A DNA stretch of 64,000 bases from Psychroflexus longus (lineage in GTDB: Bacteria; Bacteroidota; Bacteroidia; Flavobacteriales; Flavobacteriaceae), in NCBI RefSeq assembly GCF_020164595.1, contig NZ_JAIQZE010000002.1:62001-126000 (forward strand). Direction: 5' to 3'. Position numbers and translations under genes: made by a program. Under the pieces are notes generated by a model. The model was not told where the DNA came from and searched no databases. It was given only the letters and a program-made list of their open reading frames with translations. Numbering within the stretch: position 1 is the first letter of the stretch; each line of letters opens with the position of its first letter. Below, piece after piece: positions 1-64,000 of this stretch.

Positions 1-3000
1 ATCATGACTCGTATGTTTCCAAAACTAGGATTACCAATGATTCCTACTTTAAAACCGTCTGTTGTGTTTGGATCAATAATTTCTTTTCCAGATTCATCGA
101 AATATTTAAGTTCAAGGTTATCATTGAGCGTTTTAGCTTTAATCTTTTGAAGCAAATCTAAAGATAAATTCAAATCATTTTCTAAGGGCCAAACTCCTCT
201 AGGTGTGAAGTCTTGTGGGTCCGAAACTTTCAAAGGAATTTCAATTTGATAATAGTTATTTGTGAAATCAATACCCATTCTTATAAACGCCGTAAGCTGG
301 TCGTCTTGAAGCTGTGTGTTTGGTGGTGCCAATGATTGTGCATGCAGATACATTTCTAAGCGTTCGTATTGACGCATGTCTATTTGATAATTTTTGAAAA
401 CACCTCTAGAATCTTCAGACTGTAAGTTGCTCACTCTTAAAGCCAATGATTTTTCATCTTCTCTAATGGCCACGTTATTATTCACCAATTCTTCCCTGAT
501 GACTCCAGGTGGAGTCACATAATTTGAAGTAATTTCTTCGCTAACTGCTTCAGAGTTGAACTGAGTATTTCCAGTAGTTGGATTCGACCCGTATGGTAAA
601 ATGGGTAGGTCGTAAGTAAAATAATCACCTCTAACCAACTCCAATGTTCCAAACCTAAGAATGGTTTCCTGACTGAAGTCTGTCATGAACATTCTCATGA
701 ACCTTATAGATCTGAGGTCACTTATTCCCCCGATAGCAAATTCTTCACTAGTTCTCAAAGGAACTCTAAACTGAACCCATCTTGCTTCTATTTCTTGTCC
801 ATTCTGAAGCGTCGTAATCACTTCCTGAACATCTGTAATGTAATCTGAATTTATCCCTTGTCTGGAACTTGTATTATTTTCTACACTCATGTTTGGAAAA
901 ACAGGAACTTCATACTCAAAGTAACTATCAATCGTATTCATGGTGTTGTCCATATTTACATCTTCAACATCCGGGAAAGCAGAATTACCACGATTATTTT
1001 CTGTGACCTCCACAGGATTGTTACCTTCAGTTCCATTAAAATTTCTGTACCGATTCAGAATATCTCCGTTTCTATCCAAATAATACTGGTAATCGTCATT
1101 GGAAGGGTCTTCGAAATTTGAAAATTCGGGAAACTTTACGGCTTCATCTTGATTATTCAAACCGTCGAAACCGACGTCTTGATTTATTCTTTCTTGCCCA
1201 TTCGTATCAAAAGCATAGACCAGGGATTGATTGCTTGGTACTTTAGCGTAATTAGTCGATAAAGTATTGGAGCTTCCGCCATCTTCTGGTAAGCCATTTT
1301 CAAATTGCTTTCTTCCATCTTTCAAAATATCTTCAGATATACTTCCAAAGTTGAGCACTACTTTTCCTCCAGTATTTGTAGCGTTTTCAGGATAAATGAA
1401 AGGATCCATCACCCAAAATTCCACATACTCTACATTGGATTGTTCAAAATCTGTGGTTTGCAAACCTCTCATTATACCCCCAAAATTTTGATTTGGGTTG
1501 GGAAGTGTATTATCGCTAGTGGCTGCCGAATTGTAGTTATACATTCCTCTTTCACTGGGCCTGTACACCAAATCCAATGGAAATAAGGTTTGAATTTGTC
1601 CAGGTACGATATCAATATTGGGAAATATTTCATTCACGAGAATTCGTCTTGAGTAGTACTGTGAAAGATCCTCGTCTGTTACATCTCCTGGTCTTTGAAA
1701 GCTATAAAAAATGGGGTCTATAGTATACCAATTGAGCTTGGCTCTAAAATCATTTGTGCTTATATCATTGTTGGCATCGTAAGTACCGTTCGCATCATTT
1801 GGTCCTCTGTAACCTACAGGAGCGCTTGACAACTTCCAAGCTTGAGGATCTATAACAGAGATAGACGTTTGAGAACCTTCAAAATCGTCTACATAACTTG
1901 TAGCATCTCCTTCAAAGTCACTTGCATTTGGGCTTCCAGGCAATAAATAAGCAAATTCTCCTCTAAGAGAAAAATTCGATTCTACATCTGTATCAATATT
2001 TGGTAGTTTATTCACCATTCTGGTGAAGAATGGAACTGTAGTATTGTAATTGAAATTAACTCCGTAAATACTATTATTCACAGGTTCGGTCCCGTAATCT
2101 GCTTTTTGGGTTATTGGCCTTTCGTTTAAATTTAAAAATGTTCCGCCTATCAGTAATTCTTCACTGAATCTATGCTGAACATCAATTCCTGTAAATCGCT
2201 TGGTTTGTCTTCCAAATAAAGCATTATTTTCTGTAGACACCTTAATTGGAGTATCCGAAGCTAGTAAGGCATCATCGAGGATATTTACCCTTCCCAACTC
2301 ATAATCTACCGTATAATCTATTCCTTCCTGAAGTATTCTGCCTCCTGCGGAAACAGTCACTGAGCCCCTGGGAACGTTGAAGGCGCCAATAGGGATTCCA
2401 CCCGTATTAGAAGCTTTATAGCGTCCAGATAATTTGAATTTATTTTTCTCAGCTCCTTCTTGCTGAGCCTGTATTTTGGTAGTAGCATAAAGACTTCTGA
2501 AAACATACTTGGATTGGTTTTCGTTATAAGTCTGAGGATCATCGTAATTTTCAGAACCAGCGTTTGGATTCAAATCCAATTTGTTAAAGAGGTGCTCGCC
2601 AAAAGGCTCTACTTTAGTAAACTTTAAAATTCCGTTTTGGGGATCAATAGTGATATTGGGCACAAAGTCAAAAAAGCCGTCGCCACCATTCACTGGGTCA
2701 TTATTAAAATTTAAATTATCAAGATCTAAAACCTGCAAAAGATTAGTCTCACTTACATCATCTGGAAGAGGGGTCGTGCTTCCTGGCGCTTCGGTAATGA
2801 AGTTGACAGGCTGTGGATCTGCATATAAAACATTGAATCTAAATCCGTCCTGCTCGAGTCCGGAAGCCCCTAGACTGTAGAAGTTTTTCATCATCAGATC
2901 CCAAATTGGCTCCTGCACAAAGGTGACTGGACTTTTAAGAAGTTTTACTATTAAGTTTTGATTAAGCGCAATTTGTTCATCCTGTTGTTCCGGGTTTTCC

Positions 3001-4496
3001 TGAGTTTCTGTTCCTGAACGTCCTCCGTTTCCAAATTCTCCAACGCGAAATACCCGCCCGTCAGTTGTGGTATATTCAAAAGCAACTCCTAAAACCTCGT
3101 CATTGTTAAGACGTTGATTCAAAGAAATATATCCTAGCTGAGTGTTTAAGTAATATTCATTGGGCTGCAGCTCTCTTGCATTTTCTAAAATTGCATAATC
3201 ACGACCTTCAGAAACAGAAGACTGCGCAGAACCGAAGCCCTCTTGTATAGAGGCTAAGTCTCTTATCTGATTTGTCAATACAGACTGCCCAGTGCCAAGA
3301 GCGCTGGGATTGAACAAGTTATTAGCATTATTAGGCCTCCCGTTGGGGTTCAATATAAAATTAGGGACTGGAGATGGTATTGGGCTACCTGTATTGTCAT
3401 CTTGTAATAACCCTAGATTTTCAGGTTCACTTTCACCAAGATCTTGTAAAGCAATAATATTCCTTGCATTGGATGTCGTTGCCGAATTATTTGTCCGATT
3501 GGTGACCCAAACCTGGAGTCTTGTGATCTGTATCCTGCTGTTGATGAAGGGATAGTTTTCTAAAGCCCGATCATATTCGTCTCTAAAAAAATGAGCAAGA
3601 AAGAAGTGCCTGTTTTCATCATAATCCAAAGCAAATTTATCAAACTCTCGCACTGTCGCTCCACCTTGTATATTTACACTTTGTCTTTCTGAATTTAATT
3701 CTGAAAACACTCCTGTTATTGTAGTCTTTCCGAATTGAAGTTGTGTCTTAACACCAAATAAGCTCTGTGAGCCCTGTATGAGCGTACTATTTAAGGGCAT
3801 TTGTACATTACCTACTTCAATCTTTTGGATGATATCGTCTTCAGAAGGTGTGTAATCCAATTTGATTTGATTCTGAAAATCAAAAGTTGATTCCGTATCA
3901 TATTCAGCATTAACTTGTAGACGTGTCCCAACAGAAGCCTGTAAACTCATGCTGATACGTTGATCAAAATCAAAAGTGAGATTGCTTTGATTTCTTGGAG
4001 ATAACGAGGGATTATCCTGTTTACCATATAGAATACCCATGTCTACAGCAACAGACCCCCTGGGTTGTACATCGATTTCATTTCCTCCAAATACTGACTG
4101 AAAAAAAGAATTGTTCACGTAAAAAATAGGAATCAAATTCTTTTGATTCTCTTCATCGCCTTTTCCTGATGCAGCATCTGATTTTTGTTTGAAGTAAGCC
4201 TTCATTTGCTCTTCAAGTACAAGAGCTTCAAATTCTTCTGGTGTGAGAACAAGTGGATATTTGGTATTTACAGATCCTATTTTTTCTGTGTAGATGTACC
4301 GATCTAAAACAGGATCATACTCATATTTAGAAACTATACTTGATGGGTTTGGCATAGATATATTGCCAAAAGAAGGGCCTTTGGGAATAGAATCCTGCTC
4401 ATCCTGAGCATAAACATCAGATGCAAATAATATGACTGCAACAAGTAAAAATACAGGGCAAGAAATTATGTTGATGAGTCGATGAGTAATCTTCAA
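1..4496 (-). CDS. sprA: SprA, type IX secretion outer-membrane translocon (3' end outside window)
   Basis: SprA (Sov in Porphyromonas) is the giant outer-membrane beta-barrel through which type IX secretion cargo leaves the cell, and it is needed for gliding in flavobacteria. About 1,498 codons are read without a stop up to the window edge; the family usually has about 2,400 residues, so the C-terminal third is missing here. A signal peptide (about residues 1-31, ending DVYAQ) is followed by long Asn/Asp-rich beta-strand sequence, including FGGNEIDVQPRGSV near residue 120 and FEGDATSYVDDFEGSQ, both typical of SprA. No in-frame ATG lies between the ruvA stop and the signal peptide, so I infer a TTG start at 4496, five bases after ruvA ends. 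It is probably co-transcribed with ruvA. The M36 protease at 32483-35077 is likely cargo. Confidence 0.93.
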   Translation of the reverse strand, partial: MKITHRLINIISCPVFLLVAVILFASDVYAQDEQDSIPKGPSFGNISMPNPSSIVSKYEYDPVLDRYIYTEKIGSVNTKYPLVLTPEEFEALVLEEQMKAYFKQKSDAASGKGDEENQKNLIPIFYVNNSFFQSVFGGNEIDVQPRGSVAVDMGILYGKQDNPSLSPRNQSNLTFDFDQRISMSLQASVGTRLQVNAEYDTESTFDFQNQIKLDYTPSEDDIIQKIEVGNVQMPLNSTLIQGSQSLFGVKTQLQFGKTTITGVFSELNSERQSVNIQGGATVREFDKFALDYDENRHFFLAHFFRDEYDRALENYPFINSRIQITRLQVWVTNRTNNSATTSNARNIIALQDLGESEPENLGLLQDDNTGSPIPSPVPNFILNPNGRPNNANNLFNPSALGTGQSVLTNQIRDLASIQEGFGSAQSSVSEGRDYAILENARELQPNEYYLNTQLGYISLNQRLNNDEVLGVAFEYTTTDGRVFRVGEFGNGGRSGTETQENPEQQDEQIALNQNLIVKLLKSPVTFVQEPIWDLMMKNFYSLGASGLEQDGFRFNVLYADPQPVNFITEAPGSTTPLPDDVSETNLLQVLDLDNLNFNNDPVNGGDGFFDFVPNITIDPQNGILKFTKVEPFGEHLFNKLDLNPNAGSENYDDPQTYNENQSKYVFRSLYATTKIQAQQEGAEKNKFKLSGRYKASNTGGIPIGAFNVPRGSVTVSAGGRILQEGIDYTVDYELGRVNILDDALLASDTPIKVSTENNALFGRQTKRFTGIDVQHRFSEELLIGGTFLNLNERPITQKADYGTEPVNNSIYGVNFNYNTTVPFFTRMVNKLPNIDTDVESNFSLRGEFAYLLPGSPNASDFEGDATSYVDDFEGSQTSISVIDPQAWKLSSAPVGYRGPNDANGTYDANNDISTNDFRAKLNWYTIDPIFYSFQRPGDVTDEDLSQYYSRRILVNEIFPNIDIVPGQIQTLFPLDLVYRPSERGMYNYNSAATSDNTLPNPNQNFGGIMRGLQTTDFEQSNVEYVEFWVMDPFIYPENATNTGGKVVLNFGSISEDILKDGRKQFENGLPEDGGSSNTLSTNYAKVPSNQSLVYAFDTNGQERINQDVGFDGLNNQDEAVKFPEFSNFEDPSNDDYQYYLDRNGDILNRYRNFNGTEGNNPVEVTENNRGNSAFPDVEDVNMDNTMNTIDSYFEYEVPVFPNMSVENNTSSRQGINSDYITDVQEVITTLQNGQEIEARWVQFRVPLRTSEEFAIGGISDLRSIRFMRMFMTDFSQETILRFGTLELVRGDYFTYDLPILPYGSNPTTGNTQFNSEAVSEEITSNYVTPPGVIREELVNNNVAIREDEKSLALRVSNLQSEDSRGVFKNYQIDMRQYERLEMYLHAQSLAPPNTQLQDDQLTAFIRMGIDFTNNYYQIEIPLKVSDPQDFTPRGVWPLENDLNLSLDLLQKIKAKTLNDNLELKYFDESGKEIIDPNTTDGFKVGIIGNPSFGNIRVM

Positions 4497-4501
4497 ATGC
4501 T

Positions 4502-5083
4502 TTATAGATTTTTTAAGGCGAGTTTGATTATCTCTTCAACGCTGGCATTTGGATTATTATTACAAATTTTGGTAATAATTTTTCCAGATTGCTTCCTTGT
4601 GTAACCCAGGGTTTCTAAAGCTGATAAGGCTTCTTCTTTATTGGCATGACTTGGGGAGCTAACAATTTCTGTAAGCGCTTCTGTACTTTTAAATTTATCT
4701 TTTAAGTCTAAAATAACACGTTGGGCAGTTTTCTTACCAATACCTTTTACACTTTGTATGGTATCTGTGTCTTCACTCGTAATCGCCTCAATCACCTGTT
4801 CCGGAGTGAGAGAAGACAGCATTATTCTAGCTGTACTCGCTCCAATACCAGACACAGATAGTAGTTGCCTAAATACCAGACGTTCTGCCTTATCCATAAA
4901 TCCATATAAAGTGTGGGAATCCTCTTTAACCTGAAGATGGGTGAATATTGTGATTGATTCTTCATCCCTTAAACGAGAAAAGGTATGAAGTGAAATATTC
5001 ACCTCATACCCTATCCCATTACAATCTACAACTATATGTGTTGGGTTTTTTTCTAAAAGTTTACCTCGAAGCTGAGTTATCAT
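4502..5083 (-). CDS. ruvA: Holliday junction branch migration protein RuvA
   Basis: RuvA binds the four-way Holliday junction and loads the RuvB hexamers that drive branch migration. Its 193 residues match the family length. The N-terminal OB-fold domain (MITQLRGKLLEKNPTHIVVD) is followed by two helix-hairpin-helix motifs, VSGIGASTARIM and VKGIGKKTAQRV, and a small C-terminal three-helix domain from about residue 148 that contacts RuvB. It lies directly upstream of sprA, a common pairing in flavobacteria. Its partner ruvB is in the same window at 9968-10990 but in a separate transcription unit. Confidence 0.97.
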   Translation of the reverse strand: MITQLRGKLLEKNPTHIVVDCNGIGYEVNISLHTFSRLRDEESITIFTHLQVKEDSHTLYGFMDKAERLVFRQLLSVSGIGASTARIMLSSLTPEQVIEAITSEDTDTIQSVKGIGKKTAQRVILDLKDKFKSTEALTEIVSSPSHANKEEALSALETLGYTRKQSGKIITKICNNNPNASVEEIIKLALKNL

Positions 5084-5103
5084 CTTAACTTAATTTTAGG
5101 AAT

Positions 5104-5120
5104 CAAATGTAACAAAATTA
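5104..5120 (-). promoter_or_regulatory. Promoter -7 elements for ruvA-sprA
   Basis: Two matches to the Bacteroidota -7 consensus TAnnTTTG lie on the minus strand: TACATTTG (5104-5111) and TAATTTTG (5113-5120). They sit 20-30 bases upstream of the ruvA start. The consensus is known; use of either site is inferred. Confidence 0.55.
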
Positions 5121-5174
5121 AGTTTAGAACCTCAAGGTCTTTACCTTTTATAAGCCTCCGAATAACAGGATCTA

Positions 5175-7457
5175 CTAAGCCTTGCGCTTGCTTTTTTGCT
5201 GAGCATCTACAACTGCAACGGCAGACATGTTTACCATCTCATCTACACTCGCCCCCAATTGAAAAACATGAGCTGGTTTATTAAGTCCCATCAAAATTGG
5301 ACCTATTGAGCCTGCACTATTAAGTTCTTTCATTAACTTGTAAGTACTGTTAGCAGAATCAAGATTCGGATAAATTAATGTGTTGACCTTTTTTCCATTA
5401 AGTTTAGAAAAAGGAAACTTATCCATTCTCATTTTCTTATTGAGAGCGAAATCAATTTGCAACTCCCCATCAACTGCAATTTCCGGATAATTTTTGTGTA
5501 AATATTCTACTGCTTCTTTCACCTTTGATGCATTCGGATTGCTGGATGATCCAAAATTGGAATACGAAGCCATAGCGATAACAGGGTCTATTCCAAACAT
5601 CTTTACAGTTTTGGCTGTCATCTGAGCAATTTTAGCCAAAACTGTAGAATCTGGATTTATGTTGATAGAAGTGTCACTTATAAAGATAGGCCCCCTTTTG
5701 GAGTTCATTAAGTTGGTGGCTGCTACATTGGTAACTCCTTTTTCTTTTCCAATTAATTCTAAAATAGGCTTTAAAACTGCAGGATAAGCTCTAGAATATC
5801 CAGATAACATTGCATCTGCATCTCCGTTCTCCACCATCATTGCTGCAAAATAGTTTCGCTCTCTTATCAATTTTTTAGCATCATATAGTGTGACACCCTT
5901 CCTACTTCTTTTCTTCCAAAGAGCTTCCGCATATTCATGTCTCTGTTTTTGCTCTTCATCAGATTTAGGGTCTATAATGATAATATCCTCTCCTTCAAAT
6001 TCAATTTCCCTCATCAATTCAAGAATCACATCTCTCCTGCCAAGAAGTATAGGTGTCGCGATTTTTTCATCATAAACCTGTTGAGCGGCCTTTAAAACAT
6101 CCAGATGATCAGCTTCTGCATAAACGATACGTTTAGGGTCTTGTTTTGCTCGGTTAATTAGAAGTCTTGTTATCTTATCCTCACTTCCCATGCGTTCCAG
6201 AAGGTCTTCTTTGTAAGCTTCCCAATCCTCAATTGGAGTCTGAGCTACACCAGAATCCATAGCTGCTTTGGCAACGGCAGGTGGTACTTCAGCAATAAGT
6301 CTGGGATCAAAAGGTTTCGGTATGATATAATCTCTTCCAAAGTTGAGGCGTGTTTCAGCATAAGCAATATTCACTTGCTCTGGTACCGGTTCTTTAGCAA
6401 GTCTAGCCAGCGCTTTGACAGCAGCCATTTTCATCTCTTCGTTGATTTGTGTTGCGCGAACATCCAAGGCTCCTCTGAATATATATGGAAATCCAAGAAC
6501 ATTATTGACCTGATTTGGAAAATCTGTCCTCCCCGTTGCCATGATCACATCTTTTCTTGTTTCTAAAGCCAAATCATAATCGATTTCCGGATCTGGATTG
6601 GCCATAGCAAAGACAATAGGATTTGGTGCCATTTTTTTAAGCATTTCTGCCTTTAAAACTCCACCCACCGAAAGCCCTAAAAACACATCTGCATTTTCAA
6701 TAGCCTCGTCTAAATCTTTTATTTTTCTTGTTGTTGCAAACTCTATCTGCTTAGTAGATAAGTCATCTCTGCTTTTATCAATTATCCCCTGGCTATCAAA
6801 CATCAGGATATTTTCTTTTTTAACCCCAAGCAAGACATAAAGTTTTGTGCAAGCAATAGCAGCAGAACCTGCTCCAGATACAACAATCTTAACTTCATCG
6901 ATTTTCTTGTCTGCTAGCTCTAATGCATTCAAAAGTGCCGCGGCAGAAATAATAGCTGTTCCGTGCTGATCGTCGTGCATCACAGGGATAGGCAATTCTG
7001 CTTTGAGTCGTTCTTCGATTTCAAAAGCTTCCGGAGCTTTGATATCCTCTAAGTTGATACCTCCAAAAGTTGGTGCGATATTTTTTACTGTTTCAATAAA
7101 AGCATCTATGTTTTTGGTATCGACTTCAATATCAAACACATCGATATCAGCAAATATTTTGAACAGTAAGGCTTTACCTTCCATTACTGGCTTGGAGGCT
7201 TCAGCTCCTATATCACCGAGTCCTAGAACGGCTGTCCCGTTGGATATCACCGCTACCAGATTTCCTTTATTGGTGTATTTATAAGCATTTTGAACATCCT
7301 TTTCTATCTCCTTACAAGGCTCGGCTACTCCAGGAGAGTAGGCTAGCCCCAAATCTCTTTGAGATGCGTGTTTCTTGGTAGGCACGACTTCTATTTTACC
7401 TGGTCTTGGTTTAGCGTGATAGACTAAAGCTTCTCTTCGTTTTCTTGATGTACTCAT
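5175..7457 (-). CDS. maeB: NADP-dependent malic enzyme with C-terminal phosphotransacetylase-like domain
   Basis: Malic enzyme oxidatively decarboxylates malate to pyruvate, usually making NADPH. The 760-residue length and two-domain layout identify the MaeB type. Residues 1 to about 425 form the malic enzyme, with YSPGVAEPCKEI, GLGDIGAEASKPVMEGKA, the metal and substrate region HDDQHGTA and a Rossmann nucleotide site VVSGAGSAAIACTKLY. From about residue 430 onward there is a phosphate acetyl/butyryltransferase-type domain, thought to regulate MaeB by acetyl-CoA rather than to catalyse. The ATG start gives MSTSRKRREALVYH, as in homologues. It is a single-gene unit with its own upstream promoter element. 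Confidence 0.96.
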   Translation of the reverse strand: MSTSRKRREALVYHAKPRPGKIEVVPTKKHASQRDLGLAYSPGVAEPCKEIEKDVQNAYKYTNKGNLVAVISNGTAVLGLGDIGAEASKPVMEGKALLFKIFADIDVFDIEVDTKNIDAFIETVKNIAPTFGGINLEDIKAPEAFEIEERLKAELPIPVMHDDQHGTAIISAAALLNALELADKKIDEVKIVVSGAGSAAIACTKLYVLLGVKKENILMFDSQGIIDKSRDDLSTKQIEFATTRKIKDLDEAIENADVFLGLSVGGVLKAEMLKKMAPNPIVFAMANPDPEIDYDLALETRKDVIMATGRTDFPNQVNNVLGFPYIFRGALDVRATQINEEMKMAAVKALARLAKEPVPEQVNIAYAETRLNFGRDYIIPKPFDPRLIAEVPPAVAKAAMDSGVAQTPIEDWEAYKEDLLERMGSEDKITRLLINRAKQDPKRIVYAEADHLDVLKAAQQVYDEKIATPILLGRRDVILELMREIEFEGEDIIIIDPKSDEEQKQRHEYAEALWKKRSRKGVTLYDAKKLIRERNYFAAMMVENGDADAMLSGYSRAYPAVLKPILELIGKEKGVTNVAATNLMNSKRGPIFISDTSININPDSTVLAKIAQMTAKTVKMFGIDPVIAMASYSNFGSSSNPNASKVKEAVEYLHKNYPEIAVDGELQIDFALNKKMRMDKFPFSKLNGKKVNTLIYPNLDSANSTYKLMKELNSAGSIGPILMGLNKPAHVFQLGASVDEMVNMSAVAVVDAQQKSKRKA

Positions 7458-7508
7458 AGGTTTCTTACTCTTGTTGAGTTCGATTCAACTTCAACATATA
7501 TTAAAAAA

Positions 7509-7516
7509 CAAAGGTA
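7509..7516 (-). promoter_or_regulatory. Promoter -7 element for maeB
   Basis: TACCTTTG on the minus strand matches TAnnTTTG 51 bases upstream of the maeB ATG. No clear -33 TTTG was seen. The 244-base gap 7458-7701 otherwise shows no gene. Confidence 0.5.
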
Positions 7517-7701
7517 CGTCTTAAGTCTAATTCTGAAAGAAATCCTTACCAATATTAGGATCGAAACTTAAGAGTTAACAGATTGATGTGCTAAGAATGT
7601 TGACTTTAAAATGGAACTTAACAGGGATAGAATGAACCTTTTACAATTGAAAAAATGTCTATTTGGATTGACTTTTAATCAGAATCACTTAAAAATATTA
7701 G

Positions 7702-8625
7702 CTAACTACTTGACTTTATATAACTGATATTTCTCTTTAAGCCTTCAAATTTTGTTCGCTTAACGGCAGATTTTCTAAAGATTTCATTAAACACCTCCTT
7801 GGTGATTTCTTCCCACTCCTTCTTATCATTAGACAGTAAATCTGGGTGAGGATTGAAAAGCGGTTCATTATGAGGTTTACTGAAACGATTCCAGGGACAC
7901 ACGTCCTGGCAAATATCACAACCAAACATCCAGTCTTCAAATTTATCTTGGAAGCCGTTAGGAATTTCATTCTTCAATTCAATGGTGAAGTAAGAAATGC
8001 ATTTGCTCCCATCCACTTTGTAGGGCTCATAAATCGCATCTGTGGGACAGGCATCAATACATTTGGTGCATGATCCACAATGATCGGTCACTGGAGTATC
8101 GTACTCTAAGTCAATATCAAGAATCAATTCGGCAATGAAATAAAACGAACCAGTTTGTTTTGAGAGTAAATTGGAATGTTTGCCAACCCAGCCTAGACCA
8201 CTTTTGGCGGCCCATGCTTTTTCCAAAACAGGCGCAGAATCAACAAAAGCTCTGCCACCTATTTCTCCAATTTCCTCCTGAAGGGTGAACATGAACTCCT
8301 TCAGCTTAGATTTTATAACGTGATGGTAATCTCTCCCATAAGCATATTTGCTCACTTTGTAGGTGTCGTCTCTTTGAGTTTCTTCTGGGAAATAATTATA
8401 AAGTAAAGAAATCACGCTTTTAGAACCTTCGACAAGTTTAGTAGGATCTAAACGTTTGTCGAAATGGTTTTCCATATACTGCATCTCACCATGAGCATTT
8501 TGCTTTAGCCAATTTTCCAATCGTGGGGCTTCTTCTTCTAAAAATTCAGCTTTAGAAATTCCACAAGATAAAAACCCAAGGCGATCTGCTTCAGCTTTTA
8601 TCAGTTGGGTGTTGGTATCTTTAAT
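7702..8625 (-). CDS. queG: Epoxyqueuosine reductase QueG (non-canonical start)
   Basis: QueG reduces epoxyqueuosine to queuosine, the last step of this tRNA wobble modification, using cobalamin and two [4Fe-4S] clusters. The ferredoxin motifs are plain: [16 protein letters not shown] and [11 protein letters not shown]. The conserved N-terminal part ([20 protein letters not shown], then FLEEEAPR) is encoded in frame upstream of the first usual start codon, a TTG at 8520. Between the in-frame stop at 8653 and 8520 there is no ATG, GTG or TTG. ATT (8625), ATC (8631) or CTG (8604) are the only candidates. The ATT gives 307 residues, the normal length, and starts 10 bases after the P450 stop. The exact start is uncertain. 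It follows ruvB and the P450 in one likely operon. Confidence 0.9.
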
Positions 8626-8635
8626 TGAGATAAGC

Positions 8636-9958
8636 TTATCGTTTTGAGAATTTCACAAAGGCATTTTTTGGCTTCAAACTAATGAGAGGCTGGATTTCAA
8701 TTTCTGGTTTGACTTCTTCGATTTTGAATTTTTTCAAAAGCTGATGAAGAGCTAGAGTGATTTCGTACATAGCAAAATTATTACCAATACATTTACGGGG
8801 TCCGGCGCCAAAAGGAATGTAAAAATCGGTTACGCTCCTCGTCTTTGCAAAACGGTCTGGATTGAAATCTGTAGGATTATCCCAATTTTTCGCATTCCTG
8901 TGTATTTGATGTACAGAAAAAAGTAATGTGGTATTTTTTGGAATCTCAAATCCTTTAAAAGAATCGTCTTCAATATTTTGCCTGTCGATAAAGTAAACCG
9001 GAGGAAATAAGCGCATAGATTCTTCAATCACATGTTGGGTGTATTTACTTTCTTTTAGCACCTCAAAAAGTGATTTCTCCTCGAGATCTTTAATTTCTGA
9101 AAATAACTTTTCCTGAACCTTATCTTTTTGTCCGATCAACTGTATGGTGAAAGACAAGGCATTGGAGGTAGTTTCATGCCCGGCAATAAAAAGGATGAGA
9201 ATTTCATCTATAAGCTGTTCTTCGTTCATCTTTGAACCATCCTCATAGCTCAATCCCATTAGCATATCCAAAAGGTCTTTTCCTTCTTGTTTGGAATCTC
9301 TCCTTCTTTTTATAATACCCGATAATAAATCTCTTGCATCCTGACTTAAACCTAAATTCCGTTTAAGTTGGCCACTTAACGTAAACCACCATTTTTTATA
9401 AGGCTGTCTCAACTCTTTGACTAGCATTTTCTGAGTCTCTTCAGTGATAAACTGTAATCTTGCTATTTCTTCTGAATTTATGGCGTCACTGAAAAGACTT
9501 TTGACTACCACTTTAAAAGCTAAATCATTAAATATTGGAAATATATCAATCGTCTTATCGACTTCAATTCTCTCTAATTCCTTATCAATGGCTTCTACCA
9601 TAAAATCTAAAAGCGTATAAAGATTTTTTCTATAGAAAGCAGGTTGAATCAATTTTCGCTGAAATTTCCACTCGTCTCCTTCAGAAGTTAATAAACCATG
9701 ACCTACATATTTAGCCAGATCTTTGGTTTGAATCTCTGTTTTTCTAAAATTCTTTTGATTATTTCTTAGTGCGTATATAGCAAACTCGGGATCTCTAGAA
9801 AAGACCACAGAATTTCCAAATCCGAGATTTAATCTGAATGTATCCCCTAGCTTGTTGAAATTTTTTTGATGAAAGGGAAGAGGATTATTCAATATTCCGC
9901 CTGCATGTGTGAAAAAATCAATCGAAGGAACTTCTGGAAGTTGTTTTAAATCTGACAT
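8636..9958 (-). CDS. Cytochrome P450 monooxygenase
   Basis: This is a soluble, full-length bacterial P450 of 440 residues. Diagnostic motifs are in order: the I-helix oxygen-activation motif AGHETTS near residue 260, the ExxR of the K helix in EESMR near residue 310, a PERF-type segment (DFNPDRF), and the haem-thiolate loop [14 protein letters not shown] with the ligand Cys near residue 389. There is no signal peptide or fused reductase, and no ferredoxin partner is next to it, so electrons must come from elsewhere. It begins 9 bases after the ruvB stop and ends just before queG, so the three are probably co-transcribed. The substrate cannot be told from the sequence; fatty-acid-type hydroxylation is one possibility. 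Confidence 0.94.
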
Positions 9959-9967
9959 AAATAATAA

Positions 9968-10990
9968 TTAAAATAATCCACCCTGGTTACTTTCTCTAAG
10001 TCTTCCAAGGTGTTTATAGGCAGATTCTGTCACTTCTCTACCACGAGGAGTTCTGTTGATAAATCCCTTCTGAATAAGAAAAGGTTCGTAAACCTCTTCT
10101 ATAGTCTCTGCGTTTTCACTCACCGCTGTAGCCAAAGTTGTAAGCCCGACGGGGCCTCCTTTGAATTTATCGATGATGGTGAGTAATATTTTATTGTCCA
10201 TATCATCAAGACCGAAGGCATCAACATTTAAAGCTTTCAAACTATATTTTGAAATTTCCATATCGATTTTGCCATTGCCTTTTATCTGGGCAAAATCTCT
10301 TACTCTCCTTAAAAGTGCATTGGCAATCCTTGGAGTTCCTCTGCTTCTGCCAGCAATTTCGATAGCAGCTTCACTGGTTATAGACACACCAAGAATAGAA
10401 GCACTTCTCAAAATAATATCGCTGAGTAACTCAGTCGAATAGTACTCCAGCCTACTGGATATTCCAAACCTTGCCCGCATGGGTGCAGTAAGTAATCCAG
10501 ATCGTGTAGTTGCTCCAACTAAGGTAAAAGGATTTAAGTTGATTTCGACACTTCTGGCATTTGGACCAGATTCGATCATAATATCAATCTTGAAATCCTC
10601 CATTGCTGAATATAAATATTCTTCAACAACAGAACTAAGTCTGTGGATTTCATCAATAAACAATACATCCCTGGGTTCGAGATTAGTCAACAAACCCGCG
10701 AGGTCTCCAGGTTTATCTATAACCGGACCTGAGGTAATTTTAATGCCTGTTTCTAATTCGTTAGCAAGAATATGCGCTAAAGTAGTTTTGCCAAGTCCGG
10801 GAGGACCATGAAAAAGCGTATGATCAAGAGCTTCACCACGTAAATTAGCAGCTTTAACAAAGACCTGTAAATTTTCCAGTACGTGGGATTGACCCGCAAA
10901 ATCATCGAATGAGAGTGGTCTTAAAGCTTTTTCAACTTCTTGATCTTGAGGTGTGAAGTTTTCACCGGAGGCATCTAAATTTTCATTCAT
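9968..10990 (-). CDS. ruvB: Holliday junction branch migration ATPase RuvB
   Basis: RuvB is the AAA+ hexameric motor that pulls DNA through the RuvA-bound junction. At 340 residues it has family length. It has Walker [10 protein letters not shown] near residue 62, Walker B FIDEIHRL near 113, the sensor and arginine-finger region GATTRSGLL, and a C-terminal winged-helix domain ending in [18 protein letters not shown] -7 element lies so near the ATG that the mRNA may start at the start codon. It is the first gene of a likely ruvB-P450-queG unit. Confidence 0.98.
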
Positions 10991-10994
10991 AAAA

Positions 10995-11002
10995 CAAAGA
11001 TA
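10995..11002 (-). promoter_or_regulatory. Promoter -7 element abutting the ruvB start
   Basis: TATCTTTG on the minus strand matches TAnnTTTG and ends four bases before the ruvB ATG. A transcript starting at the normal distance would have almost no 5' leader. Confidence 0.55.
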
Positions 11003-11003
11003 A

Positions 11004-11040
11004 ATAAAAAAGCCTCCAAGGAGTTAATGCTTGGAGGCTT
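11004..11040 (-). terminator. Rho-independent terminator of the act-cox operon
   Basis: An 11-bp perfect inverted repeat, AAGCCTCCAAG (11010-11020) with CTTGGAGGCTT (11030-11040), is followed on the minus strand by a T-run. It lies 19 bases downstream of the coxA stop. Confidence 0.85.
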
Positions 11041-11058
11041 CTATTTTATATTGATAAA

Positions 11059-12879
11059 TTATTCATTCATCTCTTCTTCATTGTCTTGGATAGGAACGTT
11101 TTGTGGTACGAAGTCCTGACCTGCAATAATATAATCTGTGTCTTCTTTATTCCTTTTACTGTAATCGTAAGACCATCTATACACTTTAGGAATTTCACCT
11201 GGCCAGTTACCGTGAATATGTTTCACCGGCGTAGTCCATTCTAGTGTATTTGATTTCCAAGGATTTTGCTCTGCTTTTTTACCATAAAATATCGAGTGAA
11301 TAAAATTATACACAAAGAAAATTTGAGCTGCAGCTGTGATAAAAGCAAATACAGAAATTAAAATATTAGTGTCTGCTAAATCATCAAAATATGGAAATTC
11401 AGTAAACTTATAGTAACGTCTTGGTAATCCTGCCATACCTATAAAGTGCATTGGGAAGAAAATACCGTAAGCACCAACAGCAGTTATCCAAAAATGGACA
11501 TAGCCTAAATTTTTACTCATCATTCTTCCAAACATCTTTGGGAACCAGTGATATATACCAGCAAATAAGCCATATAATGCTGAAATACCCATAACTAAGT
11601 GGAAGTGAGCAATTACAAAGTAAGTATCGTGAACGTTGATATCAAGTGTACTATCTCCTAAAATAATACCAGTCAAACCACCTGTAACAAATGTAGATAC
11701 AAGACCTATAGAAAATAACATGGCGGGATTCAACTGTAAGTTACCTTTCCAAAGGGTGGTTATATAGTTGAAAGCTTTTACTCCTGAAGGGATAGCAATC
11801 AATAATGTAGTAAATGTAAATACAGAACCTAAGAACGGATTCATACCGGACACGAACATGTGGTGACCCCATACAACAGTAGATAAGAATGCAATAGCAA
11901 GAATAGAAGCAATCATTGCTCTATAACCAAATATTGGCTTTCTCGAGTTAGTCGCGATGATCTCCGAAGTAATACCAAGTGCAGGTAAAAGGACGATGTA
12001 AACTTCAGGGTGTCCTAAAAACCAGAAAAGGTGTTCATACAATACTGGAGAACCTCCTTGATAGGATAAAACCTCACCTTGAATATAAATATCACTTAAA
12101 AAGAATGAGGTGCCAAAACTTCTATCCATCAACAATAATAGACCTGCAGCTAATAAAACCGGGAAAGAAACAACACCAATGATGGCAGTAACAAAAAACG
12201 CCCAGATTGTCAGCGGGAGTCTTGTCATTGTCATGCCCTGTGTTCTTAGATTTAAAACTGTAACAATATAATTTAATGAACCTAACAAAGAGGAAGCGAT
12301 AAATATAGTAATCGCTACCAACCATAAGGTCATACCAAGTCCAGATCCACCAATAGCTTGTGGTAAAGCACTAAGCGGAGGATAGACAGTCCAACCGGAT
12401 GATGCAGGACCAGCTTCAACAAAAAATGAAGAAACGATCACAACGCATGAAAGGGCGAATAACCAGTAAGATAACATATTCATGAATCCAGAGGCCATGT
12501 CTCTAGCACCAATTTGTAAGGGAATAAGTAAATTACTGAATGTACCACTAAGGCCAGCAGTTAAAACGTAAAATATCATGATAGTACCATGAATTGTAGA
12601 AAGAGCTAAATAGATACTCGGATCCATGACTCCATCTTCTCCAAAACGACCTAATAAAACTTCATAGATCCAGAACGTTTCGTTTGGCCAGGCTAATTGA
12701 AGCCTCATGAGCATGGACATGGCTATACCAATGAAACCCATGATAAGACCTGTGATCAAATATTGTTTAGCGATCATTTTATGATCGGTACTGAAGATAT
12801 ACTTTTCTATGAAAGTTGGCTCATGATGTCCTTCCTCGTGTGCATGATCGTTAGCAAGTGGTTGTGCAGCTACTGACAT
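11059..12879 (-). CDS. coxA: Cytochrome c oxidase subunit I
   Basis: This is the catalytic haem-copper subunit of an aa3-type oxidase, which reduces oxygen to water and pumps protons in the inner membrane. The 606 residues form at least twelve membrane helices. Metal ligands are visible: HGTIMIFYV near residue 93 (low-spin haem), GHPEVYIVLLPALG near 286 (CuB His and the cross-linked Tyr) and HDTYFVIAHFHLVMG near 414. The hydrophilic N-terminus is His-rich. It is the last gene of the act-cox operon, 24 bases after coxB. In Flavobacterium this oxidase is known to form a supercomplex with Alternative Complex III. Confidence 0.97.
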   Translation of the reverse strand: MSVAAQPLANDHAHEEGHHEPTFIEKYIFSTDHKMIAKQYLITGLIMGFIGIAMSMLMRLQLAWPNETFWIYEVLLGRFGEDGVMDPSIYLALSTIHGTIMIFYVLTAGLSGTFSNLLIPLQIGARDMASGFMNMLSYWLFALSCVVIVSSFFVEAGPASSGWTVYPPLSALPQAIGGSGLGMTLWLVAITIFIASSLLGSLNYIVTVLNLRTQGMTMTRLPLTIWAFFVTAIIGVVSFPVLLAAGLLLLMDRSFGTSFFLSDIYIQGEVLSYQGGSPVLYEHLFWFLGHPEVYIVLLPALGITSEIIATNSRKPIFGYRAMIASILAIAFLSTVVWGHHMFVSGMNPFLGSVFTFTTLLIAIPSGVKAFNYITTLWKGNLQLNPAMLFSIGLVSTFVTGGLTGIILGDSTLDINVHDTYFVIAHFHLVMGISALYGLFAGIYHWFPKMFGRMMSKNLGYVHFWITAVGAYGIFFPMHFIGMAGLPRRYYKFTEFPYFDDLADTNILISVFAFITAAAQIFFVYNFIHSIFYGKKAEQNPWKSNTLEWTTPVKHIHGNWPGEIPKVYRWSYDYSKRNKEDTDYIIAGQDFVPQNVPIQDNEEEMNE

Positions 12880-12903
12880 ATATATTCTTGTTTAATTTTA
12901 TAA

Positions 12904-13950
12904 TTAATTTTGGGCTGTTAATTCTCCAAATGTTTGTTGTTCCGAAATCCATTTCTGATACTCTTCTTCTGTTTCGACAACAATTTTCATTTGCATGTTG
13001 TAGTGAGATACACCACAAATCTTGTTACACAATAAATAATATTCAAATTCATAGTCCTTTTCATCTGGACCTAGATTGTCATTATTTTGACGAATTTCGT
13101 TGATATTTTTAACTTTTTCAACCATGTATTCGCTATTTCGGATTTCTTTAGAAGTTGTTGTAGGGGTGAAACCAAACTGGGTTGTCATACCAGGCACAAC
13201 GTTCATTTGTGATCTAAAGAAAGGGAAATAGGCAGAGTGCAAAACGTCCTGAGATCTAAATTTGAAAAGGACTTGTCTATCTACTGGCAGGTGAAGCTCT
13301 GTGGTAATTATGTCATCTTGTGAGTAAGGATCGGACTCATTAAGTCCTAATTGATTTATACCTTCTATAAATCTAACGTTTGCTTCTCCAAGTGTTCCAT
13401 CTTCACCAGAATATCTAGCTCTCCAGTCAAATTGGTAAGCATAAATTTCTACAACAAGCGTATCATCTGTTTCCTGAACATTCATGATTTCCGACCAACT
13501 GAATAAGCCATAAATAATCAAGGCTGCAAGAGTTATAACAGGTATGATAGTCCAAATAAATTCAAGCTTGTCGTTATCCGCATAGAAGAGGGCTTTCTGA
13601 CCTTTTTTACCTCTGTATTTGTAAGCGAACCAGTGAATCAAAAACTGTATAATCACTTGTACGAACATGATAAGTCCAAGAGAAATGAAAAATAATTGGT
13701 CATAATCTTCTGCATGAGAAGAAGCACCGGGAGCGTAAAATTTACTTAAACTCCAAAACGAATAGATCATTAAGCCATAAAGAAAAACCGTAAAAGCCAG
13801 AAATATTTTTCCTTGCTTTTGGTTGTCTTCATTAGTGGCTATTTGTGAATCATCGCTTTCAATGGGCTGAGATAATTTGAAGATTTTTGAAATCTGCCAA
13901 ATCGTAATCCCTAGTAAGGCGGCGACTAATATGATAAGTAATGCGGTCAT
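12904..13950 (-). CDS. coxB: Cytochrome c oxidase subunit II
   Basis: Subunit II carries the CuA site that takes electrons from cytochrome c, or here probably directly from the ActE/ActA haems. There are membrane helices near residues 1-20, about 48-70 and 88-110, plus one more before the soluble cupredoxin domain, which is more than the usual two. CuA ligands are seen as LHSAYFPFF (His) and CNKICGVSHYNM near residue 306 (Cys, Cys, His, Met). The acidic insert between them is common in Bacteroidota. It sits 24 bases from both neighbours, actF and coxA. Confidence 0.96.
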   Translation of the reverse strand: MTALLIILVAALLGITIWQISKIFKLSQPIESDDSQIATNEDNQKQGKIFLAFTVFLYGLMIYSFWSLSKFYAPGASSHAEDYDQLFFISLGLIMFVQVIIQFLIHWFAYKYRGKKGQKALFYADNDKLEFIWTIIPVITLAALIIYGLFSWSEIMNVQETDDTLVVEIYAYQFDWRARYSGEDGTLGEANVRFIEGINQLGLNESDPYSQDDIITTELHLPVDRQVLFKFRSQDVLHSAYFPFFRSQMNVVPGMTTQFGFTPTTTSKEIRNSEYMVEKVKNINEIRQNNDNLGPDEKDYEFEYYLLCNKICGVSHYNMQMKIVVETEEEYQKWISEQQTFGELTAQN

Positions 13951-13974
13951 CTTCTATCTTTCTTTTAAATAGTT

Positions 13975-15276
13975 TTAATAATGGAAATGTTTGCTTTCTT
14001 CTAAAAAAGCACCGTGTTGTATTGTCAGCGGAGCTTTCGCTAATGCTTTGAAAACAGTAAATATAAATACTCCTAATACCAGTAATATTGAACTAATTTC
14101 AGGAATACCGATCGTCCAGGATTCTCCAACTGTACCTGGCATAATCATAACGAAAAAGTTAAGGTAATGTCCCAAAAGGATTATAACCCCAGCAAAAACG
14201 ATTATCCAATTAATTCTCTTGAAATCTGAATTGATAAGAATAAGCATTGGTAATACCCAATTCAAAATAACAGTACCGAAGAACAATACAGGATAATCTT
14301 CTAGCCTTTGTGCGTAATAAGTAACCTCCTCTGGGATATTTGAATACCATATCAAGAGAAATTGAGAAAACCATAGGTAAGCCCAGAATATTGAAAAGCC
14401 CATCATGAATTTACCTAAATCATGGATATGACTATTGTTGACATGCTCTAGATAGCCTTTTCCTTTTAAGTAAATAGTTACTATCGCTATAGTGGTTACT
14501 GCTGAAACTAAAATACTGGCTAACACAAACCATCCAAACAAAGTACTAAACCAGTGAGTATCAATACTCATGATCCAGTCCCAAGACATCATAGATTCTG
14601 TTACGATGAAAAACACCAAAAAACCAGCCGAAAGCTTGAAATTACGCTTGTGAAGCCTCAAGTCAAAACCTTCATCCATTTTTCTAGAATTCTTGATAAT
14701 CAGTTTAGAAAACAATATCCATCCAGCTAAATATATAAAAGCTCTAATTAAGAAAAAGGGCGTATTTAAATAAGCTACCTTATTCTGAATGATTTCATCG
14801 TGAGCGACAACTTCAGGGTCCATCCACACAAATAAATGATTTAGATGTAAACTTGAAAGTATTAAAAGTAAATATACAATGATACCTCCTGGAACTAAGT
14901 AGGAAGAAATACCTTCCATAACTCTAAACAGTACCGGAGACCACCCTGATTGCGATGCATTTTGTAATGCGTAGAATACAAAAACACCGAGTGAAATTAG
15001 AAATAAGAATAAAGCAGGAACATAAATTGCAGCCCATGGTTTATTTTGTAGTTGGTGATAAATGTGTTCAGCATGCTCATCCTCACCGTGTGCATCAGAA
15101 TTAGATGAAGAATTAGCTTCCATGGCGACACTTTCACCTTCGTGAGACGCACCGTCTGAATGTAGCATTTCTTTAACCTCTTCTACAGAAGATGGAGCAT
15201 CTATGAAACTGTAAGCCAAACCAATAGCCCCTAAAACAATAAGGATTAAAGAGAATGATTTTATTTTACTTGACAT
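13975..15276 (-). CDS. actF: Alternative Complex III membrane subunit ActF
   Basis: ActF is an integral membrane subunit of Alternative Complex III, the quinol:cytochrome c oxidoreductase that replaces bc1 in Bacteroidota. About ten membrane helices are seen, with an N-terminal helix (KSFSLILIVLGAIGLAYSFI) followed by a long Ser/His/Glu-rich periplasmic loop (about residues 30-70). The body resembles a shortened NrfD/ActC-like protein. I prefer the start at 15276 (MSSKIKSFSL) over 15285, which adds only three residues (MYT). Its place between actE and coxB is the canonical one. Confidence 0.93.
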   Translation of the reverse strand: MSSKIKSFSLILIVLGAIGLAYSFIDAPSSVEEVKEMLHSDGASHEGESVAMEANSSSNSDAHGEDEHAEHIYHQLQNKPWAAIYVPALFLFLISLGVFVFYALQNASQSGWSPVLFRVMEGISSYLVPGGIIVYLLLILSSLHLNHLFVWMDPEVVAHDEIIQNKVAYLNTPFFLIRAFIYLAGWILFSKLIIKNSRKMDEGFDLRLHKRNFKLSAGFLVFFIVTESMMSWDWIMSIDTHWFSTLFGWFVLASILVSAVTTIAIVTIYLKGKGYLEHVNNSHIHDLGKFMMGFSIFWAYLWFSQFLLIWYSNIPEEVTYYAQRLEDYPVLFFGTVILNWVLPMLILINSDFKRINWIIVFAGVIILLGHYLNFFVMIMPGTVGESWTIGIPEISSILLVLGVFIFTVFKALAKAPLTIQHGAFLEESKHFHY

Positions 15277-15314
15277 TGTGTACATAATATCTCAGCTATG
15301 TATTATAATTAGTT

Positions 15315-15902
15315 TTATTCTGATTCTGTTTCAAATTCCCTTGGCTCTTTACCTTCCAATTCAGCTTTCAACTTCATGACATAATGGTCAACAAGCCATA
15401 GCTCTTCATTGTTCATTTGTGATGCATAAGAGCCCATAGTATTTATACCATGCCACATCACATGATAAACACTACCTTCTGTAATTGCTCTACCCTGATC
15501 ATCATAACTAGGAACACCAAGAATTTTTTCTCTTTGTACCAAATAACCTTTACCATTACCATTTTCACCGTGGCATGTAGCACAGTAGATGTTATAAAGT
15601 TCTTTTCCTTTAGCTAGGTTTTCTTCTGTGTAAGGAACTTCATTTTTTAATTCTTCCTTCGCTTTTGCATAACCCTCTGCATTATCTTCATATTCGTATG
15701 GGGTAAAACCACGGGATATTGAACCCTCTACAACAGTCAACGCTTCCTGCTCATTTGGAAATATCTCATATTCTCCATAGGTATCGTAAGGTACAGATAC
15801 GTACATGTTTGGAAAGTACTGATAGTTACGCTCCGTTTTATCAGAACAAGAGATAAAAGCTAAGGAAAAAACTATAAGTAATATAGTAATCAAACTTTTC
15901 AT
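15315..15902 (-). CDS. actE: Alternative Complex III mono-haem cytochrome c lipoprotein ActE
   Basis: ActE is a periplasmic lipid-anchored cytochrome c that hands electrons from the complex to the oxidase. The N-terminus MKSLITILLIVFSLAFISCS is a lipoprotein signal with the lipobox Cys at residue 19. One haem motif, CATCHG, lies near residue 110, with a distal Met in GSYASQM or a nearby one. An earlier start at 15920 would overlap actD and spoil the signal peptide, so 15902, four bases after the actD stop, is chosen. This gives 195 residues. Confidence 0.94.
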   Translation of the reverse strand: MKSLITILLIVFSLAFISCSDKTERNYQYFPNMYVSVPYDTYGEYEIFPNEQEALTVVEGSISRGFTPYEYEDNAEGYAKAKEELKNEVPYTEENLAKGKELYNIYCATCHGENGNGKGYLVQREKILGVPSYDDQGRAITEGSVYHVMWHGINTMGSYASQMNNEELWLVDHYVMKLKAELEGKEPREFETESE

Positions 15903-15906
15903 AAAC

Positions 15907-16434
15907 TTATTTATTATCAATTAATTTAATTTCAGAAGCTCCGTTCTTATGTAAAACTTCAGCAATAGCTTGCACATTATTTTCGTTTACTGAAATTTCC
16001 ATCAAAAATTTATCGTCTGTAGTTCTTACATCAGGGTTTTCAGATTTTTTAAAAGGCCATAATTTACTTCTCATATAAAAAGTAATAACCATAAGGTGTG
16101 CAGCAAAAAATACTGTCATTTCAAACATAATAGGTACAAAGGCAGGCATGTTTTCTATATAACTGAAACTTGGCTTACCACCAATGTTTTGAGGCCAGTC
16201 TTCTATCATAATAAAATTCATCATCCAGGTAGCTATAGCCAAACCGACTAACCCGTATAGGAATGAGGTAATCGCCAGACGTGTATGAGATAGCCCCATA
16301 GCTTTGTCCAGACCGTGTACAGGAAACGGACAAAAGACCTCATTGATATTGTATTTTTTCTCACGCAAAGCTTTAACGGCCTGCATCAATATATCATCGT
16401 CTGTAAAAATCGCATGTAAAGATTTTGATGCCAT
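15907..16434 (-). CDS. actD: Alternative Complex III subunit ActD (DUF3341)
   Basis: ActD is a small DUF3341 membrane subunit of Alternative Complex III. It has 175 residues. An N-terminal ferredoxin-like domain (HAIFTDDDILMQAVKALREK) and the family motif VFCPFPVHGLDKAMGL are followed by two membrane helices (about residues 58-80 and 97-118) and a cytoplasmic tail. Its ATG overlaps the actC stop by one base (TAATG), a sign of translational coupling. Confidence 0.94.
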   Translation of the reverse strand: MASKSLHAIFTDDDILMQAVKALREKKYNINEVFCPFPVHGLDKAMGLSHTRLAITSFLYGLVGLAIATWMMNFIMIEDWPQNIGGKPSFSYIENMPAFVPIMFEMTVFFAAHLMVITFYMRSKLWPFKKSENPDVRTTDDKFLMEISVNENNVQAIAEVLHKNGASEIKLIDNK

Positions 16435-17900
16435 TATGAGTTTGATTTTGAATTAAACTGTGCTGAAAAGTCTGGTAAAGGTTCTTGTTCTGGTTCATTA
16501 TACAACTTCGCATCATCCCCCTTTTCAGCCCTTATCTTTTTATATTTTTCTCCTGAAGATTTTAAAATGGACTTCACTTCTGCTTGTGCAATCACAGGAA
16601 ATGTTCTTGAGTATAGTAAAAATAATACAAAGAAAAATCCAATGGTTCCAACAAAAATACCAATATCAACAAAGGTTGGGGAAAACATTGTCCAGGCAGA
16701 TGGCATATAATCTCTATGCAATGATGTCACAATAATTACAAAACGCTCAAACCACATACCAATGTTTACTACGATAGATATAAAGAATGAGAACATAATG
16801 CTTCTTCTCAACTTTGGAAACCACATAAGTTGTGGAGAAAACACATTACAAGTCATCATTGACCAGTAAGCCCAGGCATAAGGACCTGTTGCCCTGTTAA
16901 GGAAAGCATACTGTTCGTATTCTACTCCGGAGTACCAAGCCATGAATAATTCTGTAATGTAAGCAACACCCACAATAGAACCGGTAATCATAATGACTAT
17001 ATTCATCAACTCAATATGCTGAATGGTAATATAATTTTCTAGGTTGGATACTTTTCTCATAATAATAAGAAGCGTATTCACCATTGCAAACCCTGAAAAT
17101 ACAGCTCCCGCAACAAAATAGGGAGGAAATATAGTGGTGTGCCACCCCGGGATTACAGAAGTAGCAAAGTCAAAGGATACAATAGTGTGAACTGACAAAA
17201 CAAGAGGTGTTGCCAAACCAGCTAGTACAAGAGAAACTTCCTCGAAACGTTGCCAGTCTTTCGCTCTACCACTCCATCCAAAAGCAAGTATTCCATAAAT
17301 ATGCTTTTGGAATGGCTTTACAGCTCTGTCTCTAATCATCGCAAAATCGGGCAGTAAACCTGTCCACCAGAATACTAAAGAAACCGATAAATAAGTTGAA
17401 ATTGCAAATACATCCCAAAGTAAAGGAGAATTGAAGTTTACCCACAAGGATCCGTATTGGTTTGGAATAGGAAGAACCCAATAAGCTAACCATGGACGAC
17501 CCATGTGAATAATTGGGAACAAGCCAGCTTGTACTACGGCAAAAATAGTCATTGCTTCAGCAGATCTGTTTATGGCCATTCTCCACTTTTGTCTGAAAAG
17601 CAAGAGTACTGCCGAGATAAGTGTTCCTGCGTGGCCAATACCTACCCACCATACGAAGTTAGTAATATCCCAAGCCCAACCAATAGTCTTGTTGAGACCC
17701 CAAGTACCAATACCTTCGGAGACAGTGTAGACTATACAGCCTAAGCCCCATAAAAAGGCGATGAGTGCAATTGAGAAAGCAACCCACCATGATTTATTTG
17801 CCTGCCCTTCAACAGATCTTACCACATCCAATGTAACATCATGGTAAGACTTATCTCCTGTAACTAAGGGTTTTCTAATAGGCGATTCGTAATGAGACAT
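16434..17900 (-). CDS. actC: Alternative Complex III quinol-binding subunit ActC (NrfD-like)
   Basis: ActC is the NrfD/PsrC-type membrane subunit that binds the quinol and is thought to form the proton path. It has 488 residues, with about ten hydrophobic helices and family segments such as WWVGIGHAGTLISAVLLLFR and FFVAGAVFSGFAMV (close in text to PYFVAGAVFSGF). The C-terminal tail after residue 440 is hydrophilic and charged. It lies 32 bases after actB and overlaps actD by one base. Confidence 0.95.
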   Translation of the reverse strand: MSHYESPIRKPLVTGDKSYHDVTLDVVRSVEGQANKSWWVAFSIALIAFLWGLGCIVYTVSEGIGTWGLNKTIGWAWDITNFVWWVGIGHAGTLISAVLLLFRQKWRMAINRSAEAMTIFAVVQAGLFPIIHMGRPWLAYWVLPIPNQYGSLWVNFNSPLLWDVFAISTYLSVSLVFWWTGLLPDFAMIRDRAVKPFQKHIYGILAFGWSGRAKDWQRFEEVSLVLAGLATPLVLSVHTIVSFDFATSVIPGWHTTIFPPYFVAGAVFSGFAMVNTLLIIMRKVSNLENYITIQHIELMNIVIMITGSIVGVAYITELFMAWYSGVEYEQYAFLNRATGPYAWAYWSMMTCNVFSPQLMWFPKLRRSIMFSFFISIVVNIGMWFERFVIIVTSLHRDYMPSAWTMFSPTFVDIGIFVGTIGFFFVLFLLYSRTFPVIAQAEVKSILKSSGEKYKKIRAEKGDDAKLYNEPEQEPLPDFSAQFNSKSNS

Positions 17901-17932
17901 AATTTAATATAAATTTGTTCCTAATTAGTTGA

Positions 17933-20900
17933 TTAAGCTTCTGTTGTGTTTCTAACTTTAGTATGGTACATGACATTTGGCTTGGTACCTAAATACTCTA
18001 GAAGATGATACATTCTATCATCCTGAGTCTTTTTATACACAACACTTTCTTTATCATTAATATCTCCAAATACCATTGCGCCATTGTCACAAGCTGCAGA
18101 ACAGGCAGTTTGGAATTCTCCATCTTCAATAACCCTTCCTTCTCGCTTAGCGTCAAGTATAGTTTTTTGTGTCATTTGTATACACATAGAACATTTCTCC
18201 ATGACACCACGTGATCTTACAGTCACATCTGGGTTTAATACCATACGACCAAGATCATTATTCATGTGGTAATCAAACTCATCATTTTGATTATACAAGA
18301 ACCAGTTGAAACGTCTTACTTTATAAGGACAGTTGTTAGCACAGTATCTTGTACCGACACAACGATTGTAAGTCATGTGGTTTTGACCTTGACGTCCGTG
18401 AGCAGATGCTGCAACAGGACAAACAGTCTCACAAGGAGCATGGTTACAGTGCTGACACATTACAGGCTGAAAAATAACCTGCACATCTTCTGCTGAAGCC
18501 ACTTCAAGATCTCCATAAGTACCAATAGCACTGCTCAATCCAGAAATATCATTTTTCTTGTCATAATCACCCTGGATCGTATCTTCAGAAGAATAGTATC
18601 TATCTATTCTTAACCAGTGCATATCCCTACTCTTGCGGATTTCATCCTTACCGACTACAGGGACGTTGTTCTCACTGTGACAAGCAATAACACATGCGCC
18701 GCAACCAGTACAGGCGTTTAAGTCGATCGATAGATTAAAATGATGACCAATAGATCTATCAAATTCATCCCACAAGTCAACATCTGGACTCGTTACTTCA
18801 ACTTCTTGGTGATTCAGAGAAACTTCAGGAACAGCATTCCAGTGTTTTTTATCTTTAGTATTGAATATCTCTAAGGAAGTTTCCTTTACGATATCTTTTC
18901 TACCCATCATTGTATGGTGCAACTGGACACAAGCAAACTCATGAACACCATCTACTTTATCAACTTTTACAGTTTGATTGACATCAAAGTTTTGATATAA
19001 AGGATAAGCATTTACGCCAACCTGCATTTCTTCTTGTATGGATTCTGTTTTACCATATCCTAATGCAACACCTATTGAACCTGGAGCTTGTCCTGGCTGA
19101 ATAATCACAGGTAGTTTAGCTAGTTTTTTATCACCGATAGCAACTGTAACGTAATTACCGTTCAAAGCACCATTAGCAACATTGGTATTTACAAGACTTA
19201 AGCTTTCAGCATCATACTTAGACATTGTTACATAATTGTCCCAAGAAGTTCTAGTTATGGGATCTGGCATCTCTTGCAACCATGGATTATTAGCCTGACG
19301 ACCGTCACCCATAGATGTTTTAGTATATAAAGTCAATTCAAATCCTTCTGAATCACTCTTTGAAAGAAGTTTTTTAGCTCCGGCTGAAATATCAATAGTC
19401 GAAGTTTCTTCTACTTTTGATAAATCCATGTCGTAAACGAAACTACCATCATGAAGTGATTGATTCCAGGATATGCCTTCAAATGTAGACTTGAAATTAT
19501 CTTTTACGTATTCATAGTATTTAAATGAACTGTTATTCAGTTTCAACAAACAATCCTCAAATTGCTTTGTATTGAATAACGGTTTTATTGTAGGCTGCAT
19601 CAAGCTAAAGTCATTCTTAGTAACTCTAACATCTCCCCATGATTCAAGGTAATGTGGGGTTGCCGCAATAAATTTACAAAGTTTAGCAGTTTCGTCTTTC
19701 TTCATTGAAAAACTCACTGTAGTATCTACGTTTTCTAAAGCTGAAACAAAATCATCAGCATTAGGAAGAGAATAAACAGGATTCACACCGGCTACCATAA
19801 CACTTCCAACATTACCTGCATTAATTTCTGAAATCATAGTCTGAATTTCAGAATTTTTGCCTTGACGAATTAGACGAGGATTTTCAATATTGAAAACCTG
19901 ACTGGATAGTTTTTCGTTGATTTCTAAAGCCATTGACTGTGCTTCGACTGAATCTAATCCAGTAACAAAAATAGCTCCAGAAGGCTTAGATTTCAATTGA
20001 GTAATTGCGTTGTCAACGTGGCTTTGTAAGGCATCACTCAAGTTTGTTGAAGCAACTCTACCAACAATCTGGTTATAAACTTCAACCACAATTTGCTTCT
20101 GCAGAGAAGGCTTAACAGGAACTCTTTTATCTGCGTTGGCTCCACTCAAAGTCATGTTTGCTTCGAATTGAACGTGGCGAGACATTTTACCATTTTTAGG
20201 GACTCTGCTCTTGCTGTAGCCGGAATCAAAAGCACCTCCCTGCCAGTCTCCAAGGAAATCAGCACCAACAGATACAATCATTTCTGATTTTGAGAAATCA
20301 TAATTAGGTAAAGCTCTGTATCCATATTTAGCTTCAAATGCATTTAAAGCTGCTTCGTCAGAAACCGTATCATATATAACGTGCTCCACATTCGGATACT
20401 TTTCCTGAAATTCTTTAATAAGTTTCTCAGTAGATGGAGAAGCAAAGGTCTTAGTTAACAGATAAGTCTTTTTATCAGAATTAGCTTTTAGTTCTGTTTC
20501 AAGAGAAGAAAAGAATTCAGTCCATGTTACATCTCTATTCTCAATTTGAGGATTTTGAAGACGCTTTATATCATATAAATCTAGTACAGATGCATGAACT
20601 CTAGCTTTACCAGCAGAAAGCCCATTAGATTCTTTATTGGTTTCAATTTTGATAGGTCGACCTTCTCTGGTTTTCACAAGGATACTTGCAAAATCAAAGC
20701 CGTCGGCAATGGTTGTCGCATAATAATCCGCAACACCAGGAACAATTCGTTCTGGCTGAACAACGTAAGGAATCGACTTAATAACCGGACCTTCACAAGC
20801 CGCTAAAGATGCGGCTGCCGTGCTAAACCCGACATACTTAAGAAAGTCTCTACGCGATGTTTGAGAACTCTCCAGCTTTTCCTTATCACCTAAAAACTCA

Positions 20901-21007
20901 TCTGCAGGAATATGTTCTGCAAATTCATTTTGTTCAAGCGCTTCTACAAGAGGGCTGTTTTCCTCAAGTTGTTCAGCACTTTTCCAATATTTTTTTTCTG
21001 ATGACAT
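17933..21007 (-). CDS. actB: Alternative Complex III iron-sulfur subunit ActB
   Basis: ActB fuses a molybdopterin-oxidoreductase-like domain that has lost its cofactor with a PsrB-type ferredoxin domain. In 1,024 residues I see a twin-arginine motif (SRRDFLKYVGF) near residue 51 followed by a lipobox-like SLAAC, so the protein is probably Tat-exported and lipid-anchored. The degenerate Mo-bis-MGD-type domain spans about residues 80-740. From about residue 764 there are four cluster-binding motif groups: CTGCGACVIACH, CQHCNHAPCETVCP, CVGTRYCANNCPY and CSMC followed later by CSAAC. These form the electron wire from ActC to the ActA haems. It is 27 bases after actA. Confidence 0.96.
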   Translation of the reverse strand: MSSEKKYWKSAEQLEENSPLVEALEQNEFAEHIPADEFLGDKEKLESSQTSRRDFLKYVGFSTAAASLAACEGPVIKSIPYVVQPERIVPGVADYYATTIADGFDFASILVKTREGRPIKIETNKESNGLSAGKARVHASVLDLYDIKRLQNPQIENRDVTWTEFFSSLETELKANSDKKTYLLTKTFASPSTEKLIKEFQEKYPNVEHVIYDTVSDEAALNAFEAKYGYRALPNYDFSKSEMIVSVGADFLGDWQGGAFDSGYSKSRVPKNGKMSRHVQFEANMTLSGANADKRVPVKPSLQKQIVVEVYNQIVGRVASTNLSDALQSHVDNAITQLKSKPSGAIFVTGLDSVEAQSMALEINEKLSSQVFNIENPRLIRQGKNSEIQTMISEINAGNVGSVMVAGVNPVYSLPNADDFVSALENVDTTVSFSMKKDETAKLCKFIAATPHYLESWGDVRVTKNDFSLMQPTIKPLFNTKQFEDCLLKLNNSSFKYYEYVKDNFKSTFEGISWNQSLHDGSFVYDMDLSKVEETSTIDISAGAKKLLSKSDSEGFELTLYTKTSMGDGRQANNPWLQEMPDPITRTSWDNYVTMSKYDAESLSLVNTNVANGALNGNYVTVAIGDKKLAKLPVIIQPGQAPGSIGVALGYGKTESIQEEMQVGVNAYPLYQNFDVNQTVKVDKVDGVHEFACVQLHHTMMGRKDIVKETSLEIFNTKDKKHWNAVPEVSLNHQEVEVTSPDVDLWDEFDRSIGHHFNLSIDLNACTGCGACVIACHSENNVPVVGKDEIRKSRDMHWLRIDRYYSSEDTIQGDYDKKNDISGLSSAIGTYGDLEVASAEDVQVIFQPVMCQHCNHAPCETVCPVAASAHGRQGQNHMTYNRCVGTRYCANNCPYKVRRFNWFLYNQNDEFDYHMNNDLGRMVLNPDVTVRSRGVMEKCSMCIQMTQKTILDAKREGRVIEDGEFQTACSAACDNGAMVFGDINDKESVVYKKTQDDRMYHLLEYLGTKPNVMYHTKVRNTTEA

Positions 21008-21034
21008 ATTAAACTTTAATTTTCTTTATTGATA

Positions 21035-22360
21035 TTAATAATGACACTTCCCACATTCCAGACCACCCATTTCTGCAGCGGTTAACTGATCAACATCGTA
21101 CTTTTTAGAAAGCTCTTCATGTATTTTTTCGTAGTAGGCGTTACCTTCAACCTTAATGTTGGTTTCTCGGTGACAATTGATACACCAGCCCATAGTTAAA
21201 GGCGCGTATTGTTTTTGAATTTCGTAAGTTTCAACCGGACCGTGACAGGTTTGGCAATCAATTTGGCCAACAGTTACGTGTTGTGCATGGTTGAAGTAAG
21301 CAAAATCCGGAAGATTATGTATACGAATCCATTTCACAGGCTTGGTGTCTCCAGTAAAAGATTGAGTGGAAGTATCCCAGCCCGTAGCTTCGTAAAGCTT
21401 TTGGATTTCAGCGTTGTAATCGACCCCATATTCTTTTTCACCCTCAGCTTGAGTTTCTGGCGCGACTTCAGCAATCTGCTTGTGACAATTCATACAAACA
21501 TTCAAAGAAGGAATACCTGAGTGTTTAGATACTCTTGCGGAAGAGTGACAATATTTACATTCGATTTGGTTTTCACCAGCATGTATTCTATGAGAGTAAT
21601 GTATCGGCTGAATTGGCGCATAACCTTGATCAACACCAACTTGCATTAAAAATCCATATCCACCCCAGGCTACTGCCAGCAATAAAAACACCACTGCCAC
21701 AAGAACTAAAAATTGATTCTCTGCAAATGCTACCCAAATTGGTTTTCCCTTAGGCTTATCAGCTCTTACAGGAATTCCATTAACCTCAGCAAAACGATTT
21801 AAAGTTTTATTGACAAGATATAAGATAACTGAAAGTACAAGCAAGACCACTGCAAGTAACCCGAGTACTATTTCAGTAGAAATACCACCACCACCTTGTG
21901 CATCTGCAGCTGGAGCAGCAGCTACATCGACTTTAGGCTCTGGTTTAGGCATTTCAACATAAGCTAATATGTTATTGATATCTTCTTCACCCAGCTGTGG
22001 GTAAGCATTCATAGCTACTTTATTCCATTCCTCATACAATTGAACAGCTTGTGAATCTCCAGATTTTATCAACTCCTGGCTATTGACAATCCATTTGTAC
22101 AACCAATCCATTTCTCTTCGATCTGTAACCTTGTGTAATGCAGGTCCAGTTGCATTTTTGTAACGCTTATGACAAGCTGCACAAAGAGAATTGAATAACT
22201 CTTTTCCTTTAGCATCATCAGCATTCGCAACTACTTCAGGCACATAATCGCCGTATCCTCCTTCTTCTTCGTCTTGTGCAAATGTTGTAAAGGTGAAAAG
22301 CAAAAGAAACATTAAGAAGAAATGTTTCAAATTTAATGGGCGTTCCATCGTCTTTCTCAT
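21035..22360 (-). CDS. actA: Alternative Complex III multihaem cytochrome c subunit ActA
   Basis: ActA is a membrane-anchored periplasmic cytochrome c. Six CxxCH motifs are present. One (CAACH) is near residue 60 in an N-terminal mono-haem domain, and five (CKYCH, CMNCH, CQTCH, CINCH, CGKCH) lie between about residue 265 and the C-terminus. A signal peptide (LKHFFLMFLLLFTFTTFAQ) and two membrane helices (about 163-184 and 214-236) separate the domains. The mono-haem fusion in front of the usual pentahaem part is typical of Bacteroidota ActA. A second start at 22348 (MERPLN) is possible. It is the first gene of the operon. Confidence 0.95.
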   Translation of the reverse strand: MRKTMERPLNLKHFFLMFLLLFTFTTFAQDEEEGGYGDYVPEVVANADDAKGKELFNSLCAACHKRYKNATGPALHKVTDRREMDWLYKWIVNSQELIKSGDSQAVQLYEEWNKVAMNAYPQLGEEDINNILAYVEMPKPEPKVDVAAAPAADAQGGGGISTEIVLGLLAVVLLVLSVILYLVNKTLNRFAEVNGIPVRADKPKGKPIWVAFAENQFLVLVAVVFLLLAVAWGGYGFLMQVGVDQGYAPIQPIHYSHRIHAGENQIECKYCHSSARVSKHSGIPSLNVCMNCHKQIAEVAPETQAEGEKEYGVDYNAEIQKLYEATGWDTSTQSFTGDTKPVKWIRIHNLPDFAYFNHAQHVTVGQIDCQTCHGPVETYEIQKQYAPLTMGWCINCHRETNIKVEGNAYYEKIHEELSKKYDVDQLTAAEMGGLECGKCHY

Positions 22361-22431
22361 ATGTATTTTATTAATCTTTTTGAATGTGATGCCCGTAAAA
22401 ATATAGGTTTAAGCACCAAAAAAACTGACTA

Positions 22432-22439
22432 CAAAAGTA
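22432..22439 (-). promoter_or_regulatory. Promoter -7 element for the act-cox operon
   Basis: TACTTTTG on the minus strand fits TAnnTTTG 72 bases upstream of the actA ATG. It is the only good match in the 200-base divergent region 22361-22560. No clear -33 was seen. Confidence 0.5.
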
Positions 22440-22536
22440 ATACTTAAAAGACGTTTCTGGAATACCTACATATGTTAAATGGCAATTTATAATCTTTCTA
22501 AATTGGAATTTAAATGCTTTATTTTGCGTTAAACTG

Positions 22537-22544
22537 TACATTTG
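22537..22544 (+). promoter_or_regulatory. Promoter -7 element for the SPOR-domain gene
   Basis: TACATTTG fits TAnnTTTG, 16 bases upstream of the ATG at 22561. It is divergent from the act-cox promoter. Confidence 0.5.
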
Positions 22545-22560
22545 CTTTAAAACCAATGAG

Positions 22561-22941
22561 ATGTTAAAAAATAAAGTTTTTACCTGTTTATTAGTTGTTT
22601 TTTATTTTTCAGTAAATCTATGTGTTGCACAAGATAAATTAAACGCTACTGAACTAAACATGGTAAAAAAATTAATTAAAGAAAAGCATCAATTAGAATC
22701 TAACAACGAGTTAAAAAGCTCTTATAAATTACAAATATTTTCAGGTTCTATAGACGATGCCAAGGACACCAAAGCTAAATTCGAGACTTTAGAATTTGAC
22801 ATAGATTCAAAAATAATTTATCAAACTCCAAATTATAAAGTCTGGGTTGGAAACTACAGAAACAGAATCCAGGCCGATAGAGCTTATGATAAAATAAAAT
22901 CTGAATACCCAAATACGCTTATCATTCGACCTGGAAAATAA
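22561..22941 (+). CDS. Small secreted SPOR-domain protein
   Basis: This 126-residue protein has a signal peptide (VFTCLLVVFYFSVNLCVAQ) and, from about residue 53, a single SPOR domain (YKLQIFSGSIDDAKDTKAKF to the C-terminus, with VWVGNYRNRIQADRAYDKIK). SPOR domains bind denuded septal peptidoglycan strands, so a periplasmic cell-wall role is likely, but there is no catalytic domain. It is transcribed divergently from the act-cox operon and separated from the arsenosugar cluster by 94 bases. Such short stand-alone SPOR proteins are common in flavobacteria and have no assigned function. Confidence 0.9.
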   Translation: MLKNKVFTCLLVVFYFSVNLCVAQDKLNATELNMVKKLIKEKHQLESNNELKSSYKLQIFSGSIDDAKDTKAKFETLEFDIDSKIIYQTPNYKVWVGNYRNRIQADRAYDKIKSEYPNTLIIRPGK

Positions 22942-23035
22942 TCTGAATCTTAAATTTCAGAATAGAGTTAATACATCGAATATAAAATTTAATATATCCT
23001 CATAAGGTTTAATTCGTATTGAAGGCTAGACGACT

Positions 23036-23707
23036 ATGGAAAATAAAACAGGCATATTAATTTTTTCAAGATCGACACTTGCCGAATGCTCTGTCAAAAA
23101 ATTTAATGGTAACCATAGTTTTTTTGAAAGTCAAAAAAAAAGACTTGAAGCCTTATGTGCAAAAACAGGACTTGATGTCATTTGGTTTGGCGAAAAGCAT
23201 CAAAAAGGAAAAAATTTTGGTGAACGGTTCTGCCATTCCATCGCTTCAGTATTTTCAAAAGGTTACGATAGTCTAATCATAATTGGAAATGATTGTCCAC
23301 AATTAAAATTTAATCATCTTCAGTCTAGCATAAAATCTCTCGAGTCTGGAAATGCTTCTCTGGGAAGATGTTTTGATGGTGGATTTTATTTATTGGGTAT
23401 CCAAAAAAAGCACTTCAAATATTCCGAATTTATCAACTTATCATGGAATTCACATAAAGTAAGTAATGAGTTGGTAAAATCACTAAAGCCTAAAGTTGAA
23501 ATAGATTTTCTATCAATTTTTAAAGATGTTGACAATCAAAGTGACTTCCTAAGTTTACTTGATTTCTCAAAGCAACTTTACACTGATGTTATATTGATAT
23601 TAAAAAGAATACTCAAATTCTTCAATATTCATTTTCAAGACCCTACTTTGTTTGTAAAAGAAGGTGTTACTGGCGTCTATTTCAACAAAGCACCTCCGTC
23701 GGTTTAG
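23036..23707 (+). CDS. Divergent DUF2064 protein at the head of the arsenosugar cluster
   Basis: DUF2064 proteins have a CofC/MobA-like nucleotidyltransferase or glycosyltransferase fold and are found beside ArsS radical-SAM genes. In these 223 residues the second half of the fold is clear (IIGNDCPQL near residue 84, GRCFDGGFYLLG near 112). However, the N-terminal nucleotide-binding signature (the PxxGxxKTRL type seen in the paralogue at 26792) is missing and replaced by SRSTLAECSVKK. It may therefore be a non-catalytic or altered-specificity paralogue. The C-terminus ends in VTGVYFNKAPPSV. It is the first gene of a seven-gene plus-strand run. Confidence 0.85.
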   Translation: MENKTGILIFSRSTLAECSVKKFNGNHSFFESQKKRLEALCAKTGLDVIWFGEKHQKGKNFGERFCHSIASVFSKGYDSLIIIGNDCPQLKFNHLQSSIKSLESGNASLGRCFDGGFYLLGIQKKHFKYSEFINLSWNSHKVSNELVKSLKPKVEIDFLSIFKDVDNQSDFLSLLDFSKQLYTDVILILKRILKFFNIHFQDPTLFVKEGVTGVYFNKAPPSV

Positions 23708-23793
23708 AACAAAGTTATTTAAATCAACACTATCTCTATCTTATTCAAAATTATTTAAACCATAGGGTAAGCACCCTTAAAAACTTATTGTAT

Positions 23794-24129
23794 ATGGCAG
23801 ATTCCTATTATGATCCAAAAGACCTAAGAAAATTTCCAAAAATTACAGAATGGAGCGAAGAACTAGGTACAAAATTCTTTGACTACTATGGAAAGGTTTT
23901 TGAAAAAGGAGCGCTTTCCGAACGTGAAAAATCACTGATTGCATTGGCCGTTTCGCATGTGGTGAAATGCCCTTATTGCATAGACGCTTATACACAAGAT
24001 GGATTACAACGCGGTATCACAAAAGAAGAAATGATGGAGGCTGTGCACACAGGAGCAGCTATTGAGTCTGGCGCTACCCTGGTTCATGCTACTCAAATGA
24101 TGAAAAAATACGACAAGTTGAGTCATTAA
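23794..24129 (+). CDS. AhpD-like (carboxymuconolactone decarboxylase family) protein of the arsenosugar cluster
   Basis: This 111-residue protein belongs to the AhpD/CMD fold. The redox pair CPYC (Cys59, Cys62) and a following helix with an AVHTGAAIESGA pattern are conserved, and relatives are known as arsenosugar biosynthesis-associated peroxidase-like proteins. A thiol-redox role, for example reducing an arsenical or protecting the radical-SAM enzyme, is plausible but unproven. The start MADSYYDPKD at 23794 is preferred over 23788, which would add only MY. It is 44 bases upstream of arsS. Confidence 0.88.
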   Translation: MADSYYDPKDLRKFPKITEWSEELGTKFFDYYGKVFEKGALSEREKSLIALAVSHVVKCPYCIDAYTQDGLQRGITKEEMMEAVHTGAAIESGATLVHATQMMKKYDKLSH

Positions 24130-24173
24130 AGTTAAATGCAGAACTCTCAACTTCAAATTTTAAAAATACTGAA

Positions 24174-25226
24174 ATGGCAACTAAATCACTTCTAGCAAGA
24201 AAAAAGTTGATGGCTAAAGCAGAAGAGCAACTTAAATACCTGTCTAATGGGATTTTTAAAGATGAGCTTCCAACCTTTAGGCATCAATTGGAAAAGATTG
24301 ACGATTTTCCACTTAAACCCAAAGCCTTGGAAATTTTACAACTCAATCTTGGATATATGTGCAACCAAGTTTGTGAACATTGCCATGTGGATGCTGGTCC
24401 AGACCGAAAGGAAATTATGACCAAAGAAACCATGCAGCAATGTCTCGAGGTCATCAAAACTACCAAAGCTCATACGCTTGACCTGACGGGTGGTGCTCCA
24501 GAAATGAACCCTAACTTTAGATGGTTTGTAGAGGAAGCCGCTAAACTGGGAGTGAAAGATTTTATTGTGAGATCCAATCTTACCATCATAAGAGCCAATA
24601 AAAAGTACTTCGACTTACCTGAGTTTTTTAAAAAACATAATGTCCATGTCGTCAGTTCAATGCCACACTGGACCAAAGGCAAAACGGACAAACAACGCGG
24701 AAGTGGCGTTTTTGACAAATCGATAAAAGCCTTGCAAGATTTGAATGCCATCAGTTATGGAATGCCTGACTCGCCTTTACAATTGGATCTGGTTTATAAT
24801 CCCTCGGGGGCATTTCTACCTTCCAATCAGGAAGCTTTGGAACAAGACTTCAAAAAAGCTTTAAAAGAAGATTTCGACATTCAATTTAATAGTTTGTTTA
24901 CCATCACCAATTTACCGATTTCAAGATATTTAGATTACCTAATAGCTTCAGATAATTACGAAGACTATATGTATAAACTTGTAGATGCCTACAATCCTGC
25001 AGCGGTTAAGAATGTGATGTGTAGAAATACACTTTCCATAAGTTGGGACGGCTGGCTGTACGATTGCGATTTCAATCAAATGCTGGAAATGAGAGTTAAT
25101 AGTCCTGTACAACACATCAAAGATTACAACGAAGAGCAACTTCAGAATAGATCCATTTGTGTTTCACAGCATTGCTACGGGTGTACTGCTGGCGCAGGCA
25201 GTTCTTGCCAGGGAAGTGTTGTATAA
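24174..25226 (+). CDS. arsS: Arsenosugar biosynthesis radical-SAM protein ArsS
   Basis: ArsS is a radical S-adenosylmethionine enzyme. In cyanobacteria it joins the 5'-deoxyadenosyl group to dimethylarsenite, making the precursor of arsenosugars. The 350 residues contain the [4Fe-4S]-SAM motif CNQVCEHC (Cys63, Cys67, Cys70), a following LDLTGGAPEMNP segment, and the family's Cys-rich C-terminal end with CYGCTAGAGSSCQG. The centre has ISWDGWLYDCDFNQM, as in homologues. It lies 19 bases before arsM, so the substrate-making and substrate-using enzymes are coupled. The family was once annotated as a selenocysteine-associated radical-SAM protein. Confidence 0.93.
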   Translation: MATKSLLARKKLMAKAEEQLKYLSNGIFKDELPTFRHQLEKIDDFPLKPKALEILQLNLGYMCNQVCEHCHVDAGPDRKEIMTKETMQQCLEVIKTTKAHTLDLTGGAPEMNPNFRWFVEEAAKLGVKDFIVRSNLTIIRANKKYFDLPEFFKKHNVHVVSSMPHWTKGKTDKQRGSGVFDKSIKALQDLNAISYGMPDSPLQLDLVYNPSGAFLPSNQEALEQDFKKALKEDFDIQFNSLFTITNLPISRYLDYLIASDNYEDYMYKLVDAYNPAAVKNVMCRNTLSISWDGWLYDCDFNQMLEMRVNSPVQHIKDYNEEQLQNRSICVSQHCYGCTAGAGSSCQGSVV

Positions 25227-25245
25227 CAAACAAATTAAAAAGAAA

Positions 25246-26214
25246 ATGAGTTACTTAGAAACAACTTACAATGTCTATAAAGACGCAGCACTTACCCCAG
25301 ATGTGGGCTTATGTTGCACAACCAATCCTGTATGGGAATTGCCTGGATTGAAGATTCCTAAAATCATGCAGGAAATGAACTATGGCTGTGGAAGCACTGT
25401 TCATGCAAGAGACTTATCCAATAATCCAAAAATGCTTTATGTGGGCGTTGGTGGTGGTATGGAATTATTGCAGTTTGCGTATTTCAATCGCCAAAAAGAT
25501 GGCGTCATCGGTGTTGACATGGTCGATGAAATGCTGGAGGCTTCCAGAAAGAACTTCAAAGAAGCTGAAAAAGTCAATCCATGGTTCGAAAGTGATTTTG
25601 TGGATTTGAAAAAAGGCGATGCGCTCAATTTACCAGTCGCGGATAATAGCATTGATGTAGCTGCACAAAACTGCCTCTTCAACATTTTTAAAGCCGAAGA
25701 ACTTAAAAAAGCTATTAAAGAAATGTACCGCGTACTAAAGCCCAACGGCAAACTGGTGATGAGTGATCCCATTTGTGAGCAGGATATGAATGAGACTTTA
25801 AGAAACGATGACAGGTTGAGAGCCTTGTGCCTAAGCGGAAGTTTGCCATTGGCAGACTATGTCAAAGCACTTACCGATGTTGGCTTTGGTACTATCGAAA
25901 TAAGAGCAAAAAAGCCATACCGCATACTGGACCCTAAACACTATCCAACCGAGGAATTGATTTATATTGAATCTGTAGAAATTGCTGCCATCAAAGATCC
26001 AATGCCAGAAGATGGACCTTGCATTTTTACAGGGAAAGCAGCTATTTACTATGGAGATGAGCCGTTATTTGATGATGATAATGGACACATCTTGCTTAAA
26101 AATCAACCCCTTTCTATTTGTGATAAAACAGCTGCGGCTTTATCAAAATTGAAAAGAGATGATATCTACATAAGCGAATCCACCTTTCATTACGATGGTG
26201 GTGGATGTTGCTAA
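25246..26214 (+). CDS. arsM: Arsenite methyltransferase ArsM (arsenosugar type)
   Basis: This SAM-dependent methyltransferase probably methylates As(III) to dimethylarsenite for ArsS. The start at 25246 (MSYLETTYNVY) gives 322 residues; the reading frame is open further upstream but that part overlaps arsS. Visible are the paired Cys23-Cys24 in LCCTTNPVWELPG, glycine-rich SAM loop YVGVGGGMELLQ near residue 65, Cys143 in NCLFNIF, Cys177 in DPICEQD, and the C-terminal metal-binding-like tail DGGGCC. These are typical of the ArsM group found with ArsS. There is no arsR, arsenite pump or arsenate reductase nearby. Confidence 0.92.
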   Translation: MSYLETTYNVYKDAALTPDVGLCCTTNPVWELPGLKIPKIMQEMNYGCGSTVHARDLSNNPKMLYVGVGGGMELLQFAYFNRQKDGVIGVDMVDEMLEASRKNFKEAEKVNPWFESDFVDLKKGDALNLPVADNSIDVAAQNCLFNIFKAEELKKAIKEMYRVLKPNGKLVMSDPICEQDMNETLRNDDRLRALCLSGSLPLADYVKALTDVGFGTIEIRAKKPYRILDPKHYPTEELIYIESVEIAAIKDPMPEDGPCIFTGKAAIYYGDEPLFDDDNGHILLKNQPLSICDKTAAALSKLKRDDIYISESTFHYDGGGCC

Positions 26215-26294
26215 AGAAACCAATAAATTTAGGTTTTACTAAAAACGAGTCTCTACCTTTGTTGAAATAAAATAGGCTTCTGAAGCTGATTATC

Positions 26295-26792
26295 ATGAAT
26301 TTAAAATTTAGTTTATTTTTAATTGTATCTCCGTTAATTGGTTTTGCTCAAAGCAAAATGGACGATGCCATCAAGGAATACAATTCTAATTCAGTAGAGT
26401 ACATTAGTGTAGAAGACTTGATACAGCTGAAAAATTCAAACGCCAACATCAAACTTTTAGACACGAGAGAAGCTTCAGAATATAGTATAAGTCATATTCA
26501 AGATGCCGTTTATGCTGGATATGATGATTTTAAATTAAAATCAATAGTAGATAAAATCAATACCAAAGATACCATTGTGGTCTATTGTTCGATTGGTGTA
26601 CGTTCGGAAGATATTGGAGAACGCCTACAAAAAGCAGGATATAAAAACGTTTTCAACCTCTACGGCGGAATTTTTGATTGGGTAAATAACGATCAAAAAG
26701 TCTACGGTCACGAGGGAAAACTAACCAGTAAAGTTCATGCCTACGACAGATTTTGGGGTAATTACTTAGAAAAAGGGCAAAAAGTATATTAA
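26295..26792 (+). CDS. Secreted rhodanese-like protein of the arsenosugar cluster
   Basis: This 165-residue protein has a signal peptide (KFSLFLIVSPLIGFAQ) and one rhodanese domain (about residues 45-140). The catalytic-loop cysteine is Cys98 in VYCSIGVRS, and the motif LLDTREASEYSISHI is at the domain start. Rhodaneses transfer sulfane sulfur or bind oxyanions such as arsenate. The periplasmic location suggests a role away from the cytoplasmic ArsM/ArsS steps. Its last base overlaps the ATG of the next gene, so the two are translationally coupled. Confidence 0.9.
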   Translation: MNLKFSLFLIVSPLIGFAQSKMDDAIKEYNSNSVEYISVEDLIQLKNSNANIKLLDTREASEYSISHIQDAVYAGYDDFKLKSIVDKINTKDTIVVYCSIGVRSEDIGERLQKAGYKNVFNLYGGIFDWVNNDQKVYGHEGKLTSKVHAYDRFWGNYLEKGQKVY

Positions 26793-27415
26793 TGGATAGG
26801 TTGGTTATAGTTTTTGCAAAGAATCCTGAACTTGGAAAGTGTAAAACACGTTTGGCCAAAAGCATTGGGAATGAAAAAGCTTTAGAGGTTTACAAAGAAT
26901 TGATCAAACACACGGCTAAAACAATCAGCAACGTTAGCGCCAGTCGGGCAATATTTTATTCAAAAGAAATTCAAAAAAATGACTTCTGGGACGATTCTCT
27001 ATTTCATAAACTAGTACAGAGCGGTGGTCATCTTGGCGAAAAAATGCAAGCTGCTTTTGAGTGGGGTTTTGCTCAAGGTTATTCTAAAATTTGTATTGTT
27101 GGCAGTGATTTATTTGAACTGGAAGCCTCAGATCTCGATAAGGCTTTTCAAAAATTAGAACAAAATGATCTGGTTTTTGGACCTGCCAACGATGGCGGTT
27201 ATTATCTGATGGGTATGTCTGCATTATATAAAGAAGCCTTTTTAGAAAAAGCCTGGAGTACCGAAACCGTCCTTGAGCAAACTCTGAAAGATTTAAAGAA
27301 TCAAAACATCAGGCTTCTGGAAACCAAAACCGATATTGACATTGTAGAAGATTTGGTGAAACATCCGGAATTTCATCGTTTAATACCACATCGGATTTTA
27401 AAAAAACTAACATAA
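26792..27415 (+). CDS. DUF2064 glycosyltransferase-like protein (CofC-like) of the arsenosugar cluster
   Basis: This is a 207-residue DUF2064 protein with an intact N-terminal nucleotide-binding signature (FAKNPELGKCKTRLAKSIG), a metal-binding-like GSDLFEL and the family hallmark FGPANDGGYYLMGM. Families of this kind next to ArsS are named arsenosugar biosynthesis glycosyltransferases, although the reaction is not shown. It is the canonical paralogue of the divergent protein at 23036-23707. It overlaps the rhodanese gene by one base and is 3 bases before the nucleoside phosphorylase. Confidence 0.9.
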   Translation: MDRLVIVFAKNPELGKCKTRLAKSIGNEKALEVYKELIKHTAKTISNVSASRAIFYSKEIQKNDFWDDSLFHKLVQSGGHLGEKMQAAFEWGFAQGYSKICIVGSDLFELEASDLDKAFQKLEQNDLVFGPANDGGYYLMGMSALYKEAFLEKAWSTETVLEQTLKDLKNQNIRLLETKTDIDIVEDLVKHPEFHRLIPHRILKKLT

Positions 27416-27418
27416 CTT

Positions 27419-28231
27419 ATGAAAGACAGACTAGAAAAAACTGTAAGCTACCTTGAAAAAAAAGGATTTGAAAATCCTGAAATCGGGATCATTCTCGGCA
27501 CTGGCCTTGGAAAACTGATTGACCAAATAGATATTGAAAAAGAAATAAGTTACAACCACATCCCACACTTCCCGACAGCCACGGTGGAATTTCACCAGGG
27601 TAAATTTATTTTTGGCAGCTTGGGTGGCAAAAAAGTAGTTGTAATGCAGGGCCGTTTCCACTTTTACGAAGGCTACTCCCTACAAGACATTACCTACCCG
27701 GTGAGGATCATGAAGGAATTAGGCATCCAGAAACTTTTGGTGTCCAATGCCGCTGGCGGGATCAACAAAACATACAAAAAAGGCGATTTGATGCTTATCG
27801 ATGACCACATCAATCTGCAGGGTGGCTCACCATTAGCCTTCAAAGGCGTTTCACAATTTGGCGAGCGTTTTGTCGACATGTTGGCGCCTTACGATAATGA
27901 GATGAATACACAATTCAAAGCCATAGCGAAAGAACATGATATCACCCTTCACGAAGGCGTCTACGCTTCTGTTGTGGGACCTCAATTGGAAACTCGCGCG
28001 GAATATCGCTATCTCGGCATCATTGGAGCAGATGCAGTGGGAATGAGCACAGTGCCAGAAGTTATCGTTGCCAATCACCTAAAGTTGCCAGTTTCGGCCA
28101 TTTCGGTTTTAACCGACGAGTGTGATCCCGATAATTTACAACCTGTGAATGTCGAAGAAATCATCGCTGTGGCCAGTAAAGCAGAACCCAAACTCGTACA
28201 GCTTTTTAAAAGCCTTATAAAAAATATGTAG
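27419..28231 (+). CDS. Purine nucleoside phosphorylase (inosine/guanosine type)
   Basis: PNP cleaves a purine nucleoside with phosphate to the base and ribose-1-phosphate. The 270 residues match the trimeric PunA type: GTGLGKL near the N-terminus, the phosphate-site HFPTATVEFHQGK, QGRFHFYEGY, SNAAGGINKTYKKGDL, and the base-binding segment VGMSTVPEVIVANH. It is 3 bases after the DUF2064 gene and closes the arsenosugar run. In that setting it could release adenine from the adenosyl-arsenical made by ArsS, but PunA-type enzymes usually prefer 6-oxopurines, so ordinary purine salvage is just as possible. Confidence 0.93.
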   Translation: MKDRLEKTVSYLEKKGFENPEIGIILGTGLGKLIDQIDIEKEISYNHIPHFPTATVEFHQGKFIFGSLGGKKVVVMQGRFHFYEGYSLQDITYPVRIMKELGIQKLLVSNAAGGINKTYKKGDLMLIDDHINLQGGSPLAFKGVSQFGERFVDMLAPYDNEMNTQFKAIAKEHDITLHEGVYASVVGPQLETRAEYRYLGIIGADAVGMSTVPEVIVANHLKLPVSAISVLTDECDPDNLQPVNVEEIIAVASKAEPKLVQLFKSLIKNM

Positions 28232-28377
28232 GGCGTTTTCGGGCTTTTCGCTACAAGTCCACCTGTGGTTTTGGAGAGTTTTAAAGCTATAAAAAAAGCT
28301 TCTTTGCAGTCGCTTTTTTATAGTTACATCTCTATTCCAAAACCACAGTGCGGGCTTTCCACTTCAATCCCTAACGC
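28231..28377. repeat. Dispersed hairpin repeat, family 1, copy 1
   Basis: This 147-base intergenic element overlaps the last base of the PNP stop codon. It shares blocks in the same order with 40496-40680: GGGCGTT, a TCGGGCT-like block, AAAGCTATAAAAA, AGCTTC...AGTCGCTT, and GGGCTTTCCACTTC followed by ATCCCTAAC. The middle is variable but self-complementary: CTGTGGTTTTGGA pairs with TCCAAAACCACAG, and CTATAAAAAAAGC pairs with GCTTTTTTATAG. The outer ends are weakly complementary (GCGTT with AACGC). Confidence 0.8.
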
Positions 28378-28387
28378 AAATTTTAAG

Positions 28388-28416
28388 TTTGATTGATCAA
28401 TAAAGTTTTAAGTTTG
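28388..28416 (+). promoter_or_regulatory. Promoter for the PagL-like gene
   Basis: TTTG (28388-28391), a 17-base spacer and TAAGTTTG (28409-28416) resemble the Bacteroidota -33/-7 pair, 20 bases upstream of the ATG at 28437. Confidence 0.5.
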
Positions 28417-28436
28417 CAGCAACCAATTTAATAGTA

Positions 28437-29534
28437 ATGATCTCCAAGTGCTTTATCAGTCTCAGTATTTTATTGTTGAGCATTTGTGGCTTAGCCCAGA
28501 AAAAAAGATCAGATGTCTTTCATGCCGATTACCTCTACGGTAGAATTATGAGGCATAGTCCTCAAATCTTGCATCTTATCCAAGGGCCAACCCATGGAAT
28601 ACTGTTTTCCTGGGAGCGCAAGACATACGGCGACAAAGACTGGCAACAACTGTACAATTACCCAAGTTATGGGGCTTCCCTTTTAATTCAGGATATGGGT
28701 TCGCCGGAATTGGGGAGAGTTTATAGTTTACACGGAGAATACAGATTCTTTTTCTGGGAGCGAAAATTGAGTCTTAAAGCTGGTCTTGGTGCTGGCTACA
28801 TTCCCAACACTTACGATCCCGAAACCAATCCTAAAAATACGGCTTACGGCTCCGCACTAACGGCTTCCATAATCTTTGGCCTCGAATATCGCTTTGAGAA
28901 TATTTTTGATTTGCCTTTGGACCTTAAATTTGGTGGGTTTCTGGTGCATTACTCCAATGGGAAAACCAAGTCGCCTAACACGAGTACAAACAATTACGGC
29001 TTACAAGCCGGCTTAAGCTACAAGCTCTCAGAAGCGGAAAGAGCCTATAAAACATCAATTTTGGAACCCGTTTCTACGTCTTGGTCTTGGGATATTATTG
29101 CCGCATCAGGAGCCAATGACAGCGGCATTTGGGGAGAAGCAAACGAAGCATTTTTAACGCTTACGACTTCTGTCAACAAACGCCTTTCTCACCGTAGTAG
29201 ATTAAACTTAGGACTAGATGCTTTTTTTACACCCTCCGTCAAAACCTTTATTCAATACCGAGCATCAGCGTTTCCAGAAGAAGATCAGTTTCAGGGAGAT
29301 GAAGACTGGAGACGAGTTGGCTTGTTTTTGGGTCATGAATTATATCTTGGACAGTGGAGCGTTATTTCGCAAGTGGGATATTATGTGTATTACCCCATCG
29401 AATACCTGGATAGAGAATACATCAGAGTGGGTTTACGTCGTTACATCACCGATAAGTTTTATGTCTCGCTCATGCTTAAATCGCATTATTCTAAAGCTGA
29501 AGCTATAGAATATGGTATAGGTCTACGCTTATGA
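28437..29534 (+). CDS. PagL-like acyloxyacyl hydrolase / lipid A deacylase family outer-membrane protein
   Basis: This 365-residue protein has a signal peptide (residues 1-20, ending LAQ) and alternating beta-strand sequence of an outer-membrane barrel. The PagL-type active-site motif is present at HYSNGKT (His171, Ser173). PagL removes the 3-O-acyl chain of lipid A; Bacteroidota members are longer than the Pseudomonas enzyme because of a second barrel-like half. It follows the repeat element and has its own promoter-like sequence, so it is probably not part of the arsenosugar operon. Confidence 0.85.
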   Translation: MISKCFISLSILLLSICGLAQKKRSDVFHADYLYGRIMRHSPQILHLIQGPTHGILFSWERKTYGDKDWQQLYNYPSYGASLLIQDMGSPELGRVYSLHGEYRFFFWERKLSLKAGLGAGYIPNTYDPETNPKNTAYGSALTASIIFGLEYRFENIFDLPLDLKFGGFLVHYSNGKTKSPNTSTNNYGLQAGLSYKLSEAERAYKTSILEPVSTSWSWDIIAASGANDSGIWGEANEAFLTLTTSVNKRLSHRSRLNLGLDAFFTPSVKTFIQYRASAFPEEDQFQGDEDWRRVGLFLGHELYLGQWSVISQVGYYVYYPIEYLDREYIRVGLRRYITDKFYVSLMLKSHYSKAEAIEYGIGLRL

Positions 29535-29544
29535 AAGTTTACAC

Positions 29545-29582
29545 GCTAAGGTCGCTAAGTTCTCCGCAAAGTGTACAAGTCT
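29545..29582. repeat. Short degenerate repeats of CGCTAAG/CGCAAAG type
   Basis: Three spaced copies occur in a row: CGCTAAG, CGCTAAG, CGCAAAG. This decayed simple repeat is downstream of the PagL-like gene. Confidence 0.4.
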
Positions 29583-29638
29583 TAAACGTGAGGGCATTTT
29601 TAGTTGAGAACTACGCTAGTCATAAAACCCAGTTGAGT

Positions 29639-29646
29639 TACATTTG
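29639..29646 (+). promoter_or_regulatory. Promoter -7 element for the DUF2807 lipoprotein gene
   Basis: TACATTTG fits TAnnTTTG and ends 9 bases before the ATG at 29656, predicting a leader of only a few bases. Confidence 0.5.
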
Positions 29647-29655
29647 ATCTGAACT

Positions 29656-30405
29656 ATGAAAAAAATTACTATTATCCTACTTTTAGTTTTAGCGCTCATG
29701 GCTTGTGACGCTGATTCAACGCAAGATTGTTTGCGAGGAAGTGGTGCAGCTGAAACACGTGATTTAAATATTTCAGATTTGGAGAGCATCACCATCAGAG
29801 AAAATATTAGGCTGGAAATCACTTATAGTTCTGAAGAAAGTCTTGTGGCTGAAGGAGGAAAAAATCATTTGGATCGATTAAAAATCATTCAAAATGGTAG
29901 TGAGTATGAATTCAAAGTTAACGGACTTTGTACCACTGGTTTTTCTAAAGCCCCTATTGTATTAAAATTAAAAAATTCAAAACTAACTTATGTGAGGAAT
30001 TCTTCACAATTCAAAGTGTTAAGCACCAATACTTTAGAATTCGAAAAACTTACATTGATATCAGAAAATTTTAATGAGCCAGATGCACTAAATCTTGGGG
30101 ACTTCAATATAAAAGTCAATAATAGAAGGGTAAACCTGGTGGGGAATGGCATATCCGATTTTGAGATTTCGGGAAGGACCCAACAGTTTTACTTTAATAC
30201 TGCTTCCGGTTCAGGAACAGTTATGGCGAGGCATTTAGAGGCACAAGAAATTACTTTTTTTCACCGCTCCTTCAGAAATGCCATTGTAAATCCTAGCCAG
30301 TCATTGAAAGGAGAAATTCGATCCACAGGGAACCTTATCAGCGCAAAAAAACCTCCAAAAGTGGAGGTTGAAGAATTTTATACGGGAAAACTTATCTATG
30401 AATAA
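29656..30405 (+). CDS. DUF2807 (head GIN domain) lipoprotein
   Basis: This 249-residue protein starts with a lipoprotein signal (ITIILLLVLALMACD, lipobox Cys17) and contains a right-handed parallel beta-helix-like DUF2807 domain (about residues 38-225). It opens with the family pattern of a residue run like ISDLESITIRENIRLEI. These are putative auto-transporter adhesin-type or sugar-binding surface proteins of unknown role. Its 3' end contains the inverted repeat that appears to be the terminator of convergent greA. Confidence 0.88.
   Translation: MKKITIILLLVLALMACDADSTQDCLRGSGAAETRDLNISDLESITIRENIRLEITYSSEESLVAEGGKNHLDRLKIIQNGSEYEFKVNGLCTTGFSKAPIVLKLKNSKLTYVRNSSQFKVLSTNTLEFEKLTLISENFNEPDALNLGDFNIKVNNRRVNLVGNGISDFEISGRTQQFYFNTASGSGTVMARHLEAQEITFFHRSFRNAIVNPSQSLKGEIRSTGNLISAKKPPKVEVEEFYTGKLIYE
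30345..30369 (-). terminator. Terminator of greA inside the convergent DUF2807 coding sequence
   Basis: On the minus strand an 8-bp stem (AACCTCCA, loop CTTT, TGGAGGTT) is followed by a T-run. It lies 54 bases past the greA stop and within the last 20 codons of the plus-strand DUF2807 gene. Confidence 0.7.
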
Positions 30406-30422
30406 GTTCATATACTTTTAAA

Positions 30423-30899
30423 TTAATCTCTGGAAACTTCAAGAATTTCAAAGTTCAGTATTCCATTAGGGACTTCTATTTCGGCAGTATCCCCCGCTTT
30501 CTTACCCAACAAACCTTTTCCTATAGGAGAATCTACAGAAATTTTACCTGTCTTTAAATCAGCTTCACTTTGTGCAACCAACTTATAGGTCATTTCTTTG
30601 TTCATTTTGGTGTTTTTCAATCTCACGTTACTGTGGATTAAAACTTTTGTAGTATCAAGTTGAGACTCATCGATCACTCTGGCATTCGCAACAACCTCTT
30701 CAAGTTTTGCAATGCGCATTTCCAACATACCTTGCGCTTCTTTGGCAGCATCATATTCAGCATTTTCGCTTAAATCACCTTTATCTCTTGCATCTGCGAT
30801 ATCTTGGGAAGCCTTAGGCCGTTGTACATCTCTCAATTGATCAAGTTCTGACCTTAGCTTTTTTAAACCATCTTCTGTATAGTATGATACTTTACTCAT
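30423..30899 (-). CDS. greA: Transcription elongation factor GreA
   Basis: GreA rescues backtracked RNA polymerase by stimulating transcript cleavage. The start at 30899 (MSKVSYYTEDGLKKL) gives the standard 158 residues; the upstream ATG at 30923 would add 8 residues inside the leader hairpin region. The N-terminal coiled coil (about 10-75) carries the acidic tip in DLSENAEYDAAKE, and the C-terminal FKBP-like domain contains ISVDSPIGKGLLGKKAGD. A promoter and a terminator-like hairpin precede it, and its own terminator lies within the convergent neighbour. Confidence 0.97.
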   Translation of the reverse strand: MSKVSYYTEDGLKKLRSELDQLRDVQRPKASQDIADARDKGDLSENAEYDAAKEAQGMLEMRIAKLEEVVANARVIDESQLDTTKVLIHSNVRLKNTKMNKEMTYKLVAQSEADLKTGKISVDSPIGKGLLGKKAGDTAEIEVPNGILNFEILEVSRD

Positions 30900-30921
30900 A
30901 ATCTTATCGTTTATATATAAC

Positions 30922-30952
30922 AAAAAAAGAATCTCGCGGGTTTCGAGATTCT
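30922..30952 (-). terminator. Terminator-like hairpin in the greA leader
   Basis: On the minus strand AGAATCTCG, a 7-base loop and CGAGATTCT form a perfect 9-bp stem followed by seven T residues. It stands between the greA promoter and start codon, so it could act as an attenuator. It could alternatively terminate transcripts coming from the ABC gene at 31427. Confidence 0.7.
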
Positions 30953-30958
30953 ATATTA

Positions 30959-30966
30959 CAAATATA
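30959..30966 (-). promoter_or_regulatory. Promoter -7 element for greA
   Basis: TATATTTG on the minus strand is a full TAnnTTTG match. A transcript starting a few bases downstream would begin almost directly with the leader hairpin. Confidence 0.55.
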
Positions 30967-31008
30967 ATATTTTTGTGGCTCTAAAGTCATAATCACCTAA
31001 AAATTAAT

Positions 31009-31434
31009 ATGAAAGCAATTCTTCTTTTAATTCTATTTACACTTTGTGTCAGTTGCGAGAGCGATGATAATTTAAGAAGAAATCCAAATTTGTTGAATAT
31101 TAATGTAAACTACGAGATCAATTTAAACTTAACTCAGTTCAATAACCTTAACTTTAGCGGTAACTCGGTTTATGTACCTGGTCAGGGAAATCAAGGTCTT
31201 ATCATTGTAAATTCAGGTAGTAGTTATTTGGCTTGGGATGCAGCGGATCCTAATCTTGTTCCAAGTGAATGCTCAAGACTTATTATTGATGGTTTGAATG
31301 CTGAGTCTACCTGTGATGAACCTCCAAATAGTTATAGCCTGATAACAGGTCAACCCCTAGTAGAAGATTTAAGATATCCACTATTTGCTTACAGGATAAC
31401 TGAAAGCGGCGGAGTACTCAGAATATTTAATTAA
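31009..31434 (+). CDS. Small lipoprotein with degenerate Rieske-like fold
   Basis: This 141-residue protein has a lipoprotein signal (ILLLILFTLCVSCE, lipobox Cys). The second half (SYLAWDAADPN, SECSRLIIDGL, STCDEPPNSY, LITGQPL, LRIFN) resembles the Rieske-type domain of flavobacterial lipoproteins. The two Cys positions are kept, but the His ligands needed for a [2Fe-2S] cluster are absent. It therefore probably has a structural or binding role only. This assignment is from pattern memory and is moderate. The last 8 bases overlap the 3' end of the convergent ABC gene. Confidence 0.8.
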   Translation: MKAILLLILFTLCVSCESDDNLRRNPNLLNINVNYEINLNLTQFNNLNFSGNSVYVPGQGNQGLIIVNSGSSYLAWDAADPNLVPSECSRLIIDGLNAESTCDEPPNSYSLITGQPLVEDLRYPLFAYRITESGGVLRIFN

Positions 31435-32395
31435 GCCTATTTTTGATTCTATCCCTATCAAAATCAAAATTCACTTTGTCATTTATTTTAAAATTTTCGG
31501 TTGAAATCGCAAAAATTGATTTTGAATTGAAGTCGATTTCTATAAGATAATGTGAGCCTTTAAAATAACTCGATAAGACCTTGCCTTGATATTTTTGAGT
31601 TGTAACCACCCTAATCTCGTGAGGGAAGATAACAACTCTTTCATCTACTAGGTCGAGATTAAATTCATAGGTGTCAAGCACATTGACATCTCCAAAAAGT
31701 GATGCACAATATTCATTTTTGGGACGGTTATACACCTGCTGTGTAGTTCTAAAATCAAGAGCCTTTCCTTCTTTAAGAACCATAGTAAAATCAGAAAATG
31801 GCAAAACATCATCTGCATCGTGAGTAGCAAATATGCAGGTAATTTCTTCTTTTTTCAAAAATTGAAAAAGTCGACGCCTTAATCTATGTTTCAAAAATTG
31901 GTCAATATGGCTAAACGGTTCATCTAGTAAAATCAGTTCTGGAGGATTTGCTAAAGCTTGTGCAATTGCTACTCTTTGTTTCTGCCCGCCGCTTAATATT
32001 TTTAGTTTTTGATGTTTAACCTCATCGAGATCAAACAGCGCAATAAGTTCATCACTTCTTCTCTGATTTTCTTCTGGCGTTTCTCGGGATAAAAATTTCT
32101 GAATATTCTCCTCTGAAGTGGTGAATGGCATCAAATCAAATTCCTGAGACAAGTGTTTAAATTTTTTATAGCCAGGAACAAGATTATAGGCAGGTCCCAA
32201 AATTTTCTCTGTTCTCCATTTTATGGATCCCTTATCAAGGTCAAAGAGTCCGTATAAGGATTTAATAAGCGTGCTTTTACCACAACCACTCTCACCTATT
32301 AGAGCTAAGTGATCTCCTTTTTTTAATTCAAAATTGATATTTGAAACGCCCTTACCATTTTCGTGTAAATAAGTAAGCTCACTAACATTTAACAT
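31427..32395 (-). CDS. ABC transporter ATP-binding protein (iron/spermidine-type)
   Basis: This 322-residue ATPase has Walker A GESGCGKST near residue 37, signature LSGGQKQR near 138, Walker B LILLDEPF and the switch His in FATHDADDV. A C-terminal regulatory region from about residue 230 looks TOBE-like. It resembles the ATPases of ferric-iron or polyamine importers, but no permease or binding-protein gene is adjacent, so the transported substrate is unknown. It has its own -7 element upstream and converges on the small lipoprotein gene with an 8-base overlap. Confidence 0.9.
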   Translation of the reverse strand: MLNVSELTYLHENGKGVSNINFELKKGDHLALIGESGCGKSTLIKSLYGLFDLDKGSIKWRTEKILGPAYNLVPGYKKFKHLSQEFDLMPFTTSEENIQKFLSRETPEENQRRSDELIALFDLDEVKHQKLKILSGGQKQRVAIAQALANPPELILLDEPFSHIDQFLKHRLRRRLFQFLKKEEITCIFATHDADDVLPFSDFTMVLKEGKALDFRTTQQVYNRPKNEYCASLFGDVNVLDTYEFNLDLVDERVVIFPHEIRVVTTQKYQGKVLSSYFKGSHYLIEIDFNSKSIFAISTENFKINDKVNFDFDRDRIKNRLN

Positions 32396-32411
32396 GGAAG
32401 AATTGTTTATA

Positions 32412-32419
32412 CAAAAGTA
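32412..32419 (-). promoter_or_regulatory. Promoter -7 element for the ABC ATPase gene
   Basis: TACTTTTG on the minus strand fits TAnnTTTG 16 bases upstream of the ATG and immediately follows the terminator of the protease gene. Confidence 0.5.
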
Positions 32420-32427
32420 ACTAAAGT

Positions 32428-32459
32428 AAAAAGACCGAAGTCGTTTGACATCGGTCTTT
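32428..32459 (-). terminator. Rho-independent terminator of the M36 protease gene
   Basis: AAAGACCGA (32430-32438) pairs with TCGGTCTTT (32451-32459), followed by T residues on the minus strand. It is 23 bases past the stop. Confidence 0.8.
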
Positions 32460-32482
32460 TAAAGCTACTGTGAAATTAAATT

Positions 32483-35077
32483 CTATTGAACTATTAATTT
32501 CTTAGTATAAGTCTTACTTCCAGATTCTACCATTATGATGTATACTCCCGAATTCAGAGTTTGAATATCAACTTTCTGTTTATTATCAGAAGTTTTTGAA
32601 AGAATTAATTTACCTGTCATATCATAAATATCAACTTTAGCGTTCGCAAGATTTCCGTTTGTCAAACTTAAGCTGAAGCTTTCTTTAGCTGGGTTTGGAT
32701 AAATCCCGAAAGAATCAAATCCAAAACTTTCATTAGATAATGAACAATTCAACACACCAGAAGGTGGGAGATCAAAAGCTTCTTCCTGGTCTTCTCTGTT
32801 ATCTGTATCCCCTTGTTTAGCACTCCATCCAAGGCCTCGTTTAGCAAAAACTTCCCATATAAGGCATTGGTTTGCACCACCATTCGCAAGCAGGTCTGCT
32901 TCCAATATAGCATCGCGTGCATCGATAAAGCCAGGACTACAAGCCTGTAATTTCATGCCATCAATAACCAGCTGCATATTGATATTATTTCCACCTGTTC
33001 CTGTATATAGATTTGAGTCAAACCCATAACGCTCTATAAGTGCCCAGTTCAAATCCCATAACATGGAGGCCCAAACAAAACCAATTCCGTGAGGTTGGCT
33101 TAAGTCTAGATTGTTTGTAAGGCCGTAAGTTGCAGGATTTATTTCTGTTGATGTGGAATATCTAAATGGTCTTATCCCTACTCCATCAATAGACTGAGAT
33201 GTGGCAAAGGTACCTATACCTCTGCCCTCAGTAGCAATATCTCCTTCAGAAATTGTCATCATTAGTCCCAACCAATCACTCCATCCTTCACCCATTTGTT
33301 CTGCGTTTGTTAAGCAATCGGCTGCAGAAGCACCTCCGGTTAAACGATTAGAAATCCCATGACCATATTCGTGTGCAATAATCCCATTATCAAAATCCCC
33401 ATCAACTTCATATGGCCCATTATTAGCTAAAGAACCTAAAACGGTCTCACCATTTTCAAGGGCTTGAATTATCATCTCACCATCAGCCTGACTCAACATA
33501 ATAGATGGAATGGTAATACCAGTATCGTCACCTCCCATAATAATTGGCTCCCCAGCAACATTATTAACCATGATTACTGCTGAAGCTCCAGCAGCTTGTG
33601 CTTTCTCAATCTTACTCACAAAAGCGCATTCTCCTCTTCTAATGATCACAATCTTTCTATTTAATTCTGTGGCATTCAGTAATTGTTCACAAGCATCTAA
33701 AGGGTCTGAGCTCGAATCCTCATCAAGTGCCAGAGAAAACTCTCGTGAAACTGGTCTTGAAGAGAGACTAGGGCCAAAAGCAGCGGCAACACCATTATAA
33801 CCGCCAGCTAGATTACTTGGGTCTGTAATTGATAATGGTTCTATTAATGGGCCAGAAGGTGACCATAAAAACATTTGCATTCGTGGACGAGATCCATCTG
33901 GGGGAGTAGCAAAATTTGCATTATTAAGACCATCACCATCTTGAGCCTCGGCTCTTACGTAATCATTGCCTAAACCTCTACCTCCATAATTGGTTTGTTG
34001 AAAATTACCAGAGGATTCATCAAAACCATAATGAGCCCACATATCGTGAACGATATTATTCCAATAAAATAAATTGGTGATCGCAGCAGCTTGATTGAAC
34101 TGAGGTTGTCGATTTAAGTCCAAAGGGAAATTGAAATTTAAACTTTCACCACCATCTGGTGAATAACCTGCAATATTTTCATTCGCAACGTCTTCATAAG
34201 CATGTACATTATTACCTCTGGTAATAGTATATTCAGCTCCTTCAATGCCATCGGTATCATGCCAACCAAAAGGGGAAAACTCAAGGTCTTCAGGGTTTGA
34301 TATTATTTCTCTTGACCCGTGATTTGGAGACTCTATAGGATAAGGGAAAACATTGTAACTTGAACTAAGCATAGAGGTGGAAGCTGCATCTAGAAATGCA
34401 TCATCAGTGTAAGAAGTTCTTAATTTTTTATCTGTAATGCTAGAATGATCAAAATCACAACTTACCATCCAGTCGTTCTTTTCTAAAATCCTTCCATTGA
34501 TGGCGTCTATTCTTAGACTCCACCAGTGAGAACCATCCAACATGTGAATTGACATATCCCAGGCTAAATTCAAAACACCTTCTTTTGATTTTTGATATAC
34601 CAGCTTAACAGGAATCGCGTCGATTGAAATACCAGATTTAGAAAGTAGTAAATCCTCTTTAGAGTTAGATTTTAAAACGTGTATTTTATCAGGTTTTTTT
34701 ATTCCCAGTTGAGTGGTCGCTGCGATTAGAGCCTCTTGGGGAGATAAAGATGGTTTTTTGTTAGAAATATTTTTTTTAAGATTGGAAGTAAAGTTAAAAG
34801 TTGCGTGCTCAACTTGACCTTCTCTGATAGCAAAATTCCCAATAGCATTAAAAATTGGAATACCTTCATATGTCTGCTGAACGTAAACATGTTCTACATT
34901 TGTGCTTTTAGAAAAATGTTGAGAACTTATATCTAAATTTGCAAGATCATATGGAGATGTCATATGTTTTAATGGTTTCTGCTCCATATAAGCTTTAATG
35001 ATGTCAATTTCAGTTTGAGCATTGAGTTGAAATAAAAATCCTGAAATGAATAGGAAAAAAAGTAATTTTAATTTCAT
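32483..35077 (-). CDS. Secreted M36 (fungalysin) metallopeptidase with PA insert and type IX sorting domain
   Basis: This is a secreted zinc protease of 864 residues. In order there are a signal peptide (1-20, ending LNAQ), an FTP/PepSY-like inhibitory propeptide (to about 220), and the M36 catalytic domain. The catalytic domain holds a protease-associated (PA) insert around 430-540 (IIRRGECAFVSKIEKAQAAG) and the zinc motif HEYGHG (His569, Glu570, His573). A type IX C-terminal sorting domain follows from about 785 (FGIYPNPAKESFSL to YTKKLIVQ). The protein should be exported through the SprA translocon. Likely roles are nutrient acquisition from protein. It has its own terminator and is a single-gene unit. 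Confidence 0.95.
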   Translation of the reverse strand: MKLKLLFFLFISGFLFQLNAQTEIDIIKAYMEQKPLKHMTSPYDLANLDISSQHFSKSTNVEHVYVQQTYEGIPIFNAIGNFAIREGQVEHATFNFTSNLKKNISNKKPSLSPQEALIAATTQLGIKKPDKIHVLKSNSKEDLLLSKSGISIDAIPVKLVYQKSKEGVLNLAWDMSIHMLDGSHWWSLRIDAINGRILEKNDWMVSCDFDHSSITDKKLRTSYTDDAFLDAASTSMLSSSYNVFPYPIESPNHGSREIISNPEDLEFSPFGWHDTDGIEGAEYTITRGNNVHAYEDVANENIAGYSPDGGESLNFNFPLDLNRQPQFNQAAAITNLFYWNNIVHDMWAHYGFDESSGNFQQTNYGGRGLGNDYVRAEAQDGDGLNNANFATPPDGSRPRMQMFLWSPSGPLIEPLSITDPSNLAGGYNGVAAAFGPSLSSRPVSREFSLALDEDSSSDPLDACEQLLNATELNRKIVIIRRGECAFVSKIEKAQAAGASAVIMVNNVAGEPIIMGGDDTGITIPSIMLSQADGEMIIQALENGETVLGSLANNGPYEVDGDFDNGIIAHEYGHGISNRLTGGASAADCLTNAEQMGEGWSDWLGLMMTISEGDIATEGRGIGTFATSQSIDGVGIRPFRYSTSTEINPATYGLTNNLDLSQPHGIGFVWASMLWDLNWALIERYGFDSNLYTGTGGNNINMQLVIDGMKLQACSPGFIDARDAILEADLLANGGANQCLIWEVFAKRGLGWSAKQGDTDNREDQEEAFDLPPSGVLNCSLSNESFGFDSFGIYPNPAKESFSLSLTNGNLANAKVDIYDMTGKLILSKTSDNKQKVDIQTLNSGVYIIMVESGSKTYTKKLIVQ

Positions 35078-35157
35078 ATGAAGTTTTTATTAATTTTAAG
35101 TAACTTAATTATAAAATTTAATAATTTATAACTAACAACTGTTAATTTTATAGAATC

Positions 35158-35195
35158 AAAAAAAAGACCACTTAATTTTATTCAAGTGGTCTTTT
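35158..35195 (-). terminator. Rho-independent terminator of the DUF3332 gene
   Basis: A 12-bp perfect stem, AAAAGACCACTT (35162-35173) with AAGTGGTCTTTT (35184-35195), is followed by eight T residues on the minus strand. Confidence 0.87.
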
Positions 35196-35219
35196 AAATT
35201 ATTCAAAACGTTCTACTTA

Positions 35220-35804
35220 TTACTTAGCGTCAGCCCACATAGAAGTTTCATAATCAGCTACCTTACCTTTTAGAATTGCTAAATTTTGTTCTTTTGAAGC
35301 AGTTGGATCCATTTGAATAGCTTCGCCTTCAGGTGTATAAACCATATAAAATCCATCTTCCATAGAAGCTAATTTTATGAATTCTCCATTTTCATCCATA
35401 GCATTCCAGGTTTTATTCTCTGGCGTATAAACCATTTCTAAAATCTCACCTTTATTTTCTCCTGAAAGCACTTCAACAGTAAAATGATTTTTGGTGGCTG
35501 TCATTTTCACGTCTTGATTATTTACTTTAGCATACTGAACTTCTTCTTCACCTTCAGTCATTGCTATAGGATTATCACCAGTCCAGAATTCCAATACATT
35601 GAAAAATAAAACATCACCAGCAATAAATAACCCATATACTGGTACAATGTTTAAAGCCCAAAATATTAGATTATCTAAGAATTTGTTGTCTGTCACTCCG
35701 TCATTCCAATCTCTCAAAGATTTGAAAGCGCTGAAAGAACCCAAGCAACTTGTGCTTAATAAGGTCATAGATAAAGCTCCGCAAATAAAAATTTTCTTTT
35801 TCAT
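35220..35804 (-). CDS. DUF3332 lipoprotein
   Basis: This 194-residue protein begins with a lipoprotein-type signal (GALSMTLLSTSCLGSF, Cys at residue 20). It then has the DUF3332 pattern: SLRDWNDGVTDNKFLDNLIF and a hydrophobic stretch (WALNIVPVYGLFIAGDVLFFNVLEFWTG in part), followed by a charged beta-rich C-terminal half. The function of the family is unknown. It is a single gene with a strong terminator. Confidence 0.88.
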   Translation of the reverse strand: MKKKIFICGALSMTLLSTSCLGSFSAFKSLRDWNDGVTDNKFLDNLIFWALNIVPVYGLFIAGDVLFFNVLEFWTGDNPIAMTEGEEEVQYAKVNNQDVKMTATKNHFTVEVLSGENKGEILEMVYTPENKTWNAMDENGEFIKLASMEDGFYMVYTPEGEAIQMDPTASKEQNLAILKGKVADYETSMWADAK

Positions 35805-35881
35805 TATGTCTAGGTTTTAAGTTAATTAACAATATAACTTTATTATGCTGATGCTAGTTTTAGAAAAACAGAAATTTAACA

Positions 35882-37147
35882 TTATTGAGTCTGGCTAAGT
35901 TGTCTTGCGCATAAGAAGGAACTCGTCCACGCAGCTTGAAAGTTAAACCCACCCGTCACCGCATCTATATCTAAAACCTCTCCTATGAAGTATAAATCAT
36001 TATGAAGTTTACTTTGGAAGTTTTTAAAATTAATTTCCTTAAGGCTAACACCTCCAGCGGTTACAAATTCATCTTTAAAGGTACTTTTTCCATTCACATG
36101 AAACTCTCCTGCGCAAAGTTCCTGAGCAAGAGATTGGATTTGGTTCTTACTTATGTTAGACCAATTTAAATCCTGATCAATGGCAAGATGATCCAGAAGA
36201 CTTTGCCAAAATCGTTTTGGCAATCCTTTAATTGCATTGCTATATAAAACCTGTTTGGGGTGTGTTATTTTCATTTCCTCAAACAGCGATTTTAAAGATT
36301 CTATATTATGTTGCGGCAACCAATTCACTCTCAGTTGAAATTGATAGTTTAATTCGTGAAATATTCGAGCACCCCAGGCCGAAAGTTTCAAAATACAAGG
36401 ACCGCTCATACCCCAGTGCGTAATCAAAAGTGGTCCGGAGGATGTCAGCTGTTTCAGTTTTTGTTTTGAGACCCCTCTGTCTTTGGTGGTATAAACCTCA
36501 ACTTCTGCATCCAGGCTTATGCCTGAAAGATTTAGTAAACGTTCGTCTTTTACATTAAATGTAAATAAAGATGGTACAGGTTCTACAACATTATGACCAA
36601 GCGTTTGAATCAGACGCCACATTTTAGGACTACTGCCCGAAGCTATAATTATTTTTTTTGCAAACATATGAAGTTCCTTGCCTTGCAATTCCCAGGAAAA
36701 CTCATGTCCTTCAAATTTTGTGATAACATCAACTCCTGCATTAGTTTTGACTTCAACACCAAATTTATCGGCTTCATTCTGAAAACAATCGATGATAGTT
36801 TGTGAAGAATCTGAAACTGGAAACACGCGCTGATCCTGTTCAATTTTCAGTTCGACGCCTCGCACCTCCAACCAGGCAAACATATCTCCCGTCATGAACT
36901 GATGAAAAGGTCCCAGCAATTCTTTATGACCACGAGGATAATTTTTTGTCAGAGCTTTAGGATCAAATTCTGCATGAGTCACGTTACATCGCCCACCTCC
37001 TGAAATCTTGACCTTGCTTAGGACTTGCTTTCCCTTTTCAAGAATTATAACTTTTACTGCTGAATTTAATGCTGCTAGATTAATGCCTGCGAAAAAACCA
37101 GCTGCCCCACCTCCAATAATGGCTACATCTGTTTCTGTAATTTTCAT
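35882..37147 (-). CDS. HI0933-family NAD(P)/FAD-dependent oxidoreductase
   Basis: This 421-residue flavoprotein belongs to the HI0933/BaiN-like family. It has an N-terminal dinucleotide-binding fold (DVAIIGGGAAGFFAGINLAA), the family motif KVKISGGGRCNVTHAE near residue 44, and the C-terminal FAD-contact segments TAGGVSLKEI and GEVLDIDAVTGGFNFQ. Biological substrates are not established for most members. A -7 element lies four bases before the ATG, which suggests a leaderless transcript. Confidence 0.93.
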   Translation of the reverse strand: MKITETDVAIIGGGAAGFFAGINLAALNSAVKVIILEKGKQVLSKVKISGGGRCNVTHAEFDPKALTKNYPRGHKELLGPFHQFMTGDMFAWLEVRGVELKIEQDQRVFPVSDSSQTIIDCFQNEADKFGVEVKTNAGVDVITKFEGHEFSWELQGKELHMFAKKIIIASGSSPKMWRLIQTLGHNVVEPVPSLFTFNVKDERLLNLSGISLDAEVEVYTTKDRGVSKQKLKQLTSSGPLLITHWGMSGPCILKLSAWGARIFHELNYQFQLRVNWLPQHNIESLKSLFEEMKITHPKQVLYSNAIKGLPKRFWQSLLDHLAIDQDLNWSNISKNQIQSLAQELCAGEFHVNGKSTFKDEFVTAGGVSLKEINFKNFQSKLHNDLYFIGEVLDIDAVTGGFNFQAAWTSSFLCARQLSQTQ

Positions 37148-37151
37148 TCGG

Positions 37152-37159
37152 CAAAAGTA
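37152..37159 (-). promoter_or_regulatory. Promoter -7 element abutting the HI0933-family gene start
   Basis: TACTTTTG on the minus strand ends four bases before the ATG at 37147. Confidence 0.5.
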
Positions 37160-37247
37160 ATGGAATAGATACTTCTTCTCTAGTAAAAAAACCTACGATA
37201 GAGTTGAATATCTTTTTATCTAGCTAATAAAGGGATTCGTATGAAAT

Positions 37248-37844
37248 TTAATCTAAAGATGAGGCTATCTGCTTTGCTAAAAACTTTTGGCCAAATTCAG
37301 AATTGAGGTATTTCATATCTTCAGGATTGGAGAGGAAACCAAGTTCTACGGTCACTGCTGGACATTTCAAATTTTTCAAAAGAAAGAAATTTGCTGATTG
37401 TAATGCTGAAGTTTTAAAATCTTTACGTTTGAAAGATTCCAAAATTTTAGTCCCAAAATAAGACGATTTAACTGTGAATTCATTTTCAGCAACAAAAACC
37501 TCCACTCCATTCCTATCTCTATCTGGAGAATAGTTAGCATGAAGAGAAATAACTAAATCAGGAGAAAGGGCCTCAATTTTGGTGAGCCTGTCTTGTAACG
37601 ACATAAATTCATCTTCAGTTCTCAATAATATAATTTCAATGTTCTTATCTGAACAAAGCTCTTTGAGGTGAGAAGAGACGTCGGCAACAATTTGCTTTTC
37701 CAATATTGAATTGCTTTGCGCACCAGTATCTATACCTCCATGACCTGCGTCAATGACAACTTTAATCTTGTTTGGGTTTGTAGGATCCGCAGACATAAAA
37801 TTAAATCCAACACAAAAAACAAATAAGAAACGGACTAACCTCAT
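37248..37844 (-). CDS. N-acetylmuramoyl-L-alanine amidase (Amidase_3)
   Basis: This periplasmic zinc amidase cleaves the bond between muramic acid and the stem peptide. The 198 residues contain a signal peptide (VRFLFVFCVGFNFMSA) and the Amidase_3 motifs: VVIDAGHGGIDTGA with the first zinc His, SLEKQIV-type Glu (ILEKQIV), VISLHANYS with the second His, and the catalytic Glu in VTVELGFLSN. There is no LysM or SPOR domain. It is a short member acting in cell division or wall turnover. Confidence 0.94.
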   Translation of the reverse strand: MRLVRFLFVFCVGFNFMSADPTNPNKIKVVIDAGHGGIDTGAQSNSILEKQIVADVSSHLKELCSDKNIEIILLRTEDEFMSLQDRLTKIEALSPDLVISLHANYSPDRDRNGVEVFVAENEFTVKSSYFGTKILESFKRKDFKTSALQSANFFLLKNLKCPAVTVELGFLSNPEDMKYLNSEFGQKFLAKQIASSLD

Positions 37845-37974
37845 AATACACTTTCGAATGAAATTCTAAAGTAAGAAAATTTTCTATAAAATTTAAGGTT
37901 TAGTTATGAAGAAATAAATTTTAACATAGCCCATAAATTCAGAATTTTGATTGATCATTTTATAATGACCATGA

Positions 37975-38718
37975 TTAATTACGGGGGTCAGAAGATAAAA
38001 TAAATTCTTTGTAATCCTCAGCAAACGTATATAGTTTATCGATCAAATCAAGTCTGTTTTCAGACTTAAGGAAAGAAGCATCAAGTTGTTTACTAGCCAG
38101 AAAGTCAAAAAACAGTTCTTGTTTATCTTCAGCAATATGAAGTTCCTCTACCAGAAATCTTTCATTTATGTTTATATCTTTTAAAAATAAAGCTTCAAAA
38201 TCCTCAAATCCCAAATAACTTGTAGCCTTTTCTGGTGGTTTATCAGACTTAAAAGCACTAAAAATTAGTCTTAGAATATTTCCTATGTTACCATTGGAAG
38301 GTTGATACAATTCAGGATGCTTTTTGGCGTCTTTTCGAATTTGGGTGGTTAAATTTTTATCCAGATTTTGAACATCTGTTTTGCTTGATTTGTATCCTGT
38401 AACCTTGACTTCGTCTAGGCTTGAAATCTTTAATTCTACAACAGTTTTTCTTTCGAGTTGCTTTTGGTTGACTATCAATTCATACAATTCATAAGCAATA
38501 GAGGTAAATTGAATTGTATCACCAATTTTAGCCTCAATCCTGAAATAACCATTAGAATTAGAAACTTCAATCCTGTCATGTGACAAATTTTCTATTCGGA
38601 TTCCTGAGACTCTACCATCAGCATCATAGACATAACCCTCGACTTCTTGCCCGAACAATTGAGTGGAAACTAGTACAATCAAATAGATTAAATTTTTAAG
38701 CAAGGGATGAAGTTTCAA
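37975..38718 (-). CDS. Carboxypeptidase-regulatory-like domain protein
   Basis: This 247-residue protein has a signal peptide (LLKNLIYLIVLVSTQLFG). A CarboxypepD_reg-like beta-sandwich follows (about residues 24-105: VEGYVYDADGRVSGIRIEN, SNSNGYFRIEAKIGDTIQF, ISSLDEVKVTGY). The C-terminal half is helical and charged with no recognised domain. This beta-sandwich is the same domain that begins TonB-dependent receptors, but the barrel is absent, so it is a stand-alone periplasmic protein of unknown role. Confidence 0.86.
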   Translation of the reverse strand: MKLHPLLKNLIYLIVLVSTQLFGQEVEGYVYDADGRVSGIRIENLSHDRIEVSNSNGYFRIEAKIGDTIQFTSIAYELYELIVNQKQLERKTVVELKISSLDEVKVTGYKSSKTDVQNLDKNLTTQIRKDAKKHPELYQPSNGNIGNILRLIFSAFKSDKPPEKATSYLGFEDFEALFLKDININERFLVEELHIAEDKQELFFDFLASKQLDASFLKSENRLDLIDKLYTFAEDYKEFILSSDPRN

Positions 38719-38881
38719 TTGGCCTGTAAGATAAGAGATTTCAAAAACCTATGAATCATTAAAACTTAAGTTGAACCTGTTTTAAGTTTAAAAACCCTTT
38801 CGTTGATTTAAGGATTAATATATTCTCCTAAAGAATCCAAAACTAAGGGATTCAGGAGACTCACACCTTAATAATGTTGCA

Positions 38882-38912
38882 TAAAAAAAGCTTCTCGGAA
38901 AGAGAAGCTTTT
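38882..38912 (-). terminator. Rho-independent terminator of tRNA-Leu
   Basis: AAAAGCTTCTC (38886-38896) pairs perfectly with GAGAAGCTTTT (38902-38912) around a 5-base loop, with T residues following on the minus strand. It begins four bases past the tRNA 3' end. Confidence 0.88.
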
Positions 38913-38916
38913 GAAG

Positions 38917-38998
38917 TACGGGCGGAGAGACTCGAACTCTCACACCTTGCGGCACTAGATCCTAAGTCTAGCGTGTCTACCAATTCCACCACGCCCGC
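38917..38998 (-). tRNA. tRNA-Leu (anticodon UAG)
   Basis: This 82-base tRNA on the minus strand begins GCGGGCGTGGTGGAATTGGT. The acceptor stem GCGGGCG pairs with CGCCCGT (first pair G-U). The anticodon stem-loop CTAGA-CTTAGGA-TCTAG gives anticodon UAG, reading the CUN leucine codons. A short variable arm, TTCGAGTC in the T loop and discriminator A fit tRNA-Leu. CCA is not encoded. A strong terminator follows. Confidence 0.96.
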
Positions 38999-39014
38999 AT
39001 TAATTTTGCGATTG

Positions 39015-39043
39015 TAAATATAGAGAATAAATGGAACTTTCAA
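39015..39043 (-). promoter_or_regulatory. Promoter for tRNA-Leu
   Basis: On the minus strand TTG, 18 bases and TATATTTA (39015-39022) approximate the -33/-7 pair 17 bases before the tRNA. Confidence 0.45.
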
Positions 39044-39092
39044 ATTAAGTTTCAAGAAAATATTTTATATTGTAAAAACTCAAAAAAAGACC

Positions 39093-40490
39093 ATGAATAC
39101 TAGACCTTATATTGACAAACACAAACAAAGATTTATAGACGAGCTAATCGAATTGCTGAAAATTCCGTCCATAAGCGCTGATCCTAAGTTCAAAAAGGAG
39201 GTTTTGATGACGGCGGGAGCTGTCAAAATCAATTTGGAGGCTGCAGGCTGCGATAAAGTGGAAATTTGTGAAACCACAGGCTTTCCAATTGTTTATGCCG
39301 AAAAAATTATAGACGAATCTTTACCTACTGTTTTGGTGTACGGGCATTACGATGTGCAGCCGCCAGATCCTATGGATTTATGGAACAGCCCACCCTTTGA
39401 GCCTGTGATTCAAAACACCGACATTCATCCCGAAGGTGCCATATTCGCCCGCGGCGCTTGTGATGATAAGGGGCAAATGTATATACACGTGAAGGCGATG
39501 GAAGTCATGATTCAGAATGACCAGTTGCCTTGCAACATCAAATTCATGATTGAAGGCGAAGAAGAAGTTGGGAGCGTAAGTCTGGAGTCCTTTCTTGAAC
39601 TCAATCGGGAAAAGCTTTCCAATGATGTGATTCTGATTTCCGACACAGGAATGATCAGCAAAGACGTACCTTCCATAACCACAGGCTTAAGAGGTTTAAG
39701 CTATGTGGAAGTGGAAGTCGAAAGTCCCAATCGCGATTTACACTCTGGACTTTATGGCGGAGCCGTGGCCAATCCCATCAATATTTTGGCTAAAATGATT
39801 GCATCACTACACGATGAAAATAAACACATTACTATTCCCGGATTTTACGATAAGGTCGAGGAATTAAGCTCAGCTGAAAGAGAAAAAATGGCAGAAGCCC
39901 CTTTTTATCTAGAAAACTACAAAAAACATATCGGCATTAATGATGTTCATGGCGAAAAAGGTTTCACGACCAACGAGCGTAACTCCATAAGACCAACGCT
40001 AGACGTTAATGGCATTTGGGGAGGATATATGGGCGAAGGTGCCAAAACGGTGATTCCTAGTAAAGCTTATGCTAAAATTTCTATGCGTTTGGTGCCCAAC
40101 CAGGACTGGAGAGAAATCACTGAGCTTTTCAAAACTCATTTTGAGAGCATCGCCCCCGATAGCGTAAAAGTAAAAGTCAAACCTCATCACGGTGGCCAGG
40201 GTTACGTCACTCCCATCGATGGAATTGAATATCAGGCGGCAGACCTGGCCTTTCAAGACGCTTTTGGGAAGCCAGCCGTTCCTCAGCGCAGCGGAGGTAG
40301 TATTCCCATTGTCTCTATGTTTGAAAAGTATCTGGGAAGCAAAACGGTCTTGATGGGCTTTGGACTTAACTCGGATGCCATCCACTCCCCCAATGAGCAT
40401 TTTGGAATTTGGAATTACCTCAAGGGCATTGAGACCATTCCATACTTTTACAAACATTTTACTGAACTTTACTTAAAAGAAAAGAAGTAG
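39093..40490 (+). CDS. M20 family dipeptidase
   Basis: This 465-residue metallopeptidase of the M20 family hydrolyses dipeptides or short peptides in the cytoplasm. Two-zinc ligands are visible: the His-Asp motif GHYDVQPPDPMDLWNSPPF near residue 87, the bridging Asp in ARGACDDKGQM near 130, and the Glu pair in IEGEEEVGS near 163. A final His is in DAIHSPNEHFG. The dimerisation insert sits in the middle. There is no signal peptide. It is a single gene, and two repeat elements follow it. Confidence 0.95.
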   Translation: MNTRPYIDKHKQRFIDELIELLKIPSISADPKFKKEVLMTAGAVKINLEAAGCDKVEICETTGFPIVYAEKIIDESLPTVLVYGHYDVQPPDPMDLWNSPPFEPVIQNTDIHPEGAIFARGACDDKGQMYIHVKAMEVMIQNDQLPCNIKFMIEGEEEVGSVSLESFLELNREKLSNDVILISDTGMISKDVPSITTGLRGLSYVEVEVESPNRDLHSGLYGGAVANPINILAKMIASLHDENKHITIPGFYDKVEELSSAEREKMAEAPFYLENYKKHIGINDVHGEKGFTTNERNSIRPTLDVNGIWGGYMGEGAKTVIPSKAYAKISMRLVPNQDWREITELFKTHFESIAPDSVKVKVKPHHGGQGYVTPIDGIEYQAADLAFQDAFGKPAVPQRSGGSIPIVSMFEKYLGSKTVLMGFGLNSDAIHSPNEHFGIWNYLKGIETIPYFYKHFTELYLKEKK

Positions 40491-40495
40491 CATTT

Positions 40496-40680
40496 GGGCG
40501 TTACCCCAATCCTCTCTACAAAATTTAGTGGATTGGGAAGGGGTCGGGCTATCCGTTGCAAGCCATTTCAGTAAAGCTATAAAAATATAAGCCTGGCAAG
40601 AGCTTCCGCTAGTCGCTTGGCTAGGCTTTATTTTTTAAAAAAGCTTTACTTTATGGGCTTTCCACTTCTATCCCTAACTC
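40496..40680. repeat. Dispersed hairpin repeat, family 1, copy 2
   Basis: This 185-base element starts 5 bases after the dipeptidase stop. It shares the ordered blocks of 28231-28377 and has an added CCAATCC/GGATTGG hairpin near its left end. Central arms AGTAAAGCT and AGCTTTACT, and AAGCCTGGCAAG with CTTGGCTAGGCTT, keep the folded shape while the sequence differs from copy 1. It fills the first part of the 464-base gap 40491-40954. Confidence 0.8.
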
Positions 40681-40705
40681 AAAACACTCTAACCTCGAGC
40701 CGACA

Positions 40706-40740
40706 AGGCCTTATGAGGTTTTAGAAACCTCACAAGCCTA
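40706..40740. repeat. Palindromic AAACCTC repeat
   Basis: TGAGGTTT (40714-40721) and AAACCTCA (40725-40732) are perfect arms around a 3-base loop, extended imperfectly by AGGCC and AGCCT. It lies between the two repeat elements in the gap 40491-40954 and has no T-run. Confidence 0.6.
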
Positions 40741-40790
40741 ACCCCACTCTTCAGGAAATTTGAAAAATTAGAATAGTACTTAAGCCTCAC

Positions 40791-40880
40791 ACCGACTTCA
40801 GTTAAAACTTTACACCCCAGACGCTGCTTTAAGTTTTGACATAGAGCCTGAAGCTCACTATCGTAAAACTTTGAAAGTTA
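40791..40880. repeat. Dispersed intergenic repeat, family 2, copy A
   Basis: This shares CTTCAGTT.AAACTTTAC, five variable bases, AGACGCTG and a TTnAAGT block with 51753-51842, in the same order and spacing. The ends GTTAA and TTAAC are complementary. No reading frame is apparent. Confidence 0.7.
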
Positions 40881-40893
40881 ACGGAGGTAAATC

Positions 40894-40929
40894 AAAAAAA
40901 ATACCCTCTTCTATAGAATAAAAGAGGGT
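40894..40929 (-). terminator. Rho-independent terminator of hemE
   Basis: ACCCTCTT (40903-40910) pairs with AAGAGGGT (40922-40929), followed by a T-rich run on the minus strand. It is 25 bases past the hemE stop. Confidence 0.8.
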
Positions 40930-40954
40930 TGTTTTAGGTGTGTGTGTTTTTTAT

Positions 40955-41977
40955 CTATTTATATTCCTTCACCGCATCTACAAAAGCTTTGGCATTTTCA
41001 ACAGGAATATTGGGTAGGATCCCATGTCCCAGGTTCACGATGTAGCGGTCTTTACCAAATTCATCGATCATTTGATGCACCATTTTTTTGATGTCTTTGG
41101 GTGGAGAAAACAAACGCGAAGGATCAAAATTTCCCTGCAAAGTGATTTTCCCTCCAGATAAATACCTGGCATTTTTGGCCGAGCAAGTCCAGTCCACACC
41201 GAGAGCAGTCGCTCCAGATTTAGCCATCGTGTCTAATGCAAACCAGCAACCTTTACCAAAAGCAATTACCGGAATATCCTCCTTCAACGCATCGATGATC
41301 TGCTGGATATATGGCCAGGAAAATTCCTGATAATCGACCGGCGACAGCATCCCGCCCCAGGAATCAAATACCTGTACGGCATCTACTCCTGCTTCAACCT
41401 TTCCTTTGAGGTAAGCGATGGTAGTATCGGTGATTTTTTGTAATAATTCGTGAGCCATTTGAGGTTCGGTAAAACAAAATTCTTTGGCTTTATCGAAGTT
41501 TTTGGAACCTTGTCCTTGCACGCAGTAACAAAAGATTGTCCAAGGCGATCCGGCAAAACCAATTAGTGGCACCTCATCATTCAGCTCTTTTTTGGTCATT
41601 TTGATAGCTTCATAGACATAGCCTAACTCTTCATAAACATCGGGCACAATGACCTGATCCAGGGTTCTTCGGTCTCGAATAGGATTAGGCAACCACGGGC
41701 CAACTCCTGGTTTCATCTCCACTTCTATGTTCATTGCTTGGGGTACTACCAAAATGTCACTGAACAAAATAGCTGCGTCGGTACCGACTTGATGAATCGG
41801 CATGACAGTAATTTCAGTCGCCAATTCCGGGGTCCGGCAGCGGGTAAAGAAATCGTACTTTTCTTTCAGCTTCATAAAATCGGGCAAATAGCGTCCAGCT
41901 TGTCGCATCATCCAAACAGGGGGACGTTCTACTGTTTCTCCTTTTAAAGCTTTTAAAAATAAATCGTTTTTTATCAT
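40955..41977 (-). CDS. hemE: Uroporphyrinogen decarboxylase
   Basis: HemE removes four acetate carboxyls from uroporphyrinogen III to give coproporphyrinogen III. The 340 residues match the family. The N-terminal signature [17 protein letters not shown] near residue 19 carries the substrate-binding Arg residues. The catalytic region [12 protein letters not shown] and the pocket segments [28 protein letters not shown] and [11 protein letters not shown] are all present. It follows hemB by 49 bases and ends the operon hemJ-kinase-hydratase-hemB-hemE at a clear terminator. Confidence 0.98.
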
Positions 41978-42026
41978 TGAAATTTGATTGAAATCTAATT
42001 GTAATTTAAATCGGTAAACTCACTGA

Positions 42027-43013
42027 TTAAAGTAACTTCACCGCGTCTTTAGCAAAGTAACTGGCGATCATGCTGGCTCCTGCTCTTTTGATAGCCGTCA
42101 ATTGTTCTAGCATCACTTCATCGTGGTTGAGCCAACCTTTTTCTGACGCTGCTTTAATCATTGCATACTCACCGCTTACCTGATACACAGCTACAGGAAC
42201 TTCGACTTCATTGGCTATATCTCTCACAATATCTAGGTAACACAAGCCTGGTTTGACCATTACTATGTCGGCGCCCTCGTCTAAATCGGCAAAAGTTTCC
42301 TTCAAAGCTTCGCTTCTATTGGCTGGATCCATTTGATAAGTTTTCTTGTCTTTTGGAATGTCTTTCACGTCCACAGGAGCAGAATCTAAAGCATCTCTAA
42401 ATGGCCCATAAAACGCGGAAGCAAATTTAGCCGAATAGCTCATAATACCAACATCAGTGAAATGTGCATCTTCCAACACACTGCGAATTTCCAGGATTCT
42501 TCCGTCCATCATATCACTTGGTGCCACAAAATCAGCGCCTGCCTGTGCATGGCTTAAAGACATTTGTGCCAAAAAAGAATTGGTTCTATCATTGACAATT
42601 TTACCCTGGTCCACAATACCATCGTGGCCATACATGGAGTATGGGTCCAAAGCCACATCGGTCATCACCAGCATTTCTGGTGCTGCATCTTTCACAGTTT
42701 TGATTGCTCTTTGCATTAACCCGCTAGGATTGACAGCTTCCTCTCCTCGGTTGTCTTTGAGTTTTTCATCAACTTTTACAAATAGCAAAACAGACCTCAA
42801 GCCCATCTGCCAAAGTTCCTTGACTTCTTTGGAAAGCAGATCCAAACTAAATCGGTAATAGTTGGGCATAGAAGCAATTTCATCTTTTACCCCTTTACCT
42901 TCCACCACAAAAAGTGGAACAATAAAGTCGGTTGGGCTTAAGTGAGTTTCTCGGATCAACGAGCGTATAGATTCATTTTGCCGTAATCGGCGATGTCTTT
43001 GTAGGGGAAACAT
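42027..43013 (-). CDS. hemB: Delta-aminolevulinic acid dehydratase (porphobilinogen synthase)
   Basis: HemB condenses two aminolevulinate molecules into porphobilinogen. Its 328 residues have the metal-site region MTDVALDPYSMYGHDG, in which the zinc-type cysteines are replaced, so it is probably a Mg-dependent type. They also have the catalytic lysines in YSAKFASAFYGPFRD and MVKPGLCYLDIV. It lies one base after the enoyl-CoA hydratase gene, pointing to one transcript. Together with hemE and hemJ it gives three haem steps in this operon. Confidence 0.98.
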   Translation of the reverse strand: MFPLQRHRRLRQNESIRSLIRETHLSPTDFIVPLFVVEGKGVKDEIASMPNYYRFSLDLLSKEVKELWQMGLRSVLLFVKVDEKLKDNRGEEAVNPSGLMQRAIKTVKDAAPEMLVMTDVALDPYSMYGHDGIVDQGKIVNDRTNSFLAQMSLSHAQAGADFVAPSDMMDGRILEIRSVLEDAHFTDVGIMSYSAKFASAFYGPFRDALDSAPVDVKDIPKDKKTYQMDPANRSEALKETFADLDEGADIVMVKPGLCYLDIVRDIANEVEVPVAVYQVSGEYAMIKAASEKGWLNHDEVMLEQLTAIKRAGASMIASYFAKDAVKLL

Positions 43014-43014
43014 A

Positions 43015-43791
43015 TTACTTAAAATTTGGCTTTTGCTTATTTAAAAAGGCTTGAGTTCCTTCTTTAAAATCTTCAGTTCCAAAGGATTTTCCAAAGTTTT
43101 TAATTTCAGTTTCAAAACCATTAACGCCATCTTTATAATTGTCATTAATGGCTTCAATCGCCACTGAGATGGCCTGCATGGAATTATTTAAAATTTTATT
43201 TGCTAGTTTTTCAGCTAGTGGAAGTAATTCTTCTAGTGTTGTCACGTGGTTGACTAAGCCGTAATTTTTGGCGGTTTCTGCATCAATCATTCCCGCAGTC
43301 ATGATCATTTCCATAGCTCTGCCTTTGCCAACCAGTTGCGGTAAACGCTGTGTTCCTCCATAACCGGGTATGACGCCGAGAGAGGTTTCTGGGAGACCCA
43401 ACCTGGCATTATCGCTTGCGATCCTGAAATGCGCTGACATGGCTAATTCTAATCCTCCACCAAGGGCGAAACCATTAACGGCTGCGATGACAGGTTTTGG
43501 AAAGTTAGCGATATAGTCAAAAACTAGCTCCTGGCCTTTAGCTGCTAAATCTTTGCCTTGTTCCACCGAATATTCGGAAAATTCTGAAATATCCGCTCCA
43601 GCTACAAAGGCTTTTTCTCCGCTACCTGTAAGAATAACTAAAGCTACATCTTCATCACTTCTAAGAGACTGAAAAGCTTTATGAATTTCTTCAATTGTAG
43701 CTCTATTAAGAGCATTGAGTTTTTTAGGTCTATCAATATAAATGGTCGCTATTCTGTCTTGTATGTCAACTTTTAGGTTTTCAAATGTCAT
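43015..43791 (-). CDS. Enoyl-CoA hydratase/isomerase family protein
   Basis: This 258-residue crotonase-fold protein has the oxyanion-hole segments AFVAGADISEF and NGFALGGGLELAMS. Both catalytic glutamates of a true enoyl-CoA hydratase are present (ARLGLPETSLGVIPGYGGTQRL contains the second; the first lies in the GGGLELAM helix). It probably hydrates 2-enoyl-CoA in fatty-acid or amino-acid breakdown. It overlaps the histidine kinase gene by 11 bases and is one base before hemB, so it is carried in a mixed operon. Confidence 0.94.
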   Translation of the reverse strand: MTFENLKVDIQDRIATIYIDRPKKLNALNRATIEEIHKAFQSLRSDEDVALVILTGSGEKAFVAGADISEFSEYSVEQGKDLAAKGQELVFDYIANFPKPVIAAVNGFALGGGLELAMSAHFRIASDNARLGLPETSLGVIPGYGGTQRLPQLVGKGRAMEMIMTAGMIDAETAKNYGLVNHVTTLEELLPLAEKLANKILNNSMQAISVAIEAINDNYKDGVNGFETEIKNFGKSFGTEDFKEGTQAFLNKQKPNFK

Positions 43792-45250
43792 GAGTATGGG
43801 ATTTTGGAAATTTTAGTGTAAAGATAGTGCCTTGATCAGATTTTGAAGTCAGTTTTATATCACCTTTATAAGTTTCAACAATATTTTTGACCATACCCAG
43901 GCCTAATCCCATGCCACTGGTTTTAGTGGTAAATCTGGGTTCAAAAATGCGTTCCTGCAAATCTTGAGGAATACCAACACCATTATCTTCTACAGTAATA
44001 ACCGCATTTTCTTCTTCAGAAAAAATATTTACTGAAATAATTGGGTTTTCTAGATGTTCAGTCGCCTGAATGGCATTTTTCACCAAATTGGTGATGATTC
44101 TTATCAATTGACTTCTATCAAATTTAATCTGAATATCCTCTTTTTCAGAAGAAAATTGAATTTTGTTATCGTTGAAAATATCAAGAGCCAATCTGATGAT
44201 TTCAACAGCATTTAAGTTTTCATTGTGTTGAGCTGGCAGTTTAGCAAAGTCCGAAAATGCCCCGGCAATAGCGCTTAAATTATCAATTTGCTGAATGATG
44301 GTTTTAGAAAATTCCTTAACTCTTGTCTTTATATCTGGGTAGTCTGGATCAAATCTTCGCTCAAAGCTTTGCATGCTTAGTCGCATGGGAGTAAGAGGGT
44401 TTTTAATTTCGTGAGCTACTTGTCTTGCCATTTGTCTCCAGGCCTCTTCACGCTCGGTTTTAGCAAGCTTTAAGGCACTTTCTTCCAACTCGTCAATCAT
44501 GTCGTTGTAAGCCTTTACTAATGGCTTAATTTCATAACTTATCTCTTCATAAGATATTTTGGGATTGGACTGATCTAGTCTGGTTTTGGTGATTTTTTTG
44601 CTAATGCTTTGTAAAGAACTTGTAATGTATTTTGATAAAAAATAAGCTAATACAATTGCAGAAATCAGCATAAATAAATAGACCTGCGACAAAAGCATAA
44701 GAAAATCTCTAAGCTCTTTTTGTAAAAACCCATCATCTTCGATGTAGGGTAAATTTAATATTCCAATGGGTTTGAAATAATTATCGAGTATGTAGGTGTA
44801 AGAGGACTGGTAATTTTGATTGTCTAATTTAAAATTTTCAACGTACTTTTTTTCACTAGAATTCTGAAGCGCCTGAACTTTTTCTGAATTCATTTGAGTT
44901 TCCAGTGAATCCATATAAAAGGTAGCAATAGAAGATTTTAGCAGATTCCCCTCAAGATCGTAAATATTAATTTCGGTATTATGAATATCCTGAATCTCAT
45001 ATATTTTTTCTTTAAAAATAAGAGGCAAACTTTTGGTCTCTACCGGATAGGTGGTTGTCCTTAAGACGTAATTAATGTTGGCTCTTATTGCGTTTTCCTT
45101 TCGGTTGAGTTTTTCTCCATGTAATTCTTTGGCTTCTTCCTTAAATTGAAAAATAGTTACACCTGCAATCAATACAGAAGCTCCAACAACCAATGCAATC
45201 ATGGAGATGAAGATTCGAGTTCGTAAAGATCGCCTGTAATTGAACATCAT
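43781..45250 (-). CDS. Membrane sensor histidine kinase (NtrY-like architecture), orphan
   Basis: This 489-residue kinase has two membrane helices (about 14-34 and 187-207) enclosing a periplasmic sensor domain. A HAMP-like linker, a HisKA domain with phospho-acceptor His280 in RQVAHEIKNPLTPMRL, and a HATPase domain follow (N box NLVKNAIQATE, G1 EDNGVGIP, G2 GMGLGLGMV). No response regulator is adjacent. It overlaps hemJ by four bases (ATGA-type) and the hydratase gene by 11 bases, so it is expressed with haem genes. Whether it senses haem or redox is unknown. Confidence 0.93.
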   Translation of the reverse strand: MMFNYRRSLRTRIFISMIALVVGASVLIAGVTIFQFKEEAKELHGEKLNRKENAIRANINYVLRTTTYPVETKSLPLIFKEKIYEIQDIHNTEINIYDLEGNLLKSSIATFYMDSLETQMNSEKVQALQNSSEKKYVENFKLDNQNYQSSYTYILDNYFKPIGILNLPYIEDDGFLQKELRDFLMLLSQVYLFMLISAIVLAYFLSKYITSSLQSISKKITKTRLDQSNPKISYEEISYEIKPLVKAYNDMIDELEESALKLAKTEREEAWRQMARQVAHEIKNPLTPMRLSMQSFERRFDPDYPDIKTRVKEFSKTIIQQIDNLSAIAGAFSDFAKLPAQHNENLNAVEIIRLALDIFNDNKIQFSSEKEDIQIKFDRSQLIRIITNLVKNAIQATEHLENPIISVNIFSEEENAVITVEDNGVGIPQDLQERIFEPRFTTKTSGMGLGLGMVKNIVETYKGDIKLTSKSDQGTIFTLKFPKSHTHDI

Positions 45251-45792
45251 GAAGAAGGTTTACGATTCCTAAGGCGTTTGTACAATTTAATCCCGAGCAT
45301 CAGTACGACACCAAGACCAATTAAACCCACCAGACCCCAAATCCAGCTGATGGCACTTTTAAGTATGACCAAGAAAACGACAGCAAATAGAATAAGCGTA
45401 GCACCTTCATTCCAAAAACGCATCCCATTGGAAGTCCATCTGATATCATCCTTTTGAAACTGCTTGAATATGAAATGATTTTTGATGTGGTAAGCAAATA
45501 GTAAAACCACAAAAGCAAGCTTTACGTGCATCCATCCTTGCTCCAACCAACCTGGAACGAGAATCAAAAGCCATACTGCAAAAATGGTTGCTAAAATCGC
45601 AGATGGCCAGGTGATAATGTACCATAAGCGCTTTGCCATAATTTTAAGCTGTTCACTCAAAATGTCACTATCCGGTTGTGGTTTTTGTCTGGCTTCAATG
45701 TGATAAATGAAAATTCTTGGAATATAAAATAAACCTGCAAACCAGGTGATTACAAATATGAGATGTAGCGATTTGATGTAGTTATATTCCAC
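45247..45792 (-). CDS. hemJ: Protoporphyrinogen IX oxidase HemJ
   Basis: HemJ (UPF0093/CopD-like) is a haem-containing membrane protein that oxidises protoporphyrinogen IX to protoporphyrin IX. The 181 residues form four to five helices. The diagnostic N-terminal motif is SLHLIFVITWFAGLFYIPR with the conserved His near residue 10, and a later RLWYIITWPS and WMHVKLAFV follow, with a conserved His and Lys. It is the first gene of the haem operon, 25 bases from its promoter element. Confidence 0.93.
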   Translation of the reverse strand: MEYNYIKSLHLIFVITWFAGLFYIPRIFIYHIEARQKPQPDSDILSEQLKIMAKRLWYIITWPSAILATIFAVWLLILVPGWLEQGWMHVKLAFVVLLFAYHIKNHFIFKQFQKDDIRWTSNGMRFWNEGATLILFAVVFLVILKSAISWIWGLVGLIGLGVVLMLGIKLYKRLRNRKPSS

Positions 45793-45816
45793 TTTATTGA
45801 ATTGAATTTAGTATAT

Positions 45817-45824
45817 CAAAGATA
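45817..45824 (-). promoter_or_regulatory. Promoter -7 element for the hemJ operon
   Basis: TATCTTTG on the minus strand fits TAnnTTTG 24 bases before the hemJ ATG. Confidence 0.5.
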
Positions 45825-45904
45825 AGCATAACATGAAGATTTTAGAAGGATGGCAAGCTCAGGCTTAAAATTAGAAAAATAGCGAAGAAAAAGCACTTTA
45901 CTTT

Positions 45905-45960
45905 AATAATTCAAAGACTCAAAAACTAAATAACTCACAGAATCAGAAACTCACAAACTA
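45905..45960. repeat. Degenerate ACTCA/AACTCA simple repeat
   Basis: A low-complexity stretch repeats ACTCAnAAACT-like units between the MATE gene and the hemJ operon. No gene or terminator is apparent. Confidence 0.45.
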
Positions 45961-45962
45961 TT

Positions 45963-47333
45963 TCATGTTGCCTTCACTTTCGCCTCATCTTCAACAATAA
46001 GTGTCGATTTTACTTCTCGTCTAAGAAACAAACCAGTTATAATCGTGGAAATTAAATCTGCTAATGGAAATGAAATCCAAACCCCAAATTCTCCATAATA
46101 ATTCGGCAAAATCAAAATCAACGGGATAAATATAAACCCCTGTCTTGATAAAGTGAGAAGAAGTGCAGGCACAGCTTTTCCGATGGCCTGAAAATAAGCA
46201 CTCCCTATCAATTGAATTGAAATGATTGGAATAGCAGCAAACACCCATCGCATAGCACTGGTTGTATCGTTTACAACTTTTTGATCTTTAGTAAAAACAG
46301 ATGCAATTTCTCCAGGGAAAATCATAATAATAGCAAAGACTAAAATGGCCATCACCGAAGCATACAGAATAGCTTTATTGATACTTTCACGCACACGTGA
46401 ATATTGATTTGCTCCGTAATTATAACCAGAAATTGGTAAAAATCCTTGTGTAACTCCTAAAACAGGGAATAAGGCGAACATAAGCATACGCCCAACGATA
46501 CCATAAACAGCAACTGAAGATTCTCCACCCAATTCAAATAAGATATTATTCAATAATAAATACGTCACACTTACCACAGCTTGTCTGGACAGTGTAACAA
46601 AACCAAGCGCTCCAATTTCTTTCAGAATTGTAAAATCAATTCCAAAATCTGAAAATCTAATTTTCAATTCAGAATGTTTTGATAAGAAAAACCAGATGAT
46701 GTATCCTAAGCATAAAATGTAAGAACCCGTAGATGCCCAGGCAGCGCCATGCATTCCTAAGTCCATTATATTGATGAAAACATAATCCATAATAAGATTA
46801 CCTACAGAAGGAATAATCATGGCCACCATAGCAAATTTGGGTTTACCCTCAGCGCGTATAACGCTATTACCCATCATAGCTACTCCAAGCACTGGCACTC
46901 CGTATAGGACTATCTTATAATAAATTTTAGCAGGATCGAAAATATCACCTTTCCCACCAAATGCAGGAATTAGATCATCTACAAACGAAAGTCCGAAAAT
47001 GACCATAGTGACAGTCACCAGTAAAGTAATAGTAATTTGATTACCGAAAGTTTTGAGAGCTTTCTTATCATTATTGGCCCCTAGAGCCCGTGAAATAATG
47101 GAAGACCCTCCTATCCCAATAGCCATTCCCAGAGCTGCTATGAAAAAAGAAACAGGAAGCACGACATTGATAGCCGCTATAGCTATAGAACCAATCCAAT
47201 TGCCTACAAAAATAGTGTCCACCAAAATATTGATGGACATAACCAAAATTCCAATTGATGCAGGAACGGCTTGTTTAATAAGCAGCGGACCTATAGCCTT
47301 GTTTCCTAATTCTTCAGAGTTAGCTCTAGCCAT
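45963..47333 (-). CDS. MATE family efflux transporter
   Basis: This 456-residue multidrug and toxin extrusion antiporter has twelve membrane helices in two homologous halves of six. Family segments include KQAVPASIGILVMSINILVD at the start, IGGSSIISRALGANNDKKA, and GFLPISGYNYGANQYSRVRE in the second half. These transporters export cationic drugs or metabolites using Na+ or H+. It begins 3 bases after the hemH stop, so it is probably co-expressed with ferrochelatase. The biological cargo is unknown. Confidence 0.95.
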   Translation of the reverse strand: MARANSEELGNKAIGPLLIKQAVPASIGILVMSINILVDTIFVGNWIGSIAIAAINVVLPVSFFIAALGMAIGIGGSSIISRALGANNDKKALKTFGNQITITLLVTVTMVIFGLSFVDDLIPAFGGKGDIFDPAKIYYKIVLYGVPVLGVAMMGNSVIRAEGKPKFAMVAMIIPSVGNLIMDYVFINIMDLGMHGAAWASTGSYILCLGYIIWFFLSKHSELKIRFSDFGIDFTILKEIGALGFVTLSRQAVVSVTYLLLNNILFELGGESSVAVYGIVGRMLMFALFPVLGVTQGFLPISGYNYGANQYSRVRESINKAILYASVMAILVFAIIMIFPGEIASVFTKDQKVVNDTTSAMRWVFAAIPIISIQLIGSAYFQAIGKAVPALLLTLSRQGFIFIPLILILPNYYGEFGVWISFPLADLISTIITGLFLRREVKSTLIVEDEAKVKAT

Positions 47334-47336
47334 TTA

Positions 47337-48371
47337 CTATGCGTTGACTTTTTCATTTTGATGCGCCCATTCATCAATCCAGCGGCTCATAGTTTTGATC
47401 CAGTCTTCTCTATCGTTGAGACAAGGGATAAACATAAAATCATCACCGCCAGATTCTTCAAAAATCTCACGAGCTTCCATATTGATTTCTTCCAAAGTTT
47501 CTAAACAATCAGAAACAAAAGCCGGGGATACTACCGCCAATTTTTTAGTGCCTTCCAGACCTAACTTCTCAACTGTTCTGTCTGTGTAAGGTTTTAACCA
47601 GGGATCAAATCCTAAACGGGATTGAAAACTCGTACTGTAGGTCCCTTCTTTTAATCCTAAAGTTTTTGCCACGCCACGAGTAGTTTCAAAACACTGGTGT
47701 CTGTAGCAAAACTGATGTGCTTTGGAAGGCGTTTGGCAGCATGACCCATCCACTTTACAATGTGAATTGGTAATATCGCTTTTTCTGATATGACGTTCAG
47801 GAACTCCGTGGTAACTGAACAATAAGTGATCGTAATCAAAATTATCTAGTTTTTCTCCAATACTTCTTGATAAAACAGTCACGTAATCTGGATGATTGTA
47901 AAACGGAGGTAATGTGGTAAACGACATTTCTGGGAAATGTTCGCGTCTCAACTCCTCGGCCAAAACGAGAATTGTTTCGGTAGTGGCCATCGCAAACTGA
48001 GGATACAAGGGCACCAATAATACCTCATCTACACCTTTATCGTGAAGCTCTTGAAGGCCAGATTTTATATTTGGCTGACCGTATCGCATGGCTAACGAAA
48101 TAGGAACTGTTGTTTGCTCATCAATTCCTTTTTGCAAGCGCTTTGACAACACAATAAGTGGTGAGCCTTCATCCCACCAAATTTTGGAATAGGCTTCTGC
48201 TGATTTTTTGGGTCTAGTATTTAATACAATTCCTTTTACAAGAATTGTTCTGAAAAACTTTGGTAAATCGATAACACGCTCGTCCATCAAAAATTCTCCC
48301 AAATAGGTTTTTACATCTTTTGGATCTGTTGATTTGGGCGAACCTAGATTAACTAATAGTACTCCTTTCAT
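47337..48371 (-). CDS. hemH: Ferrochelatase
   Basis: HemH inserts Fe2+ into protoporphyrin IX, the last haem step. The start at 48371 (MKGVLLVNLGSPKST) gives 344 residues; 48404 would add a Lys-rich 11-residue extension unlike the family. The active-site region LLFSYHGVPERHIRKSD with the metal His is intact, as is TSFQSRLGFDPWL. An internal Cys-rich loop (HCKVDGSCC, then FCYRHQC) of four or five cysteines resembles that of ferrochelatases carrying a [2Fe-2S] cluster. It is followed by the MATE gene in 3 bases. Confidence 0.96.
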   Translation of the reverse strand: MKGVLLVNLGSPKSTDPKDVKTYLGEFLMDERVIDLPKFFRTILVKGIVLNTRPKKSAEAYSKIWWDEGSPLIVLSKRLQKGIDEQTTVPISLAMRYGQPNIKSGLQELHDKGVDEVLLVPLYPQFAMATTETILVLAEELRREHFPEMSFTTLPPFYNHPDYVTVLSRSIGEKLDNFDYDHLLFSYHGVPERHIRKSDITNSHCKVDGSCCQTPSKAHQFCYRHQCFETTRGVAKTLGLKEGTYSTSFQSRLGFDPWLKPYTDRTVEKLGLEGTKKLAVVSPAFVSDCLETLEEINMEAREIFEESGGDDFMFIPCLNDREDWIKTMSRWIDEWAHQNEKVNA

Positions 48372-48445
48372 GTGCTTAATTTTATCATTTTTTTTAATGC
48401 TCACACCTACCTGAATAAATTAGCCGGTGGTAATTGTCACTCAAT

Positions 48446-48480
48446 TGATTAAAATTTATTTTAATCAATAAATTTTAATC
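48446..48480. promoter_or_regulatory. Palindromic GATTAAAAT array upstream of hemH
   Basis: GATTAAAATTTATT (48447-48460) and AATAAATTTTAATC (48467-48480) are a perfect 14-bp inverted repeat. An overlapping one is TTGATTAAAA with TTTTAATCAA (48445-48468). The 9-mer GATTAAAAT thus occurs three times in alternating orientation, 75 bases before the hemH ATG. No T-run follows, so an operator is more likely than a terminator. Confidence 0.55.
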
Positions 48481-48582
48481 GTATCGGTTTCATTACATTT
48501 TAAACAAGTTCCAAAATTAAAGCACTTAATTTTAACAATAGCTAATTTTGATAGAATGTTATAATAGGTATAGAAGAAAGCG

Positions 48583-49062
48583 TTATTTTATTTCATTCAA
48601 GAAAAGAACAACTTCTGAAGTCCCTTCGTAGACTTTTACCAATTTATTATTCTTACTGTATAGAAAAGCAGTTGGAAATGGACCGACATTATAAGCATCT
48701 GCAAATTTGTAATCTTCATCTCTTAGGATCTCAATATTGCTTAAGTTTTGAAGTTTTGGAGCGTATTTTTCAAAAAAAGAACGGGTAAGTTCCTCTGTAT
48801 TTGCTGAAATTGTATAAATCTGAACGTCTGCTTTTTTGATCTGATCCGATTTAAGATTCAAAACCTTAAAAGTATCTACACAGTGCCCACAAGTTGGATT
48901 ATAATATATAAAATAACTAAAGCTGTTTTCTTTAATATCTTCTTTCTCAAAGGTTTCTCCGTTGAGTTGATATAATTCAAAATCTACCAAGCGCTCAGGA
49001 TAGTTTTGAGCTATATAGGACTGAGTAATTAATAAACTAAAAACTAATAAAATGTTCTTCAT
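48583..49062 (-). CDS. Secreted thioredoxin-like (TlpA/AhpC-TSA-type) protein
   Basis: This 159-residue thioredoxin-fold protein has a signal peptide (NILLVFSLLITQSYIAQ) and a redox motif CGHC in YNPTCGHCVDTFKVL near residue 57. The cis-Pro region is in GPFPTAFLYSKNN. The CGHC pair, typical of disulfide isomerases, suggests periplasmic thiol-disulfide exchange, possibly in cytochrome c maturation, but no ccm gene is near. It is a single gene with its own promoter-like sequence. Confidence 0.92.
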   Translation of the reverse strand: MKNILLVFSLLITQSYIAQNYPERLVDFELYQLNGETFEKEDIKENSFSYFIYYNPTCGHCVDTFKVLNLKSDQIKKADVQIYTISANTEELTRSFFEKYAPKLQNLSNIEILRDEDYKFADAYNVGPFPTAFLYSKNNKLVKVYEGTSEVVLFLNEIK

Positions 49063-49108
49063 GATGTTACGATGTATTGTTTATAGGAAATAATTATTAT
49101 TTCAATTT

Positions 49109-49116
49109 CAAAATTA
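49109..49116 (-). promoter_or_regulatory. Promoter -7 element for the thioredoxin-like gene
   Basis: TAATTTTG on the minus strand fits TAnnTTTG 46 bases before the ATG. Confidence 0.4.
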
Positions 49117-49232
49117 GATATATTTAGATCAATCAATTTCAATATTTAGACAAACTTAATGTTTCAAAATAGCATCAAGGTTAAAAAATAGTCAGATAAA
49201 AAAGGATTGACAACTTTAAAGGCAACAATACT

Positions 49233-49240
49233 TATGTTTG
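49233..49240 (+). promoter_or_regulatory. Promoter -7 element abutting the helicase start
   Basis: TATGTTTG ends three bases before the ATG at 49244. A TTG at 49207-49209 could be the -33 part. The mRNA may be leaderless. Confidence 0.5.
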
Positions 49241-49243
49241 TAT

Positions 49244-51700
49244 ATGCCAAAATCTCCCGATATATCCTTATTTACCGATTGGTTTAAATCCAAAGGTTGG
49301 AAACCATTTGAATTTCAAACTGAAACCTGGCACGCCTTCGCAAAAGGAAAACACGGTCTATTGAATGCGCCGACAGGTAGCGGTAAAACTTATGCCCTTT
49401 GGATTCCAATTTTTTTAGAAATTCTGAAACTGAAAGCGCAACAGAAAAGAAAAACTTCCAGTCTGAAAGCGGTTTGGATTACTCCGTTAAGGGCACTTTC
49501 CATTGAGATACAACAAGCAGCAGAACAACTTATTTTTGATCTTGATTTGGATCTTAGTGTAGGTATTCGGACTGGAGATACGCCTCAAAAAGAACGTGCA
49601 AAGCAAAAACGCAAAATGCCAGACTTGCTTATTACCACTCCAGAAAGTCTTCAGCTTCTACTCGCTTCTAAAGATTACCCAAAAACATTTAAAGATTGCC
49701 AGGCTATTGTCGTCGATGAATGGCACGAATTATTGGGTACCAAGCGCGGGGTACAAATGGAACTGGCACTATCGCGCTTCAAAACCATCAATCCAAAATT
49801 GAGAGTGTGGGGAATATCTGCTACCATCGGTAATCTGGAACAGGCACGCGATGTGCTTCTGGGCGTTGATTCGGAAATGCTTGAAAATTCAGTTTTAATT
49901 AAAGCAGATCTTGAAAAGAATATCCACGTCCTAAGCATCATCCCTGAAACGATGGAAAAGTTTCCGTGGCGTGGACATCTTGGGTTGCATCTTTTGGAAG
50001 AAGTGATCCCTATCATCAAAGCCTCCAAAACCACTTTGCTGTTTACCAATACACGGTCTCAGTGTGAAATCTGGTTTCAAAAGATTTTAGAAAAACATCC
50101 TGAATTTGCCGGAGAACTGGCGATGCATCACGGTAGCATCAACAAGGAAACCCGACTTTGGGTGGAAGGCGCTATCCGTAATGAAAGTCTAAAAGCGGTG
50201 GTTTGCACATCAAGTTTGGACCTGGGTGTTGATTTTGCTCCTGTGGAAACTATTATCCAAATTGGCGGACCTAAAGGTGTTGCCCGATTTCTACAACGTG
50301 CCGGCCGAAGTGGTCATCAGCCAGGCAAAACCAGTGTGATTTACTTCTTACCCACCCATGCCATTGAATTGATTGAAGCTTCTGCTTTGCAAAAAGCAGT
50401 TAAGTCAAAAACAGTGGAAGACCGCTTGCCTTACCTCAACAGTTTTGATGTCTTGGTACAGTATTTAACAACTCTAGCAGTGTCTGATGGATTTTATCCC
50501 AAAGAAATTTATCCTGAAATTAAATCCACCTTTTGTTTTCAAACCATAACTGAAGAACAATGGGACTGGGCCTTGAGCTTTATCACTAAAGGTGGGGAAG
50601 CTCTCCAAACTTATGATGAATATCGCAAAGTGGAAATTGAAGAAGACGGCTTATTCAAAGTCAATCGAAAAGGGATCGCGATGCGGCATCGCTTACAAAT
50701 TGGGACGATTGTAAGTGATGCGGTTTTGACTGTGAAATATATGACAGGCGGTTTTATAGGGTCGATTGAAGAATGGTTTATTTCGAAACTAAAGCCTGGG
50801 GATGTGTTTACTTTTGCCGGCAGGAATTTGGAATTGGTTCGTATCAAGCAAATGCAGGTGTTGGTAAGAAAATCCAAATCTAAAACTTCAAAAGTTCCTA
50901 GCTGGATGGGCGGACGATTGACGTTGACGTCTCAAATGAGTGAATTGCTTCGTGAAGAACTCTATAACCAGGATGCTAAAGATAAAAGTCCGGAATTGGT
51001 GGCTCTAGAACCGATTTTCCAACGGCAAAACCTGGAATCCATCGTGCCCAGACCTCATCAGTTTTTGATAGAAACCTTTAAGACCCGAGATGGTTATCAT
51101 CATATTTTTTATCCATTTGAGGGACGTTTTGTCCACGAAGCGATGGGAAGTTTACTGGCCTACCGCATCAGTTTGTTATCTCCGATTTCATTTTCGCTGG
51201 CGTTCAACGATTATGGATTCGAATTGCTATCTGATCAACCGGTAGATATGCAATCTGTTCTGGATAATGATTTATTTACAGCAGATTACTTGCTGGATGA
51301 TTTGTCCAAAAGTCTTAATGCTACGGAAATGGCCAGGCGAAAATTTAGAGATATTGCTGTTATAGCTGGTCTGGTCTTTACGGGATACCCCAACAAGCTG
51401 ATCAAAAACAAACATTTGCAATCCAGTTCGCAATTGATTTTTGATGTGTTTAAAGATTTTGATCCCGACAACCCTTTGTATCAGCAAGCCTTTACAGAGA
51501 CTTTCGAACATTCCCTGGAGCAAGGCCGATTGCAAAAAGCTTTGGAGCGTATTGCTACCCAGGACATTGTTTGGAAAGCTTGCGAGAAACCAACTCCCTT
51601 TTCCTTCCCCATCATTACCGACCGATTGAGGGAAAAATTGTCTTCAGAAAAACTTAGCGATCGCATTCAAAAGATGATTAAAAAGTTGCAAAAGTCGTGA
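49244..51700 (+). CDS. Ligase-associated DEXH-box DNA helicase (Lhr-like)
   Basis: This 818-residue SF2 helicase belongs to the Lhr-core group that is usually found with an ATP-dependent DNA ligase, an exonuclease and a phosphoesterase in a bacterial DNA repair cassette. It has Walker A APTGSGKT near residue 42, Walker B VVDEWHELLG, motif III GISATIG and motif VI QRAGRSGHQPG near 340. The C-terminal winged-helix and beta-bundle region with PSWMGGRL follows. ATG 49244 is used because 49238 is a TTG inside the promoter element. The usual cassette partners are not in the window. The stop codon lies inside a heptamer tandem repeat. Confidence 0.93.
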   Translation: MPKSPDISLFTDWFKSKGWKPFEFQTETWHAFAKGKHGLLNAPTGSGKTYALWIPIFLEILKLKAQQKRKTSSLKAVWITPLRALSIEIQQAAEQLIFDLDLDLSVGIRTGDTPQKERAKQKRKMPDLLITTPESLQLLLASKDYPKTFKDCQAIVVDEWHELLGTKRGVQMELALSRFKTINPKLRVWGISATIGNLEQARDVLLGVDSEMLENSVLIKADLEKNIHVLSIIPETMEKFPWRGHLGLHLLEEVIPIIKASKTTLLFTNTRSQCEIWFQKILEKHPEFAGELAMHHGSINKETRLWVEGAIRNESLKAVVCTSSLDLGVDFAPVETIIQIGGPKGVARFLQRAGRSGHQPGKTSVIYFLPTHAIELIEASALQKAVKSKTVEDRLPYLNSFDVLVQYLTTLAVSDGFYPKEIYPEIKSTFCFQTITEEQWDWALSFITKGGEALQTYDEYRKVEIEEDGLFKVNRKGIAMRHRLQIGTIVSDAVLTVKYMTGGFIGSIEEWFISKLKPGDVFTFAGRNLELVRIKQMQVLVRKSKSKTSKVPSWMGGRLTLTSQMSELLREELYNQDAKDKSPELVALEPIFQRQNLESIVPRPHQFLIETFKTRDGYHHIFYPFEGRFVHEAMGSLLAYRISLLSPISFSLAFNDYGFELLSDQPVDMQSVLDNDLFTADYLLDDLSKSLNATEMARRKFRDIAVIAGLVFTGYPNKLIKNKHLQSSSQLIFDVFKDFDPDNPLYQQAFTETFEHSLEQGRLQKALERIATQDIVWKACEKPTPFSFPIITDRLREKLSSEKLSDRIQKMIKKLQKS

Positions 51701-51718
51701 GTCGTGAGTCGTGAGTCG
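51693..51718. repeat. Tandem 7-bp repeat AGTCGTG across the helicase stop codon
   Basis: The unit AGTCGTG is repeated 3.7 times. The helicase TGA (51698-51700) is formed within the first unit, so copy-number change would not alter the protein. Confidence 0.8.
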
Positions 51719-51752
51719 AATATTAAAATAGCAAATTTGAAATATTCCCCAA

Positions 51753-51842
51753 ACCACCTTCAGTTTAAACTTTACTTTTTAGACGCTGTTTAAAGTGATA
51801 TACAACATCTAAGTTGGATATCGAAAAGCATCTAAACTTGCA
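51753..51842. repeat. Dispersed intergenic repeat, family 2, copy B
   Basis: This is similar along its length to 40791-40880: CTTCAGTTTAAACTTTAC, AGACGCTG, a TTnAAGT block and an ATCG block. It lies between convergent helicase and pncA genes. Confidence 0.7.
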
Positions 51843-51860
51843 GAGTCAAATTCAAAAAAA

Positions 51861-52451
51861 CTAAATAATTTCCACTCCTTCCGCTTTCAATTCTTCTTGT
51901 TGCTGTTTGAATTTATCCTGATCCAGAGCCTTGGTCGCCTGTTCTATTAACCTGACTTCGAAGCCTTCCTTCAGCGCATCTTTAATCGTAAAGTAAACGC
52001 AGATATCGCCGGCAAGTCCGCAAACATCAATGGTTTCGCAGCCTTTTTCTTTAAGGTAACCTGCCAGGCCAGTGGATTTTTTGTGGTGGTTATCGTAAAA
52101 AGCACTGTAACTGTCGATTTTGGGATCAGTTCCTTTTCTGAAAATGGCTTCAATGCAATTGGTTCTCATTTTGGGATGGAACTCAGCGCCTTTTGTGCTC
52201 TGGACACAGTGATCTGGCCATAACGTCTGATCATAACCCTCGATTTCCTTGTTTTCGAAAGGTTTATGGCCTTCGTGATTGGAAGCAAAACTCATGTGAT
52301 GCTCCGGATGCCAGTCCTGTGTAGCCAACACAAGGTCGTACAGAGGTTGAATAAGGTTGATATGAGACACAATCTGGTCGCCATTTTCGACAGCTAATCC
52401 TCCGCCGGGCATAAAATCGAGTTGAGCGTCTACGATGAGTAAAGTTTTCAT
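51861..52451 (-). CDS. pncA: Nicotinamidase
   Basis: PncA hydrolyses nicotinamide to nicotinate in NAD salvage. The 196 residues contain the catalytic Asp in LIVDAQLDFMPGGGL near residue 8, metal ligands in LATQDWHPEHHMSF, and the nucleophile Cys in VCGLAGDICVYFTI near 152. Its ATG overlaps the pncB stop by four bases (52448-52451), so the two salvage enzymes are coupled: PncA supplies the nicotinate used by PncB. Confidence 0.96.
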   Translation of the reverse strand: MKTLLIVDAQLDFMPGGGLAVENGDQIVSHINLIQPLYDLVLATQDWHPEHHMSFASNHEGHKPFENKEIEGYDQTLWPDHCVQSTKGAEFHPKMRTNCIEAIFRKGTDPKIDSYSAFYDNHHKKSTGLAGYLKEKGCETIDVCGLAGDICVYFTIKDALKEGFEVRLIEQATKALDQDKFKQQQEELKAEGVEII

Positions 52452-53860
52452 GAGTTTTTATTTTTGTAGTGATCTCTCAGTTTCTCTCTCTCTTCAAGCA
52501 ATTGATCTGAAATTCCTATTTTATAAATATGTGGATTTTCAAAACGCTGAAATTCTTCTGAAAATTCTGATAAGCGTTTTCTCGAAAAGGCTTTTATATC
52601 CTCAAGAGATTTTGGCGGATAAGTTCTCTTACCGTTTTTCATCACCGATGAAAGTAGTGGCTCTGCTGAGCAGCCTGTAAATGATAGCGTTTTGGAAGGT
52701 TCGAAAGGATGATTCATGCGATGAACTTCTGTTTCATCTCTTAAAGTAACGGCATCTGCTCCCGCGAGTTCTCCTTTGGAATTTCGTATCCTGTAAACCT
52801 GCTTTTTATGGGGCATCGTGAGTTTGGCAAGATTTTCTGAAAGCTTTATACGAGGTTTCCCATTGGCAAATGCCAGTTTATAAACACCATCCAGTGCCGC
52901 ATCGGGATCGCCTATGACTAGGTTGGTTCCTACGCCAAAGACATCTATAGGTCCTTTTTGCTCTTTCAAGCTCCTAATGACGTATTCATCCAGCTGGTTT
53001 GAAGCTGCAATTTTAACGTCCTGCAAGCCCGCTTCATCCAGTGCGTTTCTACATTTTCTTGCCAGGTAAGATAAATCGCCACTATCCAGGCGAACGCCTT
53101 TCAATTCCTCACCACGAGACTTCATTTCTTCACCTACAGTAATCGCATTGGGCAAACCACTTTTGAGCGTATCGTAAGTATCGATAAGGAGAATCGTATT
53201 TTTGGGATGGCTTTCGGCAAAATCTCGAAAAGCGGTTAGCTCCTCATCATAACTTTGAACAAACGAATGGGCCATCGTTCCTGAAATGGGAATGTTGAAA
53301 TCCTTACCAGCAACCACATTGCTGGTCGCTTCAAAACCACCAATAAATGCTGCTCTGCTGGCGTGGTAAGCTCCCGAACTTTGAGCCCGTCGCATTCCAA
53401 AATCGATAAGCATTTCTTTCCCTGCAGATTTTCTGATGCGGCTGGCTTTGGTCGCAATAAGCGTTTGAAAGTTGAGTAAATTGAGTAAAATAGTTTCCAC
53501 GAGTTGAGCTTCCACCATATTGGCCTCGACCTGCAATACCGGTCTTGTAGGAAATACAATATCTCCTTCTTTTGTACTGAAAAGATTACCTTCAAATTTG
53601 AAGTCTTTTAAATAGTCCAGGAATTCTGAATCTAAACCCTGATCTTTTAAAAATCCTAAATCCTCATCTGAAAACTGAAAATTTTCAAGAATTCCCAATA
53701 GGGTTTCCAAACCTGCAAAAATAGCATAACCTCCTTCAAAAGGGAGCTTTCTGAAAAAATAATCAAATACTGCTGTGTGTTTATGCTTTCCTTGCTGGAA
53801 ATAGACCTGTGCCATATTGATTTGGTACAAATCTGTGTAGGTCGCCGTAAATTGATGCAT
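52448..53860 (-). CDS. pncB: Nicotinate phosphoribosyltransferase
   Basis: PncB joins nicotinate to PRPP, giving nicotinate mononucleotide. The start at 53860 (MHQFTATYTDLYQINMAQVY) gives 470 residues. The alternative at 53878 lies inside the -7 element (53876-53883) and can be dismissed. Motifs include the TDLYQINMAQ start, FDYFFRKLPFEGGYAIFAG, the active-site His in GTMAHSFVQSYDEE near residue 200, and LDSGDL in GVRLDSGDLSYLAR. It precedes pncA in one operon. Confidence 0.96.
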   Translation of the reverse strand: MHQFTATYTDLYQINMAQVYFQQGKHKHTAVFDYFFRKLPFEGGYAIFAGLETLLGILENFQFSDEDLGFLKDQGLDSEFLDYLKDFKFEGNLFSTKEGDIVFPTRPVLQVEANMVEAQLVETILLNLLNFQTLIATKASRIRKSAGKEMLIDFGMRRAQSSGAYHASRAAFIGGFEATSNVVAGKDFNIPISGTMAHSFVQSYDEELTAFRDFAESHPKNTILLIDTYDTLKSGLPNAITVGEEMKSRGEELKGVRLDSGDLSYLARKCRNALDEAGLQDVKIAASNQLDEYVIRSLKEQKGPIDVFGVGTNLVIGDPDAALDGVYKLAFANGKPRIKLSENLAKLTMPHKKQVYRIRNSKGELAGADAVTLRDETEVHRMNHPFEPSKTLSFTGCSAEPLLSSVMKNGKRTYPPKSLEDIKAFSRKRLSEFSEEFQRFENPHIYKIGISDQLLEEREKLRDHYKNKNS

Positions 53861-53875
53861 AGGTTGAGGTTTTCT

Positions 53876-53883
53876 CAAATTTA
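53876..53883 (-). promoter_or_regulatory. Promoter -7 element for pncB-pncA
   Basis: TAAATTTG on the minus strand fits TAnnTTTG, 15 bases upstream of the chosen pncB ATG at 53860. Confidence 0.5.
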
Positions 53884-53942
53884 AGAATAGTTATCCTTGA
53901 AACTTAACCAGGGCTGATAAATAAATGCTAAAAGCATTTTGA

Positions 53943-56327
53943 TTATTCTATTTCCGGAACTTCGAAGCAAATGCGGGTCCCAAATTTTTCTTCTGAATAG
54001 TCCACCCAAATGGTTCCACCATTTTCTTCAATAAAAGTTCGGCAAAGCACTGTCCCTACACCATTGCCTTCTTCCTTTTGAGTGCCTACTGAAGAAATAA
54101 TGGAAGTATTGTTAAAAAGTCTTCTCGCTACATCTTTCGACATTCCTACTCCAGAGTCTTGAATACACACTCTGTCGTAACCATCTTGTTTTGTAGCTGA
54201 AATTGAAATTTCATCTCCAGGATGACAAAACTTTATGGCATTAGAAATCAGATTACGAGTCACCAATTTTAAAGCATTAGAATCCATGTAGATTTGAAAA
54301 TCTTTTGAGATTTTATTATTGAAGACTAATCCTTTCTTTTTTAAAGGCGTGCTAAAAAAATCTTTTATGCTTTCTACTTCCTGGTATAAATCCATCTCAG
54401 TTTTTTGCACTTGAGATTCATTCAAAGATTCACTCGCCCATTTGAGGAGATTGTCAATTAAAAGACGAGTGGAGGTTAAATTTTTATTGATTTCTGGCAA
54501 CCAGTCTTTGAATTCTTTTTCTGAAATCTGATCTGACAGATACATTTCAAAAATCTGACTCAGACTGTTAACAGGGCTTCTTAAATCATGCGAAATGATC
54601 GAAAACAATTTGTTCTTCTGAAGATTGGATTCGTTCAATTTGATGTTTTTGGTTTCAATTTCCTTGTTCTTTTGACTTAGAAGCAGATTGGCTCTAGTCT
54701 TGTTTTTTCTGATTTTGAGCAAAAGAAATACGACTATGATCAATCCAAATAATGAAACACCGAGTCCGATAATGAAATTTTCTCTTTGGTTTACTTTTAC
54801 CTGATTCTCCAGCTGCTGATTTTTCTTTTCGAGCTCAAGTTGTTCTTTCAGGTTTTTGAACTCTATTTCTGCTTCAAGTTTACCTAACTCTTTGCTTTTT
54901 TCATCGTTGAATAAACTGTCTTTGAGTTGAGCATGAATTTCTAAAAATTCTAAGGCTTCACTTGGTCTGTCGCTAGATTTTAAAATTTTATAGAGCAATT
55001 CTGTAGAAGAAGACTCTTCTGGTAAAGCTTTAATATCTTTGGAGATGGCATAGGCTTTCCTAGCGAAGTAGCTGGCAGAATCCAGCTGATTTTCTTTCAA
55101 ATAAATTTCTCCAAGCCCGTTGTATATAGATAAACTAGAATATTGGTCATCAATTTTTTCAGCAATAGATCTGGCCTTCTCATAAAAGCGTTTGGCTTCA
55201 CGGAAATCTTCCAACTTTAGGTAATTATATCCAATGTTTAAAAGATTATTCACCATATAAAATTGGTTGCCTTGTTTACTGAATATCGTTAAAGAAGAAT
55301 CTAAAGACTGTAGAGCAGATTCATATTTTTTTTGATTCGTCTGAATTATAGAAAGGTTCAGTAAGAGAGTGGCATAAGTTGTTTTATCCAAATCTTTAAT
55401 GATGGAAACCGCTTTTTTATAAAGTGAAGCCGCCTTGTCATCATCATTGATATTGAGGTAAGTATTTGCAAGATTGTTCAATACAATGGCTTGCAAACGC
55501 GGGTTGTTCATCTTTTCGGCCGAAGCCAGGGCATTTTCAAAATAGGTGATGGCTTCAAGATAATTCCCCTGTTTTCGTGAAATGTTGGCCAGATTATTAT
55601 ACATCCCTGAAATAAGCTTTTCCTCGTCGAGTTTTTTAAAAATCTCAAGGCTTTGAGTAAGTTGCTGAATAGCCACATCAAAATTTCCTTTTTTCTCTGA
55701 AATGAGCCCTTCCCCAGTAAGAATACTGGCTTTAGATTTCAAATCATCCAATTTTACATTGATAGTTCTAGCTTCCTTAAAAACTTCCAAGGCTTCGTCG
55801 TATTTTCCTTGGTTCTGAAAAATGTTGCCTTGATTTATTAAATTATCAACAACGCCTTGTTTATTTTTTGCTTTTTCATGATACTTGATGGATAAATCAA
55901 ATTTTTCAAGGGCATTGTTATTGTCCCCTTGATTTTTTAAAAGAACTCCATAGGACTGTAGTGCTTTGGCTAGTTCTAGGTCGTTTTCGATTTCTTCTAA
56001 CAACTGAATAGCCTTTTCAATTTTATTTTTACTTTCTTCTTGATTCCCGGCATAAAAATAATAGACAGATTGATTCTTTAAGGCTACAGCTTTGCCTTTA
56101 GTAAAATTGATTTTAGAAGAAAGATTAATGGCTTTTTGGGAATATGGAAGAATACTGTCGTAGTTGACGTTCGCATATTGAAACGCAATTTCATTATAAA
56201 TCCTGACTTTGATAGAGTCTACTCTTTCCTTCGCCAATTCTGTCTTTAAACTATCGATTTTAGGATGATTAGCAAATGAAGACATTGCTAATAACACAAT
56301 AACAGTGAAGGATAAATAAAATTTCAT
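53943..56327 (-). CDS. TPR-containing hybrid-type sensor histidine kinase
   Basis: This 794-residue protein has a signal peptide (LSFTVIVLLAMSSFANH) and about nine to ten tetratricopeptide repeats (about 35-460). A membrane helix follows near 514-536 (ENFIIGLGVSLFGLIIVVF), then a coiled coil, a HisKA domain with His580 in FSIISHDLRSPVNSL, and a HATPase domain (NLISNAIKFC, GVGMSKDVARRLF). There is no receiver or DNA-binding domain. Periplasmic TPRs on a kinase are common in Bacteroidota and suggest protein-protein sensing. It is next to the polysaccharide cluster, which it might regulate, but this is inference. Confidence 0.93.
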   Translation of the reverse strand: MKFYLSFTVIVLLAMSSFANHPKIDSLKTELAKERVDSIKVRIYNEIAFQYANVNYDSILPYSQKAINLSSKINFTKGKAVALKNQSVYYFYAGNQEESKNKIEKAIQLLEEIENDLELAKALQSYGVLLKNQGDNNNALEKFDLSIKYHEKAKNKQGVVDNLINQGNIFQNQGKYDEALEVFKEARTINVKLDDLKSKASILTGEGLISEKKGNFDVAIQQLTQSLEIFKKLDEEKLISGMYNNLANISRKQGNYLEAITYFENALASAEKMNNPRLQAIVLNNLANTYLNINDDDKAASLYKKAVSIIKDLDKTTYATLLLNLSIIQTNQKKYESALQSLDSSLTIFSKQGNQFYMVNNLLNIGYNYLKLEDFREAKRFYEKARSIAEKIDDQYSSLSIYNGLGEIYLKENQLDSASYFARKAYAISKDIKALPEESSSTELLYKILKSSDRPSEALEFLEIHAQLKDSLFNDEKSKELGKLEAEIEFKNLKEQLELEKKNQQLENQVKVNQRENFIIGLGVSLFGLIIVVFLLLKIRKNKTRANLLLSQKNKEIETKNIKLNESNLQKNKLFSIISHDLRSPVNSLSQIFEMYLSDQISEKEFKDWLPEINKNLTSTRLLIDNLLKWASESLNESQVQKTEMDLYQEVESIKDFFSTPLKKKGLVFNNKISKDFQIYMDSNALKLVTRNLISNAIKFCHPGDEISISATKQDGYDRVCIQDSGVGMSKDVARRLFNNTSIISSVGTQKEEGNGVGTVLCRTFIEENGGTIWVDYSEEKFGTRICFEVPEIE

Positions 56328-56389
56328 CTAGTATTTATAAATAGAAGCAATATATAGCAATTTATAAAATTAATAAGGCTTTAAGAGAA

Positions 56390-57145
56390 TTAGTTTTTAT
56401 ATTTTTTGTAACCAAAATAAGTCCATAATACCAGATAGTAAAGTGAACTAAATACAGATAAGCGTTCAACTTTTCTGTAGAATTCCCACTGGTATTTAAT
56501 AAGTCTATATTTATTCCTAGACAACGAATTTTCTCGAATTCTATAAATGGCATGAGGTTTCTGTATCCCGTATGCATATTTGATCTCTTTGAGATATTTC
56601 AACCATAATCCCATGTCTTGACGTTTACGGATAAGCGGCATATACTTTTTTCCTAAAACATGGGTGTCCACTACTGCTGTAAGACAACTTATAGAATTGG
56701 ACTTAAGGATATCTGTGTAGGACACATTTTCTGGAACAACAAAATCTGAATACACAAATTCTAGGTTTTCGTTTGATCTTTTATAAGAAGCAAAGACGAA
56801 AGCATGATTATTAATTTTCATAACATCTAGAGAGGCTTTAAGGTGGAATTCGAACCAAAGATCGTCGGCATCCAAAAAGGCTAAATATCTACCTTCAGCC
56901 AATTCTATAGCCTTATTTCTTGCTACAGCAGGACCGCCGTTTTTATCTAATTTGAAGTATTTAATTCTTGGGTCCTTTCTGGCAAGTTCTTCAATAATAT
57001 TTTGAGAATTGTCAGATGAACAATCATCTACCAGAAGATGTTCCCAGTGTTGGTAACTTTGATTTTGTACGGAGGTAATAGTGTCTTGAATAAATTTTTC
57101 AGCATTGTAAACTGGAGTGATAATAGAAACTATGTCCTCCATCAA
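56390..57145 (-). CDS. Family 2 glycosyltransferase
   Basis: This 251-residue GT-A fold glycosyltransferase transfers a sugar to the growing polysaccharide. The N-terminal nucleotide-sugar region VSIITPVYNAEKFIQDTITS is followed by LLVDDCSSDNSQNI and the metal-binding DxD in YLAFLDADDLWF near residue 90. It overlaps the upstream initiating transferase gene by four bases (57142-57145). Donor and acceptor are unknown. There is no membrane helix, so it is a peripheral enzyme on the cytoplasmic side. Confidence 0.93.
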   Translation of the reverse strand: MMEDIVSIITPVYNAEKFIQDTITSVQNQSYQHWEHLLVDDCSSDNSQNIIEELARKDPRIKYFKLDKNGGPAVARNKAIELAEGRYLAFLDADDLWFEFHLKASLDVMKINNHAFVFASYKRSNENLEFVYSDFVVPENVSYTDILKSNSISCLTAVVDTHVLGKKYMPLIRKRQDMGLWLKYLKEIKYAYGIQKPHAIYRIRENSLSRNKYRLIKYQWEFYRKVERLSVFSSLYYLVLWTYFGYKKYKN

Positions 57146-58488
57146 TAGGCTTTTTTCTCGCCTTTTACGGCATTGATAACGGTTTGAAATACAATCTTGA
57201 TATCCAAAAGCAAGGACCAGTTTTCCAGATAGAAAATATCGAACTTTACCCGGTTGATGATGTCCTGATCGGTTTCAATTTCGCCTCTGTAGCCACTGAC
57301 TTGCGCTAAACCAGTGATACCAGGTTTTACAAAATGCCTAACCATAAACTTATCTATGTTTTCAGCAAAATTGTGAGTATGACTTACCATATGAGGCCGT
57401 GGCCCTACTACGCTCATATCTCCTTTCAATACGTTAAAAAATTGCGGTAGCTCGTCAATACTCGTTTTTCTCATAAACTTACCAATCTTAGTAATCCGCT
57501 GATCATTTTTGTTGGCCTGATGCAAGTCCGCCTCAGGGTTAGGTTTCATAGACCTAAACTTATAACAGTAAAACTCCTTGTAATCCAGCCCGTTTCTCTT
57601 TTGCTTGAAAAACACCGCACCTTTACTTTCTAACTTAATCAAAATCGCTATTAAAGGTGTTAACCAAGATAGGATAAAAATAATGACTCCTAGGCTTAGC
57701 ACTATATCCAGGCTTCGCTTTAAAAGCTGATTAACAGTCGAATCTGTTGGTATTTTCCTAAGAGATATAATGGGAAGATAACCATAATATTCAAAATTTA
57801 ATTTTCTGGTAAATACATCCTTATTATCTGGTAAAAATTTAAGGACCTTCAGATTATTATCAGCAAAGTTGATAATGGCGTTGATTTGGTCGTTGTTGAG
57901 CTCAGCCATCGAGCAGTAAATTTCATCAATTTCATTTTGCAAAATGAACTTAAATATATTTTCAATATTAGTATTGGATCTAATTTTAAACTCTTTGATG
58001 CAATTATATCCGTATTCAGGATTATCATCAAAAAAAGACTTCAGCTGTAAGCTTTTAGTTGAGTTCCCTAAAATAACGGTTCTCCTAAAATTTCCTCCAA
58101 GATCTTTCCTATACTTTTTTAGAAAAAGATGTAACGAGATTTTAAAAAGGAAAATAATTGCAAAAGACTTACTTAGATATAGAAAAACTCTACCTGGTTC
58201 CCTAACTAATTCGTAGAAGATTCCAAAAAAACTAAAAACTATAAGCGCAAAAAGCAAAGCCTGAGAGAGGGTTAAAGAAATGATCTTAATGAGTTTTGTA
58301 AATCGATAAACCTCATAAAATCCTAAATACGTAGAAAGTATGATCCAACACATAGTGATGTAAACGTCAAAAAGGAGACTCATCTCTAGGTCAAAATCAA
58401 ATTGAGAAGAGAAAAGAATAAGAATGGCTAAATCAATTAAATATGATAAAGGCCTTATAAATATAGAATATCGTCCTGATTGAGCCAT
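57142..58488 (-). CDS. Undecaprenyl-phosphate sugar-1-phosphate transferase (WcaJ-like, initiating enzyme)
   Basis: This 448-residue polyisoprenyl-phosphate hexose-1-phosphate transferase starts polysaccharide assembly on undecaprenyl phosphate. Four to five N-terminal helices (about 10-125) and a Rossmann-like domain (VILGNSTKSLQLKSFFD near 140) are followed by the catalytic bacterial sugar transferase domain (about 265-448). That domain has KRSLDIVLSLGVIIFILS, KQKRNGLDYKEFYCYKFRSM, the Asp-Glu in TSIDELPQFFNVLKGDMS and VVGPRPH. It is three bases from UDP-xylose synthase and overlaps the GT2 gene. Confidence 0.95.
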   Translation of the reverse strand: MAQSGRYSIFIRPLSYLIDLAILILFSSQFDFDLEMSLLFDVYITMCWIILSTYLGFYEVYRFTKLIKIISLTLSQALLFALIVFSFFGIFYELVREPGRVFLYLSKSFAIIFLFKISLHLFLKKYRKDLGGNFRRTVILGNSTKSLQLKSFFDDNPEYGYNCIKEFKIRSNTNIENIFKFILQNEIDEIYCSMAELNNDQINAIINFADNNLKVLKFLPDNKDVFTRKLNFEYYGYLPIISLRKIPTDSTVNQLLKRSLDIVLSLGVIIFILSWLTPLIAILIKLESKGAVFFKQKRNGLDYKEFYCYKFRSMKPNPEADLHQANKNDQRITKIGKFMRKTSIDELPQFFNVLKGDMSVVGPRPHMVSHTHNFAENIDKFMVRHFVKPGITGLAQVSGYRGEIETDQDIINRVKFDIFYLENWSLLLDIKIVFQTVINAVKGEKKAY

Positions 58489-58491
58489 TGG

Positions 58492-59478
58492 CTATTTCCT
58501 GTTGCGATCTGAAAAATCCTTATGTTCGCTTCTTTGTAATTCTTCCTTGGTCAGTGACTTAAAATAGTCGTAAGTCAACTTCATGCCTTCTGCCCTGTTG
58601 ACTTTTGGTTCCCATCCCAAGATAGATTTAGCTCTCGAAATATCAGGCTGACGCTGCATTGGATCATCCTTAGGTAGCGGTTTAAAAACTATTTTCTGAT
58701 CTGTTCCTGTCAACTTAATGATTTCTTCAGCAAAATCTAAAATTGAAATTTCATAAGGATTACCGATATTCACAGGCTCCGCATAATCGCTCATTAAAAG
58801 TTTGTAAATCCCTTCTACCTGATCATCCACATAACAAAACGAGCGCGTTTGAGAACCATCACCAAAAACGGTTAGATCTTCTCCTCTAAGTGCCTGACCT
58901 ATAAATGCTGGAATGACCCGTCCGTCATTTAAACGCATTCTTGGCCCATACGTATTAAATATCCTCACAATCCTAGTCTCTAAGCCATGGAAGCGATGAT
59001 AGGCCATGGTCATGGATTCCTGGAAGCGTTTGGCCTCGTCGTAAACTCCTCTAGGGCCGATGGTGTTGACGTTCCCGTAGTATTCTTCGGTTTGCGGATG
59101 CACCTGGGGATCTCCATACACCTCACTGGTGGAAGCAATCAAAAGTCTGGCGCCTTTTGCTTTGGCTAGGCCAAGTAAATTATGAGTTCCTAATGAACCC
59201 ACCTTTAAGGTTTGAATCGGTATCTTTAAATAATCGATTGGACTAGCAGGGGAGGCAAAATGAAGGATATAATCTAAATCATCCGGGACGTGCACAAACT
59301 TACTCACGTCATGGTGGTAAAACTCAAAATTATCTAGTTTAAAAAGATGCTCAATATTCTTTAAATCTCCTGTGATTAGATTGTCCATACCAATCACCTT
59401 AAAGCCTTCGTCTATAAACTTATCGCAAAGGTGAGAGCCCAGAAAGCCTGCAGCACCTGTAATTAAAATTTTTTTCAT
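58492..59478 (-). CDS. UDP-glucuronate decarboxylase (UDP-xylose synthase)
   Basis: This 328-residue short-chain dehydrogenase/reductase converts UDP-glucuronate to UDP-xylose. The NAD site [16 protein letters not shown] is at residue 6. The catalytic Ser-Tyr-Lys set is seen in [19 protein letters not shown] and [10 protein letters not shown]. The Xyl-synthase features [19 protein letters not shown] and [10 protein letters not shown] are intact. The substrate is made by the UDP-glucose dehydrogenase encoded at 59638-60945, upstream on the same strand but separated by a terminator and a new promoter element. Confidence 0.95.
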
Positions 59479-59518
59479 TATGGAATGATTATTTAGGACT
59501 ACTAATTTGTTCTACGTA

Positions 59519-59526
59519 CAAAGTTA
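59519..59526 (-). promoter_or_regulatory. Promoter -7 element for UDP-xylose synthase-GT operon
   Basis: TAACTTTG on the minus strand fits TAnnTTTG 40 bases before the UDP-xylose synthase ATG and just after the ugd terminator. Confidence 0.5.
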
Positions 59527-59563
59527 TAATATTTAAGCATATGAGCGCTAAAACTGTTATGGA

Positions 59564-59610
59564 ATAAAAAACTGCACAGTTTTAGAGTTGAACTCCGAAA
59601 CTGTGCAGTT
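59564..59610 (-). terminator. Rho-independent terminator of ugd
   Basis: A 13-bp perfect inverted repeat, AACTGCACAGTTT (59570-59582) with AAACTGTGCAGTT (59598-59610), is followed by T residues on the minus strand. It also has an inner GAGTT/AACTC pair. Confidence 0.87.
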
Positions 59611-59637
59611 AACTACTCATGAATCTTATAAAAATAC

Positions 59638-60945
59638 TTAAGCTTTTTGTCTTCCTATAGAAATATAGTGTATTCCTTCTTTAGCTAGCTCCACCGTTGG
59701 ATATAAATTTCGACCATCAAAAATAACGGATTGCTGTAAGTTAGATTTTAAGCGCTTATAGTCCGGTGTTCTGAAAATACTCCATTCTGTACAGATCAAT
59801 AGGGCATCTGCACCTTCTGTCACTTCATACATGTCTTTTCCAAAACCTATTTTATCCCCATACTTCTGTTCTACATTATCCATAGCTTCAGGATCAAAAG
59901 CTTTCACCTTAGCGCCTGCTTCCAATAATTTATCAATCATATACAAAGCTGGGGCTTCACGAATATCATCGGTTTCTGGTTTGAACGCCAGTCCCCAAAT
60001 GGCAATGGTTTTGCCTTTTAAATCATCATCAAAAAATGATGAGATTTCCGGATATAATATTGTTTTTTGCTTTTCGTTGACGTCTACGACAGCCTCTAAA
60101 ATTTTGAAGTCATAGTTAATGTCTTTTCCTGACTTATGCAGTGCCTTGACATCTTTAGGGAAACAGGAGCCGCCATAGCCTATACCGGGGAAAAGGAAAC
60201 GCTTTCCTATTCTGGAGTCCGTTCCCATCCCAATTCTAACTTTATCTACATCTGCGCCAACTTTCTGACAGTAATTGGCAATTTCGTTCATAAAGGTAAT
60301 TTTGGTCGCCAAAAACGAATTGGAGGCATATTTAGTCAGTTCAGCTGACTTTTCATCCATGATGATGATTGGATTACCAGATCTTACGAAAGGCTGATAC
60401 AAGCGCTCCATCACTTCAATTGCTTTTTCACTACTAGAGCCAATCACAATACGTTCTGGCTTGAGGAAATCGTCCACCGCAAAACCTTCTCTTAGGAATT
60501 CGGGGTTGGACACCACATCAAAATCTGTTTTACAGTCTTTGGCGATTGTGGCATGGACAAGATCTGCAGTCCCCACAGGAACTGTGCTTTTATCCACAAT
60601 CACTTTATAGGAGGTGATGTATTCACCAATTTCTTTAGCTACGCCCAACACATATTTTAAATCTGCAGAGCCATCTTCACCTTCTGGAGTGGGCAAAGCC
60701 AGAAAAATCACTTCTCCGAAGTCCAAGCCTTCTTTTAAGTCAGTAGTAAAATTGAGCCTTCCCGCTTCGATGTTTCTATCGAACAGCACATCCAGGTGAG
60801 GTTCATAAATAGGCACCACGCCAGCCTTCATTTGATCCACTTTGTTTTTATCGATATCGACACAAAGGACTTCGTTACCATTTTCTGCTAAACATGTTCC
60901 TGTAACCAGGCCAACATAGCCTGTTCCGATGACTGCTATTTTCAT
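59638..60945 (-). CDS. ugd: UDP-glucose 6-dehydrogenase
   Basis: Ugd oxidises UDP-glucose to UDP-glucuronate with NAD. The 435 residues contain the Rossmann motif IAVIGTGYVGLVTGTCLAEN, the Thr-rich LALPTPEGEDGSADLKY, the catalytic Cys in GYGGSCFPKDVKAL near residue 258 and the C-terminal nucleotide-binding WGLAFKPETDDIREAPAL. It lies 44 bases after the WecG-type gene, so it probably belongs to that upstream operon and ends at the strong terminator. Its product feeds UDP-xylose synthase. Confidence 0.97.
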   Translation of the reverse strand: MKIAVIGTGYVGLVTGTCLAENGNEVLCVDIDKNKVDQMKAGVVPIYEPHLDVLFDRNIEAGRLNFTTDLKEGLDFGEVIFLALPTPEGEDGSADLKYVLGVAKEIGEYITSYKVIVDKSTVPVGTADLVHATIAKDCKTDFDVVSNPEFLREGFAVDDFLKPERIVIGSSSEKAIEVMERLYQPFVRSGNPIIIMDEKSAELTKYASNSFLATKITFMNEIANYCQKVGADVDKVRIGMGTDSRIGKRFLFPGIGYGGSCFPKDVKALHKSGKDINYDFKILEAVVDVNEKQKTILYPEISSFFDDDLKGKTIAIWGLAFKPETDDIREAPALYMIDKLLEAGAKVKAFDPEAMDNVEQKYGDKIGFGKDMYEVTEGADALLICTEWSIFRTPDYKRLKSNLQQSVIFDGRNLYPTVELAKEGIHYISIGRQKA

Positions 60946-60989
60946 AAGATTGTATTAAGTATTGAATTTTATAAATCAATTAAAATTTA

Positions 60990-61733
60990 TTATTTGGTTT
61001 TGAATTTTTCTTTAAATGTCAAAAATATGAATTTCGTGTTTCCGATGAGATATCTTTTCCACATTCTTTTGGGTTCTTGAAGAAATCTGTAGAACCACTC
61101 CAGTCCAGATTTCTGCATCCATAGTGGTGCTCGTTTTGTTTTGCCTGAAATGACATCAAAACTTCCGCCAACGCCCATTATGAAGTTTACTTTTTTTAGT
61201 ACCTCTCTATGTTCATAAAGAAAATTTTCTTTTTTGGGCGAGGAAATGGCGACAAACAGCATATTAGCTCCACTATCTGCGATCTCCTGAGCTATTCCTT
61301 GCTCTTCCTCTTTTGAGAAATACCCATTTCTATAACCCGCGATGAGTTCTTCAGAATAGTTCTGTTTATAGTCCTGAACAACTTTACCTACAATATCTTC
61401 TTTTGCCCCTAAGCAATATATTTTATACCCTTTATGATGAGCTAATTCAACAAGATTCTCCATCAAATCTATACCTGCCACTCGTTCTTTGATGGGTTGC
61501 TTTAAAATTTTAGAAGCCCATATTACAGCTTGCCCATCTGCATTGATAATATCTGCACCATTTACACTTTCACGAAGCTGAACATCCTCTTGCATTGAGA
61601 CTATTTTCCCTGCATTGACTACGGAGTGGTGGATGTGCTTTCCTTTCTGAATAGATTCGTCAATCAAATCTAATGTTTCCAGCATGGAGAGATTGTGGAT
61701 TTTTGAATTAAGTAATAGAAGGTGTCCAGACAT
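60990..61733 (-). CDS. WecG/TagA/CpsF family glycosyltransferase
   Basis: This 247-residue GT26 enzyme transfers a UDP-sugar (ManNAcA, ManNAc or glucose in known members) to a lipid-linked sugar. Family motifs are HHSVVNAGKIVSM, ADIINADGQAVIWASKILK with the catalytic Asp, ERVAGIDLM and FVAISSPKKENFLYEHRE. It is in a tight minus-strand run, 27 bases after the deacetylase gene. The sugar specificity is unknown. Confidence 0.94.
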   Translation of the reverse strand: MSGHLLLLNSKIHNLSMLETLDLIDESIQKGKHIHHSVVNAGKIVSMQEDVQLRESVNGADIINADGQAVIWASKILKQPIKERVAGIDLMENLVELAHHKGYKIYCLGAKEDIVGKVVQDYKQNYSEELIAGYRNGYFSKEEEQGIAQEIADSGANMLFVAISSPKKENFLYEHREVLKKVNFIMGVGGSFDVISGKTKRAPLWMQKSGLEWFYRFLQEPKRMWKRYLIGNTKFIFLTFKEKFKTK

Positions 61734-61760
61734 AGGTCTTTATAATTATTTAGCTGATTT

Positions 61761-62744
61761 TTACTGATTAAATGTTACTACTTCATCAGTAGGATTTAGA
61801 TTTTTTAAGAATCTATCAATTTGAGAGAGAGAATAGTCAGTAAATGCTTTCGGGTGACCGATTATTACAAAATCTTCAACTTTATTTTTTTTGTGTAACT
61901 TATAAGACTTTTTTAAATAAGATGCTTTGTAGCCATCCACCGAAACAACGCTATTGGATGGGGAGAATAAGAGTCTTAAAATATCTTTTTTTGTTTTTGA
62001 TATGGCTAAACCATCACCAAAGGCTTGATGTTTATCTTGCTTCATTAGTTTTAGAAAACTAAATTTCCAAAAAAACAAGGGACTTACCTTATGCGAGCTG
62101 ATCGGGATTTCAGTGAAATTACCGCCAGAGTCTTCTTCCGTTAAATTATCTGAGAATTTATACCTGTTTCTAAAAGGTTCTATACCTCTAAAATCGTAAT
62201 ATTGGTCTGATGAGTTGTAGTAACCACCAGGAAACACGGTGCTATCTATTGCAATATTATTCTTTAATAAGGCTTTTCCTATTCCTTTGAAAGGCTGAGC
62301 ACTCCAACCACCAGCTCTATAAGCTTTTGGGGCTTTACCTGAAATTCGTTTGAGCGTTTCTGTGTATTTGGTTACTATGCTTGTAATTTCATCTGGTGAA
62401 AAATCTGCTAGTTTATACCTTAAAGTGTCAAAGACCCATTTGCTTCCGTCATAATAAGAATCTTCCCAATGTGGATGAATGTGTAGATCTATTCCATGTC
62501 CATTTTCTGCTAAATGTCGTATTTGGGCAGTTACTTTGTTATAATCTTTTTCAAGGTTTGGGAATTCATCTTTTTGTTCTTCAAGTTTGACTAGATACCC
62601 TACATCGACAAAGCAAACTAACTTCACCTTATATATATCTACAATTTTTAAAATAGCTTCGGTGGGTTTAATGATACAGTTCTCTAAACTTCCACTTTTT
62701 TCACCAAAAAACAATTCATAATCTAATGTGATGTATATATTCAT
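61761..62744 (-). CDS. Polysaccharide deacetylase (NodB-like) family protein
   Basis: This 327-residue protein starts MNIYITLDYELFFG at 62744, overlapping the sulfotransferase stop by four bases (62741-62744). A longer frame from 62780 is an overlap artefact. The pattern is that of the bacterial polysaccharide-deacetylase-like proteins beside surface-polysaccharide genes: LDYELF at the start (metal Asp), HLAENGHGIDLHIHPHWEDS with the metal His pair, and RAGGWSAQPFKGIGKALLK. It could remove acetyl groups from GlcNAc-type sugars. Confidence 0.9.
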   Translation of the reverse strand: MNIYITLDYELFFGEKSGSLENCIIKPTEAILKIVDIYKVKLVCFVDVGYLVKLEEQKDEFPNLEKDYNKVTAQIRHLAENGHGIDLHIHPHWEDSYYDGSKWVFDTLRYKLADFSPDEITSIVTKYTETLKRISGKAPKAYRAGGWSAQPFKGIGKALLKNNIAIDSTVFPGGYYNSSDQYYDFRGIEPFRNRYKFSDNLTEEDSGGNFTEIPISSHKVSPLFFWKFSFLKLMKQDKHQAFGDGLAISKTKKDILRLLFSPSNSVVSVDGYKASYLKKSYKLHKKNKVEDFVIIGHPKAFTDYSLSQIDRFLKNLNPTDEVVTFNQ

Positions 62745-63589
62745 ACTCTGTATTTGTTGATGTAAGTAAAGGGAAAGCAAAGGTAGTAATACATAATCTG
62801 TCTTGCACGTGGAATGTTTCTCTGCCAGTCTGTGTCTTTTGATAAGTGAATTCTTTTTTTGGTTTTAATTCTATTACCCCCTACAATATGAGGCATAGTA
62901 AAATATTCAGGCATCTTTACTGATGCTTTACTGCTCCCAAAAACATGTTTATATATCTCATCTAAAACCTGTTCCGGTGATTCTACTAAGTCTTCGTATT
63001 TGATTTTCAGGATATTTCTATTGTTTCTGGAAACAACTTCGCCAAAAAGATTGATCATATTATAATACAAAATAGCACTTAAAGGTCGTTTCGAAGTTTG
63101 CACCTTTTTAGTAAAAGAATTAATGACCCCTCTTGGGTCTCTAACCATATAAATCCCTTTTATGTTGAGCTTTTTACTTTTCTTCAATAATAAATATCTC
63201 GCTATGTATTTGGATGAATCTAAGTACCACTTACTTTTTCGGTTTCCAGAGAGAGCTGAAAAAATATGCTCTTGAATTGAAATATAGCGTTTGTCTGCTT
63301 TCTTATTAAAAATAAGCGAAGGAATATTTTTATGACTTTCTTTGTTTTCGCAGTAGAGTCTTTCGTCTTTTATATTACTATCCATAAGATCTGAGGACAA
63401 ATTCCATGTAGAACAAGATGTGAGCTTTTCTCCACAAGAGCAATCTTTATCTTTATCTACATACTCGATAAATTGATGCATTTCACCTAAAGTTTCAATG
63501 TCATCGTGATTGTTTAGCAAGGTTGCTAGTAAAGTAGTGCCGCTTCTTCCAGCCCCTAAAAGATAAATAAGGTTAATTTTATTACTCAT
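62741..63589 (-). CDS. Sulfotransferase family protein
   Basis: This 282-residue PAPS-dependent sulfotransferase has the 5'-phosphosulfate loop in YLLGAGRSGTTLLATLLN at residues 8-25 and the 3'-phosphate-binding VRDPRGVINSF near residue 150. The start at 63589 (MSNKINLIYLL) overlaps the acyltransferase gene by 8 bases; the frame from 63619 adds ten residues that lie inside the neighbour. Because it is inside the polysaccharide cluster, a sugar acceptor is likely, giving a sulfated surface glycan. Its Cys-rich insert (CSCGEKLTSC) near residue 44 is unusual. Confidence 0.9.
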   Translation of the reverse strand: MSNKINLIYLLGAGRSGTTLLATLLNNHDDIETLGEMHQFIEYVDKDKDCSCGEKLTSCSTWNLSSDLMDSNIKDERLYCENKESHKNIPSLIFNKKADKRYISIQEHIFSALSGNRKSKWYLDSSKYIARYLLLKKSKKLNIKGIYMVRDPRGVINSFTKKVQTSKRPLSAILYYNMINLFGEVVSRNNRNILKIKYEDLVESPEQVLDEIYKHVFGSSKASVKMPEYFTMPHIVGGNRIKTKKRIHLSKDTDWQRNIPRARQIMYYYLCFPFTYINKYRV

Positions 63590-64000
63590 TTCTATATTTA
63601 ATAATTTTCGCAGGTACACCTCCTACAATAGCATAAGCTGGGATGTGTTTGGTAACAACAGAACCTGCGGCAATAATTACATGATCCCCAATTTCGGACC
63701 CTGCTGTAATAATAACGTTGGCACCTATCCAAACATCGTCGCCAATTTTAGTTTCGTAGTAGTTTTTCCCTTGTTTCTGGATAGGTGTATCTAATCTTTC
63801 AAACTTATGATTCCTTGAGTATATCTTAATATCTGGCCCCATAATCACGTGATTTCCAATAGTTACGTTGGCTTGAATAACTGAGTTTGTTCCTAACTCT
63901 GAAAAATCCCCGACAATTGAATTAGGTGAGATTTCAGCACCTTTTTTAACACGTAACTCTATCCCACATTTTTTTAGGTAATTTTTCACAAGCCACTGTC
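63582..64000 (-). CDS. Hexapeptide-repeat acyltransferase (5' end outside window)
   Basis: This is a left-handed parallel beta-helix acetyltransferase with repeated hexapeptide units (SVIQANVTIGNHVIMGPDIK, IGDDVWIGANVIITAG, IGDHVIIAAGSVV) and the active-site His in MGPDIKIYSRNH. It closes with the usual VGGVPAKIIKYR. The frame stays open to the window end, with QWLV upstream of a possible GTG at 63989 and homologues having longer N-termini. The true start is therefore probably outside. It likely O-acetylates a sugar of the polysaccharide and is coupled to the sulfotransferase by an 8-base overlap. Confidence 0.9.
   Translation of the reverse strand, partial: QWLVKNYLKKCGIELRVKKGAEISPNSIVGDFSELGTNSVIQANVTIGNHVIMGPDIKIYSRNHKFERLDTPIQKQGKNYYETKIGDDVWIGANVIITAGSEIGDHVIIAAGSVVTKHIPAYAIVGGVPAKIIKYRNE

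Follow-up and report, generated by a model that had tools for sequence, protein, structure and literature searches.

The window analysed here is the whole 64,000 nucleotide stretch of Psychroflexus longus DNA. It contains a run of seven genes on the plus strand, 23036-28231, listed in Table 1. A preliminary description of this DNA had claimed such a run, and all seven genes are indeed found there, on that strand, with matches to known families.

Table 1. Genes of the run, with family matches and bit scores against curated cut-offs.
Gene product	Position	Strand	Family match
D2064a, degenerate DUF2064/TIGR04282-like, 223 aa	23036..23707	+	TIGR04282 91.6 bits vs cut-off 134, not passed
AhpD/CMD-fold protein, TIGR04169 'arsenosugar biosynthesis-associated peroxidase-like protein'	23788..24129	+	186.8 vs 120 bits
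ArsS radical SAM enzyme, TIGR04167, with CxxxCxxC	24174..25226	+	444.8 vs 300 bits
ArsM arsenite methyltransferase, arsenosugar type, NF038099	25246..26214	+	570.5 vs 400 bits
Rhodanese-domain protein, NF045521 'rhoda_near_glyco'	26295..26792	+	192.6 vs 145 bits
D2064b, intact DUF2064/TIGR04282, 207 aa	26792..27415	+	207 vs 134 bits
PunA-family purine nucleoside phosphorylase (PNP), 270 aa	27419..28231	+	PRK08202 349.1 vs 218 bits

The intergenic gaps along the run are 80, 44, 19, 80, -1 and 3 bases, in that order, the last being the distance from the end of the D2064b gene to the PNP gene. A terminator scan gives a single site in the region, within the D2064b gene, where 4.7 are expected by chance. 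The TIGR04169 gene starts at TTG 23788 or ATG 23794, and for ArsM the ORF tool also offers an earlier GTG start. In a profile search, the PNP additionally passes TIGR01700 (302 vs 293.35 bits). The rhodanese had been described as secreted; its family is as described, and secretion is suggested by an N-terminus that looks signal-like by eye.

'Arsenosugar biosynthesis' is already the NCBIfam name for four of the run's families, and ArsS, ArsM, the AhpD-like protein and D2064b all pass their curated cut-offs. TIGR04283 proteins are present in the genome as well, though unlinked to the run. With ArsS and ArsM over cut-off, and transferases of both the TIGR04282 and the TIGR04283 family encoded in the genome, this is a predicted arsenosugar cluster. 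It differs from the NCBIfam set in having a PNP within the block, and in that one DUF2064 copy, D2064a, stays below cut-off. No matched phosphorylase family bears the 'arsenosugar biosynthesis' name.

In the sea, arsenosugars are major forms of organic arsenic. ArsM produces dimethylarsenite, and ArsS adds a 5'-deoxyadenosyl group to the arsenic. How the adenine is replaced after this step is, to our knowledge, a question as old as the proposal of the pathway. The run has the same two C-As bond-forming enzymes as the Synechocystis SsArsM/SsArsS pathway (PMC8552651). On one Pseudanabaena plasmid record, no annotated PNP is found near the cyanobacterial ArsM-ArsS.

The run itself holds no arsR, arsenite pump or arsenate reductase, as had been noted. 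It was also proposed to be a complete anabolic route in place of a detoxification operon, which is not supported. Some 40 kb upstream, the contig carries a separate operon of the classic arsR-acr3 kind, arsR-DUF6428-acr3-(arsC-like); its arsC-like gene is a weak match. The route is incomplete as well, because the TIGR04283 glycosyltransferase, DUF547 and redox genes found inside the ArsS clusters of relatives lie outside the run here. The genome has two TIGR04283 proteins over cut-off, and a DUF547-TIGR04283-oxidoreductase module is found away from the run on the same contig.

The PNP has V245 and D233 at columns which we take to correspond to human His257 and Asn243, a mapping drawn from the human motifs and from aligning the protein with MTA phosphorylases (MTAPs) and other PNPs of solved structure. 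The signature of the inosine/guanosine type, a His at the 5'-OH column paired with a base-column Asn, is absent. One passage (PMC5147791) names the contact between H257 and O5' in human PNP, and ties a hydrophobic 5' site to the acceptance of 5'-substituted deoxynucleosides. Judged by these residues, the pocket is of the 5'-deoxynucleoside type, which supports the earlier proposal that the PNP is a member of the pathway. The weight of the 5' residue is nevertheless uncertain, since in a simulation of the human enzyme the contact of His257 with the 5'-OH is described as lacking strong persistence (PMC4308819).

MtnP/MTAP enzymes are similar in this respect: their base-recognition column holds Asp and their 5' pocket column a small hydrophobic residue, which in the three MTA phosphorylases aligned is V, V and A at the His257 position. 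The window protein is however PunA-family, and does not pass the MTA phosphorylase profile TIGR01694 (93.7 bits, cut-off 274.85).

The hydrophobic residue is regular among relatives. All 72 readable ArsS-pathway PNPs have I or V at the His257 column (47/47 linked to ArsS, 25/25 from the split blocks discussed below), and the 47 ArsS-linked ones all have Asp at the Asn243 column. Four genomes have both PNP types with one by ArsS (G070, G079, G103, G130); there the ArsS-side copy is the hydrophobic one, while His is found in its counterpart. In a sample of the class, residues were read for 187 PNPs from 172 genomes. A hydrophobic 5' residue occurs in 26 of 31 ArsS genomes against 57 of 141 ArsS-less genomes having a PNP (Fisher p ~1.6e-5, uncorrected for kinship). 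The His type stands alone in 5 of those 31, and G068 is the sole one of the 32 ArsS genomes in the sample without any PNP.

Given the 57 ArsS-less genomes, the residue can mean tolerance at best, and not arsenic specificity. An early, clean split between the two groups came from looking at mostly the best-scoring ArsS-less PNPs, and with the fuller count the residue was given up as a marker specific to this pathway, although its association with ArsS stays. The Asp at the Asn243 column was also dropped as a special feature, being present in 180 of 186 readable PNPs of the class.

Gene neighbourhoods were surveyed for 80 named ArsS loci, presumably mostly Flavobacteriaceae by genus, with exceptions that include L267 (Chlorobiota) and L308 (Vicingaceae). 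The preliminary description had suggested comparing such neighbourhoods in flavobacteria, and the PNP turns out to be conserved in them. In 48 of the 80 it is near ArsS on the same strand, at most five genes ahead of it or six behind. A further 25 have it in a separate block that also holds DUF2064 or ArsM; there it adjoins D2064b or is one gene off in 24 and adjoins ArsM in 1. This makes at least 73 of 80 with linkage to pathway genes: for the 32 loci without an ArsS-side PNP, 28 genomes were searched and a PNP was read in 25, leaving 7 loci outside the count. An AhpD-like relative is present in 80/80 loci, and a rhodanese relative near ArsS in 40/80. In a tree, the window PNP and its four nearest relatives, from three families and all ArsS-adjacent, form one set (SH-aLRT 98).

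Universal adjacency of the PNP to ArsS was rejected, as it occurs in 10 of the 32 ArsS genomes of the class sample (fetched stretches of 4.5-19 kb; an absence at a contig end carries no weight). The ArsS locus L091 is left out of one set of family counts. Some PNPs are about 10-11 kb from ArsS, with matching coordinates pointing to a shared contig. Two PNPs were counted in 11/32 ArsS genomes and in 8/165 genomes; among all these, the two of G048 are fragments of one gene.

Could this simply be PunA, the housekeeping enzyme of purine salvage, beside arsenic genes by chance? The genome has no other PunA-type PNP, and a search of 31 named genomes likewise gave just one in 29 of them. Yet chance would hardly link the PNP to pathway genes at 73 or more of 80 loci, and this genome also has DeoD, together with deoC. 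The other main PNP group of the class has His at the 5' column, and where viewed its members are among unrelated genes (G175 and G196, for example). The His-type PNPs in the named ArsS genomes of L308 and L322 are also away from pathway genes, and each of these genomes has a second PNP match. Chance placement of a housekeeping enzyme is decidedly improbable.

Outside this class, a different enzyme appears to take the same place. In Burkholderia, Cupriavidus and Acinetobacter, plasmid-borne ArsS loci have a true MTA phosphorylase in place of the PNP. In Burkholderia glumae and Cupriavidus sp. KK10 it is over the MTAP cut-off and beside TIGR04283/TIGR04282; in Acinetobacter portensis it also passes, about 6.5 kb from ArsS. 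In 3 of 6 ArsS-bearing plasmid genera, whose gene tables are incomplete, no annotated phosphorylase is in view. That MTA phosphorylases replace the PNP in some Proteobacteria again speaks for a phosphorylase as part of the pathway.

Such an enzyme might instead be a helper of ArsS. Radical SAM enzymes are inhibited by 5'-deoxyadenosine and by MTA, and PNP and MTA phosphorylases could clear both without any biosynthetic role. MtnP-type enzymes are reported to cleave 5'-deoxyadenosine (PMC8102628), and no MTAN or MTAP was found in this genome, because its only three PF01048 proteins are PunA, DeoD and a uridine phosphorylase relative. The class as a whole has MTAN over cut-off in 6/197 genomes and MTAP in 0/197, with weaker matches below cut-off being common. 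An anticorrelation with MTAN/MTAP was looked for and dropped, since two enzymes so scarce in the class say nothing either way. A general clearing enzyme however has no need to track the transferases once a cluster splits, and the PNP does stay with D2064b in 24 of 25 split blocks. The MTAP of the two Proteobacteria is likewise kept with TIGR04283/TIGR04282, and not with ArsS alone. In extracts of Synechococcus, 5'-deoxyadenosine is apparently left unprocessed by non-MtnP enzymes, PNPs for example (PMC8102628). By-product clearing is thus rather unlikely to be the main role.

It has also been reported that PNP can reduce arsenate in vitro (PMC12608789). By arsenolysis, the enzyme would form ribose-1-arsenate; reduction of this by thiols would give arsenite and so supply ArsM, the cluster having no arsC. 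Such a role does not require an altered 5' pocket, an MTA phosphorylase would be an odd substitute, and the genome has its separate, if weakly matching, arsC-like gene beside acr3. This makes arsenolysis very improbable.

This leaves the two DUF2064 proteins, which had been described as a pair that includes an enzyme attaching the sugar. The pairing holds for half. D2064b retains the GKxKTRL nucleotide motif. D2064a lacks it at its N-terminus, keeps the C-terminal half of the domain, has an additional C-terminal tail, and matches the TIGR04282 profile only over positions 71-188; by score it is not a member. Its model (pLDDT 81.6, tail below 50) is weaker than that of D2064b (95.4). A fold search puts DUF2064 (3cgx) on top, followed by nucleotidyltransferases. 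By this model D2064a shares the DUF2064 fold, and no further claim is drawn from it. It is perhaps a motif-less paralogue that acts as a partner or sugar-binding subunit.

The predicted D2064b fold has Z scores of 26.7 to 3cgx, 18.8 to 7p97, 18.4 to 2i5e and 16.6 to 6bwh, in a VIA-align list taken from Foldseek's own matches. Among characterised proteins, CofC/FbiD guanylyltransferases are nearest. The KxRL motif of CofC matches the D2064b motif in position. D2064b does not pass the CofC family itself (TIGR03552, 46 bits, cut-off 105). Below this group, TarI (14.5) and IspD (14.1) are about level with mannosylglycerate synthase, a glycosyltransferase (14.0). The NCBIfam label for D2064b is also glycosyltransferase. 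As the modelled fold is closest to CofC-type nucleotidyltransferases, activating an arsenoribose-1-phosphate fits better than direct attachment, and D2064b more likely activates the sugar than attaches it. The proposed pathway is changed in this respect.

Taken together, the run probably encodes the central part of an arsenosugar pathway in bacteria. Here ArsM would yield dimethylarsenite, and ArsS would attach the 5'-deoxyadenosyl group to its arsenic. The PNP would then phosphorolyse 5'-deoxy-5'-dimethylarsino(yl)-adenosine to adenine and 5-deoxy-5-dimethylarsinoyl-ribose-1-phosphate. Less surely, D2064b would activate this arsenoribose-1-phosphate with a nucleotide. A TIGR04283 glycosyltransferase, encoded elsewhere, would pass the arsenoribose to glycerol or a lipid. 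Pocket and linkage suggest that the PNP performs the long-missing adenine-cutting step on the arsenic nucleoside. Among the papers listed in literature searches, none was found to deal with a phosphorylase in the making of arsenosugars; an earlier mention may exist.

A wider and more tentative proposal is that arsenosugars in general are made via nucleotide-activated arsenoribose. A 5'-deoxynucleoside phosphorylase would release 5-deoxy-5-dimethylarsinoyl-ribose-1-phosphate, DUF2064 would form NDP-arsenoribose, and TIGR04283 would transfer it to a lipid or glycerol. The releasing enzyme may then be the PunA type with an MTAP-like pocket in flavobacteria, and MtnP itself in some Proteobacteria. 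If so, the name nucleotidyltransferase would suit the DUF2064 'glycosyltransferases' better, and in the pathway arsenic chemistry would have its equivalent of fluorometabolite biosynthesis. The PNP step itself has a parallel there, where FlB phosphorolyses 5'-fluoro-5'-deoxyadenosine; nucleocidin has NucPNP (PMC8694150). Both are phosphorylases that belong to biosynthetic clusters and act on a nucleoside of the adenosine type, and the chemistry proposed for the PNP is that of FlB, with arsenic instead of fluorine.

The comparison gives concrete candidate enzymes for adenine removal in two phyla, and a candidate for the subsequent activation. These proteins are few and mostly look soluble, and the predicted products are adenine and arsenoribose-1-phosphate.

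DeoD could in principle cleave adenosines too. It is over cut-off in just 7/197 class genomes: this one and its family's two other ArsS-bearing members (in one of the three, G125, the match is marked with one TAA), G001, and G020, G145 and G126, these last three without ArsS. In the window's family, the presence of DeoD speaks for two phosphorylases sharing the work, which favours the pathway role of the PNP. The idea that DeoD generally fills in wherever the only PNP is a hydrophobic one fails class-wide. The pattern does hold for that family's three genomes with ArsS and for G001.

The cluster is a run of seven plus-strand genes at 23036-28231, with intergenic gaps of 80, 44, 19, 80, -1 and 3 bases. 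Gene families were assigned with NCBIfam and Pfam. This kind of cluster is already known, because four of its families carry 'arsenosugar biosynthesis' in their NCBIfam descriptions. The phrase is absent from the families matched by the purine nucleoside phosphorylase (PNP). On the plus strand, 94 bases 5' of the first gene, lies the gene for a SPOR-domain protein, and relatives of this protein are also found close to the ArsS loci of three other genomes (G151, G070, G130).

Features of the window (G000:C12:62001-126000 of a 2.95 Mb genome), of its genome and of other ArsS loci (L numbers)
Feature	Position	Strand	Family or remark
SPOR-domain protein	22561-22941	+	
Gene 1, D2064a	23036-23707	+	partial DUF2064 protein
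Gene 2		+	AhpD-like protein, TIGR04169
Gene 3		+	ArsS, TIGR04167
Gene 4		+	ArsM, NF038099
Gene 5		+	rhodanese, NF045521, short name 'rhoda_near_glyco'
Gene 6, D2064b	26792-27415	+	intact DUF2064 protein, TIGR04282
Gene 7, PNP	27419-28231	+	PunA family
arsR-DUF6428-acr3-arsC-like operon	G000:C12, ~41.8-44.9 kb		L379, outside window
DUF547-TIGR04283 module	G000:C12:170833-175238		L377
SusC/SusD-type insert	L294:8904-14894		
DM13-domain protein	L261:10365-11063; L263:9273-9980		
Phosphate transporter	L384:2991-4130; L388:25392-26504		
Fatty acid hydroxylase/sterol desaturase	L259:11058-11936; L388:27469-28128; L389:11057-11962		

An ArsS scan, queried with 30 aligned ArsS proteins, gave 593 confirmed loci, of which the best 80 were used; judging by record title, most of the 80 are from Flavobacteriaceae. 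Counting genes that share the strand of ArsS and lie between five genes ahead of it and six behind it, AhpD is found in all 80, D2064b in 50, PNP in 48, ArsM in 44, rhodanese in 40 and D2064a in 20. The most frequent order is AhpD-ArsS-Rhod-D2064b-PNP-ArsM (27/80).

In 32 loci the PNP is out of view. The genomes of 28 were searched, plus three linked loci as controls; L267, L323, L327 and L338 fall outside this search. The pathway-relevant PNP is readable in 25 of the 28, with D2064b adjoining or one gene off in 24 and ArsM in one. For L308, L322 and L336 the pathway-relevant copy lies outside the reading, and in two of these a His-type PNP was read away from pathway genes. The preliminary description had proposed comparing flavobacterial ArsS neighbourhoods for a conserved PNP, and the comparison bears this out: at least 73 of the 80 loci have a PNP within an arsenosugar block, with no clear counter-example among the named loci read.

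In ten loci a second block lies some 10-11 kb from ArsS, apparently on the same contig, and in others it is far off. Rhodanese, D2064b and PNP, often with ArsM, thus tend to stay grouped on separation from ArsS. Several of the ten have three genes preceding the second block, in L294 a SusC/SusD pair and one unknown. There, D2064a is followed by genes for a SusC-like receptor, a SusD-like lipoprotein and a 446 aa product with no Pfam match, and these precede rhodanese-D2064b-PNP. The protein scan covered these three proteins of L294; by gene length alone, the same insert is seen in L269, L270, L282, L292, L296, L306, L309 and L322. It is as if some flavobacteria took up a related glycoside or organoarsenical. 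At two loci, a gene lying between D2064b and PNP codes for a DM13-domain protein that bears a Por secretion tail.

In human PNP, His257 contacts the 5'-OH and Asn243 the base (excerpts of PMC4308819 and PMC5147791), and in simulations the former contact lacks strong persistence (excerpt of PMC4308819). In these columns the window PNP has Val245 and Asp233. Among the 80 named loci, position 245 is I/V and position 233 Asp in each of the 47 linked copies that can be read; split-block PNPs have I/V at 245 in 25/25. Three MTA (S-methyl-5'-thioadenosine) phosphorylases, when aligned, share Asp at 233, and at 245 they have V, V and A. According to a view reported in an excerpt of PMC5147791, MTA phosphorylases accept 5'-substituted deoxynucleosides because their 5' site is hydrophobic and offers no hydrogen-bond partners.

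A class sample of 197 genomes, drawn evenly, gives a wider picture. Asp233 is nearly universal among class PNPs. Hydrophobic residues at 245 occur in 26/31 ArsS genomes versus 57/141 ArsS-less genomes, all with a PNP. Both frequencies set clear limits to the pocket argument. A quick tree built from 185 PNPs of the class, with long branches flagged, places His and other types mostly in two large groups, with 7 changes required, and ArsS-adjacent PNPs fall within the hydrophobic group in 10/10 cases. The window PNP groups with its four nearest, drawn from three families, in one set (SH-aLRT 98 in this quick tree). In one genome, G081, the cluster PNP coexists with a second one that belongs to the genome's own lineage, which is what a PNP travelling with the cassette would lead one to expect.

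Under this wider sampling the linkage rule weakens outside the flavobacterial family: ArsS is above cut-off in 32/197 genomes, and 10 of those 32 have a PNP nearby. Two PunA-type matches are found in 11/32 ArsS genomes versus 8/165 without ArsS (Fisher p ~1.2e-5, ignoring kinship). The window's genome also encodes a DeoD-type PNP, adjoining deoC. DeoD is above cut-off in seven of the 197 genomes, including the window's and the other two ArsS-bearing members of its family (G151, G125); three of the seven are without ArsS. Two further members, G175 and G196, have no ArsS and a His-type PNP. In this small sample, the DeoD distribution fits a cluster PNP released from housekeeping.

ArsS is also present on 51 plasmid records. 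Going by first word, they fall into six genera, with Burkholderia accounting for 46 records; neighbourhoods were viewed in one record per genus. In Burkholderia glumae (NZ_CP100267.1), a protein above the MTA phosphorylase (MTAP) cut-off is encoded immediately ahead of TIGR04283 and TIGR04282, ~6 kb from ArsS. The order in Cupriavidus sp. KK10 is ArsM-like methyltransferase (below its families' cut-offs), AhpD-like, ArsS, reductase, TVP38-like, TIGR04283, TIGR04282, MTAP, where the AhpD, reductase and TVP38 names come from ORF reading. In Acinetobacter portensis the ArsS operon is followed, after one phosphate-transporter gene, by mtnP on the opposite strand. The stretches viewed for Hymenobacter, Pseudanabaena and Thiodictyon (one record each) contain no annotated phosphorylase. 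That another phylum has, in an equivalent gene setting, a phosphorylase from a different branch of the superfamily is the strongest sign that the phosphorylase step is cleavage of a 5'-substituted adenosine.

The most serious rival is that the phosphorylase salvages a by-product. 5'-deoxyadenosine is cleaved by MtnP (excerpt of PMC8102628), and the search of the window's genome yielded neither MTAN nor MTAP, but the phosphorylase is tied to D2064b and TIGR04282/TIGR04283, not to ArsS alone. Ordinary purine salvage by the PNP fits less well, as does arsenolytic arsenate reduction by it (excerpt of PMC12608789). The papers that the literature searches brought up, the two main pathway papers not among them, state neither a phosphorylase step, its adaptation or its replacement by MTAP, nor a role of DUF2064 as an activating enzyme.

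A phosphate-transporter gene adjoins the arsenosugar genes in Acinetobacter (annotated) and Cupriavidus (ORF reading). Does it serve arsenate uptake, or phosphate supply for phosphorolysis? Fatty acid hydroxylase/sterol desaturase genes, found near the arsenosugar genes of one flavobacterium, of Acinetobacter and of Thiodictyon, hint at a lipid acceptor or product.

D2064b retains the GKxKTRL motif; across 32 aligned sequences, K18, T19 and R20 do not vary. Its predicted model (pLDDT 95.4) best matches the DUF2064 structure 3cgx (Z 26.7, 205 aligned, 1.9 A). CofC/FbiD-type nucleotidyltransferases are next (7p97 Z 18.8, 2i5e 18.4, 6bwh 16.6), and TarI (14.5), IspD (14.1) and the glycosyltransferase mannosylglycerate synthase (14.0) tie below. 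D2064b would then be a nucleotidyltransferase acting on the PNP product, and D2064a may be its non-catalytic partner. The latter is without the motif in the window copy and in the 19 relatives readable there (of 20; L309 is cut). Its C-terminus is conserved, with a near-invariant N-K-G-S-P in 19 aligned relatives and NKAPP in the window; this follows a helical tail that is absent from D2064b. D2064b is also seen in 19 genomes of the 20 named loci with D2064a (L322 is outside the reading), so the pairing noticed initially is a recurring arrangement and not a quirk of the window.

The genome holds further arsenic genes, some of them from the arsenosugar pathway. A block of DUF547, TIGR04283 ('arsenosugar biosynthesis glycosyltransferase'), FAD oxidoreductase and NapH-like ferredoxin genes lies ~45 kb past the window on the same contig, and a second TIGR04283 protein is encoded on contig C1. 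In a class relative (G029, L071), relatives of the four block genes are grouped and adjoin ArsS and D2064b. A classic detoxification operon, arsR-DUF6428-acr3 with an arsC-like gene, lies ~40 kb 5' of the cluster; the arsC-like gene scores 39.8 bits to an arsenate reductase family, far below its cut-off of 215. The preliminary description of the cluster as a complete route, instead of a detoxification operon, is therefore too strong on both counts. By eye, the genes flanking the DUF547-TIGR04283 module resemble sulfate assimilation genes.
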